From a virus, in IMG/VR virus record IMGVR_UViG_3300042890_004141, positions 1 to 64,000 of that record: 64,000 bases of DNA; one strand, 5' to 3'. The stretch's first letter is position 1, and the number at the start of each line of letters is the position of its first letter. Positions 1 to 64,000 of the stretch are shown piece by piece. Position numbers and translations under genes: made by a program. A model generated the notes under the pieces. The model was not told where the DNA came from and searched no databases. It was given only the letters and a program-made list of their open reading frames with translations.

Positions 1-132
1 CAACTTAGCACTCATCTCTTCATAGATCTTATCAAAACCTTCACCACTCTCTTTTGAGAGTTCGTACTGCTCTTCAGTAAGTTCTACTTCATAGATGCGT
101 TCAGTTCTTTCTATTCTAATTAATTTAGGCAT
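1..132 (-). CDS. Hypothetical protein, cut by left window edge
   Basis: The gene starts at an ATG at 132 and stays open to position 1, so only its first 44 residues are visible. They are rich in Glu and Lys (MPKLIRIERTERIYEVEL at the start) and look like a short beta strand followed by a charged helix. I recognise no family. It is the last gene of the leftward series in this window. Confidence 0.6.
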   Translation of the reverse strand, partial: MPKLIRIERTERIYEVELTEEQYELSKESGEGFDKIYEEMSAKL

Positions 133-154
133 TTTTTAATTTGTTTAATCTTGC

Positions 155-421
155 TCATAATTTTTGTATTCGTTTTCTAATCATAAATTTAAGACATCCT
201 TTCCAAATTAGCAACCTACATATCCATTTAGGTAACCAACCTGCCATATAAGGTTCGGTTTTAGTTAGAATGTAATAAGCTACTTCCGAGTCACCTTCTA
301 CTTTGCTGAATTCAATAGTGGCTTGTTCACCTCTTGCTCTAAAGTAGAAGTAGTGTCCTAAGAACCAACCTTCTGATTGAACGGGGCAGTTGCCTGATGG
401 TTTGTAATTCCACTTAATCAT
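155..421 (-). CDS. Hypothetical protein, 88 aa
   Basis: I do not recognise this protein. It is rich in aromatic residues (GWFLGHYFYFRARGE) in the first half and strongly basic at the C terminus (MIRKRIQKL). The segment WLPKWICRLLIWKGCLKF is amphipathic and could associate with a membrane. The ATG lies two bases from the stop of the upstream gene, so the two are probably co-translated. Confidence 0.6.
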   Translation of the reverse strand: MIKWNYKPSGNCPVQSEGWFLGHYFYFRARGEQATIEFSKVEGDSEVAYYILTKTEPYMAGWLPKWICRLLIWKGCLKFMIRKRIQKL

Positions 422-422
422 A

Positions 423-1121
423 TTAATCCATTTCTTTATTATACCCTAAGTTTAATTCTTGAGCTTGTTTAGTTACAAAGTCTAATTGCTTTTCTCGATT
501 CTCTTTTTCAGTTTCTAGTTTCTCTAACTGCTTTTCAAATCGTTCAATACTACCCCAGATGATACTTGCATTAGGATCTAGTTCTAAGATTTCAGCTACT
601 AACTCTTTCTGTTTACCCCTAGAATAAAAACCATGTTCAATATCTTCAGACAGGTTTTGCAGATGCTCAGGACCATGAATTGAAATACGTAAGTCATAGT
701 CTGCCCACTTAGTCTTCCAATCTATAAAGGCAATACCCTTAGTTAGCTTACGTAGTAAGTCATGTAAAGACCAGTTACGTACTCTAACAATAGACCTATC
801 ACTACCAAATACGTGAAGGAATCGTAAGAACCATCTTGGACATAGCTTAGGCTTAGCTTCATAATCCATAGCTAGTACTAGAGGGTATAGAGCATTAAAG
901 CAGTCACCTTCTTCATTCCATAGATGTGTTCCTAAGTAACCGTATTTCTCAAATCCTTTAGGAAAAAAGATATAGCGGAAATCATCTAGTGTAATGTTAC
1001 GGGTGAAAATCATACCCCTCTTTCTTCCTCTCCAAAACAAGAAGAAATACTTAATGTCCTGTAAGCGCTCTTGTAGGGTAGGAGGCTTATAAAATTTACT
1101 ATTTTTGTCTATCTTGCTCAT
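423..1121 (-). CDS. Conserved-looking hypothetical protein, 232 aa
   Basis: Function unknown. The middle part (ADYDLRISIHGPEHLQNL, then EHGFYSRGKQ) has the compact look of a globular domain. Residues about 190-230 form a Lys/Glu-rich predicted coiled coil. The 5' end overlaps the end of the upstream MSGGHFDY-type gene by 23 nt. No signal peptide or clear membrane segment is seen. Confidence 0.65.
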   Translation of the reverse strand: MSKIDKNSKFYKPPTLQERLQDIKYFFLFWRGRKRGMIFTRNITLDDFRYIFFPKGFEKYGYLGTHLWNEEGDCFNALYPLVLAMDYEAKPKLCPRWFLRFLHVFGSDRSIVRVRNWSLHDLLRKLTKGIAFIDWKTKWADYDLRISIHGPEHLQNLSEDIEHGFYSRGKQKELVAEILELDPNASIIWGSIERFEKQLEKLETEKENREKQLDFVTKQAQELNLGYNKEMD

Positions 1122-1413
1122 TACTTAAGTCTTCTTTTAAACGTTCTAAAAATGTTTGTTCTCCATCATCACCACTTACCAACCAATCTATCCTATGAGC
1201 ATAGATTTGAGCTTTTCTAAGTAGGTCTACTCCTTCTTTAAATTTTTCAATTACTTCATCTGGATAATCATAGTAGTAAATTCTATCATCCCAAACTTCA
1301 TGCCATCTATCTTCATCAGCAACTTCTTTTTTATTTCCTTCAATTATTCTCTCAATTGAATCAGCAATCTGTTCAATTTTATATTGCTCGTAATCAAAAT
1401 GTCCTCCACTCAT
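1099..1413 (-). CDS. MSGGHFDY-type conserved phage protein, 104 aa
   Basis: The N terminus MSGGHFDYEQYKIEQIADSI matches a small conserved protein type found in many phages, with no known function. The rest is a charged, mostly helical protein with an Asp/Tyr-rich centre (WDDRIYYYDYPDEVIEKF). The start at 1413 has the leader TAAAAGTTATG that recurs before many genes here. It overlaps the downstream gene by 23 nt. Confidence 0.7.
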   Translation of the reverse strand: MSGGHFDYEQYKIEQIADSIERIIEGNKKEVADEDRWHEVWDDRIYYYDYPDEVIEKFKEGVDLLRKAQIYAHRIDWLVSGDDGEQTFLERLKEDLSNEQDRQK

Positions 1414-1418
1414 AACTT

Positions 1419-1592
1419 TTATTTACTTGATTTCATTTCAACAGCTATATCTGTCATTTGTTTTGCTTTTGGTTTACGTCCTCGCTTTGATTTAGGTTTT
1501 TCAATACCTAGATTTTCAAACCAAGGAAAAATTTGATCAAATTCTTCCATTGAGATAGTAAATGTTGTAACTATAAATTTTTCTGGATTCAT
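1419..1592 (-). CDS. Small protein with AT-hook-like basic patch, 57 aa
   Basis: This ORF runs from ATG 1592 to TAA 1419 and fills the space between two larger genes. It begins MNPEKFIVTTFTISMEEF and has KSKRGRKPKAK at about residues 34-44. That resembles an AT-hook (RGRKP) and suggests nucleic-acid contact, which is an inference. The upstream sequence AATAAGTTATG is the usual leader. Confidence 0.6.
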   Translation of the reverse strand: MNPEKFIVTTFTISMEEFDQIFPWFENLGIEKPKSKRGRKPKAKQMTDIAVEMKSSK

Positions 1593-1595
1593 AAC

Positions 1596-2018
1596 TTATT
1601 TTTTAACAACAATTAAATAACCCTCAGGTGTTGATTTGAATTGCTCAATAATCATCCCTTTAAATGATTTATCAAACATTCCCATATCATGACCTGAATG
1701 CATATATGGGCCACCACTGGGGTCAATCATATCAATTTTAGTAGTATCTGAATAGACTAATGGAGCATATTTTTTAGCTAATGGAGTTGATTTATATGTT
1801 TCTTTATCATACTCATGAACAGCGGTTTTAAATTCACCCATAGTCATTCGCTCGTCTGTATCAACATCATTAGAATAAGCCTCATATGCTCGATCATAAA
1901 CATTAGGCCAACCACAACGCATCCATTTAAATTCACCTTCAAACAAAATATTTCCATCATCCGTTTTACTGAATGTAAAAACATCATTGTAACGATTTGT
2001 ATATTTTATTTTTTTCAT
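1596..2018 (-). CDS. Hypothetical protein, 140 aa
   Basis: Function unknown. The N terminus (KKIKYTNRYNDVFTFSK) looks like paired beta strands, followed by a Trp/Cys/Tyr-rich stretch (FKWMRCGWPNVYDRAYEAY) and a Gly/His/Met-rich loop (GGPYMHSGHDMGMF). The C terminus (GYLIVVKK) is another strand. It overlaps the end of the upstream gene by 4 nt (ATGA). Confidence 0.65.
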   Translation of the reverse strand: MKKIKYTNRYNDVFTFSKTDDGNILFEGEFKWMRCGWPNVYDRAYEAYSNDVDTDERMTMGEFKTAVHEYDKETYKSTPLAKKYAPLVYSDTTKIDMIDPSGGPYMHSGHDMGMFDKSFKGMIIEQFKSTPEGYLIVVKK

Positions 2019-2242
2019 AGTCCAAAATTATAATCTTCCATAGCAGCATCTTGTTGGGCTTGAGAATCTTCATATCTTTGATTATCTTGGTCTACATTAG
2101 CCATATAATCATCCCATTCTGATTCTTCATTCATTTCATCAATGATTTGTTTAGCTTCATCTTCATCAACCCAAACACCATTTAGTTCAGGAAAATAATA
2201 CATGTCGTCAATTGAGTAAAAATCTTTTAATGTGTATCTCAT
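2015..2242 (-). CDS. Small acidic hypothetical protein, 75 aa
   Basis: A short protein with very many Asp, Glu and Gln residues and no recognised family. Such acidic phage proteins sometimes mimic DNA or bind host enzymes, but nothing here proves that. It is the first gene behind the promoter at 2259-2290, with a leader of about 12 nt that ends AGGTTATG. Confidence 0.65.
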   Translation of the reverse strand: MRYTLKDFYSIDDMYYFPELNGVWVDEDEAKQIIDEMNEESEWDDYMANVDQDNQRYEDSQAQQDAAMEDYNFGL

Positions 2243-2258
2243 AACCTATTTATTTATC

Positions 2259-2290
2259 TAAATATAACAATACTATCTTAAAAGGCCAAA
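2259..2290 (-). promoter_or_regulatory. Bacteroidota-type promoter
   Basis: TTTGGCC begins at 2290, followed after 20 nt by TATATTTA (2266-2259). It reads toward the acidic 75-aa gene at 2242. This is one of 17 sites with the same 4+20+8 geometry. Confidence 0.8.
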
Positions 2291-2713
2291 CTAATCCCAC
2301 CATTCTTCAATCCTATCATTCATTATTTTAAATAATAAACGTTTTGCTTTTTTGTGTTTGGCTATTACATTTTGAACTGCTTCAGATGACCTTACACCGG
2401 ATTTACATAGCTCATCATAGTAATACTCATTTTGAAGCTTATCAATTAACCTAACACAAGTCATCATTAATTCTGCATCACGTTGAGCATTATTATGGAA
2501 ACCATTTTCGGCTAAATGTTTAGCTTGTTTCTCTAATTTAAATTTTAGTACCTCAAAGATATAATGATGGTCCCAATCTCTATCTTTCCATATTACCCAA
2601 AACCATTTGTATAAATTTTGAATTCCATATTTAATGTACTTGTGTTGGTATTTAAAATTCCATCTAAACCACCTGTATAATTTCCAATACCACTCATTAT
2701 ATTCTTCACTCAT
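2291..2713 (-). CDS. Hypothetical protein, 140 aa, Trp/Tyr-rich
   Basis: Function unknown. The first 50 residues are extremely rich in Trp, Tyr, Phe and Lys. A helical region follows (DHHYIFEVLKFKLEKQAKHL), and then a second helical half ending WWD. It overlaps the upstream Smr-like gene by 4 nt. The promoter at 2259-2290 abuts its 3' end. Confidence 0.65.
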   Translation of the reverse strand: MSEEYNEWYWKLYRWFRWNFKYQHKYIKYGIQNLYKWFWVIWKDRDWDHHYIFEVLKFKLEKQAKHLAENGFHNNAQRDAELMMTCVRLIDKLQNEYYYDELCKSGVRSSEAVQNVIAKHKKAKRLLFKIMNDRIEEWWD

Positions 2714-2940
2714 AACTTTCCATTTACTAAAATTGAACCATCAGTCATAATTTGATAATCAAAATTATGTTTTTTTAATGCAGTAACAGCTAGTGTTTTC
2801 ATTTTAGTGCTATTACCTGTAATAATTTTTCCAGCAAATGCTTGAACTCGATAATCCCACATGATAGCCCATTCTTCAACTATCATCATAGCATCTTCAT
2901 GTTTAACACCATGCAAATCTAATACTGAAACTTCTGTCAT
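2710..2940 (-). CDS. Smr-domain-like protein, 76 aa
   Basis: The LDLHGVKHEDA motif at about residues 7-17 and the IITGNSTKMKTL motif at about 39-50 match the core of the Smr (small MutS-related) domain, LDLHG then TGxG. Smr domains bind or nick nucleic acids. The second motif reads TGNS instead of TGxG, so nuclease activity is uncertain. At 76 residues this is a stand-alone domain. The leader is TAAATTATG. Confidence 0.65.
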   Translation of the reverse strand: MTEVSVLDLHGVKHEDAMMIVEEWAIMWDYRVQAFAGKIITGNSTKMKTLAVTALKKHNFDYQIMTDGSILVNGKL

Positions 2941-2948
2941 AATTTATT

Positions 2949-3128
2949 TTATTTAGTTAGAATATTTTTATTACCTGGGGTGTGTTTAGGTTCATAAGGA
3001 CAATTCAAACATTTATTACCACAACACTTGCCTAACTTAAGTAAAGTTTTAGCGGGGATTGGTAATTTGTTTTTTTTATTTAAGTTCCAATCCTCATCAT
3101 CTAATCTTTCAAGTGTTGCTTTATCCAT
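2949..3128 (-). CDS. Small Cys-rich protein, DUF5522-like, 59 aa
   Basis: This ORF (ATG 3128, TAA 2949) contains KCCGNKCLNCPYEPKH at about residues 34-49. That arrangement (CCGxxCxxCPY) recalls the small DUF5522 proteins, which look like metal or Fe-S binders of unknown role. It lies in a string of small genes with spacing under 20 nt. Confidence 0.65.
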   Translation of the reverse strand: MDKATLERLDDEDWNLNKKNKLPIPAKTLLKLGKCCGNKCLNCPYEPKHTPGNKNILTK

Positions 3129-3134
3129 ATTTAA

Positions 3135-3338
3135 TTATTTACTATTAATATATGTAACTAGCCCAACAATTGCTAAAATTACTAATATAGCCCCTAAAGG
3201 AATCCATAAAGGAGCAGTTACCCACCACCAAGACCAAGTAGCAACAACACCCCAACCACCAAGTTTAAGTGTTAAGAAAATCAAAAATAGAATTGTACCT
3301 AATCCTAAACCTTGAGAATCTTTATTATTTTTTTCCAT
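3135..3338 (-). CDS. Small membrane protein, 67 aa
   Basis: The protein begins MEKNNKDSQGLG and then has two hydrophobic segments: GTILFLIFLTL at about 13-23, and a Trp-rich one plus LGAILVILAIVGLVTYI near the C terminus. A longer frame opens at a TTG at 3353, but that codon lies next to the promoter box, so the ATG at 3338 is the likely start. The promoter box ends only 4 nt upstream, which implies a leaderless mRNA. Confidence 0.65.
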   Translation of the reverse strand: MEKNNKDSQGLGLGTILFLIFLTLKLGGWGVVATWSWWWVTAPLWIPLGAILVILAIVGLVTYINSK

Positions 3339-3342
3339 GCCA

Positions 3343-3374
3343 TGAATATACAAAAGAAGTTTTACAAAACCAAA
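3343..3374 (-). promoter_or_regulatory. Bacteroidota-type promoter, leaderless
   Basis: TTTGGT starts at 3374 and, after 20 nt, TATATTCA ends at 3343. The ATG at 3338 follows after 4 nt, so the transcript should begin at or next to the start codon. Confidence 0.7.
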
Positions 3375-3415
3375 TTAATTTGAAAGAGGTGCTTTAATAG
3401 TTGGTAATATAGTAA

Positions 3416-3928
3416 TCATTCTTTGTATTTCCAAATAAATTTATGGGCTGATTTTCTTCTCCCTTTACATACTTCACATATAGCTGAACTGGGTACTCCT
3501 GTTTTAGAATAGGCTTCACCCATTGATTTATATTCTGCTATGAAATTTCCTTGTTTATCAAATTGCAAAACAGCTGTACTAGTTCCTAGATCCCAAGTTA
3601 TTTTTTGTCCCTTAAGTTTATTACTAACTGTTGGTTTTTTTATTCCTTTTTGTTTATTTCCTATTAATTTCTTAGCTGATTCAGTTTGTTGGTTTGGTCC
3701 GCCACCACCCTTATTTTTATTTAATAAAGTTATATTCCAACCATTAAATAATTCAATCCACCATTGTTCCCAAAACATCCATTCATTTTCTTCTACTTCA
3801 TCAATTACTTCTAGAGATACATCTTTACTAAAATTTATTCTATGTTCTCTTAATCGTCTAATAGGTTCATTAGTTTTACCTAAATAAACAGGTATTTCGT
3901 TTTCTAATAATATATAAATTGAAATCAT
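3416..3928 (-). CDS. GIY-YIG homing endonuclease with NUMOD repeats
   Basis: The N terminus SIYILLENEIPVYLGKTN is a GIY-YIG nuclease start (IYI, then VYLGKT), followed by RRLREH with the usual Arg and His. The middle (GNKQKGIKKPTVSNKLKG) resembles NUMOD3 DNA-binding repeats. The C terminus (VLQFDKQGNFIAEYKSM to FIWKYKE) is a NUMOD1 helix-turn-helix module. It is free-standing, directly after thyA. T4's I-TevI is a GIY-YIG enzyme encoded in the td (thymidylate synthase) intron. Its start codon is inside a hairpin at 3926-3963. Confidence 0.85.
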   Translation of the reverse strand: MISIYILLENEIPVYLGKTNEPIRRLREHRINFSKDVSLEVIDEVEENEWMFWEQWWIELFNGWNITLLNKNKGGGGPNQQTESAKKLIGNKQKGIKKPTVSNKLKGQKITWDLGTSTAVLQFDKQGNFIAEYKSMGEAYSKTGVPSSAICEVCKGRRKSAHKFIWKYKE

Positions 3929-3963
3929 AATGGCACGTTTATTATAAATATTGTGCCATTATG
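3926..3963 (-). promoter_or_regulatory. Start-codon hairpin with late-type promoter box in the loop
   Basis: CATAATGGCAC and GTGCCATTATG form a perfect 11-bp inverted repeat (arms 3926-3936 and 3953-3963). The 16-nt loop contains AATATTTATAAT. The last three bases of the 3' arm on the coding strand are the ATG of the homing endonuclease. Transcripts entering from thyA would pair the start codon. Transcripts starting downstream of the loop box would lack the 5' arm. It may also act as an attenuator for thyA read-through. Confidence 0.7.
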
Positions 3964-3972
3964 TTTCTTACA

Positions 3973-4968
3973 CTAGTTTGATAAAGGAAATTTAATTGTT
4001 GGATGCGGGTCATACCCAATTAACATAAAATCATTTAAATCAATTTCATCAGCTTTACCGGCTAATGTGGCTCTAAAATTATGACCTGAACTCATATGTA
4101 ATCTAGGCAATTCACGAGGTTCTCTATTTATTTGTTCTTTAGCTCCTTCTAAATGGTCTGAATATAAATGGCAATCACCTAAATGGCCTATAAGGTGTTC
4201 AGGAATCATATTAACTTCTCTTGCTATCATTTCAAGTAATAAACCATAAGAAGCAATATTAAAGGGGAGGCCAAGAGCAGAATCTATACTACGCTGATTC
4301 CATAATAAACTTAAATAACGTTGTCCCTCTTTTTCCACAGAATATAGTTGGAAACTATGGTGACAAGGAGGTAATACCATATCTTCTAATTCAGCTACAT
4401 TCCAAGCTGAAACCATTAGTCGTCGTGAGTCTGGATTTGTTTTAAGTTCGTTAATTAGGTTTGCGATTTGGTCTGTGTATTCACCTGATCCATTATAATA
4501 ATCTGCCCATCTTCTCCATTGCCTACCGTAGATTGGCCCTAAGTCACCCCACTCTTTAGCAAACTCATTATCGGTTTTTATAAAGTTGATGAATTCTTCT
4601 TGTGTGAATGGTTCAGTCAATGTTCTATTTTTCTTAGAATTTTCTAATAATTTAGTTTTACCAACATATTCACCTTTATTATATCTTTTAATATACGCTT
4701 TATAACAATCTCCATCCCAAATATGACATTTATTATCAACCAAATACTTAATATTTGTATCACCCATCAAAAACCACATCAACTCAGTTGCCATTGTTTT
4801 AAATGGCATCTTTTTAGTAGTTAGTAATGGAAAACCATTCATCATATTGTGATGAATAGTATAACCAAAAATTGATTTAGTACCTGTTCCAGTACGATCC
4901 TTTTTATCTACTCCATACTCAAGAATATCCTTAAGTAATCTTTGATATTGTTCGTCTAATCTATTCAT
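3973..4968 (-). CDS. thyA: Thymidylate synthase ThyA
   Basis: This enzyme makes dTMP from dUMP with methylenetetrahydrofolate. The catalytic motif is LPPCHHSFQLYS with Cys202. DRTGTGT (24-30) and the double Arg of DSRRLM (180-184) are the phosphate-binding parts. At 331 residues it is longer than the 264-residue E. coli enzyme because of an insertion at about 95-145, as seen in other long ThyA proteins. The promoter box ends 4 nt before the ATG, so a leaderless message is likely. It sits next to a GIY-YIG homing endonuclease. Confidence 0.95.
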   Translation of the reverse strand: MNRLDEQYQRLLKDILEYGVDKKDRTGTGTKSIFGYTIHHNMMNGFPLLTTKKMPFKTMATELMWFLMGDTNIKYLVDNKCHIWDGDCYKAYIKRYNKGEYVGKTKLLENSKKNRTLTEPFTQEEFINFIKTDNEFAKEWGDLGPIYGRQWRRWADYYNGSGEYTDQIANLINELKTNPDSRRLMVSAWNVAELEDMVLPPCHHSFQLYSVEKEGQRYLSLLWNQRSIDSALGLPFNIASYGLLLEMIAREVNMIPEHLIGHLGDCHLYSDHLEGAKEQINREPRELPRLHMSSGHNFRATLAGKADEIDLNDFMLIGYDPHPTIKFPLSN

Positions 4969-4972
4969 GGCT

Positions 4973-5004
4973 TAAATATAAGGAGCCCCTTTCGGGGCTC
5001 CAAA
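4973..5004 (-). promoter_or_regulatory. Promoter whose spacer is a terminator hairpin
   Basis: TTTG (5004-5001) and TATATTTA (4980-4973) are separated by exactly 20 nt, and that spacer is the hairpin at 4982-5001. The ATG of thyA follows after 4 nt. Confidence 0.75.
4982..5001 (-). terminator. Rho-independent-like terminator of the secreted-protein gene
   Basis: GGAGCCCC and GGGGCTCC form an 8-bp GC-rich stem with a GAAA-type tetraloop, followed on the coding strand by TTATATTT. It lies 10 nt after the stop of the 296-aa gene and is embedded in the thyA promoter. Confidence 0.75.
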
Positions 5005-5010
5005 TCAAAT

Positions 5011-5901
5011 TTACTTTTTAATTATTTTTTTACTTGTTCCGTCACTGTAAATATAAACCACTAACTCATCCTCTTTAACGTTATAAACACGGCGGCCCAT
5101 CATATCATACATTGCGACAATCTTAGGTTCAGGTTTAATAATGGTGGTTATAGACGTTGTATTGGCGCGTTTACATACATCCAAACGTCTGAACATAAAT
5201 GTATCTTGTCTTAAGCACTTATTCCACCATTCAGCATACATCAACACACGTCCACTGTCTTTAAAGGTATAATCAGCAATTCGTGTTTGAGTATAACCTA
5301 AATAATCCGCATCCGGAAAATCATACTCTATACCAATTTGGTAATCAGTTAAATTATCCCATTCTTTCTGAGACATTGTATCCATCCAAGGTCCTTTATA
5401 AAATACCATATAGTACACCATACAAGTGTCTTTCAATGGATATCCTTTAATATAATTCATTTCAAACTTATATTTTTTACAATCATTCATATCTATAGAA
5501 TATCCTAACCCAGCACCTGGAAATTGGATTAGTTCTACTATACGATAAAGTGCTGTATCACATTTATTACATTTATTTACTACTTTTATATACAATTTGT
5601 ATTTACCTCTAGTATTAAATAATACTTCCACAAATCCATTCCTTTCATAAAGATAATACTCAAATCCTACACCAGTATCTTTTCCACCTTTAAGAACTTG
5701 AGATTTTCCTGTTTGAAAATTATAAATGGACATTTGATAACTAACACAAGTGTCATCACCAATCCCAGCACCACTTACTTGCCACTTATAGTAGTTACGT
5801 TCATTCCATTGCTGGAGTTTCAATGTGCTCCAATCACATTTGGCGTTCAAACCCAATACTGTCAATAAGGTAAAAACTAGAGTCATTAATTGTTTCTTCA
5901 T
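5011..5901 (-). CDS. Secreted protein with type IX secretion-like C terminus
   Basis: The N terminus (KKQLMTLVFTLLTVLGLNAKC) is a clear Sec signal peptide. The body has paired cysteines (CDW, KCNKCD, CKK, CKR), typical of an exported protein. The last 40 residues (KIVAMYDMMGRRVYNV, then YIYSDGTSKKIIKK) resemble the C-terminal sorting domain of type IX secretion substrates, a system confined to Bacteroidota. Function is unknown. It could coat or alter the surface of the infected cell, or be a gene taken from a host. Confidence 0.7.
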   Translation of the reverse strand: MKKQLMTLVFTLLTVLGLNAKCDWSTLKLQQWNERNYYKWQVSGAGIGDDTCVSYQMSIYNFQTGKSQVLKGGKDTGVGFEYYLYERNGFVEVLFNTRGKYKLYIKVVNKCNKCDTALYRIVELIQFPGAGLGYSIDMNDCKKYKFEMNYIKGYPLKDTCMVYYMVFYKGPWMDTMSQKEWDNLTDYQIGIEYDFPDADYLGYTQTRIADYTFKDSGRVLMYAEWWNKCLRQDTFMFRRLDVCKRANTTSITTIIKPEPKIVAMYDMMGRRVYNVKEDELVVYIYSDGTSKKIIKK

Positions 5902-5989
5902 ATTTTATATTTTTTATTGTTTTATTTGTAACCGAAACCGTAGCATTAAATACTATAATTAATAGAATACTATACGGGTTTAATCTCAT
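5834..5989 (-). CDS. Possible small overlapping ORF, 51 aa
   Basis: An ATG at 5989 overlaps the stop of the 51-aa gene upstream (ATGA) and opens a frame to 5834. The N terminus (MRLNPYSILLIIVFNATVSV) looks like a signal or membrane segment. It overlaps the signal peptide of the secreted-protein gene by 68 nt, so it may be only a coupling ORF or a chance frame. Confidence 0.35.
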   Translation of the reverse strand: MRLNPYSILLIIVFNATVSVTNKTIKNIKYEETINDSSFYLIDSIGFERQM

Positions 5990-6141
5990 TTTATTGTATC
6001 TTTAAAATTAGTTTCTACTTTAAATTTAGGTTTCTTTCTAGCATTCTTATAGTTTTTAACTGAATCAACTGTACTAATTCCTACTATAAACGCCACTGTT
6101 GAATATATTATATAATCAAAATATTTACTATACCAAGGCAT
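5986..6141 (-). CDS. Small single-pass membrane protein, 51 aa
   Basis: The ORF begins MPWYSKYFDY, then has a hydrophobic helix (IIYSTVAFIVGISTV, about 11-25) and a basic tail (KNYKNARKKPKFK). It fills a space otherwise without a gene. Function unknown. It lies between a gene for a 115-aa basic protein and a secreted protein, so the group may concern the cell envelope. Confidence 0.55.
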   Translation of the reverse strand: MPWYSKYFDYIIYSTVAFIVGISTVDSVKNYKNARKKPKFKVETNFKDTIK

Positions 6142-6142
6142 A

Positions 6143-6490
6143 TTATCTACTATAAAATGTATTATAAAACCAATTACCCCAACTGCGTTTTATTTTTTGT
6201 ATTTTAATATCAAACCTACGCTTAGCACAAACCACAACATATATTTTAGGCTTCTCATTCAATGAACGAATATATTGTTTAAGCGCCTTACCAAAATCAG
6301 CCTTAAAAATACTAAACAAAAACCAAAACAACTTCTTCTGATCATAGCTATCAAAGATCCATTTACCGCCTTTGTAATTAGCAATTTTCTTCAACTCAGA
6401 AGCCTCATGCCCTGAATACACTTCAAAATAGTTGTGATTGGGTTTAAATACCAAATACTCTGTTTCACTCAAATTGTATGTAAAATTCAT
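6143..6490 (-). CDS. Basic hypothetical protein, 115 aa
   Basis: Function unknown. The first half (MNFTYNLSETEYLVFKPNH) looks beta-rich. The second half is Lys/Arg-rich (CAKRRFDIKIQKIKRSWGNW). No signal peptide is seen. A promoter with a CTTG box lies at 6507-6538, and the leader AATAAGGTTATG is of the usual type. Confidence 0.6.
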   Translation of the reverse strand: MNFTYNLSETEYLVFKPNHNYFEVYSGHEASELKKIANYKGGKWIFDSYDQKKLFWFLFSIFKADFGKALKQYIRSLNEKPKIYVVVCAKRRFDIKIQKIKRSWGNWFYNTFYSR

Positions 6491-6506
6491 AACCTTATTA
6501 TTTTTA

Positions 6507-6538
6507 TTAATATAATTAAATTTTCTTAAATTTACAAG
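6507..6538 (-). promoter_or_regulatory. Bacteroidota-type promoter (variant)
   Basis: CTTG starts at 6538 and TATATTAA ends at 6507 with a 20-nt spacer. It is the weakest member of the set because the bases after CTTG are TAA rather than GGC. It reads toward the gene at 6490. Confidence 0.5.
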
Positions 6539-7205
6539 CTAAAATAACAGCTTCTGCCATCTTTTTATGACCCGAGGCCGTCATGTGGCATAAAAAATCC
6601 CCACAGTCGGTCCTCGAAATACAATGTGTTTTTACTACTTGCGCCCCCACAATCGAATCCATTAACAATTGTTGAAACCTAGCGTAGCGTTGCGGATACC
6701 CTTTGTATATATCTCGTCCCGCTACATTAATACATGTTACTGGATCAAACCCTGTAACTACTATTGGTGTTACTCCAAACCGTAAACACCTGTTTACAAT
6801 CACCTGGATATTCTTAACTGACTTAATAGGCGGTCTGTTACCAGCCATGTCATTTGCCCCACCGTAAATAAAGCAGTAATCAAAATACTCAGTTATTGAC
6901 CTACTAGCTACCTCAACCATCCATCCAGTTTGTTTACCTCCAACGGCTGTGTTTAAGTAACTCATACCTGTTTTTTTACATACTTGGTGCTGCCATCCAT
7001 AATCGGCGGCCGTATGTGAATCACCTATAAATAGTGCTTTCTTTCCTCGCACACTGTATACTATTGGTGTTGTATCCTTATATACAATTACTGTTGTATC
7101 TATTTTGGTTGGTTGTGTTGGTTTGGACCAAGCCATAACCGTGATGATAAAGCCGGCTACCAATAATAGTATTAATAATAGGGCTACTTGTGTTGTTCGT
7201 TTCAT
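6516..7205 (-). CDS. Membrane-anchored SGNH/GDSL hydrolase
   Basis: An N-terminal hydrophobic segment (VALLLILLLVAGFIITVMAW, 7-26) anchors or exports the protein. The hydrolase blocks are visible: FIGDSHT with the Ser nucleophile (59-65), GGAND (115-119), and CGDFLCHMTASGH with the Asp/His pair (201-213). SGNH enzymes remove acyl groups from sugars, lipids or peptidoglycan. In this phage it may act on host envelope polysaccharide or peptidoglycan acetyl groups, which is an inference. Confidence 0.8.
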   Translation of the reverse strand: MKRTTQVALLLILLLVAGFIITVMAWSKPTQPTKIDTTVIVYKDTTPIVYSVRGKKALFIGDSHTAADYGWQHQVCKKTGMSYLNTAVGGKQTGWMVEVASRSITEYFDYCFIYGGANDMAGNRPPIKSVKNIQVIVNRCLRFGVTPIVVTGFDPVTCINVAGRDIYKGYPQRYARFQQLLMDSIVGAQVVKTHCISRTDCGDFLCHMTASGHKKMAEAVILACKFKKI

Positions 7206-7232
7206 AACTTTATTTTAAATTGTATATACGTA

Positions 7233-7421
7233 TTAAGAGTTGTGGGATGGTTGAGCAAGCTTAATTTTTTTAAGTTCACTATATGCTTTTTGAACTAATC
7301 TATGCTCACACCTTATCTCTCCATTTTGTTTTAATTCTTTTACTTTGTCATGCAACTCATAAAGGAATCCTTTAGCATGAGCCTTGTGATATAATTCTTC
7401 AATTAGTTCATTATTAGTCAT
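7233..7421 (-). CDS. Small helical hypothetical protein, 62 aa
   Basis: A charged, mostly helical protein (NNELIEELYHKAHAKGFLYELHDKV) with no recognised family. The sequence TATATTTATATC before its ATG resembles the -7 box but has no TTTG 20 nt upstream, so it may be expressed from a late-type site. Confidence 0.55.
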   Translation of the reverse strand: MTNNELIEELYHKAHAKGFLYELHDKVKELKQNGEIRCEHRLVQKAYSELKKIKLAQPSHNS

Positions 7422-7435
7422 AGATATAAATATAC

Positions 7436-7750
7436 TTATTTCTTATCTAAGTAATGACGTTCATGTGGTCTTAATTGAACTTCACGCTTCATAGTATGAA
7501 TATATTGAGTACCAAACTCCTTTGGTTTTTTACATCTAATATTAGTATTCCAATAATATAGAGGAGCATTATACTCTTCATAACTTGGCTCACCTTTACT
7601 ATATCTTACAAAACGTCTTGGGCCATTAAAACTTCTAAACTCTCTACAAGTAACTCTATACCATTTACCATTTTGTAGTTGGACTTGACTTTCAACAACA
7701 GTATTAAAGTCATACCTTAGTGTTTCTGTTTGGCCTCTTTTTTCACTCAT
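7436..7750 (-). CDS. Hypothetical protein, 104 aa
   Basis: Function unknown. The sequence is rich in Arg, Tyr and Trp (KWYRVTCREFRSFNGPRRFV, YYWNTNIRCKKPKEFG) and ends HERHYLDKK. The composition suggests a compact beta-rich nucleic-acid- or protein-binding fold, but no motif is decisive. It is spaced 1 nt from the upstream gene. Confidence 0.6.
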   Translation of the reverse strand: MSEKRGQTETLRYDFNTVVESQVQLQNGKWYRVTCREFRSFNGPRRFVRYSKGEPSYEEYNAPLYYWNTNIRCKKPKEFGTQYIHTMKREVQLRPHERHYLDKK

Positions 7751-7751
7751 A

Positions 7752-7976
7752 TTAATCTAACAAACCGTTATTTTCTATAGTGTACCATACTCTTTCTTTC
7801 CATACTTCCAACTTAACACCTTCAATCCGGTCAGCATCTTTATAACCTAACATAGTATAATCAGCTAGTTTCCAAACCAATTCCATTAGTTTAGTGTCTG
7901 CTAGTTCCATATCACCTGTTTGAAGAATGTTTAGGCAATTTTTCCACATTGGGGTAATTATATTTGTTTTTCTCAT
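7752..7976 (-). CDS. Hypothetical protein, 74 aa
   Basis: Function unknown. A longer frame reaches 8018, but the ATG at 7976 has the recurring leader AATAAAAGTTATG and begins MRKTNIITPMWKNC, so it is the better start. The protein is helical with LADTKLMELVWKLADY in the centre and an acidic C terminus. Confidence 0.6.
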   Translation of the reverse strand: MRKTNIITPMWKNCLNILQTGDMELADTKLMELVWKLADYTMLGYKDADRIEGVKLEVWKERVWYTIENNGLLD

Positions 7977-7981
7977 AACTT

Positions 7982-8047
7982 TTATTTCTTTAATACATGA
8001 ATTGTCCATCCGGTCCAAGCTGCTGCTATTATTATTGTAACTACCAT
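7982..8047 (-). CDS. Very small membrane peptide, 21 aa
   Basis: The frame MVVTIIIAAAWTGWTIHVLK is a single hydrophobic helix preceded by the standard leader AATAAAGTTATG. Its stop is 6 nt before the next start. Although tiny, the leader and the fit between neighbours support translation. Function unknown. Confidence 0.5.
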   Translation of the reverse strand: MVVTIIIAAAWTGWTIHVLKK

Positions 8048-8058
8048 AACTTTATTTA

Positions 8059-8331
8059 TTAAATATAATCTTGAATATCATACATGTGCGTATCTTGATA
8101 AATTTCTACCATATCAAACTCGTTAGCTCTTTCATTTAAACTAGCAACTGTTTCAAAATAATCTTCTTTAGTTTTAACAGGAAAATCAACTTGGTTTCCA
8201 TTATCTAAACGCTTAACACATATACGAACCATATCGTATGATTCAATATAACCTGTCATTTCAGCTCTTCTAAGTTCAACATCATTATCAAATGTAAACT
8301 TGTAATTAGGATTGATTTTTATTTTTTCCAT
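8059..8331 (-). CDS. Hypothetical protein, 90 aa
   Basis: Function unknown. Short strands alternate with acidic helices (YKFTFDNDVELRRAEMTGYI, RVCVKRLDNGNQVDFPVK-like middle). It is the first gene behind the promoter at 8354-8385, with the leader AATAAAGGTTATG. Confidence 0.6.
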   Translation of the reverse strand: MEKIKINPNYKFTFDNDVELRRAEMTGYIESYDMVRICVKRLDNGNQVDFPVKTKEDYFETVASLNERANEFDMVEIYQDTHMYDIQDYI

Positions 8332-8353
8332 AACCTTTATTTCTTTTATAATA

Positions 8354-8385
8354 TAAATATAACAAATTAATCTCCGAAAGCCAAA
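8354..8385 (-). promoter_or_regulatory. Bacteroidota-type promoter
   Basis: TTTGGCT begins at 8385 and TATATTTA ends at 8354, with a 20-nt spacer. It overlaps the 3' end of the 48-aa gene and reads toward the gene at 8331. Confidence 0.8.
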
Positions 8386-8513
8386 CCCCTCTTTTCCTTT
8401 TTACGGTCGTAAACCTTTTTACTTGATTTAACCCTTGTAATCATGTTACGACGAATAATTTGTTTAACCTGTCCTTTACTTAAACCGTTAAATTTATCTT
8501 CCTGTTTCATCAT
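8367..8513 (-). CDS. Small basic protein, 48 aa
   Basis: This ORF (ATG 8513 or 8510, TAA 8367) encodes a Lys/Arg-rich peptide with LSKGQVKQIIRRNMITRV in the centre, which could be a short helix-turn-helix or RNA-binding helix. The promoter box of 8518-8549 ends 4 nt before the first ATG, so the message is probably leaderless. Confidence 0.6.
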   Translation of the reverse strand: MMKQEDKFNGLSKGQVKQIIRRNMITRVKSSKKVYDRKKEKRGLAFGD

Positions 8514-8517
8514 ATTG

Positions 8518-8549
8518 TAAATATAACAAAGGGATCTAGCAAAGCCAAA
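8518..8549 (-). promoter_or_regulatory. Bacteroidota-type promoter, leaderless
   Basis: TTTGGCT begins at 8549 and TATATTTA ends at 8518 with a 20-nt spacer. The start codon at 8513 follows after 4 nt. Confidence 0.8.
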
Positions 8550-8578
8550 CCCCTTTTTTTATTATAATTTGTTTTTTA

Positions 8579-9058
8579 TTATTTAATAATACCTGCTCTA
8601 TGTAACCACTGACGGTTAATATATTCTTTAAGTTCAGTATCATCTTCTTCAGTTTTTACTTCTGAAGTTGGTTCTGTGTTTCTAATTTGGTCTAATAAAG
8701 TGCCTACAAAGTATTGTCTACCTTTATTCATATCAAGAGTAACCCATTTATCTTCTAACCAAACATAAACAACCTCCGCACCTTTTCCCTTAGCATAATA
8801 ATATAATTCACTAAATAAATCTTCTGGTTCATCATCTGTGATTTGTACTGCACCACCTTTATCATAGCGTTCTACCTCTCCAGTTTCAGAATCAATAAAT
8901 CTAATATCATTACCGTTCATTACTAAATCCTCAGCTTCAGAATCTGAATTGAAGTATTCTGGGAGTACTTTATTTAAGTCAGAGTCTGATGCATAATGGA
9001 TATAAATTGAAAATATTGAATTTGAATCTGCTAAATAAGCTATTTGTCCTCTTGTCAT
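8579..9058 (-). CDS. Acidic hypothetical protein, 159 aa
   Basis: Function unknown. The protein has a regular alpha/beta look (YVDS- and EVVYVWLEDKWVTL-type strands), is rich in Asp and Glu, and ends INRQWLHRAGIIK. Upstream of its ATG is CATATTTATAAT without a TTTG box, the same late-type motif seen before tail genes. It may therefore be made late or encode a virion part. Confidence 0.6.
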   Translation of the reverse strand: MTRGQIAYLADSNSIFSIYIHYASDSDLNKVLPEYFNSDSEAEDLVMNGNDIRFIDSETGEVERYDKGGAVQITDDEPEDLFSELYYYAKGKGAEVVYVWLEDKWVTLDMNKGRQYFVGTLLDQIRNTEPTSEVKTEEDDTELKEYINRQWLHRAGIIK

Positions 9059-9084
9059 AATTTTATTATAAATATGCTAAATTT

Positions 9085-9309
9085 TTAAAGTTTGTATTTA
9101 GATTGCCATTTTTGAATAAATATTTCACCTAAACCTACCTCAAGCCAAATAGCTGCTTCTGGTATACCTGGCAGTTTACATTTAGGGTCAATTACTTCAT
9201 CAACATTTTTGTTTTTGAATATTTTCATTTTGGTTTGAGCATTTGACCTATTAGAGGTTTTAAATACTACAATAACTGGATCGTCTACATATGATTTACT
9301 TCTAGCCAT
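9085..9309 (-). CDS. Hypothetical protein, 74 aa
   Basis: Function unknown. It begins MARSKSYVDDPVIVVFKT and contains a Lys-rich stretch (TKMKIFKNKNVDEVID) followed by LPGIPEAAIWLEVGLG. It overlaps the upstream gene by one base, so translation is probably coupled. Confidence 0.55.
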   Translation of the reverse strand: MARSKSYVDDPVIVVFKTSNRSNAQTKMKIFKNKNVDEVIDPKCKLPGIPEAAIWLEVGLGEIFIQKWQSKYKL

Positions 9310-9527
9310 TATCTATACATTATAATAAAATCTCCAAAGTGATGGTCCATAACTTGAATCAACCATTCATAGTCTGCACTTGTCATCTCGCTATGAATTA
9401 TATCCCAATCTTTATTTAATTTATGAGATAAGTCCTTAGCAATAGATAATAATACAAAAGCATTACCATCAGGACCTAATAAATCAATTTCAATTTTATC
9501 TTTTTTAGGACGTCTACTTGTTATCAT
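9309..9527 (-). CDS. Hypothetical protein, 72 aa
   Basis: Function unknown. A basic N terminus (MITSRRPKKDKIEIDLLG) is followed by a helical part with NAFVLLSIAKDLSHKLNKDW. It overlaps both neighbours by 1-4 nt within a compact operon that starts at the promoter at 10020-10051. Confidence 0.55.
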   Translation of the reverse strand: MITSRRPKKDKIEIDLLGPDGNAFVLLSIAKDLSHKLNKDWDIIHSEMTSADYEWLIQVMDHHFGDFIIMYR

Positions 9528-9997
9528 TTGCTTAATTGTTTTCTAACTTCTTGAACATGTTTACAACCTTTACTTCTATCTTTACATCTAAAAAAACCAC
9601 TACAGTTACAAGTTAATTTATCACCTTGTTTAGTAACCTTATAAAATAAACCTTTTTCACTTGATGATTCAAATTTCCAAGTTTCTTTATTAACTGGTGC
9701 TTCTACTTTAACTGGTTTAATCCATTCAATATCCTCTAATGTAGTTTCAGAATGAACTTCTTGCCAAGTAGGAACAATAAATTTCTTACCTGATACAGGT
9801 GAAACAAATAATGTTGGAGGTAATTGTGGATGCTCATAAGTGTATTTAAATACATAAACACCATTACTAATAATACTCTTAGATGGTTTGAAACCATAAG
9901 ATGTAGTTTTAGAATATTTAAGGAACTTATTAGTATAAGTAATTTCTTGACCTAAAATATTTACTTTATGTGTTTCAATTATTCTATGTAATGCCAT
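9524..9997 (-). CDS. SWIM-type zinc-finger protein, 157 aa
   Basis: The C terminus has LTCNCSGFFRCKDRSKGCKHV, a CxCx(n)CxH pattern typical of SWIM zinc fingers, which bind DNA or proteins. The N-terminal 100 residues are beta-rich (KVNILGQEITYTNKFLKYSK) and unrecognised. It is the first gene of the operon under the promoter at 10020-10051, with the leader AATAAAGGTTATG. Confidence 0.7.
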   Translation of the reverse strand: MALHRIIETHKVNILGQEITYTNKFLKYSKTTSYGFKPSKSIISNGVYVFKYTYEHPQLPPTLFVSPVSGKKFIVPTWQEVHSETTLEDIEWIKPVKVEAPVNKETWKFESSSEKGLFYKVTKQGDKLTCNCSGFFRCKDRSKGCKHVQEVRKQLSK

Positions 9998-10019
9998 AAC
10001 CTTTATTTTTATTATGACA

Positions 10020-10051
10020 TAAATATAACAAATGTGTTTTACGAGGCCAAA
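10020..10051 (-). promoter_or_regulatory. Bacteroidota-type promoter
   Basis: TTTGGCC begins at 10051 and TATATTTA ends at 10020 with a 20-nt spacer. It overlaps the 3' end of the 64-aa gene and reads toward the SWIM protein at 9997. Confidence 0.8.
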
Positions 10052-10233
10052 CCCTTCTTTTTTTCCTTAGTAAGGATTTCTTTCTTATAATATTCAACCA
10101 CCATTTGATAGTCTAAAGTAAGAGCAATACATAAACTTTCTAATGCCTCCCAATCATTAATAGCTATTTGAACCATTAAATCATCTGGGAGGCTTTGAAA
10201 GAATTCTATTGTTCCACTATTATTAGTCTTCAT
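10039..10233 (-). CDS. Hypothetical protein, 64 aa
   Basis: Function unknown. A short helical protein (MVQIAINDWEALESLCIALT) with a Lys-rich C terminus (KKEILTKEKKKGLAS). Its start overlaps the end of the upstream 40-aa gene by 11 nt. Confidence 0.55.
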   Translation of the reverse strand: MKTNNSGTIEFFQSLPDDLMVQIAINDWEALESLCIALTLDYQMVVEYYKKEILTKEKKKGLAS

Positions 10234-10345
10234 TAAGGATTTCTTTCAACCATTCAGGTTGTTTTTTGATTTTACCTTTACGTTTAAGTTCTTCTAACCA
10301 AATTTTCAGAACCGCTAATCTTTGTACATTACTTGTTTTACTCAT
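10223..10345 (-). CDS. Small basic protein, 40 aa
   Basis: The frame begins MSKTSNVQRLAVLKIWLEEL and ends KEILNED. It overlaps the upstream 45-aa gene by 8 nt and the downstream gene by 11 nt. Function unknown. The sequence looks like one or two amphipathic helices. Confidence 0.5.
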   Translation of the reverse strand: MSKTSNVQRLAVLKIWLEELKRKGKIKKQPEWLKEILNED

Positions 10346-10475
10346 TACTTTTTGCTTTATTTAAAACTTCGTTATTTTCTTTTATACGTTTATTGAATTT
10401 TTTACCATGCGCTCTACTTTTTTTATATCGCTTAGATAAAGTATGAGGTACATATTTTTTATTTATAGTACTCAT
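10338..10475 (-). CDS. Small very basic protein, 45 aa
   Basis: The frame (MSTINKKYVPHTLSKRYKKS and on) has about one third Lys and Arg. It could bind nucleic acid, like its neighbour upstream. It starts 3 nt after the stop of the 51-aa gene. Function unknown. Confidence 0.5.
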   Translation of the reverse strand: MSTINKKYVPHTLSKRYKKSRAHGKKFNKRIKENNEVLNKAKSNE

Positions 10476-10478
10476 AAT

Positions 10479-10634
10479 TTATCCTTGTCCTACATTTACT
10501 TTAACATAGTTTTTAGAGCCTTTATTTTTAGACATTTTAGTCTTTGCATGGATACCTTTTCTAGATTTTTTAGGTTTTTCTTTGTAAAGCGATGAAGCGC
10601 TTATTGATGTTTTTTTAGATTTTGCTGCTGCCAT
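10479..10634 (-). CDS. Small Lys/Ser-rich protein, 51 aa
   Basis: The frame starts MAAAKSKKTSISASSLYKEK and ends KNYVKVNVGQG. The Ala/Lys/Ser composition resembles small histone-like tails or DNA-condensing peptides, but no family is recognised. It follows the lytic transglycosylase gene by 24 nt. Confidence 0.5.
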   Translation of the reverse strand: MAAAKSKKTSISASSLYKEKPKKSRKGIHAKTKMSKNKGSKNYVKVNVGQG

Positions 10635-10658
10635 GCTGATAAATACATGGCTTTGTTT

Positions 10659-11186
10659 TTAAAGTCTTTCCCATTTATTCTTATAGTCCTTATTAGTAGT
10701 AGCATAAACAGCATAGTCATTTCTAATTGGTTGACCACTATTATAAGCACCACAAGCCAATGTCCAGTCATGGTGGATTGAGTACCAGTTGCGAAGCATT
10801 TTCATACTAATCATAACATTTAAATCAATATTAGTTTTTAATTCTTTTTCACTAATACGACGCCTAACATAAGGTCTAGCCCAACGTGTAATAATCTGCA
10901 TTGGCCCTACTGCTCCAGCATATGATTTTTGATATGGATTGTAATTAAAATGAAATGGGCCTTGATAACGTGTTTCTAAATAAGCAACATTATAAGCAAT
11001 ATGTTTAGGAATATTAAAACTATCACTCCAGTGTTCAATTGACTCATACATCTGGAGTGAAATAGTTCCATTAGCTAAATCTAAACGTTCTTCAAAATAA
11101 TCTAGACGTCGGTTAACATTATAATACATTAACCCAATAATACCTAGAATAATAATCAAATACCAACTTTTTAATTTAGCAAACAT
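10659..11186 (-). CDS. Membrane-anchored lytic transglycosylase
   Basis: A membrane segment (YLIIILGIIGLMYYNV, about 9-24) precedes an SLT-type catalytic domain. The catalytic Glu is in YLETRY, followed by AGAVGPMQI and ACGAYNSG, the usual GxxQI and AYNxG blocks. Such enzymes cut the glycan strands of peptidoglycan. Because of the anchor it may serve in lysis as a signal-anchor-release type endolysin, or in DNA entry. It is followed by a TM protein gene upstream at 11512. Confidence 0.85.
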   Translation of the reverse strand: MFAKLKSWYLIIILGIIGLMYYNVNRRLDYFEERLDLANGTISLQMYESIEHWSDSFNIPKHIAYNVAYLETRYQGPFHFNYNPYQKSYAGAVGPMQIITRWARPYVRRRISEKELKTNIDLNVMISMKMLRNWYSIHHDWTLACGAYNSGQPIRNDYAVYATTNKDYKNKWERL

Positions 11187-11194
11187 ATTTTATT

Positions 11195-11512
11195 TTATTT
11201 AGTTACAACAGGACTAGCAATCTTAGAAGCATACATTTTAAAAATGATTCGACCTACTGAATCACTATAAATACTATAACTTCCTGTTTTACGATCCATC
11301 ATAATCAATTTGTCTTCTGAATCAATAGCAATTCGAACTTCTTTATTTAAAATAGTTTCATTAACCGATTTGGGTTTCATTTTCAATTCATTGAAATAGT
11401 AACCTAGACCAAAACCAGCAATCAAAGTTGATGCTACAATAGTAATGTTCATAAAGCGAGCAAATGCTGCTTTAAATTTTTCCTTGAACTCTTCTGTGAT
11501 TAATTTTTTCAT
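11195..11512 (-). CDS. Membrane protein next to lytic transglycosylase, 105 aa
   Basis: The first 18 residues are charged, followed by one hydrophobic helix (ITIVASTLIAGFGLGYYF, about 23-40) and an exported-looking beta-rich tail. A single-pass protein beside a transglycosylase gene might be a holin or spanin part, but the topology alone does not prove it. It has its own promoter at 11530-11561. Confidence 0.6.
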   Translation of the reverse strand: MKKLITEEFKEKFKAAFARFMNITIVASTLIAGFGLGYYFNELKMKPKSVNETILNKEVRIAIDSEDKLIMMDRKTGSYSIYSDSVGRIIFKMYASKIASPVVTK

Positions 11513-11529
11513 AACATTTATTTTTGTTG

Positions 11530-11561
11530 TAAATATAATATTAGCTTATTATTAAGCCAAA
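11530..11561 (-). promoter_or_regulatory. Bacteroidota-type promoter
   Basis: TTTGGCT begins at 11561 and TATATTTA ends at 11530 with a 20-nt spacer. It would drive the membrane protein and the lytic transglycosylase. Confidence 0.8.
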
Positions 11562-11567
11562 TTTAAG

Positions 11568-11906
11568 TTAACTTTTTTTAGGCCTACCTCGTTTGACAAC
11601 AGGTGGATTTTTTAATTTACTAACAGCATTAACAATACGTTGACAATCTTCATATTGTTCTTCTCTAATATAGTAAGGTAAATTTTCTTCTAATGTCTCA
11701 ATAAAGTGTTTTCGCTCAACAGTAATGTCATAAATTTCTCCCTCCTCTAAACAGTTTATAGATAAAACATGAACATGCTTCTTTTTTGAGTCCATATTAT
11801 TTAATATACCATCTACAATAGCTTTAGCTATTCTAAAATCTTTATTATCAACAAGTTCTTGGAACTCATCTGAATTGTTAACTGTTATCTCTTTCATCAT
11901 AATCAA
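11568..11906 (-). CDS. Hypothetical protein with AT-hook-like tail, 112 aa
   Basis: The protein is alpha/beta in appearance and ends VVKRGRPKKS, an AT-hook-like tail that recurs in the 162-aa protein at 40002. The start overlaps the stop of the upstream gene. Several Met codons (MIMMKEITV) make the exact start uncertain by up to 3 residues. Function unknown. Confidence 0.6.
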   Translation of the reverse strand: MIMMKEITVNNSDEFQELVDNKDFRIAKAIVDGILNNMDSKKKHVHVLSINCLEEGEIYDITVERKHFIETLEENLPYYIREEQYEDCQRIVNAVSKLKNPPVVKRGRPKKS

Positions 11907-12091
11907 AATAAGTTAAAGAAATCTGTTTTTATATTCTTCTCTTTTAATTTACTAAATTTTTCTTGTTCCTCCAAGCTTTTAGTAGCTAATTTTTCTAAAT
12001 GTTTTTGTTTTTGGACATCAAAATCATTAACAAGGGAATCATGTTTTTTATGTTTGCCTTTTTTTAGTAATGGTACTCGTTTCTTTTTCAT
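11903..12091 (-). CDS. Small basic helical protein, 62 aa
   Basis: Lys makes up about a third of the sequence (MKKKRVPLLKKGKHKKHDSL). The rest looks like one long helix. It overlaps both neighbours by 4 nt. Function unknown. Confidence 0.55.
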   Translation of the reverse strand: MKKKRVPLLKKGKHKKHDSLVNDFDVQKQKHLEKLATKSLEEQEKFSKLKEKNIKTDFFNLF

Positions 12092-12732
12092 AGGCGGGAG
12101 ATAAATTCACTACCATCATCTAAAGGTTTAGGGTCATATAGTCCTAATTCTCTAAGGCGTTGTTGAGTATAATCATCTACTTCCCAATCAACTTTAGATT
12201 CATTTTTAACTAAATGATCTTCTAGACCCTCCAGTTGTTTGTCGCTAAATATGTCTCCAATTTGGAGGAAATAACAGTTATAACAAAGCATTTCTAGGTT
12301 ATCAAGACGATAATGTTGTTTGTTACCATCTTTAAAATTTAAAATTAAAGGCATTTTATAATCTAGTAAACGATGCTCATGAAAACCACATGAGTAACAT
12401 TCTTCCTTCATATAACCCTCTTGTAATAATCTATATTTAATTTTATTAGGGTTGAATGAGGATGGATCTAATCTACCTTCAATAATGTCTAATAAAGCAA
12501 AATCACGTCTTGGTTTACCATTACTTAAAAATTTAGGAATGCCTTTACCTGATTGGTTTTTATGTTGTTCAAATAAATTAGCATAACCAGGTTGTGTTGC
12601 CTCATATCTCCTAGCCCACATTTTGTAATGTATGTAAGAACAATTCAAATAGCGAGCTGCTGCTTTATTTGATTTGGTTTTAGCCATAGCAGCTAAAATC
12701 ATTTCCTTACCAAGTGGTCTTGCTTTTGGCAT
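12088..12732 (-). CDS. HNH-type endonuclease with N-terminal helix-turn-helix
   Basis: Residues about 8-40 (MILAAMAKTKSNKAAARYLN) look like a helix-turn-helix. An HNH-like zinc module follows: CYSCGFHEH, then PLILNFKDGNKQHYRLDNLE and MLCYNCY, giving two Cys pairs around the catalytic core. Similar proteins are common in T4-type phages. It could be a homing endonuclease or a DNA-processing nuclease. It overlaps the upstream gene by one base. Confidence 0.7.
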   Translation of the reverse strand: MPKARPLGKEMILAAMAKTKSNKAAARYLNCSYIHYKMWARRYEATQPGYANLFEQHKNQSGKGIPKFLSNGKPRRDFALLDIIEGRLDPSSFNPNKIKYRLLQEGYMKEECYSCGFHEHRLLDYKMPLILNFKDGNKQHYRLDNLEMLCYNCYFLQIGDIFSDKQLEGLEDHLVKNESKVDWEVDDYTQQRLRELGLYDPKPLDDGSEFISRL

Positions 12733-13028
12733 TACTCTTCGTTTGGTTTTACTTCTCTAAATCCTGGAGGGATTTCTGTTTGAGTTTCATCAATAGGTTC
12801 AAATAATTTATTTCCAGTTTTACGAAGTTTATTTTCAGCTTCAACATAGGCTTTATAATCTTCATGTTCCAAATGAATAGTTTCAATCCAAGTATGATCA
12901 CCTTCACCTTTCATTATTGTGACAACACCTTTTTTCTGAACACCTGAACAGCTAACACAGGTTTTAGCTGTTGGTAGGGCTTTTAATCTTCCTTCTGGAA
13001 TTATGTCTCCACATTTAATACAATTCAT
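12732..13028 (-). CDS. TraR/DksA-type zinc-finger protein, 98 aa
   Basis: MNCIKCGDIIPEGRLKALP followed by TCVSC forms a four-Cys zinc finger like the C-terminal part of DksA/TraR (CxxCG, I-PE-R, then CxxC). Family members bind RNA polymerase through its secondary channel. Here the long helical N terminus of DksA is absent, so regulatory activity is uncertain. The C-terminal half is acidic. Confidence 0.6.
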   Translation of the reverse strand: MNCIKCGDIIPEGRLKALPTAKTCVSCSGVQKKGVVTIMKGEGDHTWIETIHLEHEDYKAYVEAENKLRKTGNKLFEPIDETQTEIPPGFREVKPNEE

Positions 13029-13031
13029 AAC

Positions 13032-13415
13032 TTATTTATTTTTTTCTATATTATCTACTCGTTTTAAAAATTCCCAAAGTTGTTCTGTTGTCTCAACAAT
13101 TACATTTTCTTCAGTTTCATTATCATGGTCATTTAATTTAATGGCTACCACATTGCCTTCCTCATCATAACGGTTATATACCCACCATAATACAATGTCT
13201 GTTTTCCATTCACCGTATTTAATGAATAATAAATTTTCAATCATTATATAAAATGGTTCTTCATATGAGGTAATATTTAAGGCGTGTTCCTCTAAGGTTG
13301 AACTGCGCTCAAAACATTCATCTAATAAAGAAATAATGTCAATGAAAATTTCTTTTTCACTTAACTCTTTTTTCTTTTTTGATTTAATATTTACGTTTTT
13401 ACCAAAGTTTTTCAT
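13032..13415 (-). CDS. Acidic hypothetical protein, 127 aa
   Basis: Function unknown. A Lys-rich N terminus (NVNIKSKKKKELSEKEIFID) leads into an acidic globular region with Trp residues (KTDIVLWWVYNRYDEEGNVV). It overlaps the upstream 52-aa gene by 4 nt. Confidence 0.6.
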   Translation of the reverse strand: MKNFGKNVNIKSKKKKELSEKEIFIDIISLLDECFERSSTLEEHALNITSYEEPFYIMIENLLFIKYGEWKTDIVLWWVYNRYDEEGNVVAIKLNDHDNETEENVIVETTEQLWEFLKRVDNIEKNK

Positions 13416-13570
13416 AATATAGTTGTTACACCAAATATTTTTAAAAATTCTTTTAATGGGAGTTGTTTACGCTCAGCAAACAATTTAGCAGCTTGTAATC
13501 TAGATGTTGTAACTACACGACCAATTGTTTCTTTATTTTTATCGTTTCTGTTATAAAATTTAAATATCAT
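13412..13570 (-). CDS. Small conserved-looking protein, 52 aa
   Basis: The ORF (ATG 13570, TGA 13412) overlaps both neighbours by 4 nt (ATGA), strong evidence for real translation. The sequence (TSRLQAAKLFAERKQLPLKE, then FLKIFGV) has a single amphipathic helix of a kind I have seen in small phage proteins. Function unknown. Confidence 0.6.
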   Translation of the reverse strand: MIFKFYNRNDKNKETIGRVVTTSRLQAAKLFAERKQLPLKEFLKIFGVTTIL

Positions 13571-14472
13571 AATCTAATATACTTATGTTGTTGTTCTTCT
13601 AAACTATTAATAGTTATTTTTAAATTTCCAATTTGGAATGTTCCTGTATCATTTGTTTCTTTTACAATATCATTTAATTGTTGAATATAATTATAATCCT
13701 GTTGTGTTATAGTCTTACCATCAATTTCTACAATTACATCTTCACCATCATTAAACCATAAGCCTAATGATTGTTTTATATTAGTATCCATATCACCATG
13801 GATGATTAATTTTTTATTATAAACTACATTGTATGTTGATTTTCTAAACCCCCACTTTTTAACAAAGTTAAAATTAGATTCTTGTTCTATAGATTGATAG
13901 TCACCTACACGAGATGTTTTACTAACAAAATGATAAACATGAGCTGAACTAACTTTATGTTCAAAACCAGCTAGTTTATATCTTAAATGCAAATCATCAT
14001 CTTCACAAAACATTTTAAAAGTATTACCATCAATACCAATATAATCCTCTTTCATACAACCAAAGAATAATTGTGAACCACCATCAACTAAACTTTCCTC
14101 TATATTAAAATCTAAGAATTTTTGATTATTAAATGTTTTTAAATCATTACCACAATCCAAAATAATTTTACCAGCATATATGTCGGGATAAATAGGAGGT
14201 TCAATTCTTGTGTAAGTTGTTATTCTTCCTTTTTGAATATGTTTATCCATAGTTTCAAGAAAACCAGGCTTAATAACCATATCATTATGAAGTAAAATAA
14301 TTTTTTCACCTTTTGCTTTAGCAACAGCATTATTATAATTTAAACCTAAAGTAATACTGTTGTTTTCTTCAATAACTACATCAACATCAGGATAAATTTC
14401 TTTAATATTATTTAAAATATTAATAGTGTATTCTGTGTTGGTTTTATTTGTTGGGATGATTAATGATATCAT
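13567..14472 (-). CDS. Family 2 glycosyltransferase, 301 aa
   Basis: The N terminus MISLIIPTNKTNTEYTINIL and the block KGEKIILLHNDMVIKPGFLE (HND in place of DxD) are typical of GT2, GT-A fold enzymes that transfer a sugar from a nucleotide donor. FCEDDDLHLRYKLAGF is the later acceptor region. The last 80 residues look like an added domain. It is the last gene of the glycan operon. The target could be a virion protein or a host surface sugar. Confidence 0.8.
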   Translation of the reverse strand: MISLIIPTNKTNTEYTINILNNIKEIYPDVDVVIEENNSITLGLNYNNAVAKAKGEKIILLHNDMVIKPGFLETMDKHIQKGRITTYTRIEPPIYPDIYAGKIILDCGNDLKTFNNQKFLDFNIEESLVDGGSQLFFGCMKEDYIGIDGNTFKMFCEDDDLHLRYKLAGFEHKVSSAHVYHFVSKTSRVGDYQSIEQESNFNFVKKWGFRKSTYNVVYNKKLIIHGDMDTNIKQSLGLWFNDGEDVIVEIDGKTITQQDYNYIQQLNDIVKETNDTGTFQIGNLKITINSLEEQQHKYIRL

Positions 14473-14473
14473 A

Positions 14474-15130
14474 TTAATATGTTTTATAAAAATCGTCTAC
14501 TGATATAATATTTAGTAATTCTTCTCTATATGAGTCAAAATAGTTCCATTCTAAACATTTTTCTAAAGAAGCTTTATTGTAAAGTTCTTGTGGTTTTTGT
14601 TTAACTATACCCACTCCCCAATCTGTGTCTACTACTTTTATTTCTAAATTAGGTTCAGTACATCTAAGTTTAACTACTGATTTCCAAACATCTCCATTCC
14701 ATAAGCCTGAAATTCGAGGAATAACCTGGTTTGTAAATTCAGGTGGATTACAATCATGTAATATAATAAATCCATTAGGCATTAAATGATTTAAGGAATT
14801 TTTTATATCTTTATCTACTTGATTTGAATGATGAAGACCATCTATAAAAATAATATCATACTTAATATCATGTCCCTTAATAAAATCAAAAAACTCATCA
14901 GAAGTAATAGGATAGTTAATTTCAGGAACATTCATACCTCCAACCTCTGATCCTGGTGAAGGATCAACTCCGTCTTTATGTATGGCCTTAATTTTTCTTA
15001 TACAAAGCCCATCATTTACTCCTATTTCTAAATAGTTTAGAAAATTATAGTTTTTTATTAAATGGTTAATTAAATCCCATCTTTTAACTCCGTTAGGGTC
15101 AGCATAGATATCATTTGAATATTTTTTCAT
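14474..15130 (-). CDS. SAM-dependent methyltransferase, 218 aa
   Basis: Motif I is NYLEIGVNDGLCIRKI with the Glu-x-Gly-x-x-x-Gly loop, and YDIIFIDGLHHSNQVDKDI plus GFIILHDCNP are later class I motifs. The pattern fits the Methyltransf_24-like group often found in sugar operons. A longer frame opens at 15163, but that would overlap the upstream gene, and the ATG at 15130 lies 1 nt after its stop. It may methylate a sugar made by the neighbouring transferases. Confidence 0.75.
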   Translation of the reverse strand: MKKYSNDIYADPNGVKRWDLINHLIKNYNFLNYLEIGVNDGLCIRKIKAIHKDGVDPSPGSEVGGMNVPEINYPITSDEFFDFIKGHDIKYDIIFIDGLHHSNQVDKDIKNSLNHLMPNGFIILHDCNPPEFTNQVIPRISGLWNGDVWKSVVKLRCTEPNLEIKVVDTDWGVGIVKQKPQELYNKASLEKCLEWNYFDSYREELLNIISVDDFYKTY

Positions 15131-15131
15131 A

Positions 15132-16088
15132 TTATTGTGCTTTACTAAATGCTGCGTAGACATTTTTTGGTATTATATTTTTTTCTTTTAATTGCTCAAC
15201 TCCTTTATTAATATATTGAGGTAAATTAGCTTCAAATATTGATCTTTGTTCTTTTGCTCCTATTTTTATACTTAAAAAATCTTTATAATAAGAAGTAAAA
15301 TCTCTATCTCTTAAATCTCCCATACTGTAATCTAATATAGTTTCTCCTCTTAAAACATATTGCTGGAAGTCAACATTATTTAGCTTAGTAAAATCAGATA
15401 ACAACATTGAATAATAATCCCATGGGCCATATCCTGTCCAATCATCATGAATAGGACATAAGTTTTCATAAAACTCTTTATTATATATGTCAAACCATAT
15501 AGCCCATTTACTTTTATCTACAGTTTCTAAAAACCTTTCATCTTCTGGATGGTTTATGTCTTTCATAAGATGAAAAATATCAAAGTCACCCCATTTATCA
15601 TAAGGAACATCCATGTATTTTTTATTAGTTATACTATCCCATGTGCTGTCCCACATCTTATGTATTTCAGGAGTAACAACAAAATATTTATTTTTTACTA
15701 AACGAACGGATTCAATTAAGTAAGATAACAAATACTCACTAAAATATATATCAGGGCAAATAGAAATATAGTAATCAAATTCTTTACCATAAGCTATTTT
15801 TTGCATATCTAATAAACCATAGTTTTCATCTCCATCATAAATGATAGAGTTATGTTTATAGTCTTTTAGTAAAATAGCTAAATCATTATATTTTTTAATA
15901 AAAAATTCTTTTGGTAATTGACTATTGTCCCAATCAATGATATGGTTAGATAAATTTAAATGAGTATCAATAGTAATTTCTATATCTTTATTCAAATAAT
16001 AAAATGATTTTTTTAGTTGGGTATATGACAGTAATGCAAAATCAATTTGCCAAGGCATAATTAAATAAAATAGTTTTATCTTAATCAT
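15132..16088 (-). CDS. Putative glycosyltransferase, 318 aa
   Basis: The start (KIKLFYLIMPWQIDFALLSY) and the block DYYISICPDIYFSEYLLSYL resemble GT-A fold transferases with an altered DxD. The C-terminal half has many Trp, Asp and Tyr (HDDWTGYGPWDYYSML). I do not recognise an exact family. Position inside the glycan operon with 4-nt overlaps supports the call. Confidence 0.55.
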   Translation of the reverse strand: MIKIKLFYLIMPWQIDFALLSYTQLKKSFYYLNKDIEITIDTHLNLSNHIIDWDNSQLPKEFFIKKYNDLAILLKDYKHNSIIYDGDENYGLLDMQKIAYGKEFDYYISICPDIYFSEYLLSYLIESVRLVKNKYFVVTPEIHKMWDSTWDSITNKKYMDVPYDKWGDFDIFHLMKDINHPEDERFLETVDKSKWAIWFDIYNKEFYENLCPIHDDWTGYGPWDYYSMLLSDFTKLNNVDFQQYVLRGETILDYSMGDLRDRDFTSYYKDFLSIKIGAKEQRSIFEANLPQYINKGVEQLKEKNIIPKNVYAAFSKAQ

Positions 16089-16588
16089 AATTTACCGGTT
16101 TTAATTTCAGTTACTATTTGCTCAATAGTCAATTTTCTTCCTAAAATATTCATCTCATTTTTAGTAAAAGGTTTAATTAAATTTACCCAATATAAGAATT
16201 CATCTAAACTTAAAACATATCGAGTAGTGTTTTGTACATTAGGTTCTATTCCTTTACTTAGCTGAGATTTAAATACATTTAGTATAGTGTTTGGAGTTTT
16301 TACCCATTCACAAACTTCAATCCTCACTATAGTATAATATTTAAAATTATTTCTAATATATTCTTCTATCTCTATTTTATGGTCAGTGTATCTATCTTTT
16401 TTATAATAGACTCCTAAATTTGAAAAATAAACTATATGTTTATCTTTTGAAATTGTTTTAAGAAGATTAAATTCTCTTTCATATTCATTTTCATCCACAC
16501 ATGTACTATTACTTACCCCGGATGCGAAAAATACTAAGTCATTATTGTCTTTAAGGACATTAGCTATACTCCCATTACCTATTATCAT
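16085..16588 (-). CDS. Short NAD(P)-dependent sugar reductase/epimerase-like protein
   Basis: MIIGNGSIANVL is a Rossmann Gly-rich start, and HIVYFSNLGVYY with RYTDHKIEIEEYIR matches the Ser/Tyr-x3-Lys region of extended short-chain dehydrogenases (here Y-T-D-H-K). YTIVRI is the next block. At 167 residues it is about half the usual length, so it could be a reduced reductase or only a binding protein. It overlaps both neighbours by 4 nt. Confidence 0.65.
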   Translation of the reverse strand: MIIGNGSIANVLKDNNDLVFFASGVSNSTCVDENEYEREFNLLKTISKDKHIVYFSNLGVYYKKDRYTDHKIEIEEYIRNNFKYYTIVRIEVCEWVKTPNTILNVFKSQLSKGIEPNVQNTTRYVLSLDEFLYWVNLIKPFTKNEMNILGRKLTIEQIVTEIKTGKL

Positions 16589-17397
16589 ATTAACTTATTA
16601 TGTTTAAAAATTTGAGTTATTGTGTTAACTATGTTTTGTTCGTAATCTACGTAATCTAAAGCTAATTTCCAATTTTTTTCAATTATTTCTTTTCTATTTT
16701 CATAATAACTTTCATTTAGTTGATTAGTTATATAAACTAAATCATCAACATTATTAAAAGTTATAATACCATCCATATCAAAATAATCACCTATGTTTGA
16801 GCAACCCCAATATAAAGGAATAGTTTTAAGCAAAAAACAATCTAATATTTTTTCAGTAAAATATCCTCTGTAAGAAGTATTTTCAATCACTACTCCAAAT
16901 TGTGAATTACCAAATATAAATTCTTTACCTAAACGAGCATCATCAATATTATTTCTGTCTCCATAGGTCTCATAAAACTTAGTAGGAATGCTAAATTCAT
17001 TTTTTCTAGCGGTAGCTTCATGTCTTAAAGAATGACCATATGTTTTAAGTAACTTACCTTGTAAATGAGCCAATTGGAATGTTTTATCATGATTTTTATT
17101 ATATTGATCGGGTTTAAGCCAAGTATGTCCAAAAGGTTGAAAAATAGCATTATCACAATTGTTTAATACTTTATCATTTTGAGTTAAAATAATAGTGAAT
17201 ATATCTTTATTTTTAATAACCCAATCATGTAATCCAAAGTATTCATTTGGTTCCTGGAATGCAATTATATTAATTGGAGATAATTCTTCTTGAGATTGAG
17301 GAGCAGTATCAATAAATAAAGAAAAATCTAAATAAGATAAATGTTTAAGTTTATCTTCAAAAATCTGTTTATCAAAGTGTGCTACTTTTAATTTCAT
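16585..17397 (-). CDS. GT10 (fucosyltransferase)-like glycosyltransferase, 270 aa
   Basis: The motif VVIENTSYRGYFTEKILDCF followed by IPLYWGC is the donor-binding signature of GT10 alpha-1,3-fucosyltransferases (F-x-ENS, YxTEKI, P-x-YWG). The enzyme would move fucose or a related deoxysugar from a GDP donor. At 270 residues it is slightly short for the family. It is embedded in the glycan operon. Confidence 0.75.
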   Translation of the reverse strand: MKLKVAHFDKQIFEDKLKHLSYLDFSLFIDTAPQSQEELSPINIIAFQEPNEYFGLHDWVIKNKDIFTIILTQNDKVLNNCDNAIFQPFGHTWLKPDQYNKNHDKTFQLAHLQGKLLKTYGHSLRHEATARKNEFSIPTKFYETYGDRNNIDDARLGKEFIFGNSQFGVVIENTSYRGYFTEKILDCFLLKTIPLYWGCSNIGDYFDMDGIITFNNVDDLVYITNQLNESYYENRKEIIEKNWKLALDYVDYEQNIVNTITQIFKHNKLI

Positions 17398-18002
17398 AAC
17401 GTATTATAAAACTGGTTTTGTTTTTCTTGTTTTTCAATAGTTTTTGGATGAATTAAAGCTAACTCATCAACTGCAGGCAGTACAGTGAAACGTTTATGAC
17501 CTTCAATCACTTCATGAACCGCATTCCTCCATTTAATTTCAGGAACATTTCTATAAATTCGTGTTTGATAATCAGGCCAATTTACTCTTTCATTTTCATA
17601 TTTCCAACCCCATTTTTGTATATGTTCTGATGTAATACCACTTACTGTATTAATTCTAGGAACATAATACAAATCAACTTCTGGATTGGCTTTAAGAATT
17701 TGAGGAAGTAATTCTAACATTTCAAGAGCTATTAATTCATCAGCGTCAATCTGAAAGATAAATTCTCCTAAACAGTGTTTTGTTAATTCATTTTTATATG
17801 AAGCAAAATCTTTATTTAAAGGATAAAACCAATGTTTTATTCCTCTATCAAGAATAACACTTACTACTTCTTTAGTATGATTATCCTGATCAATTTGGAC
17901 TACGATTTCATACTCAGGTGATAGAGCACGTTCTTGAAGATAATCAAGTAACGTCTCTAACTCCTGATGTTCGTTACATACAGTGATTGCTAGGCTAATC
18001 AT
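17394..18002 (-). CDS. Family 2 glycosyltransferase, 202 aa
   Basis: MISLAITVCNEHQELETLLD is a typical GT2 start, and GEFIFQIDADELI contains the DxD donor and metal motif (DAD). VHEVIEGHKRFTV in the C-terminal part matches the region of glycan-type GT2 enzymes that often read HE. It overlaps neighbours by 4 nt. Confidence 0.8.
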   Translation of the reverse strand: MISLAITVCNEHQELETLLDYLQERALSPEYEIVVQIDQDNHTKEVVSVILDRGIKHWFYPLNKDFASYKNELTKHCLGEFIFQIDADELIALEMLELLPQILKANPEVDLYYVPRINTVSGITSEHIQKWGWKYENERVNWPDYQTRIYRNVPEIKWRNAVHEVIEGHKRFTVLPAVDELALIHPKTIEKQEKQNQFYNTL

Positions 18003-18454
18003 TCTGGTATAACTCCAATGTATGAGAGGGCATCCATAAATTCCTTTTCACTAAAGTTTTTTATAGTGTCCATATCCATTCTGAATTTATAATGTTCACC
18101 TGGTTTTTTAGGATTAGGGTATTTATGTTTTTCTTCTTCTTTAACTGGTACTGATTTTACTGCTGACCAATGCCAGTTAAAAGCAGAGGCTCCGTTAGCA
18201 AAAATCATTCCTTTTTCATGTAAGTTGATAGCTGATGGCATCCATACTTTACCTTTTTCATCTTTATGGAATAAATCTTTATAAAGTTCAGGTAGTATTT
18301 CTTTTTGTTGAGTTAAAAACTCTCCATCTTCAACCATTAATGAATTTGTTTGGAAACCACAACCATAACAAAAATAGGTTTTAATGTCTTGGTTTACTTC
18401 ATCTACGTAACATGCGTCTGAGCCGCAGCGGTCACAAATTATTAAATTATCCAT
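17999..18454 (-). CDS. Zinc-ribbon protein in glycan operon, 151 aa
   Basis: CDRCGSDAC, then YFCYGCGFQ form a four-Cys zinc ribbon at about residues 7-33. The remainder (WMPSAINLHEKGMIFANG and a C-terminal acidic helix) is unrecognised. It overlaps the upstream glycosyltransferase by 8 nt and the next by 4 nt. Despite the location a role in sugar transfer is not shown. Confidence 0.65.
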   Translation of the reverse strand: MDNLIICDRCGSDACYVDEVNQDIKTYFCYGCGFQTNSLMVEDGEFLTQQKEILPELYKDLFHKDEKGKVWMPSAINLHEKGMIFANGASAFNWHWSAVKSVPVKEEEKHKYPNPKKPGEHYKFRMDMDTIKNFSEKEFMDALSYIGVIPE

Positions 18455-19754
18455 TTATCTTTTTTAATTTAGGTATTTCAATTTTTTTAAGTTGAGGTAA
18501 TGCTAGTTTAACTTCTTTAGGAAACTCAGGAATATATTTAATAAGTAATTCATCTACTTTTTCCTTCATAGCATCCCAACTAAAATTATTTTTATTTTTA
18601 CTAGCTAAGCGTTTAGCATTCTCAGTATAGTTTTTATAATTTTCAAAAACATCTTTTAAATAAAAACCAGTTTGACCAGGGTCTACAGTGAACCATTTTG
18701 ATTCAGGTAACAGGAACTGATTTTTAGTGCTTGGATGAACATTAGTTAATTGACCTCCTAATAAACAAGTTAATTTAGAATCTAAGAAATCAATTTGGCC
18801 TGACCATCCAGAACAAATGATAGGTTTTTTAGTTAAACTAAATTCAAGCAATGGACGACCAAAACCTTCTCCTTTAGTTAAATTAACCATTGCTTTTACT
18901 TTTGGATGGTTATAAAGTTCATTCATTTCTTCATCTGAGAATTCACCATGTAAAAGATATATGTTAGGTAAGTTTTTAGAGTTTACTGTTTTCTTAATTT
19001 TCTTAATTTTCTTAAGAATTTCCTCTCTATCATAATAAGATGAACTTACTTGAGATGTTTTTAAAATTAAAGCAGGTTTATTCATTTTATTTTTAAACGT
19101 TTCAAAAAACGCTTTAACTAACAAACCAACATTCTTTCTATCCTCACCCATATCGCCTTCCATCCAATGTCCTACAAACAAATAAGCAAATTTTTCTTTA
19201 ATACCCATCAATGAAGTATATAATTCACTTTGAGGTATTTTATCTAATATTTTATAAACATTAGTGTTAGCTCCTTCAAACAATACTTCAATAGGCTTTT
19301 CTATTTTAATAGTAGATTCTAAAACATTTGTTTGTTTATTTCTTTTTTCAAATACACAGTCTTCAAATACTTTTTTAGAGTGATTAGATGAAGTAAGAGT
19401 TAAATCCATTCTATTAATACCTTCAACCCAATCCCCAGGACAAATATCACTTTCAATACCTGCTGTAACTCCAATATTAAACTTTCCTATAGGTTGAAAT
19501 TCATTTGGAACAGTAATCTGCATCCAAATATCAGGTTGTTGATGGTTTGTTGGATTAGTAATCATATGATTTAGTAAAAACTCCCATTCTAGATTAGATT
19601 TACAGAATCCAAAAGGTGTATTTCCCCATCGTTGAGATAAAAGTTTTACTTCATATTTATTAGTTTCTATAATAGATTTAACTAAATCTCTGCTTCGTGC
19701 TCCATACCCAGAGAAAGTATCAAATGGACAACTAATTACAAATAACGGTTTCAT
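18447..19754 (-). CDS. GT4-type glycosyltransferase, 435 aa
   Basis: The N-terminal SGYGARSRDLVKSI and the C-terminal EGFGRPLLEFSLTKKPIICS (Glu-x7-Glu) are the acceptor and donor sites of GT-B fold, family 4 enzymes. A frame continues to 19868, but it would overlap the upstream gene by 110 nt, and MKPLFVISCPFDTF from the ATG at 19754 is a normal family start. It is paired with a second GT4 enzyme. Confidence 0.8.
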   Translation of the reverse strand: MKPLFVISCPFDTFSGYGARSRDLVKSIIETNKYEVKLLSQRWGNTPFGFCKSNLEWEFLLNHMITNPTNHQQPDIWMQITVPNEFQPIGKFNIGVTAGIESDICPGDWVEGINRMDLTLTSSNHSKKVFEDCVFEKRNKQTNVLESTIKIEKPIEVLFEGANTNVYKILDKIPQSELYTSLMGIKEKFAYLFVGHWMEGDMGEDRKNVGLLVKAFFETFKNKMNKPALILKTSQVSSSYYDREEILKKIKKIKKTVNSKNLPNIYLLHGEFSDEEMNELYNHPKVKAMVNLTKGEGFGRPLLEFSLTKKPIICSGWSGQIDFLDSKLTCLLGGQLTNVHPSTKNQFLLPESKWFTVDPGQTGFYLKDVFENYKNYTENAKRLASKNKNNFSWDAMKEKVDELLIKYIPEFPKEVKLALPQLKKIEIPKLKKING

Positions 19755-19758
19755 TTTT

Positions 19759-21192
19759 TTAATATAATAATTTATGATTAATAATTCTATCTTTAGCTTC
19801 AGTAGCATTAATAAGTTCAAATCTTTCTCTTGGTTGCCAAGTAGAAAATAACTCATCAAATGCTTCAATTACTCTTTTACCTTGAGTTTCTCCAGTAAAT
19901 CCAGCTTCATTTATAGCCCATTCTCTACCTTTTAAACCTTGAACTTTACGTTCTTCAGGAGTTAATTTATACACATTCATGATTTGTTCAGCAGCGTCTT
20001 CAGGACGGCAAGTGTCATCCCAAATGTAAGGAGTTGGAGGTGAACCTACAAGTGTACGTGATGAAGGAAATACTGGATAGGCCCATTCTTTATGTTTTTT
20101 ATAAGTACCTTTATGATTTGAAGGAATTTCTGGTGAAGGTGTAAACCATTCTCCATTTTCATCTTCAAATCCCATTTGATCTTGCATACCCCCAGTCACG
20201 TTTGCAATGATTGGGTTACCTGATAGAATTGCTTCTGTTAAACTTAATCCCCATCCTTCATTAGATGTTAATAAAATTTGACAATCTGTACTATTATATA
20301 ACATATTCATATGGGTTGGATCAAATCTAGCATCAGTAAAAATGACATTATATTGATCTCCATTCAATATCAACTCAATAACAGCTTCTAAATCAGTACC
20401 ATGATCACTTATTCGTTCAGTATGAAGTACCAACACACATTTTTTAGCTTGTTCAATAGGCAACTGATCAATAAAATACCTATAAGCTAACATTGTATCT
20501 GGAATTTGTTTGCGACGAATGTTTCTTGAATTAAAGAATAAAGCAAAATCATATTCTTTACCTTTAAATAAATTTTTCTTAAATTCTACTAATTTAGAAT
20601 CCTTTTTATCTAATGGTTTAAAGACTTCATGATTCAGTCCATGAGGAACATATTTAATAATTTTTTTATCTGCTTTATCACCTAAAACAAGCTTATTAAT
20701 ATTTACTGTTTGTTTTGAAATACCCATCAGCAAATCACAAGCTTCATAATACGGTAAGTTATATAATGGTGCTGGGTAGTCATCCCAAATGTTTAGGTAA
20801 GTAATTGGAATTGACTTACGAATTTCATTTTCCATAGCAAACAACCAAACAAAGTAACGAGGATCAGTAATCAACATAATAGCATCTGGCTGTTCAATTT
20901 TAATCAATTGTCTTAAAATGTCTGAATTGCCATATTCATTTACAGGATACATTACTACGGATGAATCAGTTAGTCCGGTAATGTCATTTGTTGATTGAGA
21001 TAGATCTAAACGTTGACCTGCTTCTGGATGTGTAATGGCACCTCCTAAATTAACCCAATTAAAATGTTGAGCAGTGTGGATTACAATTTCTTTGGCTACT
21101 GTTGCTACACCAGAAGTAACTCTAATGTCATCACAGATAAGCATAATTTTCTTCCTCTTATCAGGAGGTAAGTAAGCAAAACTTGAATTCAT
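19759..21192 (-). CDS. GT4-type glycosyltransferase, 477 aa
   Basis: KKIMLICDDIRVTSGVATVA is the GT-B N-terminal domain start, and SNEGWGLSLTEAILSGNPII holds the Glu-x7-Glu nucleotide-sugar motif. It is the first large gene of the glycan operon. Together with the GT2, GT10-like, reductase-like and methyltransferase genes it could build a short oligosaccharide. Confidence 0.8.
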   Translation of the reverse strand: MNSSFAYLPPDKRKKIMLICDDIRVTSGVATVAKEIVIHTAQHFNWVNLGGAITHPEAGQRLDLSQSTNDITGLTDSSVVMYPVNEYGNSDILRQLIKIEQPDAIMLITDPRYFVWLFAMENEIRKSIPITYLNIWDDYPAPLYNLPYYEACDLLMGISKQTVNINKLVLGDKADKKIIKYVPHGLNHEVFKPLDKKDSKLVEFKKNLFKGKEYDFALFFNSRNIRRKQIPDTMLAYRYFIDQLPIEQAKKCVLVLHTERISDHGTDLEAVIELILNGDQYNVIFTDARFDPTHMNMLYNSTDCQILLTSNEGWGLSLTEAILSGNPIIANVTGGMQDQMGFEDENGEWFTPSPEIPSNHKGTYKKHKEWAYPVFPSSRTLVGSPPTPYIWDDTCRPEDAAEQIMNVYKLTPEERKVQGLKGREWAINEAGFTGETQGKRVIEAFDELFSTWQPRERFELINATEAKDRIINHKLLY

Positions 21193-21199
21193 GTATTTT

Positions 21200-21394
21200 T
21201 TAGTTTTTAATTTCTAGGTTGTTGTGTGAATGAACTTTTTTTCTAAAATCTTCATCTGTAAGATACAAATGAATAGTGCGGTCAGCAAGTTTTTGTAAAG
21301 AAAATTTGTACTTAACACATGCAATCTTGAAATCCTCAAATAACTCACTCTGTACTTTCACAGAGGTTAATGTCATATCCTTTTTATTTGTCAT
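21200..21394 (-). CDS. Ribbon-helix-helix-like small regulator, 64 aa
   Basis: TLTSVKVQSELFEDFKIACV followed by FSLQKLADRTIHLYL has the strand-helix-helix pattern of Arc/MetJ-type DNA-binding proteins. It lies just before the glycan operon, so it could regulate it. The upstream sequence CATATATTTATATAT resembles a late-type promoter box with no TTTG at the right distance. Confidence 0.55.
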   Translation of the reverse strand: MTNKKDMTLTSVKVQSELFEDFKIACVKYKFSLQKLADRTIHLYLTDEDFRKKVHSHNNLEIKN

Positions 21395-21437
21395 AGCTTT
21401 TATTTAATTTTTATATATATAAATATATGAAGATTTT

Positions 21438-22391
21438 TTAAGATATACTAGCGGTACAAAGTTCTTTTTTATTTTTAAAAGGACAATACATGCAGTTCCA
21501 TTTTGATGGGTTTGGTTCAAATACTTTATCTTTATATGAACCATCATGGTTAAATACTTCTTCTATAAATGAATTAATAGTGTTAGTTGCTTTACCCATT
21601 TTAATTTTACCACTAGCAGGAGTGTATTCTTGAATCCTAGATATTGGAAATGGTGATTCTTCCCATATTTTTCTTTTAACAATAAAAAATTCTATTTCAA
21701 TATTGTCTTCAGGTACTCCAAATTGTTTACTATAAAACTTTTTATAAAGGACTAATTGGAGTTGTTTAGTTTCATCTTTTTTAGTTTTATCATCCCAACC
21801 GCTTCTAGATGTTTTAATATCTATAATTTTAAAAGTATTAGTTGGTTCATGATACAAAACAACATCCAAGTAGCCTTTATATAAGATAGTTCTAAATTCA
21901 GAATGAGGATTAAGTAATAGAGGTACTTCACAGCCCACTAAAAACCATCCTTGTTTACCAAAATACCCACTTCGTTTTTTCTTTACAAAATTTAAAATAG
22001 CTAAACCATCTTCATAAAACTCTCTCATTTCAACAGGATCACTAAAATGAACATTTTTATTAGATTTATAATCTTTTAAATATGTTTCTCTAAAGCGTTC
22101 CTCAAAATATTCTTCTAAATTAATTCGGTCCGCTTCAGCACCACTAATATTGTATATAGTTGTTATATAGTGTTGTATAACCTCATGTAGTGCAGTTCCG
22201 AATGTCATATGAATAGACTGTTCAGATGTATAATAACCGTCTCTATATTGTAAAGACCATTTACGAGGACAAGACAAAAACATAGACATTTGACTATAGG
22301 AAATTGCTTTTTCAGTAGCATAATTAATTTCCTTTAGAGTATGTTGTTTGATTTGTTTTACAATTGCAGGTATTTTTTTCTTTTTACTCAA
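21438..22391 (-). CDS. PD-(D/E)XK exonuclease, RecB/Cas4-like with Fe-S cysteines
   Basis: The catalytic block is GYLDVVLYHE, then FKIIDIKTSR (Asp, then Asp-x-Lys), preceded by FGTALHEVI. The Cys in FLSCPRKW and the C-terminal CMYCPFKNKKELC make the four-Cys 4Fe-4S pattern of AddB/Cas4-type nucleases. It probably processes DNA ends in replication or recombination. It is encoded among clamp-loader genes. Confidence 0.85.
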   Translation of the reverse strand: MSKKKKIPAIVKQIKQHTLKEINYATEKAISYSQMSMFLSCPRKWSLQYRDGYYTSEQSIHMTFGTALHEVIQHYITTIYNISGAEADRINLEEYFEERFRETYLKDYKSNKNVHFSDPVEMREFYEDGLAILNFVKKKRSGYFGKQGWFLVGCEVPLLLNPHSEFRTILYKGYLDVVLYHEPTNTFKIIDIKTSRSGWDDKTKKDETKQLQLVLYKKFYSKQFGVPEDNIEIEFFIVKRKIWEESPFPISRIQEYTPASGKIKMGKATNTINSFIEEVFNHDGSYKDKVFEPNPSKWNCMYCPFKNKKELCTASIS

Positions 22392-22394
22392 AAC

Positions 22395-22649
22395 TTATTT
22401 TTTACCTTTAAGCATCTGGATTGTTTTCTCTAGATATAGAGCTAAATCCATTGCTTCTTCTTTAGCATGTTGTAGATAGTCTAATACAGATAAATCTGTT
22501 CTATCTAAAGTATTGTTATACTTGTTTTTACCCATCTCAGCCCTTTTAATATGCTCATCAATAACTGAGTCTACAATTGAGTCTGTTTCAATTATGGTTC
22601 TTGTTTTTGGATGTTCTCCTCTAAAACCTAAATCACTGTTTTTTGTCAT
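22395..22649 (-). CDS. Small helical protein, possibly MazG-like, 84 aa
   Basis: The segment RAEMGKNKYNNTLDRTDLSV followed by YLQHAKEEAMDLALYLEKT recalls small all-alpha MazG-like proteins, with an EExxD-like set (EEAMD). Only part of the metal site is visible, so pyrophosphatase activity is not established. The N terminus (TKNSDLGFRGEHPKT) is extended. Confidence 0.5.
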   Translation of the reverse strand: MTKNSDLGFRGEHPKTRTIIETDSIVDSVIDEHIKRAEMGKNKYNNTLDRTDLSVLDYLQHAKEEAMDLALYLEKTIQMLKGKK

Positions 22650-23065
22650 TGGATTTCTTTTAATAACTTTTTAATTTCTTTTTCATCAATTCCTGATTTT
22701 TCAAGAATGTATTCTACTCCTTCTTTTTTAAGAATGTATAAATAATCCTCAGCCTCACCTAATGATATAGTGTAAAAATTAGCTACATGTTGTAGTAGTG
22801 AGTTGCTAGGCTTCTTTTTTGAAGTTTTGATGTATTTGAGGAAGACATTCTTTTTAGGTAACATAGAACAATAGTATTTATAAGTTTTTTCTTTATCAGG
22901 GTAGGGTATTCTTTGGCCAAAATTTGCAACCTCAGTGTATCCTTCATACATACTTACAAATCTATGAACCATATAAGAGTTAAATGACTCTTGCTGGTCT
23001 TCCGTAAAAGAAGACCAGGACGTTTTATTAGTGGTGATTTCTTTTAACCAATCAAATATCGTCAC
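22646..23065 (-). CDS. Clamp-loader small subunit, gp62-like
   Basis: The start TIFDWLKEITTNKTSWSSF, then FNSYMVHRFVSMYEGY and PKKNVFLKYIK match the T4-type gp62 family, which works with the AAA+ subunit gp44 to load the sliding clamp gp45. At 139 residues it is shorter than T4 gp62 (187). gp44-like and gp45-like genes are near at 23478 and 27306. It overlaps the upstream gene by 14 nt. Confidence 0.7.
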   Translation of the reverse strand: MTIFDWLKEITTNKTSWSSFTEDQQESFNSYMVHRFVSMYEGYTEVANFGQRIPYPDKEKTYKYYCSMLPKKNVFLKYIKTSKKKPSNSLLQHVANFYTISLGEAEDYLYILKKEGVEYILEKSGIDEKEIKKLLKEIQ

Positions 23066-23294
23066 CGCCGTATTCTTTTCTTAATTCCTTAGGCAATGCT
23101 TCAAGTAAAATTTCTCCACTTTCTACATCATAAAATACAGGAATAGGAATAAGAGCATCTTCATCAGCGCCTACTACAAAACGAGATACTTTTCGAAGGA
23201 TAACTCCTTGACTCCAAATTTTACCACCTGATGGTGTTTCCATTGATGTTGTCTTAGACAAATCAAAATTAAGGTTCATTTGATTATTTTTCAT
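23052..23294 (-). CDS. Hypothetical protein in replication block, 80 aa
   Basis: Function unknown. It contains WSQGVILRKVSRFVVGADED and PIPVFYDVESGEILLEALP, which look beta-rich. It overlaps the 65-aa membrane protein gene by 11 nt and the gp62-like gene by 14 nt. Confidence 0.6.
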   Translation of the reverse strand: MKNNQMNLNFDLSKTTSMETPSGGKIWSQGVILRKVSRFVVGADEDALIPIPVFYDVESGEILLEALPKELRKEYGGDDI

Positions 23295-23481
23295 TTTCTT
23301 TATGTTTTTTCCATTCTAAATAAAATCCTACAGCAACTAAGGTATTCATTCCAAATGATGCTATAATTTCTTTAATATCATCATACACATTCATAGTTAG
23401 GTGAACATGACCTACCATCCAAAAAGGAACAGATAAGTTACTTGCTACCCAAAGTATAAAAAAGTGGATGAATTTTTTCAT
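23284..23481 (-). CDS. Small membrane protein, 65 aa
   Basis: Two hydrophobic segments are visible: FIHFFILWVASNLSVPFWMV near the N terminus and MNTLVAVGFYLEW near the C terminus. It overlaps the end of the gp44-like gene by 4 nt. Function unknown. Confidence 0.55.
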   Translation of the reverse strand: MKKFIHFFILWVASNLSVPFWMVGHVHLTMNVYDDIKEIIASFGMNTLVAVGFYLEWKKHKENEK

Positions 23482-24413
23482 ATTACTCTTTTACTTAAAA
23501 TTAATGATAAAATTCTAGATATCAAAGCCATAATGTTTATTTCTTTATCAATTCTAAAATTAGCATGGTATTGATATTCTTCAATATGAATAATAACTTC
23601 ACCCATACTTGTAGGAGCATATTTATCTACATTATCAAATAAAAATCTAAATAATTCTTCAAAATCATTAACACTAGAATCAGCTATAATCTGTCTAATG
23701 TTATTAAATGACTTTGTTGTTGGTTTGCATAATTCCATGAGTACTTGATTTTTGTAGTTACTAGACACTAATATATTTTTATCAATGACTACCTCATCAC
23801 CTGTTACACCCATTTGAAGTGTATTAAGCATTTTACGTAGATCAGGATAAAATTGATTAATAACTAGTTTTAAGTCCTCAGCTCCCATCCCAACATTCTC
23901 TTTTTTAAGAATGTCTATAATATGATAAGCAATATCTTGTTTTGATGGAGGTACAATTTTAAGTACCTGGCAGCGTGATTGAAGAGGATCAATAATACGC
24001 TCAACATAATTACAAGTTAAGATAAATCTTGTAGTACGGGCAAATGTTTCAATAATGTTTCTTAATGATGCTTGTGCTTGGATTGTAAGAAAATCTGCTT
24101 CATCCAAGATAACAACTTTAAGAGGTTTAAACGAGGCCACAGATGAGAAGCCCTGGACCTTATCCCTAATAGTATCAATACCACGCTCATCGGAAGCGTT
24201 AATATAGAGATAATCGCAATTGAGATTATTAACAATAAGTTTAGCAAGAGTAGTTTTACCGGTACCAGCAGGGCCGTAGAAAATAAAATTTTGAATATCA
24301 TTCTGTTCTAGATACTTTGAAATAGTACCTTTAATTTGTTCATTTCCTACATATGTAGAAAGATTTTGAGAACGATATTTCTCAACCCAAAGTGTATGTT
24401 GCTTAGAACTCAT
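23478..24413 (-). CDS. Clamp-loader AAA+ subunit, gp44-like
   Basis: Walker A is YGPAGTGKTTLAK, Walker B is VVILDEADFL, and the SRC motif reads SRCQ. The start LWVEKYRSQNLSTYVG is the typical RFC/gp44 start. A longer frame exists, but MSSKQHTLWVEKYR from the ATG at 24413 fits the family and overlaps the upstream gene by 11 nt. It would power loading of the clamp onto primed DNA. 311 residues is close to T4 gp44 (319). Confidence 0.9.
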   Translation of the reverse strand: MSSKQHTLWVEKYRSQNLSTYVGNEQIKGTISKYLEQNDIQNFIFYGPAGTGKTTLAKLIVNNLNCDYLYINASDERGIDTIRDKVQGFSSVASFKPLKVVILDEADFLTIQAQASLRNIIETFARTTRFILTCNYVERIIDPLQSRCQVLKIVPPSKQDIAYHIIDILKKENVGMGAEDLKLVINQFYPDLRKMLNTLQMGVTGDEVVIDKNILVSSNYKNQVLMELCKPTTKSFNNIRQIIADSSVNDFEELFRFLFDNVDKYAPTSMGEVIIHIEEYQYHANFRIDKEINIMALISRILSLILSKRVI

Positions 24414-24669
24414 AGTCTCCGTATATTGAATATTTTTTAGGTTCTGGTTCTTTAATTTCAACCTCATCACTTACAATAGCATATAATTTTCCTGCTGTTA
24501 GATCTAATCTAAATGCTTTAGGTTTAACTACAGCTACTTGATACCAAGCCTCTAGAGCATCTGTAATAGACTTTTGAACCTCATTAACATTACTCATCTT
24601 CCAATTGTCACCTGGAGGGACACGAGAACCAATCTCGATTAGTTTTTCTTGTATTTCTATTTTGCTCAT
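24403..24669 (-). CDS. Hypothetical protein, 88 aa
   Basis: Function unknown. The protein has a helical first half (NVNEVQKSITDALEAWYQVA) and a beta-rich second half (AFRLDLTAGKLYAIVSDEVE). It overlaps the gp44-like gene by 11 nt and the upstream gene by 4 nt. Confidence 0.6.
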   Translation of the reverse strand: MSKIEIQEKLIEIGSRVPPGDNWKMSNVNEVQKSITDALEAWYQVAVVKPKAFRLDLTAGKLYAIVSDEVEIKEPEPKKYSIYGDYEF

Positions 24670-24854
24670 AACTTAATTTGATCTTGAAAATATGGAATTA
24701 AACTCTCAATAGGATAATTTATGTAGGTATGGTTTGCTGTTGCCATACCCACATAAATCCTATCAGTACCTGGAATAAAATATAATGTTTTGATAGTTAA
24801 TAATTGACCATCAATAGTAATAAGTTTTCCAATTAATGATACTGCATCTTGCAT
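24666..24854 (-). CDS. Small beta-rich protein, 62 aa
   Basis: Function unknown. LIGKLITIDGQLLTIKTLYF and DRIYVGMATANHTYINYPIE look like a small beta barrel. It follows groEL by 10 nt. Confidence 0.55.
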   Translation of the reverse strand: MQDAVSLIGKLITIDGQLLTIKTLYFIPGTDRIYVGMATANHTYINYPIESLIPYFQDQIKL

Positions 24855-24864
24855 AATTGTTAAT

Positions 24865-26478
24865 TTACATCATTCCCATCATGTTGCCAAACCCTTCATC
24901 ACCTTTCTTTTCTTCTGGTTTGTCAACAATAACAGCTTCTGTTAATAAGATAGTACCAGCCACTGAAGCAGCGTTTTCGAGTGCTGTACGAGTTACTTTA
25001 GCTGGATCAATTACTCCAATTTCTCTCATGTCATGAAAATCTTCATCAAACAAATTGAATCCGTACCAATAATCACCTCCTGTTGCTCCTGATAATGCGT
25101 TGTAAATGTCTTCTAATTCATAACCAGCATTAGATAAAATTTTCTTAAATGGTTCAGCACAAACATTATAAACAATTCTACCACCAATACTATTAAGATC
25201 ACTAATACCATTTCGAGCATGTAACAAAGCCATTCCACCACCAGGTACAATACCTTCTTCTAAAGCAGCTTTAGTTGCTTGAAGAGCATCATCTACTCGA
25301 TCTTTCTTTTCTTTCATTTCCGCTTCAGTAAACCCACCAACATGAACAACTGCTACACCACCAATAAACTTAGCCAAACGTTCTTGCAACTTTTCTTTTT
25401 CATATGGTGAAATTGCTTTTTCAATTTGATTGTGAAGTTCTTCAATACGGTCTGTGATTTTGTCTGACTCACCTTTACCATCTACAATAGTAGTTTCATC
25501 TTTACCTACAGTCACAACACGAGCTTGACCAAACCAATCCCAACTAAACTTATCCAACTTCATACCTTTTTCAGTACTGAATACTTGTCCACCAGTCAAG
25601 ATAGCAATGTCTTCAAGAATTAGTTTACGACGGTCTCCAAAATCAGGAGCCTTAACAGCTACAACTTTCAAAATACCTCTTGCTTTGTTTACAATCAAAG
25701 TAGCAAGCGCTTCACCATCTACATCTTCAGCAATAATAACTAAAGGTTTATTTTGGTTAGATACAGCTTCTAAAATAGGCAACAACTCTTTTACTTGAGT
25801 AAATTTCTTGTCTGCGATCAAAATCAAAGCATCTTGTAAAGTAGTAGTCATTGAATTGTTATCAGTTACAAAGTAAGGTGATTTGTAACCTCTATCAAAC
25901 TGCATACCTTCTACTGTTTCAAGATATGTTTCACCGTTTTTAGATTCTTCAATGAATACAACACCTTCACGACCTACTTTTTGCATCGCTGTAGCAATTA
26001 ATTCACCTACTTCTGGATCGTTGTTTGCTGAAATTGTAGCGATTTGTTTAAGTTGTTCCTCATTTGAAATATCTTCTTTAATTTCATGACGGAGATGTTC
26101 AATTACTTCTTTTACTGCTTTATCAATACTACGTTTAATCTCAACAGCATTTTCACCATGGTTAAGATATTTAAGACCTTGTTTAGCCATTTCACGAGCC
26201 AACAAAGTAGATGTTGTAGTACCATCACCAGCATTATCAGCAGTTTTAATAGCTGCTTGTTTAACTAATTGTACTCCCAATTCTTCAATTGGATCTTCTA
26301 ATGTGATTGATTTAGCTACTGTGACACCATCTTTAGTGCTTTGAGGAATACCTCCATTAGCAATAACTACGTTACGTCCATTAGGACCTAAAGTGGCTGT
26401 AACAGCATCAGCTAGTTTATCAATACCACTAATCATTTTTTCCCTTGCTTCGGGACCGAATTCTATAACTTTGCTCAT
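24865..26478 (-). CDS. groEL: Chaperonin GroEL
   Basis: The ATP site is present: [19 protein letters not shown] with the first Asp, and [12 protein letters not shown] with the catalytic Asp. [10 protein letters not shown] and the closing GFGNMMGMM tail are also normal. At 537 residues it is full length, although the equatorial C-terminal part is shorter than in E. coli and contains an unusual [15 protein letters not shown] stretch. It forms a pair with groES (2 nt apart) and would fold phage proteins such as polymerases or tail parts. Confidence 0.95.
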
Positions 26479-26479
26479 A

Positions 26480-26770
26480 TTAATCTTTATTTACTTTAGC
26501 TAAAACTTGATTTTCAGGACCCAGCCAATATTCTTGACCTTCATATTCCATTTTACTAAAACCCATTGTAGGCAATACAACTGTATCTCCTACACTCAGC
26601 ATAGTAGGAATAAAAGTTCCTGTAGCTGAATAGTAACCTTTTCCAACTGCTACTACTTCTCCTAGTTTGTTTTTCTCATTCCCCAAGTCAGGGACAATAA
26701 TGCCTCCATATGACGTCTCTTCAGACTCAACAGGCTTAACGATAACTGAATTATAAATTGCTTCTAACAT
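26480..26770 (-). CDS. groES: Co-chaperonin GroES
   Basis: The N terminus IYNSVIVKPVESEETSYGGI and the mobile-loop region (SYGGIIVPDLGN) are those of GroES, as are EVVAVGKGYYS and GDTVVLP. T4 encodes a divergent gp31 instead, so a canonical GroES/GroEL pair is notable. It is transcribed from the promoter at 27070-27101 through the 97-aa gene. Confidence 0.9.
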   Translation of the reverse strand: MLEAIYNSVIVKPVESEETSYGGIIVPDLGNEKNKLGEVVAVGKGYYSATGTFIPTMLSVGDTVVLPTMGFSKMEYEGQEYWLGPENQVLAKVNKD

Positions 26771-26771
26771 A

Positions 26772-27065
26772 TCAAAAATTAAACTTTTGTGTAAATGAAT
26801 TAATTACATCACTATATTCACCAATGTACTCTTGTAATGAGTCATATGATTTACTATTTACTTTATCCTTAGCGATTGATCTTAAAGCGCTTCCTAAATT
26901 ACTATAATGACCTACAATTTTATTATAGTCTTTACCTGAATCACTATATCTAGTGTCTGGTGTGACTTTAATATTAACAGTCATACAGTTGTCATCCATA
27001 GAAATGAAATAAGGTTCCATAACAGGATCATTAATAAAACGGGTATATTCTTTTTCAGTACTCAT
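26772..27065 (-). CDS. Hypothetical protein upstream of groES, 97 aa
   Basis: Function unknown. The stretches VMEPYFISMDDNCMTVNIKV and ALRSIAKDKVNSKSYDSLQE look like a small alpha/beta phage protein. It is the first gene of the groES-groEL operon and probably has a leaderless message, since the promoter box ends 4 nt before its ATG. Confidence 0.6.
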   Translation of the reverse strand: MSTEKEYTRFINDPVMEPYFISMDDNCMTVNIKVTPDTRYSDSGKDYNKIVGHYSNLGSALRSIAKDKVNSKSYDSLQEYIGEYSDVINSFTQKFNF

Positions 27066-27069
27066 AACA

Positions 27070-27101
27070 TTAATATAACATTCTTTTTTTATTGTTCCAA
27101 A
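27070..27101 (-). promoter_or_regulatory. Bacteroidota-type promoter of the chaperonin operon
   Basis: TTTGG begins at 27101 and TATATTAA ends at 27070 with a 20-nt spacer. It lies in the end of the 77-aa gene. The ATG at 27065 follows after 4 nt. Confidence 0.75.
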
Positions 27102-27322
27102 CTTTCTTCAATAAGTGGTTGTTCATCTTCAATCACTTCAGCCTCTTCTATTAAACGAACAAACCAAAACATTCCATCTTTTCTAAATACATTAGTTGTA
27201 TTTGTATAACCTTTAAATAAATTTGTATCAATTCCTGTGTGTTCAGGAATTACTCTAATGATGTGATACAAGTCATCTTTGATAGTAATTAATGGTATAC
27301 CCATATTATAGTTCTTTAGCAA
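27089..27322 (-). CDS. Hypothetical protein, 77 aa
   Basis: Function unknown. It has a beta-rich start (MGIPLITIKDDLYHIIRVIP if read from an internal Met) and an acidic tail (EEAEVIEDEQPLIEESLEQ). It overlaps the end of the clamp gene by 17 nt. The internal ATG (MGIPLITIK) at 27304 would remove most of this overlap and is a plausible start. Confidence 0.55.
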   Translation of the reverse strand: MLKNYNMGIPLITIKDDLYHIIRVIPEHTGIDTNLFKGYTNTTNVFRKDGMFWFVRLIEEAEVIEDEQPLIEESLEQ

Positions 27323-28046
27323 TTACATAATACTCACTTTTGATACTTCCATTGTCAAATGCTAGTCTCATAATTCCATCTAAATTAATTTCCATAGTAC
27401 AATTAGCAACATCTTTATTACAGTACATGATTTCTTTAATTAAATTAGAATTATAATGAGCTTTAAATTCATTAGGTAAATTATTAGTAGTAATATCTGG
27501 TAAGTAAAAAGATACCTTATTTGAGTATTCAATGTTACCTCCAAACATCATTTCCAATTGTAAATCACCATCAGCGTTTATAAACGGCTTAAATACAACT
27601 GTATCAGTGTCTGCGAGTGCTGATTTTGCTTTGATTATAGCGTTTATACTTTCATTATCTAACGTGGCTTCAATATTGTATACACCATCACCAACATACT
27701 CTCCAGCCTTAGGAATAATCATATTATCAGCTAAAGCATAATTAAGAGTAAATTGATTATCAGCTACAATAAGTTTAGTAATTAACTTATGTTGTCTTAT
27801 ATAACTTAAATCTAAATAACCATTTGTAATAGATAATAATTTAAGTAATTGAGATGTATTACTGATTGAAATTGTTGCATCTTCTAATTCAAAATCATCA
27901 CATGTTACTGTTCCGATCATTGAATTGTCAGGGGAATTGAATTTAATAATTAATTTACTATCTTGAATGTCCCACTTAACTTTTTCATTCATTCCATTCA
28001 AGTAATACTTGGAAATAATTGAAACTAAATCTAATTTATTAATCAT
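27306..28046 (-). CDS. DNA polymerase sliding clamp, gp45-like
   Basis: The 246-residue length and the sequence (DLVSIISKYYLNGMNEKVKW, DLSYIRQHKLITKLIVADNQ, and a C-terminal repeat of the same fold) match T4-type gp45 (228 aa), a ring that tethers the polymerase. Similarity is in fold-level pattern rather than exact motifs. Its neighbours gp44-like, gp62-like and the family B polymerase support the call. Confidence 0.8.
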   Translation of the reverse strand: MINKLDLVSIISKYYLNGMNEKVKWDIQDSKLIIKFNSPDNSMIGTVTCDDFELEDATISISNTSQLLKLLSITNGYLDLSYIRQHKLITKLIVADNQFTLNYALADNMIIPKAGEYVGDGVYNIEATLDNESINAIIKAKSALADTDTVVFKPFINADGDLQLEMMFGGNIEYSNKVSFYLPDITTNNLPNEFKAHYNSNLIKEIMYCNKDVANCTMEINLDGIMRLAFDNGSIKSEYYVIAKEL

Positions 28047-28066
28047 AACTTATTTATTATATATAT

Positions 28067-30661
28067 TTAAAATTTAAAGAATTTATTAATGTTACGGTTA
28101 AGCACTACAGCACCCCATCCTAAATCTGAATATAATGACTCTAATTTGTTCTTCAAAACTGAATCGAATAAGCCATCTCGGTCAATATATTTTTCTATAA
28201 ACTCCATTAGTTCTGGAGGGTCATTATATCCATTAAATCCGACCACATCAATTCTATAGGGATTATCTTTTAAGTAAGCAATAAACATTTTATCACCTAT
28301 TTGAAATGTAGGATATTTTTTATCTAGATTTTTAAATCTTAGAATATCATTATAGTAAATAGCAGCTTTAGTATTAATAGGACACTTTGAACCTAATTTA
28401 GAAAATACCTCACCAGCACGAGGTGGTGCTGCTAAATATTCACTCATTTTCTTTAAGCCTGTAGGTTTAAGAATTTTTCTCCAATCAATGGTTCTTAATT
28501 CAGTTCTAAAATCTAAGATTTGTTTATCAATATCAGTTTTAGGTTTACCAAACATAATTTCATTAATAATGTTTTCCCCAAACTTTCTAAATAGGGGTGG
28601 AAAATTAGATTTCATCAAATCTAATCCTTTAACATCCAATTCATCTACCGGTACACCTTCTTTATTAACAATATGTTGGGCGTATCTCCTCTTACCTGCA
28701 AAATAACCTCTATCAAGTACAACTTCTTGCTTTAGTTCAAAGTAATGAGTAGCGTCCTTTCCTAAGTTAAAAGCTGTTTTAGCAAAGTTACCAATAAATT
28801 CATTAGCCATTTTTTGTAACTCACTAGCTATAACTAATATTTTATTGATAACATCTTCCCTATTATTAAAATCAATATCAGGATGTCTAGCTATTAATAA
28901 GTCCTTACATTGAATAAACAATGAGTCTGTATCACTAGTAACAATATAATCTTTATGAATTTCATTACCTAATTCTTTATTTAAGTATTCATTCATGTTC
29001 CTAATACTTTCTTGTAATAGTCTTTGGCCTGATAAAGTAATAGCTTTACTAATAAATTTATTTCCATCTGTGTATCTCCAACCATTTTGAGCAAACACAC
29101 CATAAACATCATTTAATTTAATTTTATAAGCATGTTGACGTCGGTCATAAAAAGCACCCATAACCGGATCATTATCTACCTTATATGCTTTTTTCATTAA
29201 CTTCTTATATTCTTGTCGTTTAGCAAACCAGTCAGCTAAGATTTCACAAACCACACTTGATTTATCTTTTCTAAACAACACACCAGGAGCAGATACAATT
29301 AAATTATTTTTTTCAATAACATCAATAATTTCACTCACTGTTATTTCAGAACGAACTAAAGTTCTATTCTTTTTAACTTTTTCAATATAGATAATTTTAT
29401 CAGGACTCATAGATTTAAGTTCCTGGAGTGACCATTGATTATCGTATTTGTCTTTATTTACAATCCTACCTACTAGTGTTTCAATACCCATATTAAGAGA
29501 GCGGATAATAGAAGGATATAGTGAGGTAAAGTCCAAGTCAATAACCCACTCATATAAACCAGGTGTAGGATCTTTTAAATAACCACCAGCATATTCTTCT
29601 TCTAATGTTCTTAAAGCTGGATTGTAAGTAGTTGGTTTATTAGGTGAGATAATTCCTTTACGTTTTAAGTAAGTCAAAATAGCTCCCTCATTCAACATAG
29701 TTGAATAATAAATAGCCTCATACTCAGTATGACATAAATGACCAATTGTAACTGTTAACTCAATAAACTTCATTCTGTTTTCAAGTTCAACAATAATCTC
29801 TACATCTCGTAAGTTATAATCAATAAATGTGTGAGGATCTTCTTTAAATAGTTTATCAAGTGAACCTTGATATTCTATTTTTTCTAACTTAGCATATTTT
29901 TTACCTATGTCTCCTAAACGATAAGATGGTTCTTGTTTCATAATATACTTTTTAAATAAAAGCATATAATCAAGATGATTAATACCTCCTAAATTAACTG
30001 GTTGGTCTGCAAATTGAGGGGTGAATTTAATTTTATTGATAGGAGATAAAGTAGCAGCTATTGTTTCACCTAATACTTTCTTGATACGATAATATAAATA
30101 AGGAATATCAAAGAAACCACTATTCCAACCTGTAATAATAGTAGGATCAAGTTCATACCATTTATCTAAAAATCCATGTAGTAATTCTTTTTCAGTAGAG
30201 TAAGGTATAACTTCTTTATTTTCTTCTTTAACATCCTTAAGTGTTTTATCTTTATCTAAAATCATACAATAGTATTTTTTAGAATTATGATCATATAAAG
30301 CAACAGCTGTTATTTCACCTTTAGGATCTTTAATATTTTCTTCAGTTAATGCTCCAGCAACAACACACTCAATATCTAAATAAATAATGTTATGAGATTT
30401 AGGAGTGTCATCTGTTTCATAATAGTGGTCTACTAAAAAACGAGTTAATTTATCAACATCTTTTTCATAGTACTTAGGATCTTTCCAATCATCCATCTTT
30501 TTGACTGGTGTTACTTTAGTACCTTCCAATGTTTCAAATTCACCATCAGGGTCTGCTTGATATAAGGTAGGCCAGTATTTAACTGTTTTAAATCCATCCC
30601 ATCTATCATCTCGCAAATAATATTGTTTTTCGTCTTTATCGAAATATAGAGCTTGATACAT
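28067..30661 (-). CDS. Family B replicative DNA polymerase, gp43-like
   Basis: The 3'-5' exonuclease motifs are all present: YLDIEC (94-99), TGWNSGFFDIPYL (177-189) and YNLRDVE (282-288). The polymerase motifs are DLDFTSLYPSII (375-386), KIKLNDVYG (513-521) and SDTDS (576-580). At 864 residues it is the size of T4 gp43 (898). It is the main replicase. The promoter box ends 4 nt before the ATG, so the message is probably leaderless. Confidence 0.95.
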   Translation of the reverse strand: MYQALYFDKDEKQYYLRDDRWDGFKTVKYWPTLYQADPDGEFETLEGTKVTPVKKMDDWKDPKYYEKDVDKLTRFLVDHYYETDDTPKSHNIIYLDIECVVAGALTEENIKDPKGEITAVALYDHNSKKYYCMILDKDKTLKDVKEENKEVIPYSTEKELLHGFLDKWYELDPTIITGWNSGFFDIPYLYYRIKKVLGETIAATLSPINKIKFTPQFADQPVNLGGINHLDYMLLFKKYIMKQEPSYRLGDIGKKYAKLEKIEYQGSLDKLFKEDPHTFIDYNLRDVEIIVELENRMKFIELTVTIGHLCHTEYEAIYYSTMLNEGAILTYLKRKGIISPNKPTTYNPALRTLEEEYAGGYLKDPTPGLYEWVIDLDFTSLYPSIIRSLNMGIETLVGRIVNKDKYDNQWSLQELKSMSPDKIIYIEKVKKNRTLVRSEITVSEIIDVIEKNNLIVSAPGVLFRKDKSSVVCEILADWFAKRQEYKKLMKKAYKVDNDPVMGAFYDRRQHAYKIKLNDVYGVFAQNGWRYTDGNKFISKAITLSGQRLLQESIRNMNEYLNKELGNEIHKDYIVTSDTDSLFIQCKDLLIARHPDIDFNNREDVINKILVIASELQKMANEFIGNFAKTAFNLGKDATHYFELKQEVVLDRGYFAGKRRYAQHIVNKEGVPVDELDVKGLDLMKSNFPPLFRKFGENIINEIMFGKPKTDIDKQILDFRTELRTIDWRKILKPTGLKKMSEYLAAPPRAGEVFSKLGSKCPINTKAAIYYNDILRFKNLDKKYPTFQIGDKMFIAYLKDNPYRIDVVGFNGYNDPPELMEFIEKYIDRDGLFDSVLKNKLESLYSDLGWGAVVLNRNINKFFKF

Positions 30662-30665
30662 ACTA

Positions 30666-30697
30666 TTAATATAACAAGAAAGGCTTGGTTGCCCAAG
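30666..30697 (-). promoter_or_regulatory. Bacteroidota-type promoter of the polB gene, leaderless
   Basis: CTTGGGC begins at 30697 and TATATTAA ends at 30666 with a 20-nt spacer. The ATG of the polymerase is 4 nt further. The -33 box is part of the hairpin at 30681-30700. Confidence 0.75.
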
Positions 30698-30700
30698 CCT
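30681..30700 (-). terminator. Terminator hairpin overlapping the polB promoter
   Basis: AGGCTTGG and CCAAGCCT form an 8-bp stem with a 4-nt loop, followed on the coding strand by TTTCTTG. It lies 22 nt after the dCTP deaminase stop. The same bases form the -33 part of the next promoter. Confidence 0.7.
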
Positions 30701-30721
30701 ATCTTTTCAAAAGTGTTTTAA

Positions 30722-31219
30722 TTATTTTTTATAAGCAGTATTTAATCCTTGCCATTGGCCATCATACTGTTCACCTACTTCTTCTACTCTCCAAAAGGCA
30801 ATTTGAGCAATTCTAGCATCTTTTTCAATAATGATTGAATTATTAACAATCATTGTAGTGTTCATAACCTCGCAATGGAAACCTGGATCCCACCAAGGTG
30901 ATTCAATTTCTGTTCCTGTACGATATAAAGATGAACGGTGAGTAATCTTAGCAGCACAATCATCAGGCACTTTAATACCTTCATTAAATGTTACTGAGTA
31001 AACACCTTTTGATAGCCTCCAACAATCCCTGCCATCAATTTTAATCAATGGTTGTTCATGATAAAAAGCAGGATCAATATGTGTTTTGTCTTTATAGACT
31101 ACTGAACCAGCTGTAATCCATTCAATTTTTTGAACAGATAAGTCAATACCGATTTGAGCTCGTTTTGAAAACTCAGATTCGATAACATAATTTGAAATTT
31201 GATTTGAATTTAATAACAT
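30722..31219 (-). CDS. dCTP deaminase/dUTPase family protein
   Basis: THRSSLYRTGTEIESPWWDPGF is the conserved Ser/Arg and Asp-Pro-Gly-Phe region of the trimeric dCTP deaminase/dUTPase fold. The N-terminal LSVQKIEWITAG and C-terminal QWQGLNTAYKK complete it. It would make dUMP for ThyA or remove dUTP. Which reaction it catalyses cannot be decided from sequence alone. It overlaps the upstream 57-aa gene (TAATG). Confidence 0.8.
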   Translation of the reverse strand: MLLNSNQISNYVIESEFSKRAQIGIDLSVQKIEWITAGSVVYKDKTHIDPAFYHEQPLIKIDGRDCWRLSKGVYSVTFNEGIKVPDDCAAKITHRSSLYRTGTEIESPWWDPGFHCEVMNTTMIVNNSIIIEKDARIAQIAFWRVEEVGEQYDGQWQGLNTAYKK

Positions 31220-31392
31220 TATTTTTTTAATTTACTTAATATTTTGTCCCAAAACAAGTCTAACTTGTCTTTTCTTGCTTTACAACCACAATCATTATAG
31301 CCCATTTTTTTAGCTATAAATAAAGCAATTCGGTGGCCTTGTCCAAATGTAATTACACGAATTGCTATTTCAACAAACCCACCTAGCTTCAT
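31219..31392 (-). CDS. Small basic protein, 57 aa
   Basis: The ORF (ATG 31392, TAA 31219) overlaps both neighbours by a TAATG-type junction, so it is probably translated. It starts MKLGGFVEIAIRVITFGQ and has a Cys pair (NDCGCKARKDK). Function unknown. Confidence 0.6.
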   Translation of the reverse strand: MKLGGFVEIAIRVITFGQGHRIALFIAKKMGYNDCGCKARKDKLDLFWDKILSKLKK

Positions 31393-31655
31393 TAGATTTG
31401 ATGTCCTCCGTTATTGATTTTAATACTATCGTCTTCTCCGTAGGTTTGTTCATATAATTCTGTTGCTACTTCTGCTAAAACATCACCATTTCTATACTTA
31501 CCCATAACATTTAGTACAAACATTACCATTTCCTTTTTGTGCATTTCTTTGGCTTGTTCTTTAACATTTTCTTTTGATTCTTCACTGTAAAATTCTGTTG
31601 TTTCAAATTGTTTAATTAGCCACTCCACTGCCGTTTGTTGTTTATTGTTTGTCAT
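31392..31655 (-). CDS. Member of small tandem protein array, 87 aa
   Basis: It begins MTNNKQQTAVEWLIKQF, a start shared with two other genes of the array. The middle is Lys/Glu-rich (KENVKEQAKEMHKKEMVMF) and helical. It is preceded by GGGAGGTGAGCAATG, a Shine-Dalgarno sequence that is rare elsewhere in the window. Function unknown. Confidence 0.65.
   Translation of the reverse strand: MTNNKQQTAVEWLIKQFETTEFYSEESKENVKEQAKEMHKKEMVMFVLNVMGKYRNGDVLAEVATELYEQTYGEDDSIKINNGGHQI
31627..31655 (-). repeat. Array start repeat, copy 1
   Basis: A 29-nt coding repeat for MTNNKQQTAV. Near-identical copies are at 32623-32651 and 33048-33072, with a shorter form at 32348-32370 that lacks six bases. Confidence 0.7.
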
Positions 31656-31658
31656 TGC

Positions 31659-31880
31659 TCACCTCCCTTGTATTCTTATTTTATCACGCATCCATCTAAT
31701 CCCTGCTTTAAAATTTAATCTTTCTAAAGGATTGTCTAACCATTCAATTTCTTTATCTATCTCCTCATCACTTGGTAGTTGGATGGGAATTTGAGATAAA
31801 AGTATTTTATCCTCTGAATTATAAGTAAACCTTGCTAAATCTAACATTTTTTTTACTTGTTCTTCTGTGTATAGTTTCAT
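31659..31880 (-). CDS. Array paralog B1, 73 aa
   Basis: MKLYTEEQVKKMLDLARF at the start and LPSDEEIDKEIEWLD in the middle are shared with the next gene (MKLYTEKQL, LPSDEEIKKMM). RWMRDKI also repeats as TWMRNKI. The two are tandem duplicates. The stop overlaps the RBS of the next array gene. Function unknown. Confidence 0.65.
   Translation of the reverse strand: MKLYTEEQVKKMLDLARFTYNSEDKILLSQIPIQLPSDEEIDKEIEWLDNPLERLNFKAGIRWMRDKIRIQGR
31863..31880 (-). repeat. B-type start repeat, copy 1
   Basis: The sequence encoding MKLYTE (ATGAAACTATACACAGAA) is repeated exactly at 32093-32110 at the start of the paralog. Confidence 0.7.
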
Positions 31881-32110
31881 TGCTCACCTCCTTGTATTTT
31901 ATTACGCATCCAAGTTGCACCACCTAAGTAAGATACATCGTAAGGATCAAATTCATCAAACTCCATACCATCCAACTCCATCATTTTTTTAATCTCCTCA
32001 TCACTTGGTAGTTCGATGCATGGCACTAAATTATTTGCAAGGTCGGATAGTTCCATAATACCTTCATCTAAAAGGTATCTTGTTAATTGCTTTTCTGTGT
32101 ATAGTTTCAT
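31877..32110 (-). CDS. Array paralog B2, 77 aa
   Basis: A tandem duplicate of the gene downstream (same MKLYTE start, LPSDEEI centre and WMRNKIQGG end). The middle (MEFDEFDPYDVSYLGGATWM) is more acidic. It overlaps the upstream gene by 4 nt with GGAGGTGAACAATG. Function unknown. Confidence 0.65.
   Translation of the reverse strand: MKLYTEKQLTRYLLDEGIMELSDLANNLVPCIELPSDEEIKKMMELDGMEFDEFDPYDVSYLGGATWMRNKIQGGEQ
32093..32110 (-). repeat. B-type start repeat, copy 2
   Basis: Identical to 31863-31880 over 18 nt, marking the tandem duplication. Confidence 0.7.
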
Positions 32111-32433
32111 TGTTCACCTCCTCCGTAGGTTTCGTAGTAGTATTGTTCACCAGTTAGTGGTAGTGTACTTTCAGGATAATCAATTCCATGAACTGTTCCT
32201 TTGTTGTATGCAGTTTCAATTCTTTCTTTCTCCATTTCTTTGGCTTTTTCAAGTAATTTAATATACTGAATCTCAAATTCTTTCAGTGATATTTCCTCAT
32301 TGTTTAATTTTGTAAGTAAATCCACATAAGATTTTGCTAACCAATCTACTGCCAGTTTATTGTTTGTCATATTTTCTGTGTTTGTGTAAAGATGAATTAT
32401 GTTTTTAAGTTTACTTATTTTATTGTTTGTCAT
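32107..32433 (-). CDS. Array member, 108 aa (or 87 aa from internal start)
   Basis: The ATG at 32433 has an SD (GGAGGTAACAAATG), but the frame then repeats MTNNKLAVDWLAKSY at 32370, which aligns with the normal array start MTNNKQQTAVEWL. The first 21 residues may be a recombination remnant. The rest is helical and ends TLPLTGEQYYYETYGGGEQ. Function unknown. Confidence 0.6.
   Translation of the reverse strand: MTNNKISKLKNIIHLYTNTENMTNNKLAVDWLAKSYVDLLTKLNNEEISLKEFEIQYIKLLEKAKEMEKERIETAYNKGTVHGIDYPESTLPLTGEQYYYETYGGGEQ
32348..32370 (-). repeat. Array start repeat, short copy
   Basis: Encodes MTNNKLAV, the same start as the other copies with QQT replaced by L. It lies inside the 108-aa frame and could be the true start. 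Confidence 0.55.
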
Positions 32434-32651
32434 TTGTTACCTCCTTCGTAGGTTAATTCAATTACCTTAAACTCAAGTATACCGACATTGTTATTGCTAT
32501 TGACAAAATGTTCAATTTCACCCAATGTTGTATTCTGATTACATAACATTGATGGATTTATAACCTTCCAATCATCTGGGCCAATTTGAATACTTGTCTT
32601 AAAAGTTGCTACAAATTGTTTTACTGCCGTTTGTTGTTTATTGTTTTCCAT
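32430..32651 (-). CDS. Array member, 73 aa
   Basis: It begins MENNKQQTAVKQFVATF, the array start with one change. The rest (GPDDWKVINPSMLC, NVGILEFKVIELTYEGG) is beta-rich and unrecognised. Its last codons GGNK form the SD of the next gene. It overlaps the upstream gene by 14 nt. Confidence 0.6.
   Translation of the reverse strand: MENNKQQTAVKQFVATFKTSIQIGPDDWKVINPSMLCNQNTTLGEIEHFVNSNNNVGILEFKVIELTYEGGNK
32623..32651 (-). repeat. Array start repeat, copy 2
   Basis: Matches 31627-31655 except for the second codon region (GAA in place of ACA), giving MENNKQQTAV. Confidence 0.7.
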
Positions 32652-33072
32652 TTACTATTTCAATTAATTTTTTAAGACAAGCAAGTTCTGCTTCTTCGTA
32701 TGGTTGATATTTCATCTCCCATTGTTTAGGGTCTGTATTATAATGACCAATAACAGAAATATCCCACCAGGTAGTTTTATTAATTAGTCCTCCAATATAA
32801 TTGATTTGACATCTAAGATTGTGGTTCTCTCTAAACCATCTAAATGCTTGTGAGAATGTTGGTGCTCCGAACCATTTTAACCTATCATGTTTTTGAAAAG
32901 GTATATAATCTCCTGATGCATCTCTTATATTGTTAAAGTAAAATGATTCAGCATTTTTTCCATCATAAAAAGCTAAACAAGGTTCATCAAATCCAAGTTG
33001 CTTTAACTCTAAAGCAAGTTCGTAGGGTACAAATTCTTTGTTCATCTCCGTTTGTTGTTTATTGTTTGTCAT
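32638..33072 (-). CDS. First member of small-gene array, 144 aa
   Basis: The first eight residues MTNNKQQT are the array start. The body (YELALELKQLGFDEPCLAFY, WFGAPTFSQAFRWFRENHNL and NKTTWWDISVIGHY) is a type of small phage protein I have seen in similar genomes. No function is known. It is the first gene behind the promoter at 33092-33123. Confidence 0.65.
   Translation of the reverse strand: MTNNKQQTEMNKEFVPYELALELKQLGFDEPCLAFYDGKNAESFYFNNIRDASGDYIPFQKHDRLKWFGAPTFSQAFRWFRENHNLRCQINYIGGLINKTTWWDISVIGHYNTDPKQWEMKYQPYEEAELACLKKLIEIVNGKQ
33048..33072 (-). repeat. Array start repeat, copy 3
   Basis: Encodes MTNNKQQT and matches 31631-31655 over 25 nt. Confidence 0.7.
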
Positions 33073-33091
33073 AACTTTTATTTCTATACCG

Positions 33092-33123
33092 TAAATATAC
33101 GAACATTATTTCAAAAAGCCAAA
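33092..33123 (-). promoter_or_regulatory. Bacteroidota-type promoter of the small-gene array
   Basis: TTTGGCT begins at 33123 and TATATTTA ends at 33092 with a 20-nt spacer. A leader of about 15 nt ends AATAAAAGTTATG. Confidence 0.8.
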
Positions 33124-33130
33124 TCTGTTT

Positions 33131-33748
33131 TTAAATTTCTTTATATTTCCAAATAAAACCACCTGATGATTTTTGTCTTCCTTTACATGTTCCTATTATA
33201 CCCATTTCTGATTTATAACCTAGATAATCTCTAGCTTCATTTATGCTATCCCATTCTTTAATAGGAATACCAGATAAATCACATTGGATAACTGATTTTT
33301 TATGGGGGTTAGCATTTTTCATTCTTTGGATTGTATTGAGGGATGTTGATCTTTTTTTAGCTATACCTATTTTATCTATGTTTACTTCTGTATAGGTAGG
33401 ATTAGTTTTAGTTATTAAATGACATAAGTATATTAAATCATTATCATCAATATCTGATTTTATGTGATTAATAGCTTTATGGACCCATCTAATATTATCT
33501 TTTTCATATCCTTTGGAACTATCAATTCTATCTAAAGAGGCTGTGTTTAAATGGTAATTATAAGATATTGTAGCGTTTACAATATTAATATCTACCTTTG
33601 TTAAAGCACATTTTTTGTTTTGTTTTAAAAATAAATCCCATAAGTAATCTATATCTAAATCAAAACTTAAACCTCTTTTGATAGCGTTTGATTGTATTTT
33701 TTTAAAAAAAGTAATACAAATTTTTTCTGATGATTTTTTTCTAGCCAT
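33131..33748 (-). CDS. HNH homing endonuclease with NUMOD1 tail
   Basis: TASLDRIDSSKGYEKDNIRW is the HNH core found in phage homing enzymes, followed by VHKAIN. The C terminus VIQCDLSGIPIKEWDSINEA to FIWKYKEI is a NUMOD1 module similar to that of the GIY-YIG enzyme at 3416. It is free-standing, next to folE. A 9-bp hairpin lies in front of its start. Confidence 0.85.
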   Translation of the reverse strand: MARKKSSEKICITFFKKIQSNAIKRGLSFDLDIDYLWDLFLKQNKKCALTKVDINIVNATISYNYHLNTASLDRIDSSKGYEKDNIRWVHKAINHIKSDIDDNDLIYLCHLITKTNPTYTEVNIDKIGIAKKRSTSLNTIQRMKNANPHKKSVIQCDLSGIPIKEWDSINEARDYLGYKSEMGIIGTCKGRQKSSGGFIWKYKEI

Positions 33749-33755
33749 GTTTATG

Positions 33756-33785
33756 TTCTATGTGTCTATACATATGCACATAGAA
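33756..33785 (-). promoter_or_regulatory. Hairpin before the HNH homing endonuclease
   Basis: TTCTATGTG and CACATAGAA form a perfect 9-bp stem around a 12-nt loop that contains ATATGTATA, one base from the late-type box ATATTTATA. It lies between the folE stop and the endonuclease ATG at 33748. It could end folE transcripts, restrict translation of the endonuclease, or both. Confidence 0.55.
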
Positions 33786-33793
33786 ACTAAAAA

Positions 33794-34468
33794 TTAACCC
33801 ATTTTAATCATCTCTAAAACTTCCATTTTAGCTGTTTTAGTATGATCAGCAAAAACTCCACTTACTTCACTTGTCATCATAGAAGCACCCTGATGTTTTA
33901 CACCGCGACATGAGACGCAATTGTGTGTTGCTTTAACCATAACCATTACCCCAACATTTCCTTCACAAATTTTGTCAATAGCATTATGAATAGCCATAGT
34001 AAGTTGTTCTTGAATAGCACCTCTACGTCCAAAATGATCAACAATGCGGTTTAATTTACTTAAACCCACCACATTACCTTCAGGACCGGGGATGTAAGCA
34101 ATGTGAACTACTCCCATAATTGTTTGGTGGTGGTGCGAACATTGACTAATTAAAGGAATATCTTTTTCTAATACAATTCCTTGATACCCATCACTTGGAA
34201 ATGAGGTAATGTCACTCATAGCATCGTAACGACCTTTCCACAAATCAAATACATAAGCTTTAGCTACACGGCGAGGTGTATCAGCACTGTTAGGATCATT
34301 TCTCCAATCACATTGTAAAGCATCTAAAAATTTACCATAAGCTTCTGCTGCCTCATCTACCATTGACCACTTTTCTTTCTCAGTAAATGGGAAACCAGGA
34401 GCAATACCATTAGCATAACCTTGTTTTACACACTCTAGATCGAGTGTAAATGTTTTATTTTTTTCCAT
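33794..34468 (-). CDS. folE: GTP cyclohydrolase I
   Basis: This enzyme opens GTP to dihydroneopterin triphosphate, the first step of preQ0 synthesis. The zinc ligands Cys110, His113 (QCSHHHQ) and Cys184 (THNCVSCRG) are present, as are HIAYIPG, GLSKLNRIVD and GRRGAIQEQL. CEHH of typical enzymes reads CSHH. It starts the pathway completed by queD, queE and queC at 35639-38421. Confidence 0.92.
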   Translation of the reverse strand: MEKNKTFTLDLECVKQGYANGIAPGFPFTEKEKWSMVDEAAEAYGKFLDALQCDWRNDPNSADTPRRVAKAYVFDLWKGRYDAMSDITSFPSDGYQGIVLEKDIPLISQCSHHHQTIMGVVHIAYIPGPEGNVVGLSKLNRIVDHFGRRGAIQEQLTMAIHNAIDKICEGNVGVMVMVKATHNCVSCRGVKHQGASMMTSEVSGVFADHTKTAKMEVLEMIKMG

Positions 34469-34478
34469 AACTTATATT

Positions 34479-34510
34479 GTAATATATTAATCTTCAGGTA
34501 AGTGGCCAAG
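34479..34510 (-). promoter_or_regulatory. Bacteroidota-type promoter of folE
   Basis: CTTGGCC begins at 34510 and TATATTAC ends at 34479 with a 20-nt spacer. It lies in the 3' end of the HGPRT gene. The leader is about 6-7 nt. Confidence 0.65.
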
Positions 34511-34990
34511 TATATGTGGTAAGTTTCTTTTAGTTCCATCAACTGAATCTAAACCATATCCTACTAGCCAGTACTCATTTTCTAAATTAAAACCATACAT
34601 TAGATCAGGATTGTTAACTGTGTGTCTTTTAAACAAAGTTATTGGAGTTATTGATTTTGGATTTGATAAATTTAAATGAGTTATTAAAGCATTCATTGTA
34701 TTACCTGAATCGTAGATATCATCTACAATATAAACATCTCTTCCTTCAATATTAGTTTCAATTGATTTAGAAATTTGGATTGTGTTTTGTGTTATACCCT
34801 CATAAGATTTAGCACGTATAAAGTCTATATGACAATCACCTACACGCTTCACTAAATCTGTAAAGAACATAAACGCCCCATTTAAAACACAAATAAAAAC
34901 GGGAGGATAATCATGTTGTTTTTTTGTAATATTGTAGGCCAACTCACCTACTTTGTTTTTAATTTCTTGTTCTGTAAATAAAGTTATCAT
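34487..34990 (-). CDS. hpt: Hypoxanthine-guanine phosphoribosyltransferase
   Basis: The PRPP-binding motif is VYIVDDIYDSGNTM (86-99). FICVLNGAFMFFTDL, the RAKSYEG loop and GYGLDSVDGTKRNLP fit HGPRT. It converts free guanine or hypoxanthine to the nucleotide. It lies within the 7-deazaguanine cluster, and a DpdA reaction would release guanine that this enzyme could recycle, which is an inference. It overlaps the upstream redoxin by 4 nt. Confidence 0.85.
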   Translation of the reverse strand: MITLFTEQEIKNKVGELAYNITKKQHDYPPVFICVLNGAFMFFTDLVKRVGDCHIDFIRAKSYEGITQNTIQISKSIETNIEGRDVYIVDDIYDSGNTMNALITHLNLSNPKSITPITLFKRHTVNNPDLMYGFNLENEYWLVGYGLDSVDGTKRNLPHILGHLPED

Positions 34991-35226
34991 TTTACTAATT
35001 TTTTCAATACATCTTTTACTTCATCAGCACCTTCAAATAAGTGCTTACCATTTTTATCTTCAATAACTAAAGTAGGTACCCATTCAATATTAAAAGATTC
35101 AGTGATTAAATCTTCTTCATAAGTATTAACCATTTTAATGTTAGTATGTTTACTAAACTCAGTCATTATAGGTTTTAATTCGGCACATTTGCCGCATTCA
35201 TCATTATAGAAAAATGTTATGTTCAT
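34987..35226 (-). CDS. Thioredoxin-like protein, 79 aa
   Basis: The active site is ECGKCAEL with a CxxC at residues 11-14 after NITFFYND, and FNIEWVPTLVI holds the cis-Pro. Size and sequence fit a glutaredoxin/thioredoxin-type phage redoxin that could reduce the ribonucleotide reductase. The upstream sequence AATATTTATAATA is a late-type box. Confidence 0.75.
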   Translation of the reverse strand: MNITFFYNDECGKCAELKPIMTEFSKHTNIKMVNTYEEDLITESFNIEWVPTLVIEDKNGKHLFEGADEVKDVLKKLVK

Positions 35227-35237
35227 TATTATAAATA

Positions 35238-35639
35238 TTATAATTTTGATTCGGGGAGTTTAAATACACGTTTTACTTGTTCTGAAATAGGTATTGGGGC
35301 TCCTTCTTCATCTACTCTAACAAATGTCATATTTGTAGCTAGTAAAATAACCTCATCACCCCTAAATACATTATATCCTCTTGCCTCAATATTAAAAGTA
35401 GCTGATGTGTTTCCTACTTTAAACATTTCAGCATATATTTTAACAAGTTGTTTTTCTTTAGCAGGTTTTAAAAATACACACTTATCCATAGCAACAGTAA
35501 TCATGTTTTGACTTCTACATTTTTCCATTGCATAAGCAGCAACCGCGGCATCTATCCAGCTAAGCAATTTGCCGCCAAATAGATTACCGTGGAAACCTAA
35601 ATCTGATTTTTTAACTGGGTGTGTTGATAGTAAATCCAT
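35238..35639 (-). CDS. Hotdog-fold acyl-CoA thioesterase, 133 aa
   Basis: FHGNLFGGKLLSWIDAAVAA and ITVAMDKCVFLKPAKEK are the core of the YciA/BFIT-type acyl-CoA thioesterases (N-x-x-GG-x-LLxWxD). VGNTSATFNIEARG follows. It would split acyl-CoA to free fatty acid and CoA. Such an enzyme is unusual in a phage and its role in this cluster is not evident. It overlaps queE by one base. Confidence 0.8.
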   Translation of the reverse strand: MDLLSTHPVKKSDLGFHGNLFGGKLLSWIDAAVAAYAMEKCRSQNMITVAMDKCVFLKPAKEKQLVKIYAEMFKVGNTSATFNIEARGYNVFRGDEVILLATNMTFVRVDEEGAPIPISEQVKRVFKLPESKL

Positions 35640-36430
35640 TATACAGCCCTGCGAGTATCATATGAGATTATGTGGTCACGACCAGTCCAATTATATCCCA
35701 TTTCAAATGCTTTTTCTAAGCTAATAGGATATTGTTTAATCAATTCCTCTCTATTATCACCAGCGGGCATTAACCAAGTTTTGTTTTTAGGAATATTCAT
35801 TTCAACCCTAAATGCTTCAATTTCTTGAATGTTTTCTTTAGTACCATCATAAACTGGTTTGTAATGATAGTCTGTATGGTAATCTAAAGTTTTACGAATT
35901 GCCTCTTTATTCAAACGAAGTTTGTTGTGTTGGTCAATCATTTTCTGATCCACGAGCTTACCCATTGGAGTGGTAACGTCAAGAGCAGGAACAGAATTAC
36001 TAAACTTTGGAGATAAAGATACCAACCCAAACGGGTAATCAGTTTCAATAAAATGACTACCTTCTGTTTCAATGGTTATACATATACCACGCTCATGAGC
36101 AAAGTGAGTTAATTCATTACAAAGGTCAGGTTGCATAGTAGGTGAGCCACCAGTTAACATCATTTCTGTAATTTCAGGATTCTCATCATAAATTTTAATA
36201 ATGTCATTAAATGTATAAATACCTTTTTCAGGGTGGATACTTGTATACCAACTATCACACCATCCACCTGCACCAAACCAACATCTGTGAGTACAACCTG
36301 TAGTTCTAATAGCTACTGTTGGTCTACCTTGTCTTGAACCTTCACTCTGAATGCAAGTGTAAACCTCAAGTACAGGTAATTTTTTATTATAGTCAAGAAT
36401 ACGACCTGGTTTTTTAATTTCTTTTTCCAT
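35639..36430 (-). CDS. queE: 7-carboxy-7-deazaguanine synthase QueE (radical SAM)
   Basis: The reaction turns 6-carboxytetrahydropterin into CDG. RTTGCTHRCWFGAGGWCDSW contains Cys46, Cys50 and Cys58, so the cluster loop is Cx3Cx7C instead of the normal Cx3Cx2C. LTGGSPTMQP is the SAM-binding GGE-like region and TIETEGSHF follows. The insertion between the last two cysteines is a noteworthy variation. The gene is 2 nt from queD. Confidence 0.88.
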   Translation of the reverse strand: MEKEIKKPGRILDYNKKLPVLEVYTCIQSEGSRQGRPTVAIRTTGCTHRCWFGAGGWCDSWYTSIHPEKGIYTFNDIIKIYDENPEITEMMLTGGSPTMQPDLCNELTHFAHERGICITIETEGSHFIETDYPFGLVSLSPKFSNSVPALDVTTPMGKLVDQKMIDQHNKLRLNKEAIRKTLDYHTDYHYKPVYDGTKENIQEIEAFRVEMNIPKNKTWLMPAGDNREELIKQYPISLEKAFEMGYNWTGRDHIISYDTRRAV

Positions 36431-36432
36431 TA

Positions 36433-36897
36433 TTATCCTTTATAAAATGCTGTGTTTTTTTCATGTTCCCTAAATTCAACTTGAACTATTTTTACACGCT
36501 TATTTGTTTCTTTTTGAATAAATGTGTTTAGCTTGTAATAAAAATATTGAGCAAAACATTCTGCTCCTGTATTAGGTATTACTCGTAATTGGATTATACC
36601 TTCGGCATCCATGTTACGAAAATGAGAAAGATATGGATCATCTTCTGCAATGATTGTAGTATGATCAAGCATATAATCCATCCATGCTTTAGGATTCATA
36701 CCGTCGATAGTACCTTGGGAACGCTTCATACCTCCAAAGTCCCATACCCAGTTGCGGTGGTCAAGATCGCCTTCAAACCATACTTTTAAACTTACTCCGT
36801 AACCATGTAGGAAACGACAATGAGTATCTATAGCTTTCCATTGACGGAATACAGTTGAGTAACCGTCAAATACTTTTGTTGATCTAAAACTACCCAT
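36433..36897 (-). CDS. queD: 6-carboxytetrahydropterin synthase QueD-like
   Basis: THCRFLHGYGVSLKVWFEGD matches QueD around catalytic Cys27, but the second zinc His of LHGH reads Tyr (LHGYG), and the first (FxAxH) reads FRQWKA. MLDHTTIIAEDDP and PNTGAECFA (Glu113) are the later catalytic blocks. It would make 6-carboxytetrahydropterin. The missing zinc His residues suggest a divergent metal site. It overlaps the thioredoxin gene by 8 nt. Confidence 0.82.
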   Translation of the reverse strand: MGSFRSTKVFDGYSTVFRQWKAIDTHCRFLHGYGVSLKVWFEGDLDHRNWVWDFGGMKRSQGTIDGMNPKAWMDYMLDHTTIIAEDDPYLSHFRNMDAEGIIQLRVIPNTGAECFAQYFYYKLNTFIQKETNKRVKIVQVEFREHEKNTAFYKG

Positions 36898-37135
36898 TAA
36901 TAAATTCCATTATTTGTTCAAAACTTTTAACTCCTACAAACCGACGTAATTCTTGTCCATTTTGAGCTAGTACTACTGTAGGAACACTCATTACATTAGC
37001 TGAACGTGCTCTATCTGCTTCATAATCAATGTTAATTTTTTCAACATTAATTTGTTGTCCTACTTTATCCATAATAGGACCTAAGGTTCGACATGGTTCA
37101 CACCATGGTGCGGTAAAATAAAATATCTGTTTCAT
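36890..37135 (-). CDS. Thioredoxin-like protein, 81 aa
   Basis: FYFTAPWCEPCRTLGPIMD has a WCxxC active site and MSVPTVVL the cis-Pro. At 81 residues it is a reduced thioredoxin. A reductant role for ribonucleotide reductase is likely, though not proven. It overlaps neighbours on both sides. Confidence 0.85.
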   Translation of the reverse strand: MKQIFYFTAPWCEPCRTLGPIMDKVGQQINVEKINIDYEADRARSANVMSVPTVVLAQNGQELRRFVGVKSFEQIMEFING

Positions 37136-37344
37136 ACTAATTCTTCTATAATTCCAATAATTTCACTAAGGATTAAGATAAAAACTCCTAATCCAATACT
37201 ATACAACAATGCTCCATACCCAGTCAACCTAACAGCTGATTTAAGAAAGCTAACAATCTGATGTTTTTTAGGATCAGGATGTTTTTGTTTTTCATTTAAA
37301 ATTCTATAATGAATTTCATCATTAATAATACTTTCATTTTTCAT
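37132..37344 (-). CDS. Small membrane protein, 70 aa
   Basis: A charged first half (DEIHYRILNEKQKHPDPKKH) is followed by a hydrophobic stretch (GALLYSIGLGVFILILSEII). It overlaps both neighbours by 4 nt. Function unknown. Confidence 0.6.
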   Translation of the reverse strand: MKNESIINDEIHYRILNEKQKHPDPKKHQIVSFLKSAVRLTGYGALLYSIGLGVFILILSEIIGIIEELV

Positions 37345-37556
37345 ATAATTTCTTCTTCTTTAACTAATTCAGCTCCAAAATTTTCCTCTAGGAGACGAGA
37401 GGTATTTTCTTTAAATAATGGTTTGGCTTGAGACCAATCATAAGACCATTGAATAGATCCTTTGATTAGTCCCGTAAATACCTCACCATGCTTATTAACC
37501 ACAACATACATTTGTGGGTACGGTCCTGATTTTCTATACTGTCTTTTCGTAATCAT
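37341..37556 (-). CDS. Hypothetical protein, 71 aa
   Basis: Function unknown. YPQMYVVVNKHGEVFTGLIK looks like a small beta sheet. It overlaps the end of queC by 23 nt. Confidence 0.55.
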   Translation of the reverse strand: MITKRQYRKSGPYPQMYVVVNKHGEVFTGLIKGSIQWSYDWSQAKPLFKENTSRLLEENFGAELVKEEEII

Positions 37557-38421
37557 CTAATACTGAAGATACGTACTCTTTTACATATTCCCAAGTTACT
37601 GGTCCAAATTCATCAGCATAGTTTACAGGATCTTTTTTACCTAACTTAAGAAATGCTTCTACACGTTCAACTGATGATGCTGATTTATAATCTGAAAACC
37701 ATTCTGGTGATGGGTTTCCATAATTATCAAACACTAAATGAATCATTGGTTTGTAACTTGTGTTTGTACGGCTATAAACCTCATCAAAATCAATGCCTAG
37801 TTGTTCACAACATAATTCACCATCTTTTAAAATAGAAAATTTATTTCCTTCCATATACGGAACATAATAATTTACTAAATGTGAATCCCAGTTACCTGTT
37901 TTAAACGCTACTTCATCTGCTTTTCTCCATTCATCTGTACAATCAGGATAAACTGAATGGTCACCACTATGTACGCCTAAAGCAATAACACATTCTGTGT
38001 TTTTAGAATTAGCAATAGATAAAGCTACAGCTTGAGTAATAGATGAAAAGATTTTATTACGATTAGGAACTACAGTTGCCTTCATATTTTCTTCAGCATA
38101 GTGACCTTCAGGTACTTCATCTCCTCCGGTTACAAGTGCTGAATTAAGTAATTGGGACAAACCATCTAATTTAATTACTTGATAATTAATTTTTGGAAAA
38201 TGATGCATGATAACTTCTGTTGTATCATTTTTGTACTTAGTTTCATCAGCTTTACTATTTAAATAGTTAACTAAATCTTGAGCACGTTCAAGTTCAACTG
38301 AGTGTTTTTGCCCATAATCAAAGGATAGTGCTGTAACTTCATAACCATTGGCGAGTAGATGAAGCAGCAAGGTAGAGCTATCCATTCCTCCACTTAGTGA
38401 TAATACTGCTTGTTTTGTCAT
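37534..38421 (-). CDS. queC: QueC-like 7-cyano-7-deazaguanine synthase lacking zinc cysteines
   Basis: The PP-loop is LSGGMDSST (9-17), followed by ALSFDYGQKH, VPNRNKIFSS and ALGVHSGDHSVYPDC, as in QueC, which makes preQ0 from CDG using ATP and ammonia. The C-terminal zinc site, normally WSCY then CGxCxxC, is absent: the region reads TNTSY (219-223) and DYKSASSVER (244-253). The fold may not need zinc, or the function may have shifted. It overlaps the 45-aa gene by ATGA. Confidence 0.85.
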   Translation of the reverse strand: MTKQAVLSLSGGMDSSTLLLHLLANGYEVTALSFDYGQKHSVELERAQDLVNYLNSKADETKYKNDTTEVIMHHFPKINYQVIKLDGLSQLLNSALVTGGDEVPEGHYAEENMKATVVPNRNKIFSSITQAVALSIANSKNTECVIALGVHSGDHSVYPDCTDEWRKADEVAFKTGNWDSHLVNYYVPYMEGNKFSILKDGELCCEQLGIDFDEVYSRTNTSYKPMIHLVFDNYGNPSPEWFSDYKSASSVERVEAFLKLGKKDPVNYADEFGPVTWEYVKEYVSSVLDDYEKTV

Positions 38422-38555
38422 AGTTTTGTTTTATTTGCTAATCTACGTAACTGTTCTAAATTAGACAAGCTTAGGCGAAAACGATTTTCCCAAATAGCAT
38501 CTAGTACTTTTTTAATTTCAGCTTCATAAGCTGGATTAATATCTATTTTTTTCAT
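38418..38555 (-). CDS. Small helical protein, 45 aa
   Basis: The ORF (ATG 38555, TGA 38418) overlaps both neighbours by ATGA. It starts MKKIDINPAYEAEIKKVLDA and has RLSLSNLEQLRRLANKT. Function unknown. Confidence 0.55.
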   Translation of the reverse strand: MKKIDINPAYEAEIKKVLDAIWENRFRLSLSNLEQLRRLANKTKL

Positions 38556-38740
38556 TTGTTAAAATATTCGTTTAAAAATGATTTAGGGTACATTACAATT
38601 TTACCTTTATAAACAGGATTTGATACTTGTTTAATAGTTGTAACAATTTTTTTAGCAGTTGCAGCTGCAAAAACATCTTTACCTAGTTCTTGACCTGCTG
38701 CCTTGCCTAAGTAATCATAAAGTGATAACATTTCTTCCAT
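38552..38740 (-). CDS. Small hypothetical protein, 62 aa
   Basis: Function unknown. The sequence (LYDYLGKAAGQELGKDVFAA) is helical, followed by a short basic strand region (NPVYKGKIVMYPKSFL). It starts after the common leader AATAAGTTATG. Confidence 0.55.
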   Translation of the reverse strand: MEEMLSLYDYLGKAAGQELGKDVFAAATAKKIVTTIKQVSNPVYKGKIVMYPKSFLNEYFNK

Positions 38741-38743
38741 AAC

Positions 38744-39229
38744 TTATTTTTTTAAATATATTTTTTCTTTAGTGCCTGCTGTTTGGTCATACCATTGTTC
38801 TTTATTCATGTCATACCATCTATAAGGTAATTCTGGGTTATCATTCCAACCATGAGCTCCATAGTAAACAGCGTCTTTTCTTAACAAATTTGCTCTGTGA
38901 GACTTATGAAATTCTTCATCTCCAAACCAAACAGGCATAACAATCTCTTCAGTAATAACCTCTTTTTTCATAGTATTATTTTTACCTCGAGCAACCCAAA
39001 CGTCTATAGAGTCGTTTAAATATTGTTTTAACGCAGGTATGTTATTTCTGAACATTTGGCTTATAGGGTGGTTAACTCGGCTTTTAGAATATGCTTTACC
39101 AGTCAGTGTTGGTCTACCTTCTAGACCAGCAATTAACTGATAAGTTTCTACTCGTTGTTTACCTAAACGTTTATCATCTAGAGATTCAAGTGATGTTTTA
39201 AAGTCGGGGTATGGGAGAAATACTTGCAT
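38744..39229 (-). CDS. Pyr_excise / MSMEG_6728-type protein, 161 aa
   Basis: MQVFLPYPDFKTSLESLDDK, then RLGKQRVETYQLI and HKSHRANLLRKDAVYYG match a family related to the pyrimidine-dimer DNA glycosylase T4 endonuclease V (Pyr_excise). The family acts on, or is related to, base excision. The gene abuts the dpdA-like gene (1-nt overlap), so it may act on modified bases or protect DNA, which is an inference. Confidence 0.75.
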   Translation of the reverse strand: MQVFLPYPDFKTSLESLDDKRLGKQRVETYQLIAGLEGRPTLTGKAYSKSRVNHPISQMFRNNIPALKQYLNDSIDVWVARGKNNTMKKEVITEEIVMPVWFGDEEFHKSHRANLLRKDAVYYGAHGWNDNPELPYRWYDMNKEQWYDQTAGTKEKIYLKK

Positions 39230-40005
39230 TATTTTAATAGTTTTCTAAACATTCTTAAATTCCAATCAAGTAAGTTATAATCAATATCTGTAGTGTAAAA
39301 ATTATGGTTCATATCTGATTTTGGTTTTTCAGTTAAACCATTTCTACCATATTGAATACCATCTAAAGTAGCCATAATTGGGTTTGATGTATCAATAGTT
39401 TCAATAAAAGGCATATCTTTATACCAACTGAATTCTTGTGGTACTTGACAGCCTAATAGATGTACTCTATCATTATCTACAATCAAACCCATATGATACA
39501 TTCTACTTATTACCTCAATTCTACCTAATGCTTTAGCTAGATTTTCATTAGGATGATTAGAGTGATTTAAATAATATTCAGCACCATATGAAAATGCTAT
39601 CTTTTTATAACCTAAATCTTTATATGTTTGATAACATAAAACAGCATCTAAAAAGTTTTGAGCTTGAACAACTGCTACTTTAGTAACTTCTTTAGGTAAT
39701 TTAATTTGAGTCCATTTTCTAGCATTAACAATAGAAGCATTTGTATCTTGCCAAACATCAGGAACAATAAACTCATTAGGACGTAACTTATCTACCCAAT
39801 ATAATAGACCTGAATCATGGTATGCTGTTCCTAATTCATGGAGTGAATTATCTAAGATAATATAACGACCTTGTTGTTTTGCTTTCATAAAGAAATCAAC
39901 ATAGTCTTTATCTTTATCTAAAAGATGAACTAAACAATAATCATAGTCATTAAAATCAAGACTATCTTCTAACAAACATAAGGGAACTTCATGACTTATT
40001 TTCAT
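39229..40005 (-). CDS. dpdA: DpdA-like DNA-guanine transglycosylase (TGT superfamily), 258 aa
   Basis: ILDNSLHELG (50-59), FIVPDVWQD (79-87), AFSYGAEYY (137-145), HLLGCQVPQE (182-191) and IETIDTSNPI (201-210, with the Asp nucleophile expected at 205) match the TGT/DpdA barrel. Such enzymes exchange guanine for a 7-deazaguanine. With queC, queD, queE and folE nearby, DNA is the likely substrate, as known for phage DpdA. It is shorter than typical phage DpdA proteins of 400 residues. tRNA modification is an alternative. Confidence 0.78.
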   Translation of the reverse strand: MKISHEVPLCLLEDSLDFNDYDYCLVHLLDKDKDYVDFFMKAKQQGRYIILDNSLHELGTAYHDSGLLYWVDKLRPNEFIVPDVWQDTNASIVNARKWTQIKLPKEVTKVAVVQAQNFLDAVLCYQTYKDLGYKKIAFSYGAEYYLNHSNHPNENLAKALGRIEVISRMYHMGLIVDNDRVHLLGCQVPQEFSWYKDMPFIETIDTSNPIMATLDGIQYGRNGLTEKPKSDMNHNFYTTDIDYNLLDWNLRMFRKLLK

Positions 40006-40490
40006 ATATTTACTTTTTTAGGTCTACCTCGTCTTTTAGGAGCTACTCTCCTAACATTGTATTTTGTACTAGCATAAAGATAATAATCCTTTACAGATGA
40101 GCCAAACAATTTAATCTCTTCTTCTACTAAAAGTTTATCAATTTCAAAATGATCATAAATAGCATCTATAAAATTCTCTAATTTAGAATCATCATCATTA
40201 TAATGGTCTGTCATTAAACGCTCATATTTACTTAACAACAAACCGCCTCGTTTAGCTCTATCAAATGGTTCTAAACCAGCATTGTCATTATCATATTTTT
40301 CCCAAAGTGCTGATTGTGCCATCCAAAAATAAGGAGATGGATCAAAGTCACCATTGTTTATTCTTTTTTCAATATGAGCAGACTTAGGTAGTGGTTTTGG
40401 AACATCATAATTTCTCCACCATCTAAATGGACTGTAATTAAGTTTTTTAAGTTGTGATAAGTGTTTTTGAATAACTTCTCTAGAATGCAT
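40002..40490 (-). CDS. Hypothetical protein with AT-hook-like tail, 162 aa
   Basis: Function unknown. The C terminus RRVAPKRRGRPKKVNI is an AT-hook-like sequence, and the body (DPSPYFWMAQSALWEKYDND and LEPFDRAKRGGLLLSKYERL) is helical. It overlaps dpdA by 4 nt. It may bind DNA beside the modification enzyme. Confidence 0.6.
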   Translation of the reverse strand: MHSREVIQKHLSQLKKLNYSPFRWWRNYDVPKPLPKSAHIEKRINNGDFDPSPYFWMAQSALWEKYDNDNAGLEPFDRAKRGGLLLSKYERLMTDHYNDDDSKLENFIDAIYDHFEIDKLLVEEEIKLFGSSVKDYYLYASTKYNVRRVAPKRRGRPKKVNI

Positions 40491-40491
40491 A

Positions 40492-40719
40492 TTAGAAACC
40501 TATTTCTTTTTGTAAATCATATATTTCTTTTTCTACCTCAGAATATACATTAAGATTTAAATAAGTATCATTCCAATTATGATAAAATAAATATTCTTTA
40601 GCTGCTTTAGGCATAAATTCTTTAACCAATTGAGCTTCTTCAGCGGTTAAAACCTCTTTGTTGTAGAAAAGCTCCTGAGCGGCTTGGAAATCAATATGTT
40701 TTAGAGTTTTATAAATCAT
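40492..40719 (-). CDS. Hypothetical protein, 75 aa
   Basis: Function unknown. An acidic helical protein (AQELFYNKEVLTAEEAQLVK). It is the first gene behind the promoter at 40742-40773, with the leader AATAAAGGTTATG, and so starts the operon that includes dpdA. Confidence 0.6.
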   Translation of the reverse strand: MIYKTLKHIDFQAAQELFYNKEVLTAEEAQLVKEFMPKAAKEYLFYHNWNDTYLNLNVYSEVEKEIYDLQKEIGF

Positions 40720-40741
40720 AACCTTTATTTTTATTATGCTA

Positions 40742-40773
40742 TAAATATAACATCAAAATCTAACAAGGCCAAA
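40742..40773 (-). promoter_or_regulatory. Bacteroidota-type promoter of the dpdA operon
   Basis: TTTGGCC begins at 40773 and TATATTTA ends at 40742 with a 20-nt spacer. Confidence 0.8.
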
Positions 40774-40780
40774 CAAGAGA

Positions 40781-42010
40781 TTAAAAATAAGTTATAGTAT
40801 TATCATCTTTTTTAGACTGGAATTGTTTTGTTAGTAAGTCTTTTAGATTACTTACTTCATTTAAAACTTTTTCTTTTTTCCAGTTTTCAGCTGTAGTAAA
40901 ACTATTAGTTACATCTTCTAGTTTATTAATAGCTTCCATATACTGATTAAGTTGTTGAGTGTCTTTTATGTTTAGGTTAGCTGCTTTAGCTTCTTCCTCA
41001 TCTATAATCCCATCATCATTAGTATCTGCTTTATCAAATACTTCTTTAAGTTCTTCTTCCTCAACAATACCATCTCCATCTAAATCTAATTTATTTTTAT
41101 AATATTCTTTATCTTTTTCTTTATAGATTTCATATTGTTTTTCTTCTTCCTCTAAAATATCATTTTCACCTAACTCAGCTTCTAACCATTCTTTATCTTC
41201 ATCTGTTAGTTTGTTTATAGGTGTCTTACGTAATTGAGCAAATGCAAAGTTAGCGGCTATAACAAGAGCAATAGCTAATGGATCAAATACAAATATAATA
41301 ACTAATATATACCAGTTAATGATTCGGTCCATAGTAACACCAGTAAGAGCACTTAAATATTTTAAAGGACCTAACTCACTAGTCGCTGTAGCATTAGTTT
41401 TAACTTCTAATATTTTAGACTCAATTGAAAAAATAGAGTCATTTATTATATCTAATTTAGAAGATAATTTATCATCTGATTTAGAGGCATTCTCAATTTG
41501 TTTAATAGAAGCATTGTTAGATCTTACTACTAAATTACCTTTACGATCTGTAAATTGGGTTGTTGATCCTTTAGATAAGCTACCTTTTAATTCAGATAAG
41601 GATTGTTTTTCTTGTAAAATACCTGCTCTAGTATTTTCATATAATTTCTTTTTAGTTTCTAAAGATGCTACTCTAGAATCAACAATACTAGTTTGGTCAG
41701 CTGTTTTTTGGTAAGCTGAAGATAAATAACCATAGATACCCGCTGATGTAATTAATATTAAAATAACAGCTGCTATAGTTAAATAAATTCTTAGTATTTT
41801 ATTTAATTTATTCCAGTATTGATATAATAAAGAGGCAATTACTAATTTAGATATCTCTAAAGAAGAGGCCATAATCATCACAGCAGTACTAGCCCCAGCA
41901 AATAACATGCTGAGACCAGTAATACTATAAACGGCTGCGGACGCACTTACTGATAGTGCTGAAAGAGCAATTATGAATGGGAATACTCTTTCTTTGATTT
42001 TTTCAAACAT
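40781..42010 (-). CDS. Multi-pass membrane protein with two EF hands, 409 aa
   Basis: Hydrophobic segments lie at about 10-26, 30-47, 75-97 and 231-258. Residues 105-205 form a Ser/Lys/Glu-rich predicted coiled coil between segments 3 and 4. Residues 309-320 (DLDGDGIVEEEE) and 329-340 (DTNDDGIIDEEE) are canonical calcium-binding EF loops, followed by a helical tail. Function is unknown. It could remodel or seal the host inner membrane in response to calcium. Confidence 0.75.
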   Translation of the reverse strand: MFEKIKERVFPFIIALSALSVSASAAVYSITGLSMLFAGASTAVMIMASSLEISKLVIASLLYQYWNKLNKILRIYLTIAAVILILITSAGIYGYLSSAYQKTADQTSIVDSRVASLETKKKLYENTRAGILQEKQSLSELKGSLSKGSTTQFTDRKGNLVVRSNNASIKQIENASKSDDKLSSKLDIINDSIFSIESKILEVKTNATATSELGPLKYLSALTGVTMDRIINWYILVIIFVFDPLAIALVIAANFAFAQLRKTPINKLTDEDKEWLEAELGENDILEEEEKQYEIYKEKDKEYYKNKLDLDGDGIVEEEELKEVFDKADTNDDGIIDEEEAKAANLNIKDTQQLNQYMEAINKLEDVTNSFTTAENWKKEKVLNEVSNLKDLLTKQFQSKKDDNTITYF

Positions 42011-42028
42011 AATCTTAAAAATTAAGCT

Positions 42029-42052
42029 GGTGAGAGCTTATTCGCTCTCACC
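42029..42052 (-). terminator. Hairpin at the end of the 59-aa gene
   Basis: GGTGAGAGC and GCTCTCACC form a 9-bp stem with the loop containing the stop codon. On the coding strand it is followed by TTAATTTTT, an imperfect T tract. It may end transcripts from the RNR operon before the membrane protein gene. Confidence 0.55.
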
Positions 42053-42217
42053 TTTGCTTTTTTTCTTTTTGTAGTACTTACGTTTTGGTTTTGGGGCAGG
42101 AGATTCTTGAGCGGCTACCATTTCTTTCACTGTAGGTTTAACTTCCGCAGGAGCAGGAGTTTCAACTACTTTACTTTTACCAAAAATTAAGTTTCTAAGT
42201 TTTTGTATAAGATTCAT
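42038..42217 (-). CDS. Small Lys/Pro-rich protein, 59 aa
   Basis: The ORF (ATG 42217, TAA 42038) starts MNLIQKLRNLIFGKSKVVE, has an Ala/Pro/Glu-rich linker and ends PKRKYYKKKKSKGESE. An AATATTTATAATT box without a -33 element lies in front, so it may be late. The composition suggests a flexible nucleic-acid-binding or virion protein. Function unknown. Confidence 0.55.
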   Translation of the reverse strand: MNLIQKLRNLIFGKSKVVETPAPAEVKPTVKEMVAAQESPAPKPKRKYYKKKKSKGESE

Positions 42218-42229
42218 AATTATAAATAT

Positions 42230-44086
42230 TTACACTATTTCACAAGCACCTCCAGCACAAGCTGCTTGATCCATCAATGCTGTGTTATCAGTCATCTCAA
42301 TTACTTTGGATAAATCTACTTGATGTAATGATTTTACTGCCTCATTAAATTGTTCCTCAGTAATTGTTTCATAAGGAGCTTGCTTATAAGTACCTAAATC
42401 TTCAGGTAAGAATGAAAGTGCGGTAAAGTATTCTTTGTTTTCATAAAGCCATTCTCCAACAGTACCCCATTCATCTTGTTTAATAGTTACTGTAGCTGAT
42501 ACGTTGTGCATATTAGCACCTTTTCTATGACCTGGTTTGATCCAATTTTTATTAATTGTTTTAATGCGTTCTAACATATCCATAGCTGATTCTTTACGTG
42601 TGATTGAACCTTCTGGAGCACGTTGAGGAACAGAAACAATTGATTGTAATGTTGGTTTAAAGAAATCATCTTCCAACATTTCAGGATGGTACATACTTAA
42701 GTAAGCATAAAGTGCTTCATTTTTACCTAAACGAATACGGCGAATATAATAATCATCATGCCAAGCGTGAATGCCTGAACTTGTACCTAGTACTAATGAA
42801 GTGGTACCTGAAGGTTTAACTGTAGTGACACGAGCTGCTTTATTAATACCTAATACTTTAGCTAAACGTTCATTTTCATCACATGCTACCTTAGCTGCTT
42901 CTTTCATATTTAATTTAAATACAGCCCCTGAAGCAATACCTGTCATTCCAATACCTAACAATGCTTCTTTTTCAGTTGTTTTTCTCCAAACATCTCTCAA
43001 ATAATGAAAGTCAGTATATGAGGCTTGTAGTGTACCAATAAATGCTGCTGCTTTAGCTCTTGAGTTATATTCTTCTTGTGTTTCAATATCTGAAGCATTA
43101 ATTTCGCACAAGTTACAGAATTGATTAGCTTTCAAGTTAATTTCAGCGCATGGGTTAGTACCAGCATCTTTATCATTTGTAAATAAGAAACCTGGTTCAC
43201 CACTGTTAGATGCTTCAATTTTACCCCACAAGTTCATAAATGTTTCTTTATCAATCATGTTACGAAGTAATACTGCTGAGTTATTAGCACGGCCACGTTG
43301 TGGATTATTTTCCCACCAGTTACCAAACTTACAAGTTAACATATTCTCATCATGTAGGTTAAATAAAGCAATTAAAGCAGCCCTACGAATACCTCCGGAT
43401 AACACAGCATCAGCTAAGTGACAAATAATGTCATGACATTCTACTGTTGTTAATTTTTCACCATCTTGTTTACGGTCTAAAATAGCTTGCATATGAATTA
43501 AAGCAATTTTCAATGGTTCAGGACCTGGTGCTTTACCACCTACTGTAATCAATGAAGCACCTTTAGCTCTAATGTCTCTAAAGTCAAATAGAGGAGCAGT
43601 TGATGTGTAACCAAAATAAGCTTTAGTCAACATACGAACAGCATCAGCCCATCCTTCAATAGAATCACCTACTAGATAACGCTTTGATTTCAAAGGTTTT
43701 CTAATTTCAGGTAATTGTTCTACATGGTGGGTTTGAACTGAGTATCCAACTCCACAACCTGAAAGTAACAAAAACATAATTTCAGAAAATGCTCTGTAAT
43801 CATCAATTGGTAAATATGAACAGTTAAAAATACGAGCGTTGTTTATTTCAATAGGCTTACCAGCAAATTGCATTGAACGCATAGATGGTAGTACTTTTTT
43901 GTCATAAACAAACTTGTAAGCGGCTTCAATTTCTTCAGCCAATTCAGGAAATTTCTTCAAGTGCATTTCCTTGTTTCGAGTTACTAGCTCGTCCCATGTC
44001 TCTCTCCTGTTTTTGTCAGGTACGAATTTCGCGTATTTGAGGTGGGTAGTGATTTCAGACAAAATTTGTGATTCTGTAGTTAACAT
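42230..44086 (-). CDS. nrdJ: Class II (B12-dependent) ribonucleotide reductase, RTPR type
   Basis: FNCSYLPIDDYRAFSEIMFL and GCGVGYSVQ, NPCAEINL and CNLCEINA are the active-site segments, and the C terminus AACAGGACEIV carries the redox Cys pair in the form seen in Lactobacillus-type RTPR (CxGGAC). The enzyme reduces ribonucleotides with adenosylcobalamin as radical source. At 618 residues it is about 120 shorter than that enzyme (739), consistent with a missing allosteric insertion. Reductant may come from the two redoxins at 34987 and 36890. Confidence 0.9.
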   Translation of the reverse strand: MLTTESQILSEITTHLKYAKFVPDKNRRETWDELVTRNKEMHLKKFPELAEEIEAAYKFVYDKKVLPSMRSMQFAGKPIEINNARIFNCSYLPIDDYRAFSEIMFLLLSGCGVGYSVQTHHVEQLPEIRKPLKSKRYLVGDSIEGWADAVRMLTKAYFGYTSTAPLFDFRDIRAKGASLITVGGKAPGPEPLKIALIHMQAILDRKQDGEKLTTVECHDIICHLADAVLSGGIRRAALIALFNLHDENMLTCKFGNWWENNPQRGRANNSAVLLRNMIDKETFMNLWGKIEASNSGEPGFLFTNDKDAGTNPCAEINLKANQFCNLCEINASDIETQEEYNSRAKAAAFIGTLQASYTDFHYLRDVWRKTTEKEALLGIGMTGIASGAVFKLNMKEAAKVACDENERLAKVLGINKAARVTTVKPSGTTSLVLGTSSGIHAWHDDYYIRRIRLGKNEALYAYLSMYHPEMLEDDFFKPTLQSIVSVPQRAPEGSITRKESAMDMLERIKTINKNWIKPGHRKGANMHNVSATVTIKQDEWGTVGEWLYENKEYFTALSFLPEDLGTYKQAPYETITEEQFNEAVKSLHQVDLSKVIEMTDNTALMDQAACAGGACEIV

Positions 44087-44104
44087 TGTTTTTTTAATAA
44101 TTTT

Positions 44105-45466
44105 TTAGTTAGATAGTTCGAAAAATCTTTGTTTAATAAGTGCCTTGTCTGATGAATCTATACCTCCAAAAGTATTAGATTTTTGTGGTGAAGATGATTC
44201 TTCGTCTTCTTCTAAATAGGATGATACCTCAAAATGCCCTGTTGAGGTATCTACTTTGACAGAATAGGTCATACCGTCCATTCCGTATCGATTTTTCATA
44301 ATGTGAAATCTTCCTGTCCCATTTACTTTATCTTGACGTTTCCTTGATAAGGATATAGCAACATCAGTAACCATCATTTTATCATAGCTACCTGCTGCTT
44401 TATCACCCTCAATAATATCATCTTTTGCACCAGCGCGGTTTACTTGAGATACACTCCAAATAGGTAGATTTAATTCTCTAGCAAGACCCTTAGTACTAAT
44501 ATAAATATCATCTATTTCATCCTTACGCTCACGATTATTTTTCTTTGAACGAAGAAGATCTACATAGTCAATAATAATTAGGTCTGGTTTAAAATCTAGA
44601 TCAATACATTTTTTAATATGTGATTCAATAGTTGATATAGATGCTTTGCCGGTTGGATATTCTTTAATAATCAATTGACCTTCCAACTGATTGACTACAT
44701 CTTCAATTTTAGTTTTATATTTTGTAATATCTTGAACTGATATGTTAGTGAAGAAAGCGTCATATCTTCGTCCTACATAATCAGCTCCTAATTCTAAAGT
44801 ATAATGTAAAACATTATAACCTAACTTAACAGCATAACCACCTAAAGCAACTAGTGACCAAGATTTACCACCACCTGGACTACCAAATATTAATCCGAAG
44901 TCACCATTACCTAAGCCACCTTGAAGTAGTTCATTAAATGATTCCCAAGGTGTAGGAACAATTTTTCTATGGTCTTCTCTATATCTTGATTCAACATCTT
45001 TATTATATTCATGACCCATATTTTTGTCTCCACCTGCTTTAAGTGCATTGTCAATCATTGATCTAATTGAATCATAATCTCCAGCATTAAGAAAATCTAC
45101 ACTTGTTAACAATGCTTTTTTAAGCTGTTGGTTTTTACAAAAATTAGAAAATTCTTCCTCAACATACTTAAGATCTTCATCTGATGCTTTATATGCTTCT
45201 CTTAATTGTTCTTTAATAGATACTTGTAAAACTTCATTATCAATTTTTTTAAGTTCTACTTTAAGAACATCCATACTTGGAGTAGTATGATATTTTTGAT
45301 AATATTTTAGGATTTCTTTAATAATCCAACGGTGTGCTGTGTTGTCAAAGTATTCTTCACTTAACACATCTTGAATGTTCAATAGAAATTCTTTATGTGT
45401 TAAAAGTGAAGACAGTACTTTAACCTGGAATCCTATTCCGTATTGTGAAAGATTTTGTAATGTCAT
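44105..45466 (-). CDS. DnaB-type replicative helicase, gp41-like
   Basis: Walker A is GSPGGGKSW (195-203), Walker B LIIIDYVDLL, and the SVSQVNRAG and GSYDKMMVTDVAISLSRKR segments are the RecA-like helicase motifs. An N-terminal helical domain of about 100 residues precedes. It would unwind DNA 5' to 3' in front of the family B polymerase. It lies 5 nt after the exonuclease gene. Confidence 0.9.
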   Translation of the reverse strand: MTLQNLSQYGIGFQVKVLSSLLTHKEFLLNIQDVLSEEYFDNTAHRWIIKEILKYYQKYHTTPSMDVLKVELKKIDNEVLQVSIKEQLREAYKASDEDLKYVEEEFSNFCKNQQLKKALLTSVDFLNAGDYDSIRSMIDNALKAGGDKNMGHEYNKDVESRYREDHRKIVPTPWESFNELLQGGLGNGDFGLIFGSPGGGKSWSLVALGGYAVKLGYNVLHYTLELGADYVGRRYDAFFTNISVQDITKYKTKIEDVVNQLEGQLIIKEYPTGKASISTIESHIKKCIDLDFKPDLIIIDYVDLLRSKKNNRERKDEIDDIYISTKGLARELNLPIWSVSQVNRAGAKDDIIEGDKAAGSYDKMMVTDVAISLSRKRQDKVNGTGRFHIMKNRYGMDGMTYSVKVDTSTGHFEVSSYLEEDEESSSPQKSNTFGGIDSSDKALIKQRFFELSN

Positions 45467-45471
45467 ATAAC

Positions 45472-46509
45472 TTATTTTTTAAAACTGTTTATTACTTTAA
45501 ATGTATTGGTAATTGTTAATTCAGGATCTTTCATTAGTTTATTTAATCCATCTTCATTATAAAGTAACATAAATGCTTTGGTATTCAAAGCTGGAGGTAA
45601 TTCTTCTGAGAATTCTTCTAGGTATTGTTTTTCTACTTCATCAACTAGTGGTTTTCCTAAATCCATAATTTTATAATTATTTCTTAATCGATCCTCATCT
45701 TGAAGTACTCGAGCGTAAATAACATGCTCTTTTAATTTTGATTCGGCAATGCCCATTAAGTCATCAAAAGACAGAGGGCGTTCAAGTAATTCAGGAAACT
45801 TTTTAGTAACACCTTTTTTACCTAAACCTTTAATACCCTCTACTTTATCTGAATTATCACCTAACAGTGTTTTGTATAAAATAAAATTTTCAGCTAATAC
45901 ACCATAATTGCTCTTAATCATTTCTTTGGTATAAAATTCTTTTTCAGCTGGTCTATATACTGTTATTTTATTGTTTACTAATTGAATAAAATCTTGGTCA
46001 TTAGATACAATGAATACCTTAGAACCATGTTTAGTAGACAATATATCACTTAAATAGGCGATAATATCATCAGCTTCTACCTTATTCATACTAACTGTTT
46101 TAACAGGTAAGCATTTTAAATAATGAATTAACCTAACAGTTTGGTTAACCTTAGAATCATGTTCCTCTTCTAGTGAATCAAAAACGTCCCAGTTAGTGAT
46201 TCGAACTAAGTTCCTACCTGATTTGTACTCAGGTAATAGATTCTTTCTGTTTATAGAAGAACCAGCTCCATCAAATACAACATATACAGAAGTTGGTTGT
46301 AATTGATTTACTAAGTAATTTAATGAGCGTAAAAAACCTCCTAGGCCACCAACATGCGCTCCATCTTGGTTAACCATCTTCATCATAGCAAAATTTCTAA
46401 AAAACAAATTCAACCCATCAATAAGCAATACTCGCTCATGAGGGTTTGTTAGTACTTCATCTTCTTTGGTTACTTTGCCTAGAAGGTTTATCAAGTCGCT
46501 CTTTTTCAT
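45472..46509 (-). CDS. 5'-3' exonuclease / RNase H-like flap nuclease
   Basis: LLIDGLNLFFRNF, YVVFDGAGSSINRKNLLPEY, MNKVEADDIIAYLS, VFIVSNDQDFIQLV and GDNSDKVEGIKGLGKKG are the metal-site and helix-hairpin-helix blocks of the PIN/5'-nuclease family (T4 rnh type). It removes RNA primers. A TTG at 46527 extends the frame into the promoter box, so the ATG at 46509 is preferred. That leaves only 6 nt between box and start codon. Confidence 0.9.
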   Translation of the reverse strand: MKKSDLINLLGKVTKEDEVLTNPHERVLLIDGLNLFFRNFAMMKMVNQDGAHVGGLGGFLRSLNYLVNQLQPTSVYVVFDGAGSSINRKNLLPEYKSGRNLVRITNWDVFDSLEEEHDSKVNQTVRLIHYLKCLPVKTVSMNKVEADDIIAYLSDILSTKHGSKVFIVSNDQDFIQLVNNKITVYRPAEKEFYTKEMIKSNYGVLAENFILYKTLLGDNSDKVEGIKGLGKKGVTKKFPELLERPLSFDDLMGIAESKLKEHVIYARVLQDEDRLRNNYKIMDLGKPLVDEVEKQYLEEFSEELPPALNTKAFMLLYNEDGLNKLMKDPELTITNTFKVINSFKK

Positions 46510-46515
46510 GTTATT

Positions 46516-46547
46516 TAAATATAACAAATTTTCTTAAATAGGCCAAA
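46516..46547 (-). promoter_or_regulatory. Bacteroidota-type promoter of the exonuclease-helicase operon
   Basis: TTTGGCC begins at 46547 and TATATTTA ends at 46516 with a 20-nt spacer. The ATG is at 46509, so the leader is 2-3 nt or none. Confidence 0.8.
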
Positions 46548-46548
46548 C

Positions 46549-47643
46549 TTATTCCCCATCCATTAAGTCTAGAGGAATATCTCTGGTTGATTCATTCCAA
46601 TCTGATGAATCTTCGATTACTTCAAACTTTCCATCTCCTAGAATGTCTTTCCATTCCATAGAATGTGCTTTCTTGTAAGTATCAATTTCTTTTTTATCGT
46701 CCTGAATAAAACCATGAATAGTAGCGATTACAACACTTTTTGTTTGTAATCCTGTAACGTGGTTCTTATCACATGACACTTTAGTTCTTACAGCAAATTC
46801 TACTTCTTTACCGTCTTTAGTTGCTTTAATTTTACTTGTACCACTATTAGTAATGTTACCAAAAGTTAATACAATAGAAGCATCCAAAAACATAGTCTCA
46901 CCATTTTTCATCTTCATTTTAGGTTGTGCCATAATATTTTCAGCTGGTGCAACCCAGATCTTATTAATAGCTACCATTGAATTAGTGAATGGTGCGTTTT
47001 CTTTTCTAGATAAAGGGAAACGTTGATTAATAAAGTTACCAAATTGTTGAGACATAGCTCCTGCGTTCCACATAGGATTGTTTTTATTTGCTTCAACACT
47101 CATTTTACAAGGTATTGAACCAATTGAATCCCAGAAGAAACACAAGTCATAAGGCAAATTACCTTTTTTCTGTTCATCCAACAAATCAGCAATAAATTCA
47201 GCTACGTCTTCAATAGTACCTAACGATGATCTATCTTTATAAATAAAGAATCCATCATGGTCAACTACTTCTCCTGTAGTTTCATCAACTACATCATTAA
47301 GTTGGAAACCCATTGTACGAGCGTGTTCCCAGGACCATTTCATTTCAGTAATAATAAAAACAGGTAAGATACCCATTTTTTGAGCGCTAATTGCTAACTC
47401 AAGTAATGCTGTAGTCTTACCTGTATTACTGTGTCCTCTTAATAATGTGATGTGACCTACTGGAGCACCAGCTACAGAAATTGAATCTTGTAGTGCTTTT
47501 GAGAATGGGATCCATTTTTGTTCTTTAAACTTAACAGTTCCATTCAATAATTTCTTCTCCTTGAATTTCTCAAGGTTGAAGTTTGATTTAATCTCTGTAG
47601 AGATTGCTTCCGTTAGCGATTCGCTTTTTTTAGGTCTTGGCAT
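46549..47643 (-). CDS. UvsX/RecA-like recombinase
   Basis: Walker A is GHSNTGKTT (70-78) after HITLLR. Walker B is LCFFWDSIGSIPC. AGAMSQQFGNFIN and SMVAINKIW are the recombinase motifs. The 364-residue size is near T4 UvsX (391). It promotes strand exchange and recombination-dependent replication with the gp32-like SSB encoded just upstream. Confidence 0.9.
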   Translation of the reverse strand: MPRPKKSESLTEAISTEIKSNFNLEKFKEKKLLNGTVKFKEQKWIPFSKALQDSISVAGAPVGHITLLRGHSNTGKTTALLELAISAQKMGILPVFIITEMKWSWEHARTMGFQLNDVVDETTGEVVDHDGFFIYKDRSSLGTIEDVAEFIADLLDEQKKGNLPYDLCFFWDSIGSIPCKMSVEANKNNPMWNAGAMSQQFGNFINQRFPLSRKENAPFTNSMVAINKIWVAPAENIMAQPKMKMKNGETMFLDASIVLTFGNITNSGTSKIKATKDGKEVEFAVRTKVSCDKNHVTGLQTKSVVIATIHGFIQDDKKEIDTYKKAHSMEWKDILGDGKFEVIEDSSDWNESTRDIPLDLMDGE

Positions 47644-47661
47644 AAAATAACTTTAATTTAA

Positions 47662-48501
47662 TTAGAACGGCAAATCATTACTTTCATCTTCGTCTTCAAA
47701 CAAAGAATCAAATTGATCAGCTTTGTTGGCTTTAGGAGCCATAGGTGTTTTTAAAGCATAAGCTTTAACTGGAGCTACTTCTACTACTGCTTCTTCTTCA
47801 TCCTCATCTACATCTCCAGAAGCATCTTCAGGTGACAACCAATTTTGCAATACTTCTTTTAAAGCATCAAATTCCATTTTTCTTTGAATTTCTAACAATA
47901 CGGGTTGTTCTTTAAGGAATGTCTGGATTAATGAAGCATCAGAACTTAATGCAGTTGTTTTAGGTTTAATACGAATTGATGATTTAAGACCTTGACGACC
48001 ACCAATGTCACCTTTAACTACATCAACGGTAAAGTCTCTACCATCATTGATGTCTGTGTAGTCTCCATAATCTTCATCTTCAGCAATACCTAAAAGTTGC
48101 ATGTAAATTTCTTTACCAAATTCCCAAAGGCGTACTCCTTTTTCTTCCTCACCACGTACAATTACAGGAGCAAAAACTCTCATTTTTGGGTCTAATTTCT
48201 TAGCCAATACCCAGTTTTCACGATCATTGGTTTTACGAAGTTGAGCAGCAAATTCTACAATCGGGTCTTTTTCATCCCAGTTAGTTAAGGCGTAGATAGG
48301 AAATTTTGAAAATCCATAGTGAACAAAAACCTCTTGAAATGGGTTTTTAGGATTCAATTTAGAAGGAACAATACGAATTTGGTACTTTCCTTCTTCTTTT
48401 GGTTTCCAGTAAACTTTTGAGTAATCAATTTTTTCTTTCTTGCCTGTGTTGTTCGTCGACTGTAATGAATTTAGTCGTTGTTTGATTGATGCAATATCCA
48501 T
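47662..48501 (-). CDS. Single-strand DNA-binding protein, gp32-like
   Basis: WKPKEEGKYQIRIVPSKLNP and VRLWEFGKEIYMQLL are recognisable gp32-family OB-fold segments. No cysteine is present, so the zinc site of T4 gp32 is absent. The acidic tail from about residue 225 ends DESNDLPF, close to the DDDIPF tip of bacterial SSB. It coats single-stranded DNA and may recruit host SSB partners, which is an inference. Confidence 0.88.
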   Translation of the reverse strand: MDIASIKQRLNSLQSTNNTGKKEKIDYSKVYWKPKEEGKYQIRIVPSKLNPKNPFQEVFVHYGFSKFPIYALTNWDEKDPIVEFAAQLRKTNDRENWVLAKKLDPKMRVFAPVIVRGEEEKGVRLWEFGKEIYMQLLGIAEDEDYGDYTDINDGRDFTVDVVKGDIGGRQGLKSSIRIKPKTTALSSDASLIQTFLKEQPVLLEIQRKMEFDALKEVLQNWLSPEDASGDVDEDEEEAVVEVAPVKAYALKTPMAPKANKADQFDSLFEDEDESNDLPF

Positions 48502-48527
48502 GATTTTTATTTATTAGTTTAATATCG

Positions 48528-48559
48528 GAAATATATGAACGAGGTATTGTATAACCAAG
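48528..48559 (-). promoter_or_regulatory. Bacteroidota-type promoter of the SSB gene
   Basis: CTTGG begins at 48559 and TATATTTC ends at 48528 with a 20-nt spacer. A leader of about 22 nt precedes the SSB start. Confidence 0.65.
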
Positions 48560-48566
48560 TTAAGGT

Positions 48567-48588
48567 GGGCCCTCTTTTGAAGGGCCCG
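48567..48588. terminator. GC-rich hairpin between the 92-aa gene and the SSB gene
   Basis: GGGCCC arms flank a loop with TTCAAAAGA. The T-rich tract (TTTTATTTTT) lies on the plus-strand side, so as a classic terminator it would work better for plus-strand transcripts. No plus-strand gene is seen. On the minus strand it may still stall transcripts of the 92-aa gene. Confidence 0.5.
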
Positions 48589-48605
48589 TATTTTATTTTT
48601 ATTTA

Positions 48606-48884
48606 TTAATCTTCATCCTCTTCATCATTGTGTAGGAATGCTTCAATAGCATCTCCTAATAATCCACCTTCTGTACCTAAATAATCGTCTATAATATCAT
48701 CATCCGTAATATTTGCTTGATATAAATCTTTCATTACTTTAGCTACAGCATCATAAAACATGTCTCTAGCTTCCTGAGATACAGCACTATCCGGATCTTT
48801 AGCTTCTTTAGTTAAGCGAGATTGAGTGGTAATTTTATTTTCTACTAACCACTGTTTAGCGTTAAAATTGTCTGCTTTTTTCAT
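48606..48884 (-). CDS. Acidic hypothetical protein, 92 aa
   Basis: Function unknown. Helical with an Asp-rich C terminus (ITDDDIIDDYLGTEGG and HNDEEDED). A TTG at 48893 extends the frame, but the ATG at 48884 (MKKADNFNAKQWL) is the natural start behind the promoter at 48901-48932. Confidence 0.6.
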   Translation of the reverse strand: MKKADNFNAKQWLVENKITTQSRLTKEAKDPDSAVSQEARDMFYDAVAKVMKDLYQANITDDDIIDDYLGTEGGLLGDAIEAFLHNDEEDED

Positions 48885-48900
48885 GTTTATCAATATGTTA

Positions 48901-48932
48901 TAAATATAACAAAGAAATCCTAAATTGCCAAA
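48901..48932 (-). promoter_or_regulatory. Bacteroidota-type promoter
   Basis: TTTGGCA begins at 48932 and TATATTTA ends at 48901 with a 20-nt spacer. It drives the acidic 92-aa gene. Confidence 0.8.
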
Positions 48933-48940
48933 CCGGTTTT

Positions 48941-49399
48941 TTACAATTCAACAATCTTATAAACTTTTGTATTCAATTGTTTCAACTCATTATGGTTGGT
49001 TAACAAAATACAGTTTTTATAGTGCTGCCAGTTTACACGGTAAGATGGGTCAACCACTCCTCCGTTTAACTTTTTTATCAAATCATTCAACGCATTAATA
49101 GTATAAAGCGTATTGGTTTCTTTTTTTCTATGTACTAAAATAGTATTCAATGGAATACCTTCTACATTACCCTGCTCTACATTATAAGTAATAACATATT
49201 CATCTGTACTTTTAACATACAAAACAAACATCTTATTATACATAATAGAATAAGCTCTTGTCAGATCATTAATTAAATCATCTAAGCTTTCTAAAGTAGT
49301 AAATGTACAAAATAACTTATTATTCACGTCGCGTATGGTGGTTAAATCAAAATCGTATCCACTATACATATGTTTATCCTCTTGTAAAATCATAGTCAT
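48941..49399 (-). CDS. Unknown partner-like protein of the family A polymerase, 152 aa
   Basis: Function unknown. It overlaps the family A polymerase gene by 26 nt and has its own leader AAAAAAGGTTATG, so the pair is probably co-expressed. ITYNVEQGNVEGIPLNTILV and NWQHYKNCILLTNHNELKQL look alpha/beta. It could be an accessory subunit, but no motif proves that. Confidence 0.6.
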   Translation of the reverse strand: MTMILQEDKHMYSGYDFDLTTIRDVNNKLFCTFTTLESLDDLINDLTRAYSIMYNKMFVLYVKSTDEYVITYNVEQGNVEGIPLNTILVHRKKETNTLYTINALNDLIKKLNGGVVDPSYRVNWQHYKNCILLTNHNELKQLNTKVYKIVEL

Positions 49400-50663
49400 A
49401 ACCTTTTTTAGTTTTTGTAATTAATTTATATTTTTCAAATACTTTATTTATCTCAAGTTCAATACCTTCTTCCTTATCTCCTAGTTCAAACAAAAAACTA
49501 TCATAAGTATATAACACTATCTTAGTTTTCTTACCCCTTAATAACTTATGTATATCCATTAATATCCTAGTATTAATAGCTGTTTCTATGTTTTGCAACA
49601 TATAGTTAAAAAGTTTTTGTGGATTCATATTTTCCAGCTTATCCTTTTCAAAGCAATAACCTGAAATTGGTACAGTAACTTGACCGGAGTTATTAAACGC
49701 CTCCCAATTTATTGCTACAAATTCTTTTACTTTCTTAAAAAATTCCAGATGCTCATACTCTTTAAATACACCACCATAGAGTTGTTTAAAAGTGATTTCT
49801 TTTGCTTCTTGATAACTGGTTTGGTAGAGGTCTGCAAACGCCTGGTGGACATCTGAAACGCCAAAATCATAGGTAAGTAAGCGACCGACAATAGTAGGAT
49901 GATATGCGCTAATATCGAACTCAACAAATCCATGACTCGATATGTAGCTTCTCCTTGAGCCATCTTCTTTATTTATTGCTGCGAAATTAACACCATTAAA
50001 AGAGTTACTTGGTCTACGGGTTGTTGTAGCCAAATTGTAACTTGTGTAGATCCTATCATCTTGGATAGAATAAAATTCTTGATTGAGTTCATAGTGTTTA
50101 TCAAATTCATATTTATCTATTTTTAATCCGTTTTTTTCAATACCAAAGAATGCTAATACTACCTTGCTGTTATAAAAATCAAACCAATCGGGTAGTTCCT
50201 TAGGTAAAACACTACGAACGTGACTATAAATATGTTCACACTTCTCATAGTGCTTAGTTACCGGTATTAGTTTATTGGTTTCTTTATATGTAGGATATTT
50301 GGAGTAAAAGTAATTATATACTTTAGGTGGATCTTGTATATACGGAGGAGTGAGTTGGGATAGGTCGCACAAGCATTTTAATGGAAAATAATATAATGCC
50401 TGTTTTTTATCTTGTACCCATACTCGTTCTATTTTTTGTAGTATAGCGTTTATTAACGTTTTATTAAGCGAGGCTGTTTCGCTATGCGAAACACATAACA
50501 TATAGCCTTTAGTGTCGTTAAACGGCCTAATATAAACTAATGATATATTATTTAAGGCAGGATGAACATTATCATGGTAAGGAATAATTTCAACAAAAGC
50601 TTCCTTAATTACTTTTTGTTGTAATACCTCTAAATCTTTATCTGTCTCAATTAGCCAAAACAT
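49374..50663 (-). CDS. Divergent family A DNA polymerase with degenerate exonuclease
   Basis: Residues 168-185 (AFFGIEKNGLKID) are a PolA thumb block. Motif A is VEFDISAYHPTI (Asp250), with His where Pol I has Glu710. Motif B is AKEITFKQLYGG (Lys288, Tyr296), with Tyr at the Arg754 position. Motif C is LYTYDSFLF (Asp388), with Ser for Glu883. RIYTSYNLATTTRRPSNSFN is the GRLSS region. The first 150 residues look like a 3'-5' exonuclease that lost its acidic residues. It exists in addition to the family B replicase. Confidence 0.82.
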   Translation of the reverse strand: MFWLIETDKDLEVLQQKVIKEAFVEIIPYHDNVHPALNNISLVYIRPFNDTKGYMLCVSHSETASLNKTLINAILQKIERVWVQDKKQALYYFPLKCLCDLSQLTPPYIQDPPKVYNYFYSKYPTYKETNKLIPVTKHYEKCEHIYSHVRSVLPKELPDWFDFYNSKVVLAFFGIEKNGLKIDKYEFDKHYELNQEFYSIQDDRIYTSYNLATTTRRPSNSFNGVNFAAINKEDGSRRSYISSHGFVEFDISAYHPTIVGRLLTYDFGVSDVHQAFADLYQTSYQEAKEITFKQLYGGVFKEYEHLEFFKKVKEFVAINWEAFNNSGQVTVPISGYCFEKDKLENMNPQKLFNYMLQNIETAINTRILMDIHKLLRGKKTKIVLYTYDSFLFELGDKEEGIELEINKVFEKYKLITKTKKGYDYDFTRG

Positions 50664-50677
50664 AACCTTTATTGATA

Positions 50678-50709
50678 TTAATATAACATCAATATATTAT
50701 ACAACCAAA
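50678..50709 (-). promoter_or_regulatory. Bacteroidota-type promoter of the family A polymerase
   Basis: TTTGGTT begins at 50709 and TATATTAA ends at 50678 with a 20-nt spacer. The leader AATAAAGGTTATG precedes the start. Confidence 0.75.
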
Positions 50710-51342
50710 TTATTGGTAGTATTTTGTCCAATCAAATTTTAAGTATTGATCTAAGGCAGGTAATTTTAAAGTAGTGGAAGTTAATAAAGTATTATCTCTA
50801 TTTACTTTAGCTGCTTGTTCTTTAGTTCCTGTTAGTTGCCAATCTAAATAGAAAGGAATGTATAAAGTAAATTGTATTCTAGGATCTTTAGCTACTAATT
50901 GATCAAATATATTTTGATTTATTTCAATATATTTATTTTCATTTGTTTTTTTACAAAAATATCTTTTAAATTCTCCAATTTGATAATCTTGTTGAGATGG
51001 TAAAACAGGATTATAATAAGGTAAAATTCTATTTATAGGTAAATATTTAGGATAATCTCTATAATTAAAATCATTAGGGTATGGAAAGTTTAAAAACCCA
51101 CCATTAGTACTAATTGAATATTCTGGAGGAGAATTGAATGAATTAACAGAAGGATAAAGTGTTGGTGGATTTTCAATTAATTCAAAGCTAGGTAGATCTT
51201 GAGGTGTTTTGCCTGAAAAATATTTTCCGCTAGATAGTTGATAGTAATATCCTATGTATGTCTCAAAAGTAGTAGCATTATACAACTCATTACCATTAGT
51301 ATATAAGTTAAGAGTTATTTGGGACAGAGGATAATAAGACAT
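50710..51342 (-). CDS. Probable tail/baseplate-region protein of unknown function, 210 aa
   Basis: The protein is rich in Tyr, Pro, Asn and Ser, typical of virion parts. It is the last gene of the baseplate block, 12 nt after the hub gene. I recognise no family. A virion structural or assembly role follows only from context. Confidence 0.6.
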   Translation of the reverse strand: MSYYPLSQITLNLYTNGNELYNATTFETYIGYYYQLSSGKYFSGKTPQDLPSFELIENPPTLYPSVNSFNSPPEYSISTNGGFLNFPYPNDFNYRDYPKYLPINRILPYYNPVLPSQQDYQIGEFKRYFCKKTNENKYIEINQNIFDQLVAKDPRIQFTLYIPFYLDWQLTGTKEQAAKVNRDNTLLTSTTLKLPALDQYLKFDWTKYYQ

Positions 51343-51354
51343 ATTTGTTTATAA

Positions 51355-54276
51355 TTATTCAGGTACTCTAATTATTCCTCTAATACCACCATGATATTTT
51401 TCAATATATTTATTTGTTCTTAATGCTTGGTAATTAACTTTACCATTTCCTTCATTTCCATAGTTACCATCAATAGATTCAAATCCATTTTTAGAAACAG
51501 CGCCTGCTATAGAAATATGACTTTGCTTATAAAAAATCATATCCCCTGGTTTAATTACTGTTCTTCCTGGGATGTATTCTTCAGCGTATCCTTTTGCTTT
51601 CATATTTTGAAAAGTGGTCTCACATGATCCTGCTAATGGCATTCTTCCAGGAGTAAAACTATTAAACAAACCTAAATAAAATTCTTTAATTTTAGCATCT
51701 TTACTTCCTACTTCTTGATAAGCTTCTTTCCAAACTAAATCAGCAAAGAAGTTACACCAAGCGTTTCCTCTACTCCAACCAACAGATTTCATTTTATTTT
51801 CAAAATCAGTACTTACAAATTTTTCATTAGTACCTATTTCTCTTTGTCCTATATATCCTCTGGCTATTCGTACTATAGTATTCCTAATATCAGATAATTT
51901 AGGATCATTAGTATAAGGTAAAGGAGATTGATTTGGACTTGACCGTTGAGTTTTAATAGGAGATGTTTGTTTTCCAGGTTTAGTCCCTACAGGGTCTAAA
52001 GGTATAGCAGCTGAGGTTATATTAGTGGTCCAAGCATTATTTTGAATAGTATGTGATATATTCATAATAACAAACTCCATGGCTTCAGGATAATTTTTAG
52101 GTAAAAATCTAGAATCAATATTAAATTTATTAAATATTTTCATACCAGATAATCCATCCATAGTTAAAGTTAAATTAAAAGGTAAAAATCCACTGTTTGG
52201 TGATGATGAATATGGGTTAGTAGTTTTAACTGCTAGTGTTGATTGTTTTTGATCATACTCTAAAAGTTGTTTTTGAGTATTTGTAAAGTTAGCAAATGAA
52301 TCTTCATTCCATTGATGTACAATTAATGATGATATAAATGAATCAAAAATACGAAGTGTTTCTTGATAAGTATCATTTGTATCTTTATTATCATTTTCAC
52401 TTTGTATTTTAGTATTTGATGGACTAAATATTTCTTTTTTAATTCTGTCTTCTGTTCCTTTATTTAAATTAGATATAGCAATAGCATCTTGTCCAGTCAC
52501 ATAACCCCTTGCTGTAGCACCAATAGTAATCATAGTAGCTAAATCAGGTGTAATTTCTGTTTTAAGTTGTAAGTCTCTAACAAAACTACCACCTACAATA
52601 GACCCAGATTCATTAGTTTCTAATCCATATACATTAAACTGTGTTGTTTTTTTATTTGTTATAATAGTACTTCTATCAGGCAATGATGTTTTATCTATAA
52701 AAATAATAGTGTTAGTATCATAATCTATTTTAGGAGTTATACTATTAAAATTACCTGTTGCCTTACAAAACCCAGACATTATACTATTTAATAAAGAAAC
52801 AAGAGATATATTCCCATCTGTATCTTTTGAATCTTCTAATAGTTTTAAAATAAAAACCATATTAAAATAACAAAACATTAGTTTACCATAGGAGTTATTA
52901 CCTTTACTAATTACAAAATCGTCAATATCAGGATATAAAGTTTGTTCAGGTGTTGTAGAAGTAAAACCAGTAGCTCCAGGTATATTATACTCTACTTCAA
53001 TAGCAGGTAATGTTTTTTTAAAAGCACATATCCTAGGATCTGAAGGGATTTGTTTTGGAGGAGTGTATATTAATATTTTATCACTATCAGTATCTCCAAC
53101 ATTTAAAATTTTCTCACTAGTATCATTTATTGTTGGGATGATACTATTTTTTATTAGTTGTAAAAAAGTACCAAATCGAACAAAGTATTGGGTTTGACCT
53201 GTTGTGTATGATTGAGAGAAATAATCAACAGATTTTGATCCATCAAGAGAATAAGTATTAGTCCCTATAGTATTTGTTTTTGGAATCAATTTTTGAATTT
53301 CAGCAAACACAGCTCCTATAGTACTGCTTTGAGCAAAAGATACTATTGTGTCTTCAGAAGTGTTAGGTAATCCTGCTGATAGGGCTTCACTTAGATTAAA
53401 AGTAGTAGGTCTAGTTGGTCCTTCTGTTTGGAGAAAAGTAGGTTTTCCAGGAAGTAAAAGGTTAGTTTTAAGTGCTTCTATAACATCACCTGCGCTTCTT
53501 AAAATAATAGTTATGTCATAAGAACCATCTCTATTAAATGTCCAACTATAATTTACTACTCTGCCTATTAAAGCATCATAGTTACCATCAGTATATTCTC
53601 GTTGGATTGCTACAGCTTTAAGTAAGTTATTATAAGTTACAACATCTGTACCTAGTTCATCCTTTATATAACCGAAATTATATTTTTTAATTAAAAATGA
53701 GTCAGCTAAACTAGTTATATTATCAGAAACATAGTTTCCTATATTATTAAAATAAGATGTATTACCCCATTCTAATAACATAGTATAACCTACTCTTAAA
53801 TATAATGTACTAATTATATCAAATTGAGTTTTATTGTTAGCTTTAATTTGAACTGTACCTGTTCTAAGAGAGCCCATAGTCTCACTTTTTATATTAGCAG
53901 ATACAATACCGGGCATAGGCTGAATTCCCCATTCTGTTCCTCCTAAACCATATGCTCCCATATTATCATAAACTCTACTTGAGTCAATTCCTGCTCTTTG
54001 AAAGTTTTCAATACCAGGATTAGTTCTAGGAATTTCATCAGTAACACCATTAAATAAAACATATTTAATAGCTAACTCATCAGATTTAGCAAATCCACCA
54101 CCTAACATATTTAAGTCAGTTATGTTAGCTGATGATACTAATTTAACAAAACTAGTTTTACTATTAGCCCAAAGGATTTGTTCTGTTGTTCTATTAATTG
54201 ATCCTAAGATTTCTTGTCTTTTATTAACTTGTTCATCAACAAATGATTCAAAACCTTCCCCTATTATATTTGACAT
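51355..54276 (-). CDS. Baseplate hub protein with C-terminal CHAP-like peptidoglycan hydrolase
   Basis: The large N-terminal part (AYGLGGTEWGIQPMPGIVSA and TMLLEWGNTSYF) fits a gp27/hub-like protein. The last 170 residues form a Cys/His hydrolase: RGNAWCNFFADLVWKEA has the Cys, and YKQSHISIAGAV the His. It would cut the cell wall at infection, like the lysozyme part of T4 gp5 but with another enzyme type. 973 residues is long, suggesting a fusion of hub and tail lysin. Confidence 0.75.
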   Translation of the reverse strand: MSNIIGEGFESFVDEQVNKRQEILGSINRTTEQILWANSKTSFVKLVSSANITDLNMLGGGFAKSDELAIKYVLFNGVTDEIPRTNPGIENFQRAGIDSSRVYDNMGAYGLGGTEWGIQPMPGIVSANIKSETMGSLRTGTVQIKANNKTQFDIISTLYLRVGYTMLLEWGNTSYFNNIGNYVSDNITSLADSFLIKKYNFGYIKDELGTDVVTYNNLLKAVAIQREYTDGNYDALIGRVVNYSWTFNRDGSYDITIILRSAGDVIEALKTNLLLPGKPTFLQTEGPTRPTTFNLSEALSAGLPNTSEDTIVSFAQSSTIGAVFAEIQKLIPKTNTIGTNTYSLDGSKSVDYFSQSYTTGQTQYFVRFGTFLQLIKNSIIPTINDTSEKILNVGDTDSDKILIYTPPKQIPSDPRICAFKKTLPAIEVEYNIPGATGFTSTTPEQTLYPDIDDFVISKGNNSYGKLMFCYFNMVFILKLLEDSKDTDGNISLVSLLNSIMSGFCKATGNFNSITPKIDYDTNTIIFIDKTSLPDRSTIITNKKTTQFNVYGLETNESGSIVGGSFVRDLQLKTEITPDLATMITIGATARGYVTGQDAIAISNLNKGTEDRIKKEIFSPSNTKIQSENDNKDTNDTYQETLRIFDSFISSLIVHQWNEDSFANFTNTQKQLLEYDQKQSTLAVKTTNPYSSSPNSGFLPFNLTLTMDGLSGMKIFNKFNIDSRFLPKNYPEAMEFVIMNISHTIQNNAWTTNITSAAIPLDPVGTKPGKQTSPIKTQRSSPNQSPLPYTNDPKLSDIRNTIVRIARGYIGQREIGTNEKFVSTDFENKMKSVGWSRGNAWCNFFADLVWKEAYQEVGSKDAKIKEFYLGLFNSFTPGRMPLAGSCETTFQNMKAKGYAEEYIPGRTVIKPGDMIFYKQSHISIAGAVSKNGFESIDGNYGNEGNGKVNYQALRTNKYIEKYHGGIRGIIRVPE

Positions 54277-54278
54277 AA

Positions 54279-54578
54279 TTAAGAATTTATTGTATTAAAA
54301 GCACTTACTACTCCAGCATAAAAAGCAGGTATTCTAATTTGCAATCCTTCAGGAATAACTAATGAATTTTGAGGTAATTTATCTGTATTAGCTATGGATA
54401 TAACCCACCATAAAGAACTATTTTTATAATATTGTAATGCTAAAACATCAAACCTGTCACCTTGAACAGTATAAACATAGATATCATCAGAAGTAACTGG
54501 TACTTCTGGATAGCGAGAAGTGACATATACTAATTTTTTATCTATTTTAGTTTTTGGTATGTTTTGATATCTATTCAT
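54279..54578 (-). CDS. LysM-like baseplate protein, gp53-like, 99 aa
   Basis: YTVQGDRFDVLALQYYKNSS followed by WWVISIANTD and IPEGLQIRIP is a LysM-type fold as found in baseplate proteins between hub and wedge (gp53, or Afp7 in related systems). At 99 residues only this domain is present. It lies 2 nt after the hub gene in reading order. Confidence 0.7.
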   Translation of the reverse strand: MNRYQNIPKTKIDKKLVYVTSRYPEVPVTSDDIYVYTVQGDRFDVLALQYYKNSSLWWVISIANTDKLPQNSLVIPEGLQIRIPAFYAGVVSAFNTINS

Positions 54579-54582
54579 ATTA

Positions 54583-56442
54583 TTAGAATACTAATTCAGG
54601 ATTGTCACTAATAGGAGCATTTCCTGTAAAGTTAGTTGGACCGCCAGTAGGCTCAGGTGTTTTAATTGTTTTTATAGGATAATCATTACCACTACTATTA
54701 GCTAAAGATATAAATTGTTGGTCACCATAAGCATTAGCAAATCCTACAGAATTATCAGTGCTGAAATCTTCAGTTGCTCTATTTGAAAAAGTTAATGATT
54801 GTTTAGATGGAATAAAGTTTTGAATAGGTATAAAGTTAAAAGATGAAACTCGTATAATATGAGGCATTTGTTTAACACTATCATCTACACCTCCATTTGT
54901 ATCAATTCCTATTTCCCATGGTGAATCATCCTGAATATCATAAGTTAAACTAGTTATAATGCCGGGTTGTTCATAAACATATCCTCCAACAGTTAATTGG
55001 ACTATATTTCCTCTCATATACCCCTGAGGACTATAATCAGGAGCAGTTGTTGAAGCTAAATAGTTTAATTTTTTATACATGGGTATAAGCTCTTGTTTTG
55101 ATTGAGCTGCTACTGTCCAAGATAATGTAATAGTTCTAGTAAACCCATTGTAGGTGTAAAAATTTTCTCCTCTTCCTAAATATCTAAACGGTGACCATTC
55201 TGCTTGGTATGAATCAGACATCCCACCTAAAAATGCTCTAAAGTGTAAAAAAGTTTTAAACGTTGGTTCATTATTATCAATAACCGCTATTCTAAAATTA
55301 ACTAAATCATCTAAATTAGAATCTGTACTTGCTTCTTGACTTCGATAAATAGGAACAGAATTAATTTTATCTAATCCAGGTTGAAAAGATCCAAGATTGG
55401 TTGCTCCGGGTGATGTAATACTTACTCCAGTGTATGATAAACCATCAGTATAATTAGCATAGCTTTTACCGGATCGTCGACCTGGTTGGCCTAAGTTAGT
55501 TCTTAGGTCATAATTTTGGGTTTGATAATCAGGAGCTAAAGGAGTGGCTCCACTTTCTGTAGATGTTCTACCATTTTGTTTTAAATCTCCTATTTGATTT
55601 CTTAAAATTTTTCTAAAATCTTGAATTTCTGGAGATGATTTGCTGCCGTTAGGTGTACTTAAAGAATTAGGTTGGGGTCCAGTTTGTAAAAGAGGAAAAG
55701 GAACAGTTGAAGGAGCAAAAGGTTTACTAATTAATGTAGAATTATAAACCCAAGTATCATTATTAAAATAGGAATTTTTACTAGGTTGAGATAAAAAGGT
55801 TTTAGATGTTTTAGAATATCTTATGTTTGTATTTCCTATTCCTAAATTTGAACCTGGTCCTCCAGTGTAAGTCATTACATCTGGTCCATTATTAAGGATT
55901 ATATTATTATTGGTTTTTGATGATTGTAAGATATTAGCATCTAATAAATTAATTAATCTATTAGTATTTGTTTTTGGATTTGCTACTGTTGGAGTTACTC
56001 TAACATCATATAAATTTTCATTGTTAGCAAAAGCACCAGTTCCAGCAGACGGATTTCTACCTTGTTTATTTAAATGTCCACCAAAAGCAACAACACCTGT
56101 TTGTGCTAATGTATTTAGCGGTGAATAAGCACCTTCATTTAATATACTGCTTGTTTGTGTACGAACAGCAGTACGAGATAATAATTGTTGTTTAGCTGTA
56201 AATAAGATACCGTTTGGTGATTTGGTATCTCTAAACATTTTAGTTAAACGTTCAACATCCGCGGCTGTATCTCTAACAGCATTAATACCACCTCTTAATA
56301 AGAAATCAGTTGTACCTATATAAGGACCAATCCTATCAGGAATGGGAGTGGTAATATATGGTTGCCCACTATTACCTCCATTGACCCTGTCATTCCCATA
56401 CCGTAGGGACTTAAGATCCGTTTTTAGGTTTATTAATCCCAT
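54583..56442 (-). CDS. Baseplate tail-tube initiator/cap-like protein, 619 aa
   Basis: A Gly/Asn/Ser-rich first half is followed by a conserved-looking domain (FLHFRAFLGGMSDSYQAEWS, YTYNGFTRTITLSWTVAAQS, MRGNIVQLTVGGYVYEQPG) like tube-like baseplate proteins gp48/gp54. By position between tape measure and LysM protein it would cap the baseplate and start the tube. gp48 and gp54 cannot be told apart here. Confidence 0.6.
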   Translation of the reverse strand: MGLINLKTDLKSLRYGNDRVNGGNSGQPYITTPIPDRIGPYIGTTDFLLRGGINAVRDTAADVERLTKMFRDTKSPNGILFTAKQQLLSRTAVRTQTSSILNEGAYSPLNTLAQTGVVAFGGHLNKQGRNPSAGTGAFANNENLYDVRVTPTVANPKTNTNRLINLLDANILQSSKTNNNIILNNGPDVMTYTGGPGSNLGIGNTNIRYSKTSKTFLSQPSKNSYFNNDTWVYNSTLISKPFAPSTVPFPLLQTGPQPNSLSTPNGSKSSPEIQDFRKILRNQIGDLKQNGRTSTESGATPLAPDYQTQNYDLRTNLGQPGRRSGKSYANYTDGLSYTGVSITSPGATNLGSFQPGLDKINSVPIYRSQEASTDSNLDDLVNFRIAVIDNNEPTFKTFLHFRAFLGGMSDSYQAEWSPFRYLGRGENFYTYNGFTRTITLSWTVAAQSKQELIPMYKKLNYLASTTAPDYSPQGYMRGNIVQLTVGGYVYEQPGIITSLTYDIQDDSPWEIGIDTNGGVDDSVKQMPHIIRVSSFNFIPIQNFIPSKQSLTFSNRATEDFSTDNSVGFANAYGDQQFISLANSSGNDYPIKTIKTPEPTGGPTNFTGNAPISDNPELVF

Positions 56443-56687
56443 TAACGAGGAGGATTATCTAAATATTTGTTAGGGGTTCTACCGTCTAAATCTAATTGAG
56501 ATTTAGCTAAACTTTCTTGATATTTAGAGGATCTATCATAAGCTAAAGGTTTTTTACCATCTAAATCTAATTGAGATGCAGCTAAACCTTTTGGGTAATT
56601 AGAAGCCCCACTAAATTTTTCAGGAGTACCTCCGTCTAAATTTGTTAGGTTTGATCCTTGAGTTTGTAGTTTGTTTAAGAGATCCAT
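56442..56687 (-). CDS. Small repeat protein in the baseplate block, 81 aa
   Basis: A unit of about 23 residues occurs three times: LDGGTPEKFSGASNYPKGLA, LDLDGKKPLAYDRSSKYQES and LDLDGRTPNKYLDN. Each has LDxDG(x2)P followed by a Tyr or Phe. The upstream copy lacks one Asp. It overlaps the tube-initiator gene by a base. Function unknown. Confidence 0.65.
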   Translation of the reverse strand: MDLLNKLQTQGSNLTNLDGGTPEKFSGASNYPKGLAASQLDLDGKKPLAYDRSSKYQESLAKSQLDLDGRTPNKYLDNPPR

Positions 56688-56708
56688 AGTTTTATTTTAT
56701 TATACATA

Positions 56709-59078
56709 TTAACTTGTAACACCTTCATTTAAAGCATAAGTACCCATAGATGTTGCTGTGTTTAATTCTGTTGTTCCTAAGTATATTTTAGGCATTGATT
56801 GTTTTGAAGATATAGCTATAAGCTCTTTAAGTAGGGTAACCATTTCATCTGTTCTGCCTAATTTAGTACCACCAGCTCCTACTACTGTGTCTTCAGGAAG
56901 AGATTTAATAACATAATCTTTAACAGGAATAACACCTTCCTTAATAGCTTGTTTATCAATAATATCTCCCAGAAAACCACTCATTGCAAAATTACCACCT
57001 GAAAGAGCAGTGTTTATAGCTGTTCTTTTTTCGGTTGGTTTATAATTTTTATTATAATTTTCATCAGCTGCTTTTTTTCTTTTAAAATAATTTTCTGCTT
57101 CTTCTAATTTAGTTAATTCTTGAGGAGATAAATCCGCTTTTTTAACACCTTCTGTTTTTACTCTTTCATTGAACATTGCTATAGTTTGTTTAGCTTCTTG
57201 TTCTTTTCTTTTTTCTAGAGCTTTTGAAAATCGTTCAGGTAGTGAAAAAATAGACCCACCTTCAGATAAAGCATCTGCTAAAGCTTTTAAAGCAGTTATT
57301 AATTTATCTAAAGTACCACCAGTGACTAAATCAGTAAATACTTCTTTAGCTTGATCTAAAGCTAAATTAAATTTTTCTTGAGCATCTAATCGTGTATTAG
57401 CAGCTTTAATATCATCTTGCGTTAGTTTACCTTCAGCTAATTTTTGGGCTAGTCTTTCTTGTCCTGCTTCTATAAACCTATCATATTGTTCTTTTTGATT
57501 TTGTTCTATTAATTTTTCTTGTATAAGAACATCAGCTAATTCATCACCAGTCATACCAACAGCTTTAGCTAAAGCTCTTTGTTGTATAGGTAATAACTTT
57601 TGAAATTCAGCTAATCCACCTACATTTTCAAGAGCGGCTTTAGTAGCACCTACATAATCTCCTTGTAAAGCTAAAGCTCTAGCTCTATCTAAATTTAAAT
57701 CCTTGCCAGTTAATAATTCTGCTTCTAATTCAGCTGAAATTGATTCTTCAAAATTAAGTAATGAATCTGTTACTCCTTTAGTTTTTTCTAAAGAAGTGCC
57801 TAATTTATTAGCTTCTAATGTTGCTTGAAATAATGCTTTAGAACTTCCTTTAAAAGATACTAATAATTGACCACTAACTTTTGAAGCTTGACTTAATATT
57901 TTTTGAGCACTAAATAAATATTTATTTTGATTAGCATATTGAGCTACTGTGTTATAAGCAGTATCTAAAGCATCTGTGTTTTTCTCATTATTTACTTCAA
58001 AAATTTTATTTAAACTAGTAGCTTCATCAACTGATAATTTTAGTTCTTTGGTTAAAATAATTTGAGCATCTATTGCTTCTTTAGAATAAAAACTAGATAA
58101 AGCAGATAATTCTGAAAGTTCAGCTTGGGCTTGGTATATTTCTTTAGTAAGTTTAAATTGGGTTTCAAGGCTACTTTTTATAGACTTAAAATAAGTATCA
58201 ACACCTTGAGCTTCTTCTTTAGTTATTTGAAGATTTCTTGATAAAGAAGTAATTCGTTTATCAGCATCAAACATAACCCCAACAAGCATTTGAATTGCTT
58301 TAGCTATTCCTGCTATAATTGCTAATGGACCTAATCCACTAAAAGCAGACGATAATCCTTTCCCTAATATTTCAAAACTACCTTTACCTTGTTTAGCAAG
58401 GTCTCTCATATCTTCTTTAGCATCATCAATGTTTAATATATCTCCTAAAATAGGAATTTTCTTTAAACCATCTAATGCTTTACCAGCTAAACCAATTTGT
58501 TTTTCAATCTTTTTTTCTTCAATTAATCTTTCTTTAGTTTTATTATTTATCCTATCAATAATTCCAAATTGATCTAAATAACCTCTTAAAATAGCTGCTT
58601 CTTCTTCAGATAAATCTTGAGTATTTTTTATTGCTTCTTCTGTTAAATCAGTAATTTTATATTTTATTTGGATTGATTTAGCAGCATCTACTAATTCTTC
58701 TTTATTGATTTTAAGTTTTTTCTGAAGTCTTTCAAGATCTTTTTTAGATAATTCACTTAATCCTTTTTCATCATACTTTAATCTGTTTGTAATATCAGCT
58801 ATATTTTTAAAGGCTTTATTTGCTTTACTAGTAGTTGAACCCCAGTTACCCATTTCTTTTACAATACCTTCAAGTTCACCCTGTAAGTTTCCAAAAGTAT
58901 TATCTAATTTAGCTGCTTCATCTTTAAGATCTTTTACAGCTCTACCTATTACTCTAATTTGTGACTCAACTTGTTTTAAATTAGATGTATCAATATTAAA
59001 TTCATACTTAGTTTTACTAAGTTTTTCATACTCAGCTATTAACTTTTCTAATTGTTTTATCTTTTTGTCGTCAGTCAT
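56709..59078 (-). CDS. Tape-measure-like protein, gp29-type, 789 aa
   Basis: Long Lys/Glu/Ala-rich helices run through the protein. Residues 247-270 (GLGPLAIIAGIAKAIQMLVG) form the single hydrophobic stretch typical of tape measures. Its place between gp51-like and tube-initiator genes agrees with T4 gp29, which sets tail length. 789 residues, against 590 for T4 gp29, would imply a longer tail. Confidence 0.75.
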   Translation of the reverse strand: MTDDKKIKQLEKLIAEYEKLSKTKYEFNIDTSNLKQVESQIRVIGRAVKDLKDEAAKLDNTFGNLQGELEGIVKEMGNWGSTTSKANKAFKNIADITNRLKYDEKGLSELSKKDLERLQKKLKINKEELVDAAKSIQIKYKITDLTEEAIKNTQDLSEEEAAILRGYLDQFGIIDRINNKTKERLIEEKKIEKQIGLAGKALDGLKKIPILGDILNIDDAKEDMRDLAKQGKGSFEILGKGLSSAFSGLGPLAIIAGIAKAIQMLVGVMFDADKRITSLSRNLQITKEEAQGVDTYFKSIKSSLETQFKLTKEIYQAQAELSELSALSSFYSKEAIDAQIILTKELKLSVDEATSLNKIFEVNNEKNTDALDTAYNTVAQYANQNKYLFSAQKILSQASKVSGQLLVSFKGSSKALFQATLEANKLGTSLEKTKGVTDSLLNFEESISAELEAELLTGKDLNLDRARALALQGDYVGATKAALENVGGLAEFQKLLPIQQRALAKAVGMTGDELADVLIQEKLIEQNQKEQYDRFIEAGQERLAQKLAEGKLTQDDIKAANTRLDAQEKFNLALDQAKEVFTDLVTGGTLDKLITALKALADALSEGGSIFSLPERFSKALEKRKEQEAKQTIAMFNERVKTEGVKKADLSPQELTKLEEAENYFKRKKAADENYNKNYKPTEKRTAINTALSGGNFAMSGFLGDIIDKQAIKEGVIPVKDYVIKSLPEDTVVGAGGTKLGRTDEMVTLLKELIAISSKQSMPKIYLGTTELNTATSMGTYALNEGVTS

Positions 59079-59090
59079 TTAAAATAGTTT

Positions 59091-59102
59091 ATTATAAATA
59101 TG
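59091..59102 (-). promoter_or_regulatory. Late-type box before the tape-measure gene
   Basis: CATATTTATAAT on the coding strand without TTTG or CTTG 20 nt upstream. The same 10-mer ATATTTATAA precedes the tail tube and gp26-like genes. Confidence 0.55.
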
Positions 59103-59103
59103 A

Positions 59104-59129
59104 AAAGGCATCATTTTTTAGATGCCTTT
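59104..59129 (-). terminator. Hairpin at the end of the gp51-like gene
   Basis: AAAGGCATC and GATGCCTTT form a 9-bp stem with an 8-nt loop that includes the stop codon, followed by TCATATTTAT. It may separate upstream transcripts from the tape-measure late promoter. Confidence 0.6.
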
Positions 59130-59437
59130 GTTACATATGTAGGTACTTGTACTTGTTTATTTTTAGATGCTTCTTCTTTTACACTACCTTGAGTCCAACT
59201 ATCTTCATTTTTAGTATTAGTTGATTGGTGATAATATTCTTTTAATCTATTAAATGTATAATTACGTAACCAAATGGGCATGTTATAAATAACATCATAA
59301 CTATAGCCACCTTGACCATGGAATACTATTTCATGAATTTGATTAAAAATAGTTAATCTAAATTCAGCAGTATTGTTAAATGTCAGGCCAAAAAAAGTTA
59401 AGATTAATAGGAATGTCGATGTCCTCCTCAACACCAT
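59111..59437 (-). CDS. gp51-like baseplate hub assembly protein
   Basis: IFNQIHEIVFHGQGGYSYDV and YNMPIWLRNYTFNRLKEYY match T4-type gp51, a catalyst of hub assembly. The frame overlaps the end of the gp26-like gene by 62 nt, and the first 22 residues (MVLRRTSTFLLILTFFGLTF) read as hydrophobic noise. The ATG at 59437 is the only normal start. Production by frameshifting at the T7 run (59390-59396) is a possibility. Confidence 0.7.
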   Translation of the reverse strand: MVLRRTSTFLLILTFFGLTFNNTAEFRLTIFNQIHEIVFHGQGGYSYDVIYNMPIWLRNYTFNRLKEYYHQSTNTKNEDSWTQGSVKEEASKNKQVQVPTYVTKASKK

Positions 59438-60107
59438 CAATCATTACTTTAGCTATTAAATCAACATCAGGAGATATCATTTTTATATATGCTCTTAAGG
59501 CACGTGAGTCTGAGGCTAGTAAATAATTATCAACAAAATCTTTAATAGCTGTTTTATCCTCACTACCATCAACAGAAATAATTTGGTATTTTAATCTTGT
59601 TGTAACATCTGTTGAAGATTCTCTATTAATCTTTTTTAAACCTTCAATTTCTTGTTTAATTTTTTCCTCGTCTTTTTCATTTAAAAGTTTAAACTCTAAC
59701 TTAGTTCCTGATGTAGGGAGAGTAAATGTAAAAGTGCCTTTACTAGATACTAAGGAATCATTAAATAATTTATTTTCTAAAGTAGATAAATCAACAGTAT
59801 GTTCTTTTCCACCATAAGTAAATGAATATTCTTTACCATAACCTAAAACACGAGAAGCTACTAAGATAGCATTTTTATCACCAGTGATTAGGTCTTTAAT
59901 ATCAAATTTACCTAGTGTTAGTGATTCTAATAATTTATCTAACACAATACCTTTTGAAATAAAGTTTTGGTTTGATAAAATATCTTCTTCTTTTGCGGTC
60001 ATGTACTTCATTTCTACTTTACCGCTTCTTAAAATGTGGCCTTCCGGGTAAACTAATCCTTTGGAGGGCAATTCTACAACTTCTGTTGGAAACTTAAATT
60101 CGCTCAT
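59376..60107 (-). CDS. gp26-like baseplate hub assembly protein
   Basis: VELPSKGLVYPEGHILRSGK, then VEMKYMTAKEEDILSN and YGKEYSFTYGGKEHTVDLST match the T4/cyanophage gp26 family. It is 243 residues long. In order it follows tube and precedes gp51 and tape measure, as tail-assembly chaperones do in other tailed phages. A late-type box lies before its start. Confidence 0.8.
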   Translation of the reverse strand: MSEFKFPTEVVELPSKGLVYPEGHILRSGKVEMKYMTAKEEDILSNQNFISKGIVLDKLLESLTLGKFDIKDLITGDKNAILVASRVLGYGKEYSFTYGGKEHTVDLSTLENKLFNDSLVSSKGTFTFTLPTSGTKLEFKLLNEKDEEKIKQEIEGLKKINRESSTDVTTRLKYQIISVDGSEDKTAIKDFVDNYLLASDSRALRAYIKMISPDVDLIAKVMIDGVEEDIDIPINLNFFWPDI

Positions 60108-60118
60108 AAACTTATTTT

Positions 60119-60130
60119 GTTATAAATATT
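60119..60130 (-). promoter_or_regulatory. Late-type box before the gp26-like gene
   Basis: AATATTTATAAC on the coding strand, 11 nt before the start, just after the terminator of the tail-tube gene. No -33 box at 20 nt. Confidence 0.55.
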
Positions 60131-60164
60131 AATAAAAAAAAGAAGCTCGCAAAAAATGCGAGCT
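60131..60164 (-). terminator. Rho-independent terminator of the tail-tube gene
   Basis: AGCTCGCA and TGCGAGCT form an 8-bp stem with a T5 loop, followed directly on the coding strand by TCTTTTTTTTATT. It is the clearest terminator of the window and lies 25 nt after the tube stop. Confidence 0.85.
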
Positions 60165-60188
60165 CTTTTAATCTTATTTTTACTATTA

Positions 60189-60677
60189 TTAGAAATTTAA
60201 CACACAGTAATCAGGTTGAACAGTCATTGTAATGTTAACAGCAGTATCAACAGTATCCCAACTGTAATCACCGAAGTTAGCATCTGTGATTAAAGCACCT
60301 TTAATAATCCATTCTGATACGATATCGCCTACAGGTCCTAATACATCGAAAGTTAAGTCTTTCTTGTAGAAATCACTATAACCATCACGACCAGTTACTG
60401 ATTCGTGGTGTAAACGTACCCATTCCATTACAGCCTGAGCTCCTGAAGGAGTAATAGGATCGAATAATGTAAATTGGATAGTACCCCAAGTGGTTTTACC
60501 TTTTACAAAGCGTTGAACGTTTATATGGTTTAAAGGAACAGTACCTTGAGTTAATGTGACTGCACCAACACCTTTAATCTCATACGCTGGTATACCGTCA
60601 ATATACATAATGAATCGGTTTGCCTGTTTGGGTTCAAAGGCTGTGAAAAATATTTCGTTTGGATCTAATACTGCCAT
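60189..60677 (-). CDS. Tail tube protein, gp19-like
   Basis: The 162-residue length and the segments FEPKQANRFIMYIDGIPAYE and AVMEWVRLHHESVTGRDGYS are those of T4 gp19-type tube subunits, which form the inner tail tube. It follows the sheath gene and ends at a strong terminator, so it is expected to be abundant. A late-type box is at 60698-60710. Confidence 0.9.
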   Translation of the reverse strand: MAVLDPNEIFFTAFEPKQANRFIMYIDGIPAYEIKGVGAVTLTQGTVPLNHINVQRFVKGKTTWGTIQFTLFDPITPSGAQAVMEWVRLHHESVTGRDGYSDFYKKDLTFDVLGPVGDIVSEWIIKGALITDANFGDYSWDTVDTAVNITMTVQPDYCVLNF

Positions 60678-60697
60678 TTTATTTATTTATTTGTTTT

Positions 60698-60710
60698 GTT
60701 ATAAATATTC
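60698..60710 (-). promoter_or_regulatory. Late-type box before the tail-tube gene
   Basis: GAATATTTATAAC on the coding strand, 20 nt before the tube start, with no TTTG at the standard distance. Confidence 0.55.
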
Positions 60711-60723
60711 TGTTTTTAAAAAA

Positions 60724-62481
60724 TTACGCTGGGAAAGTTGCTCCAGTAGGTAAGATGTTGAAATCCAAGTAAATGAATTCAGCTGTCTTAGTCGGCTGTA
60801 AGTAAATTTGACCAACCAATTGGTTTCTATCAATTACATCAGGAGTGTTATTGCTATCATCCATTACTACTTTAAAAGCATACAAACCTTGACGTTGTTG
60901 AACTGATTCCAAATATGGGTTAACTTGGTTCAAGAAACTAGTACGAGTAGCAATTGTGTTCTGTTCAAATACCAAGTTTTGAGCAACTTGAGAAATGTAA
61001 GATTTAAGAGCAATTAACAAACGACGAACGTTTACACGATCCAAAGCGCTAGCTTTAGTTTGTAATGTTTTTTGTCCGTAAACTACAACTCCAGTTCCGG
61101 GGAAAGTAGCAATTGGGTTAACTTTATTTTGATATAAAGTGTCGCGTTGTGATTGAGTCAATTTCTTTTCAGCTCTTACCACTGTGCTTAAACCACCTCT
61201 GTTAATACCTGCAGGTGCAAACCAAGGCTCTGATACTGTATCATTGTAAGCATAAACACCACCAACCATAGTTGAAGCTGGTACCCAAACCAATTGAGCA
61301 GAATCTGGATCAACTGTTTGAACCCAAGGCCAGTATGAAGCAGCGTATGAAGTATTTTTAGCGTTAGCAGCTGAGGTAGCATCATTAACACTTGAACTAA
61401 AAGGTACTAAATCAGTTACATAAATAGCATCTCCACGATTTTGAGTGTTACTAATGATTGATGTTACTTGGGAAGCACCAATAGTAGCTGTATTAGCAAA
61501 TAAACCAGGAGTTAACAATACATTGTATCTGTAGTCATCAGCATTAGCCATCAAACTAATCATATCACTGTAATCGCTGCCTGTTAAACCTTGAGTGTTA
61601 GTTGAAGCAACATCAATGTTATTATAATAATCAGCGCCTGAACCGAATAAATCACCAACAGCACCTATGAATGATCCACTTGCGTTAGCTGGAAGAGATC
61701 CGGTTAATGTTGATTTAGCTATACCGTTATTATCAAAATAGAATGGTGTAGGAGTTTTAACACTTTGTACATACACGTATCTTGAATTGTTAGGATAGTC
61801 TCCAGTGATTGAAATTTGGTTATCTACAGAATTGTAAGATTTTACTTGGTTACCAATTATTCTAGATACGAAATTAGGAGCGGTTGGGTCCATTGATAAG
61901 TTAGTCCAACTTTCTAATACAGTAATGTTATTTGTAGTGTCATCACCTTGACGAATAAACAAACTAAAAGTACCGTTAGCGGTATCTTGGTTTGCAATTT
62001 GCCATCTGATATTATCAGCTGAACCTGAAGCTGTTAATGATCCACTAGCATCTAATGAGCAAGAACTGTTCATTAATTTACCTTGTGAAATAGTATTTAA
62101 TACTAAAGCTTCAGCTGCTGAGGCTGAGTTTAAAATAGATACTCCACCACCTGATCCACCAGTTACTGAACCTGTAGCGGTTGTAGCTGAAGTGAATGAA
62201 CCACTCACTACTCGTGATACCAACAATGTCTCTCCACCGTTATTAAAATAGTTGAAAGCAGCAATTGAGGTGAAATAAGTGTAAACTTGGCTAGCACTTA
62301 AAAAAGTAGTACCAAATTTATTCTGATAATCACTGTATGAAGTAACGATTGTAGGAATTTCTACAGGGCCTTTAACAGTAGGACCAATAAGAGCGGCTCC
62401 TACAGTTACTGGCTGTTGGGTGATAAATGACTGATCGTTTTCAAGTGCGAGTACGCCAGGGGATATTAAAGTTTCTGCCAT
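60724..62481 (-). CDS. Tail sheath protein, gp18-like
   Basis: The start SPGVLALENDQSFITQQPVT and VGAALIGPTVKGPVEIP, plus ATFPGTGVVVYGQKTL, RVNVRRLLIALKSYISQVAQ and FKVVMDDSNNTPDVIDRNQL, are the N- and C-terminal blocks of contractile tail sheaths. The middle (about 110-330) is Ser/Thr/Asn-rich and carries the surface domain. It shows the tail is contractile. Confidence 0.95.
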   Translation of the reverse strand: MAETLISPGVLALENDQSFITQQPVTVGAALIGPTVKGPVEIPTIVTSYSDYQNKFGTTFLSASQVYTYFTSIAAFNYFNNGGETLLVSRVVSGSFTSATTATGSVTGGSGGGVSILNSASAAEALVLNTISQGKLMNSSCSLDASGSLTASGSADNIRWQIANQDTANGTFSLFIRQGDDTTNNITVLESWTNLSMDPTAPNFVSRIIGNQVKSYNSVDNQISITGDYPNNSRYVYVQSVKTPTPFYFDNNGIAKSTLTGSLPANASGSFIGAVGDLFGSGADYYNNIDVASTNTQGLTGSDYSDMISLMANADDYRYNVLLTPGLFANTATIGASQVTSIISNTQNRGDAIYVTDLVPFSSSVNDATSAANAKNTSYAASYWPWVQTVDPDSAQLVWVPASTMVGGVYAYNDTVSEPWFAPAGINRGGLSTVVRAEKKLTQSQRDTLYQNKVNPIATFPGTGVVVYGQKTLQTKASALDRVNVRRLLIALKSYISQVAQNLVFEQNTIATRTSFLNQVNPYLESVQQRQGLYAFKVVMDDSNNTPDVIDRNQLVGQIYLQPTKTAEFIYLDFNILPTGATFPA

Positions 62482-62504
62482 GTTTTAAAAATTAATGATT
62501 TTTA

Positions 62505-62526
62505 TTCTATGATAAATATCATAGAA
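62505..62526 (-). promoter_or_regulatory. Palindrome around a late-type box before the sheath gene
   Basis: TTCTATGATA and TATCATAGAA form a 10-bp inverted repeat with only two bases between. Its centre contains ATATTTAT, the late-type box. It lies 24 nt before the sheath start and could be an operator or hairpin. Confidence 0.5.
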
Positions 62527-62536
62527 AAAATCAAAA

Positions 62537-62788
62537 TTAACCCACTACAGTAATTTCTCCCTTGTCCAAATCTATACTTCCGTTACCGTACTTAGATTGA
62601 AGAGTATTGTTTAATGTAGCTTCTGAGTTCATAACTTCTACTAAAAGATTAGTTAATGTTTCTTTTTGTAAAGTTAATTCTTGGATTCTTATTTCAATAA
62701 AACCAAAATCAGCCATTAACTGTTCTCTTTTCACTTTTAAATCCTTAATTGCTTGGATTTCTTCTTGTTCTAAAACTTTTGTTTCCAT
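62537..62788 (-). CDS. Small coiled-coil protein, 83 aa
   Basis: A heptad-like helical protein (METKVLEQEEIQAIKDLKVK, then FIEIRIQELTLQKETLTNLL) with a short beta tail (NGSIDLDKGEITVVG). It lies between fibre and sheath genes. It is probably structural or an assembly chaperone, but no family is recognised. Confidence 0.6.
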   Translation of the reverse strand: METKVLEQEEIQAIKDLKVKREQLMADFGFIEIRIQELTLQKETLTNLLVEVMNSEATLNNTLQSKYGNGSIDLDKGEITVVG

Positions 62789-62798
62789 ATGTTATTTT

Positions 62799-63575
62799 TT
62801 AAATATAAGTTCCAATAAATGTAAAATCAACACCACCAGGAGCAGCACTTTCAAAAGTAATTGATGTATTATTACTTGTAAGAGCGGTCACCACTTGATT
62901 AGATTGAGATACTGCTAATCCTAAAAATAAATTTTGATTTAATGTTTTGCCAGTTAAATCAACTGGGCTTACAGTTACTACAGCCTGATATGGAGGGGTT
63001 GTTGATGTTTTACCAGCTCCAGCAAACATTTTTAATATACCAGCTACTGCTACTACTGAACCACTAGGTACATAATAACTTGTATTACCTAAAGTTGAAG
63101 TAGATGTATCTGAAGTAGCAGCTGATACAGCATTAGAGGCTGAAACAGCATAAGAAGCAGTTCCTGCTACACTACCAGATAATGAACCTGTAATAGAGGT
63201 AAATTTACCTACTGAGCCTGAAACTGTCATTCCGCCTAGTCCACCTAGCACATTAAGAGAAGGATTGTAGTAAGGACCGTTAGTACCATCCGCTGCTAAT
63301 TGATAATAATCATCTAAAGCAGCTGTTGAGTTTTTAAATACTAATGTATATTCATTGTTTGTAGAAGCATTACTAGCTACAAATATTTTACTAGAAGAAA
63401 CAGCATTAGTAAAAAAACCACTACCTGTAGTCGCTCCAGAGAATGCAAATGAACCAGATAATGTTATGGCGTATCCCTCAGTACCAGTAAATGCGTCAAC
63501 TGATTGAGTTACTTGTCCGGGTAATATAACATTACCGTTAGATATACCTGATGTAGAGAGGGTTTTTAATGCCAT
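62799..63575 (-). CDS. Tail-fibre-like protein, Ala/Ser/Gly-rich, 258 aa
   Basis: The repeated pattern SGSVG, SGSLSGSVAGTASYAVSASN and AVSAATSDTSTST is typical of phage fibre or tip proteins with beta-helical repeats. The C terminus (TSNNTSITFESAAPGGVDFT) could be the receptor or assembly end. A role in host recognition is inferred. It lies between the LamG-like gene and the sheath. Confidence 0.65.
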   Translation of the reverse strand: MALKTLSTSGISNGNVILPGQVTQSVDAFTGTEGYAITLSGSFAFSGATTGSGFFTNAVSSSKIFVASNASTNNEYTLVFKNSTAALDDYYQLAADGTNGPYYNPSLNVLGGLGGMTVSGSVGKFTSITGSLSGSVAGTASYAVSASNAVSAATSDTSTSTLGNTSYYVPSGSVVAVAGILKMFAGAGKTSTTPPYQAVVTVSPVDLTGKTLNQNLFLGLAVSQSNQVVTALTSNNTSITFESAAPGGVDFTFIGTYI

Positions 63576-63612
63576 ATGTTAATAAATATATGTTTTTTAG
63601 TTAAGTTTTAAA

Positions 63613-64000
63613 TTATAGTCCGAATCTTCCTTTGGTTGCATTATAGTTTTGAGCTATTTCGGTTGCAGATAATGCTCTGTTGTATATTCTAAAAGCAGCC
63701 ATCTTATTAGGAGCTTTATCATAAGAGGGTGTTGTAACTGCAGAAAGCTGGTAAGCGTTTCCGGTCATTAATTCAAATGTAGAAGCTATATTCATAGTAC
63801 TTGCTTGTTGAACTCCGTTAACAAACATTTTTACAGTAGTGCCGTCATAAGTCATACTGTATAGTTTAAAAGTTGCTGAAGGATTTAGTAAGTCTGAAGT
63901 AATTTCTGAATAACCAGCTCCGGGATTAATAGCTATCCTAAATCTAGCAGAAGACGTGTTCCCTACAAGGCCTATAAACGTGTTTCCACTCATTACCAAA
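63613..64000 (-). CDS. LamG/concanavalin-like protein, 5' part outside window
   Basis: The frame is open at the right edge, and only the last 129 residues are seen. YSMTYDGTTVKMFVNGVQQA, then MAAFRIYNRALSATEIAQNY is the final part of a LamG-like jelly roll (the usual RIYNRALSxxEI signature). Such domains bind sugars and occur in tail fibres and surface decorations. Confidence 0.7.
   Translation of the reverse strand, partial: LVMSGNTFIGLVGNTSSARFRIAINPGAGYSEITSDLLNPSATFKLYSMTYDGTTVKMFVNGVQQASTMNIASTFELMTGNAYQLSAVTTPSYDKAPNKMAAFRIYNRALSATEIAQNYNATKGRFGL

Follow-up and report, generated by a model that had tools for sequence, protein, structure and literature searches.

The window analysed here is a 64 kb stretch of a 135.8 kb virus record from IMG/VR, in which all of the 168 called genes lie on the minus strand and which has genes for a T4-type clamp loader and tail tube. 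Its thymidylate synthase gene, thyA, has its closest GenBank match in Flavobacterium phage immuto, a phage carrying gp20- and gp23-like genes. Directly downstream of thyA lies an open reading frame (ORF) for a putative GIY-YIG endonuclease, whose start codon is part of an inverted repeat. Compared with GenBank phages, this thyA/GIY-YIG locus gave no DNA match and only remote protein matches. The features discussed below are the following:

4973..5004, minus strand: host-type promoter-like element TTTGGAGCCCCGAAAGGGGCTCCTTATATTTA immediately upstream of thyA; a strong terminator-like stem at 4982-5001 overlaps it (motif class and terminator scan).
3973..4968, minus strand: thyA (thymidylate synthase), the gene upstream of the endonuclease gene (Pfam PF00303, E=1.2e-96).
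3973..4002, minus strand: thyA 3' end (..PTIKFPLSN*) carried with the endonuclease unit; its TTCCTTTATCAAA is common to all inserted loci (locus comparison).
3953..3963, minus strand: hairpin 5' arm CATAATGGCAC, which only thyA read-through RNA contains (sequence, fold, covariation).
3937..3952, minus strand: 16-nt loop AATATTTATAATAAAC containing the late-class box ATATTTATAA, with the core ATATTTAT at 3944-3951 (box statistics).
3935..3940, minus strand: expected transcript start if the spacing is T4-late-like, some 12-17 nt downstream of where the box core begins, which would give an RNA without the 5' arm.
3926..3936, minus strand: hairpin 3' arm GTGCCATTATG, the start codon being its final three bases (sequence, fold, covariation).
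3416..3928, minus strand: GIY-YIG endonuclease ORF, 170 aa, with a C-terminal I-HmuI-like, NUMOD-type DNA-binding region (Pfam, homologs, substitution bias).
3375..3404, minus strand: former thyA 3' end (..PTIKAPLSN*), surviving as a remnant downstream of the endonuclease gene (locus comparison).
33756..33785, minus strand: second hairpin of like design, with loop box ATATGTATA, before the HNH endonuclease ORF 33131-33748 (inverted-repeat scan and relatives).

The ORF at 3416-3928 matched the Pfam models GIY-YIG (E=0.0016, below the curated cut-off) and I-HmuI_NUMOD-like (E=0.0028). Moreover, GIY-YIG homologs were found by protein search, and substitutions in the ORF are biased to the third codon position. 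An AlphaFold model of the protein had a mean pLDDT of 41 and was set aside. With weak but consistent Pfam hits to the domain and to an accessory DNA-binding motif, and with its insertion in a conserved gene, the product appears to be a GIY-YIG homing endonuclease, for which cleavage is predicted. At 5011-5901, a 296-aa ORF combines a signal-peptide-like start with a C-terminus resembling a type IX secretion sorting domain, which is unusual in a phage.

Locus comparison shows how the gene became joined to thyA. Uninserted thyA genes (L045, L046 and immuto) end in IKAPLSN*, whereas inserted ones end in IK(F/I/L)PLSN*, encoded by the common TTCCTTTATCAAA stretch, and in three loci, L032 and L033 being like the window, the old ending ..IKAPLSN* is still found immediately downstream of the endonuclease gene. 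Insertion thus exchanges the end of the target gene for one brought by the unit, which also carries the hairpin and box.

Read from 3963 to 3926, the minus strand is CATAATGGCAC - AATATTTATAATAAAC - GTGCCATTATG. The original prediction, which named no strand, had placed here a perfect 11-bp inverted repeat around a 16-nt loop, with the ATG of the GIY-YIG gene (3928-3926) forming the last three bases of the 3' arm; both points were confirmed, the arms being exactly complementary. The hairpin begins about 9-10 nt past the thyA stop codon. It is the longest perfect inverted repeat (loop ≤30) within the 64 kb window, but since about one such 11-bp repeat per 64 kb is expected by chance at the window's composition (our estimate), its length alone proves little. 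An Rfam search returned nothing relevant, and scanning bacterial genomes for the hairpin pattern yielded chance matches only.

It had further been proposed that RNA read through from thyA would lock the ATG in the stem, while RNA started from the loop box would lack the 5' arm and leave the ATG free, and the computed structures agree with both statements. For the read-through RNA, a folding energy of -19.5 kcal/mol was computed (z -4.1; as good in 0 of 200 shuffles), with a stem that extends slightly past the AUG, and of 1000 shuffled versions of its upstream side, only 1 hid the AUG equally deep. RNA starting at the 3' arm, on the other hand, is essentially unfolded (-1.9, z +0.9). The predicted cost of opening the AUG is 10.8 kcal/mol in the thyA read-through RNA versus 0.9 in the box-initiated RNA, a difference of 9.9 that is robust to transcript-start offsets of 12-17. 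Among the 35 boxes of the genome, the runner-up to this hairpin reaches 5.6 and most remain below 3.5; related members of the thyA-linked family show differences of 8.0-10.7. Because Shine-Dalgarno sequences are not used in the virus genome, a stem would have to hide the region of the AUG itself.

Protein search combined with a pattern scan identified five distinct thyA-linked loci, whose GIY-YIG proteins are 85-90% identical. The loop box is invariant in all five. Within the stem, pair 9 is either C-G or U-A, pair 10 either A-U or G-C, and pair 11, which closes the loop, either C-G or U-A, with a C-A mismatch in two loci. Three of the 11 pairs have thus changed on both sides while still pairing, and 96.4% of the cells are paired, although this covariation comprises five sequences and three pairs, the other 8 of 11 being invariant. 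The same degree of pairing was reached in 8 of 500 shuffles, and shifting the partner by 1-3 columns lowered it to 18-58%. Judging from these compensatory changes, selection acts on the base pairing of the hairpin.

To place the loop box among the signals of this phage, promoter-like sequences of the virus record were grouped, which revealed two classes: a host-type TTTGG-N18-TATATTTA, and ATATTTATAA without a TTTG at -33. The promoter consensus of the host group, the Bacteroidota, consists of TTTG at -33 and TAnnTTTG at -7 (PMC7366714), and the former class matches it. Elements of the form TTTGG[CA]-N15-19-TANNTTT[AG] are confined to the coding strand, with 12 occurrences; 11 of these 12 host-type elements lie in the early/metabolic half of the genome, one of them directly before thyA. 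The GIY-YIG gene adjoins, on the downstream side, a gene with a promoter-like element of a class found mostly in the early half.

The box core ATATTTAT, in turn, shows an enrichment of about 36-fold in the 60 nt upstream of genes relative to gene bodies; it occurs 46 times on the coding strand versus 11 on the opposite strand, mostly 12-38 nt 5' of an ATG. In the structural half, 24 of 76 genes are preceded by a box without TTTGG, versus 6 of 92 in the other half. Beyond this record, ATATTTATAATAAA followed by ATG is present in at least 120 IMG/VR contigs, where many of the genes so led encode tail tube, sheath or portal, and immuto carries the box as well (16 versus 3 by strand). The loop box had been described as Bacteroidota-type, a label that needs correcting: there is no TTTG at a spacing of about 19 nt, and AATATTTA differs from TAnnTTTG at both ends. 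It is instead the late-class ATATTTATAA of the phage group, similar to the host -7 box without being identical to it. In view of its distribution, ATATTTATAA seems to be a late-like element of the phage group's own.

Neither is the box by sequence a T4 late promoter, as the sense sequence is ATATTTATAA and TATAAATA does not stand in the direction of transcription; TATAAATA is nearly confined to the opposite strand, as the complement of the sense box. Searches for a gp55-like protein (by sequence and with PHROG_234 and PHROG_12791) and for sigma-70 region 2 (PF04542) found none in the incomplete source record, in its closest long relative (171.7 kb) or in the complete immuto genome. The absence means little for the source record because of its incompleteness, yet the same models also failed to detect these proteins in complete immuto. 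Some box-bearing phages (G003, G005, G006; L190-L195) do encode sigma-70 region 2 proteins, which are candidate readers of the box. A sigma-70 promoter scan showed no excess over shuffles and is uninformative here. In the open-access literature searched, we found no described late promoter of Bacteroidota T4-like phages. Elsewhere in the window, the tail-sheath-like gene 60724-62481 is preceded by a late box that itself lies inside a perfect palindrome, TTCTATGATATTTATCATAGAA (62505-62526).

Recurrence at other endonuclease genes was assessed in an independent sample of contigs chosen by the box alone (L066-L185). The median difference in opening cost was 4.7 in 9 endonuclease genes versus 1.1 in 119 other box-led genes (p ~2e-4), and p stayed between 2e-4 and 1e-3 under every setting tried. 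Endonuclease labels were assigned from inspection of the proteins, without blinding to the earlier hairpin scores; Pfam or PHROGs later backed 9 of 9. Contigs L058-L065 were excluded from the test because their scan had required CCATTATG after the box and was therefore biased towards start-codon stems. The sampled stems share no sequence, and the nucleases are of GIY-YIG, HNH, endonuclease VII-like and other types.

Within the window, the second hairpin at 33756-33785 has the ATG of the HNH gene just downstream of, and outside, the stem; three relatives (L197-L199) carry the exact ATATTTATAA in the loop. A further GIY-YIG gene of the same phage (103499-104035), situated amid late genes, has the box and no such hairpin, as expected if a stem is required only at genes that early read-through would otherwise switch on. 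We give even odds to the broader proposal that mobile endonuclease genes of T4-related Bacteroidota phages carry, as a general rule, a hairpin that holds the late box in its loop. GIY-YIG, HNH, endonuclease VII-like and DUF7487/TnsA-like genes would each have gained their own stem around the same box, the T4 solution arising repeatedly with another promoter code and no Shine-Dalgarno sequence.

Three further cases were observed. On the minus strand of L062, a different endonuclease-like gene with box and hairpin (ORF 3004-4026), which its homolog L059 marks as DUF7487 type, is flanked by an N-terminal thyA fragment on one side and a second thyA N-terminus on the other, and looks like a mirror image of the present case at the thyA 5' end. 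In L150, a 406-aa protein without clear family (7758-8975), TnpB-type nuclease-like by eye, is preceded by a strong start-codon stem around a late box. In L134 (8424-8637), just past a tRNA-like sequence, a 10-bp stem (GTAATTGGTT / AACCAATTAT) with the late box in its loop precedes the gene of a 56-aa membrane-like protein, possibly a lysis gene timed like T4 gene e.

We consider a translational switch, off in read-through RNA and on late, to be the best explanation for the arrangement at this mobile endonuclease gene, with a probability of about 0.77. Early and middle transcripts would start upstream of thyA, run on and contain both arms, so that the AUG of the GIY-YIG gene would be locked in the stem and left untranslated. 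A late RNA polymerase would then start at the loop box. Its transcript would begin at the 3' arm or slightly ahead of it, so that the 5' arm would be missing, the AUG would lie exposed in an unstructured leader, and the endonuclease would be made late. The gene is thus probably read only late in infection. Computation supports the switch through the hairpin, its covariation, the late-class identity of the box, the energy switch and the recurrence at other endonuclease genes, while we infer the role of the box as promoter, its firing time, the read-through from thyA and the block of ribosomes by the stem.

A perfect palindrome can equally be a protein site, and the dyad might act at the DNA level, as an operator around the late promoter through which the endonuclease or another regulator represses the gene, RNA folding being incidental. 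Autorepression has been shown for T4 I-TevI, whose operator overlaps its late promoter (PMC2988022). However, comparison of the leader with the homing-site region of thyA revealed no similarity above shuffles. Moreover, the arms change in sequence while keeping complementarity, and the layout recurs at other endonuclease genes with arms of unrelated sequence; both observations are easier to reconcile with pairing than with a protein that binds a specific sequence. We therefore regard an operator as the sole basis of the palindrome as unlikely, though operator and RNA switch are compatible and could coexist at the hairpin.

Considerably less probable still is a role as terminator, RNase III site or mRNA-stability element at the end of thyA. 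The stability of the hairpin and its position shortly after the thyA stop codon would suit such an element; yet no T-run trails it, it is absent from a terminator scan that does list one before thyA, and an element of this kind need neither end on a start codon nor carry a late box in its loop. Least probable, by a small step, is that the inverted repeat is a by-product of the mobile cassette without regulatory role, for although it moves together with the unit and the replaced thyA tail, the compensatory changes imply selection on pairing and the repeat is found at the start codon rather than at the borders of the inserted unit.

The logic of the proposed translational switch, a hairpin combined with a late promoter, is known from T4 I-TevI, I-TevII, I-TevIII and segB, Aeh1 mobE, and T4 genes e, soc and 49 (PMC2988022, PMC3014915). 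The T4 precedents invoked in the original prediction are apt, since the hairpin anatomy matches that of I-TevI, I-TevII and I-TevIII, and genes e and soc use the same logic (PMC2988022, PMC3014915). As in these T4 switches, a stable stem including the translation start is predicted in the read-through RNA. In I-TevI, I-TevII and I-TevIII, the group I intron endonucleases of td, nrdD and nrdB, the stem likewise forms only in upstream-initiated RNA, with a late box in or beside it, and I-TevI is also located in a thymidylate synthase gene. For I-TevII, a nearly identical calculation, its window slightly widened to include the ribosome-binding site, gave a comparable computed switch of 11.6 versus 0.5 kcal/mol. 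In contrast to the three T4 genes, the GIY-YIG locus contains no intron, its late box is ATATTTATAA instead of TATAAATA, the AUG itself is in the stem without a Shine-Dalgarno sequence, no gp55 is recognisable in the virus record, and operator-like similarity to the homing site is absent.

Aeromonas phage Aeh1 mobE and T4 segB resemble the present gene as free-standing endonucleases beside or inside a nucleotide-metabolism gene, with hairpins that sequester the ribosome-binding site and late promoters (PMC2988022). They differ in nuclease (HNH for mobE), target gene, promoter system and translation signals, and in that the GIY-YIG unit substitutes its own sequence for the 3' end of the target gene. 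T4 e, soc and 49 are late genes in an early-transcribed region whose start is locked in early RNA and free in late-promoter RNA (PMC3014915); they are non-mobile, however, and depend on Shine-Dalgarno sequences. On sequence grounds, the novelty with respect to the T4 cases would consist in another promoter, the lack of a Shine-Dalgarno sequence, the buried AUG and the distant phage group, the working logic being known.

If the translational switch is real, late timing through burial of the start in read-through RNA would be either convergent or deeply conserved, and not a peculiarity of the T-even phages. Such a switch would moreover work without a Shine-Dalgarno sequence, by hiding the AUG itself. 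The box also provides a candidate late-promoter motif for a large group of uncultured phages, and the isolated phage immuto allows it to be tested.
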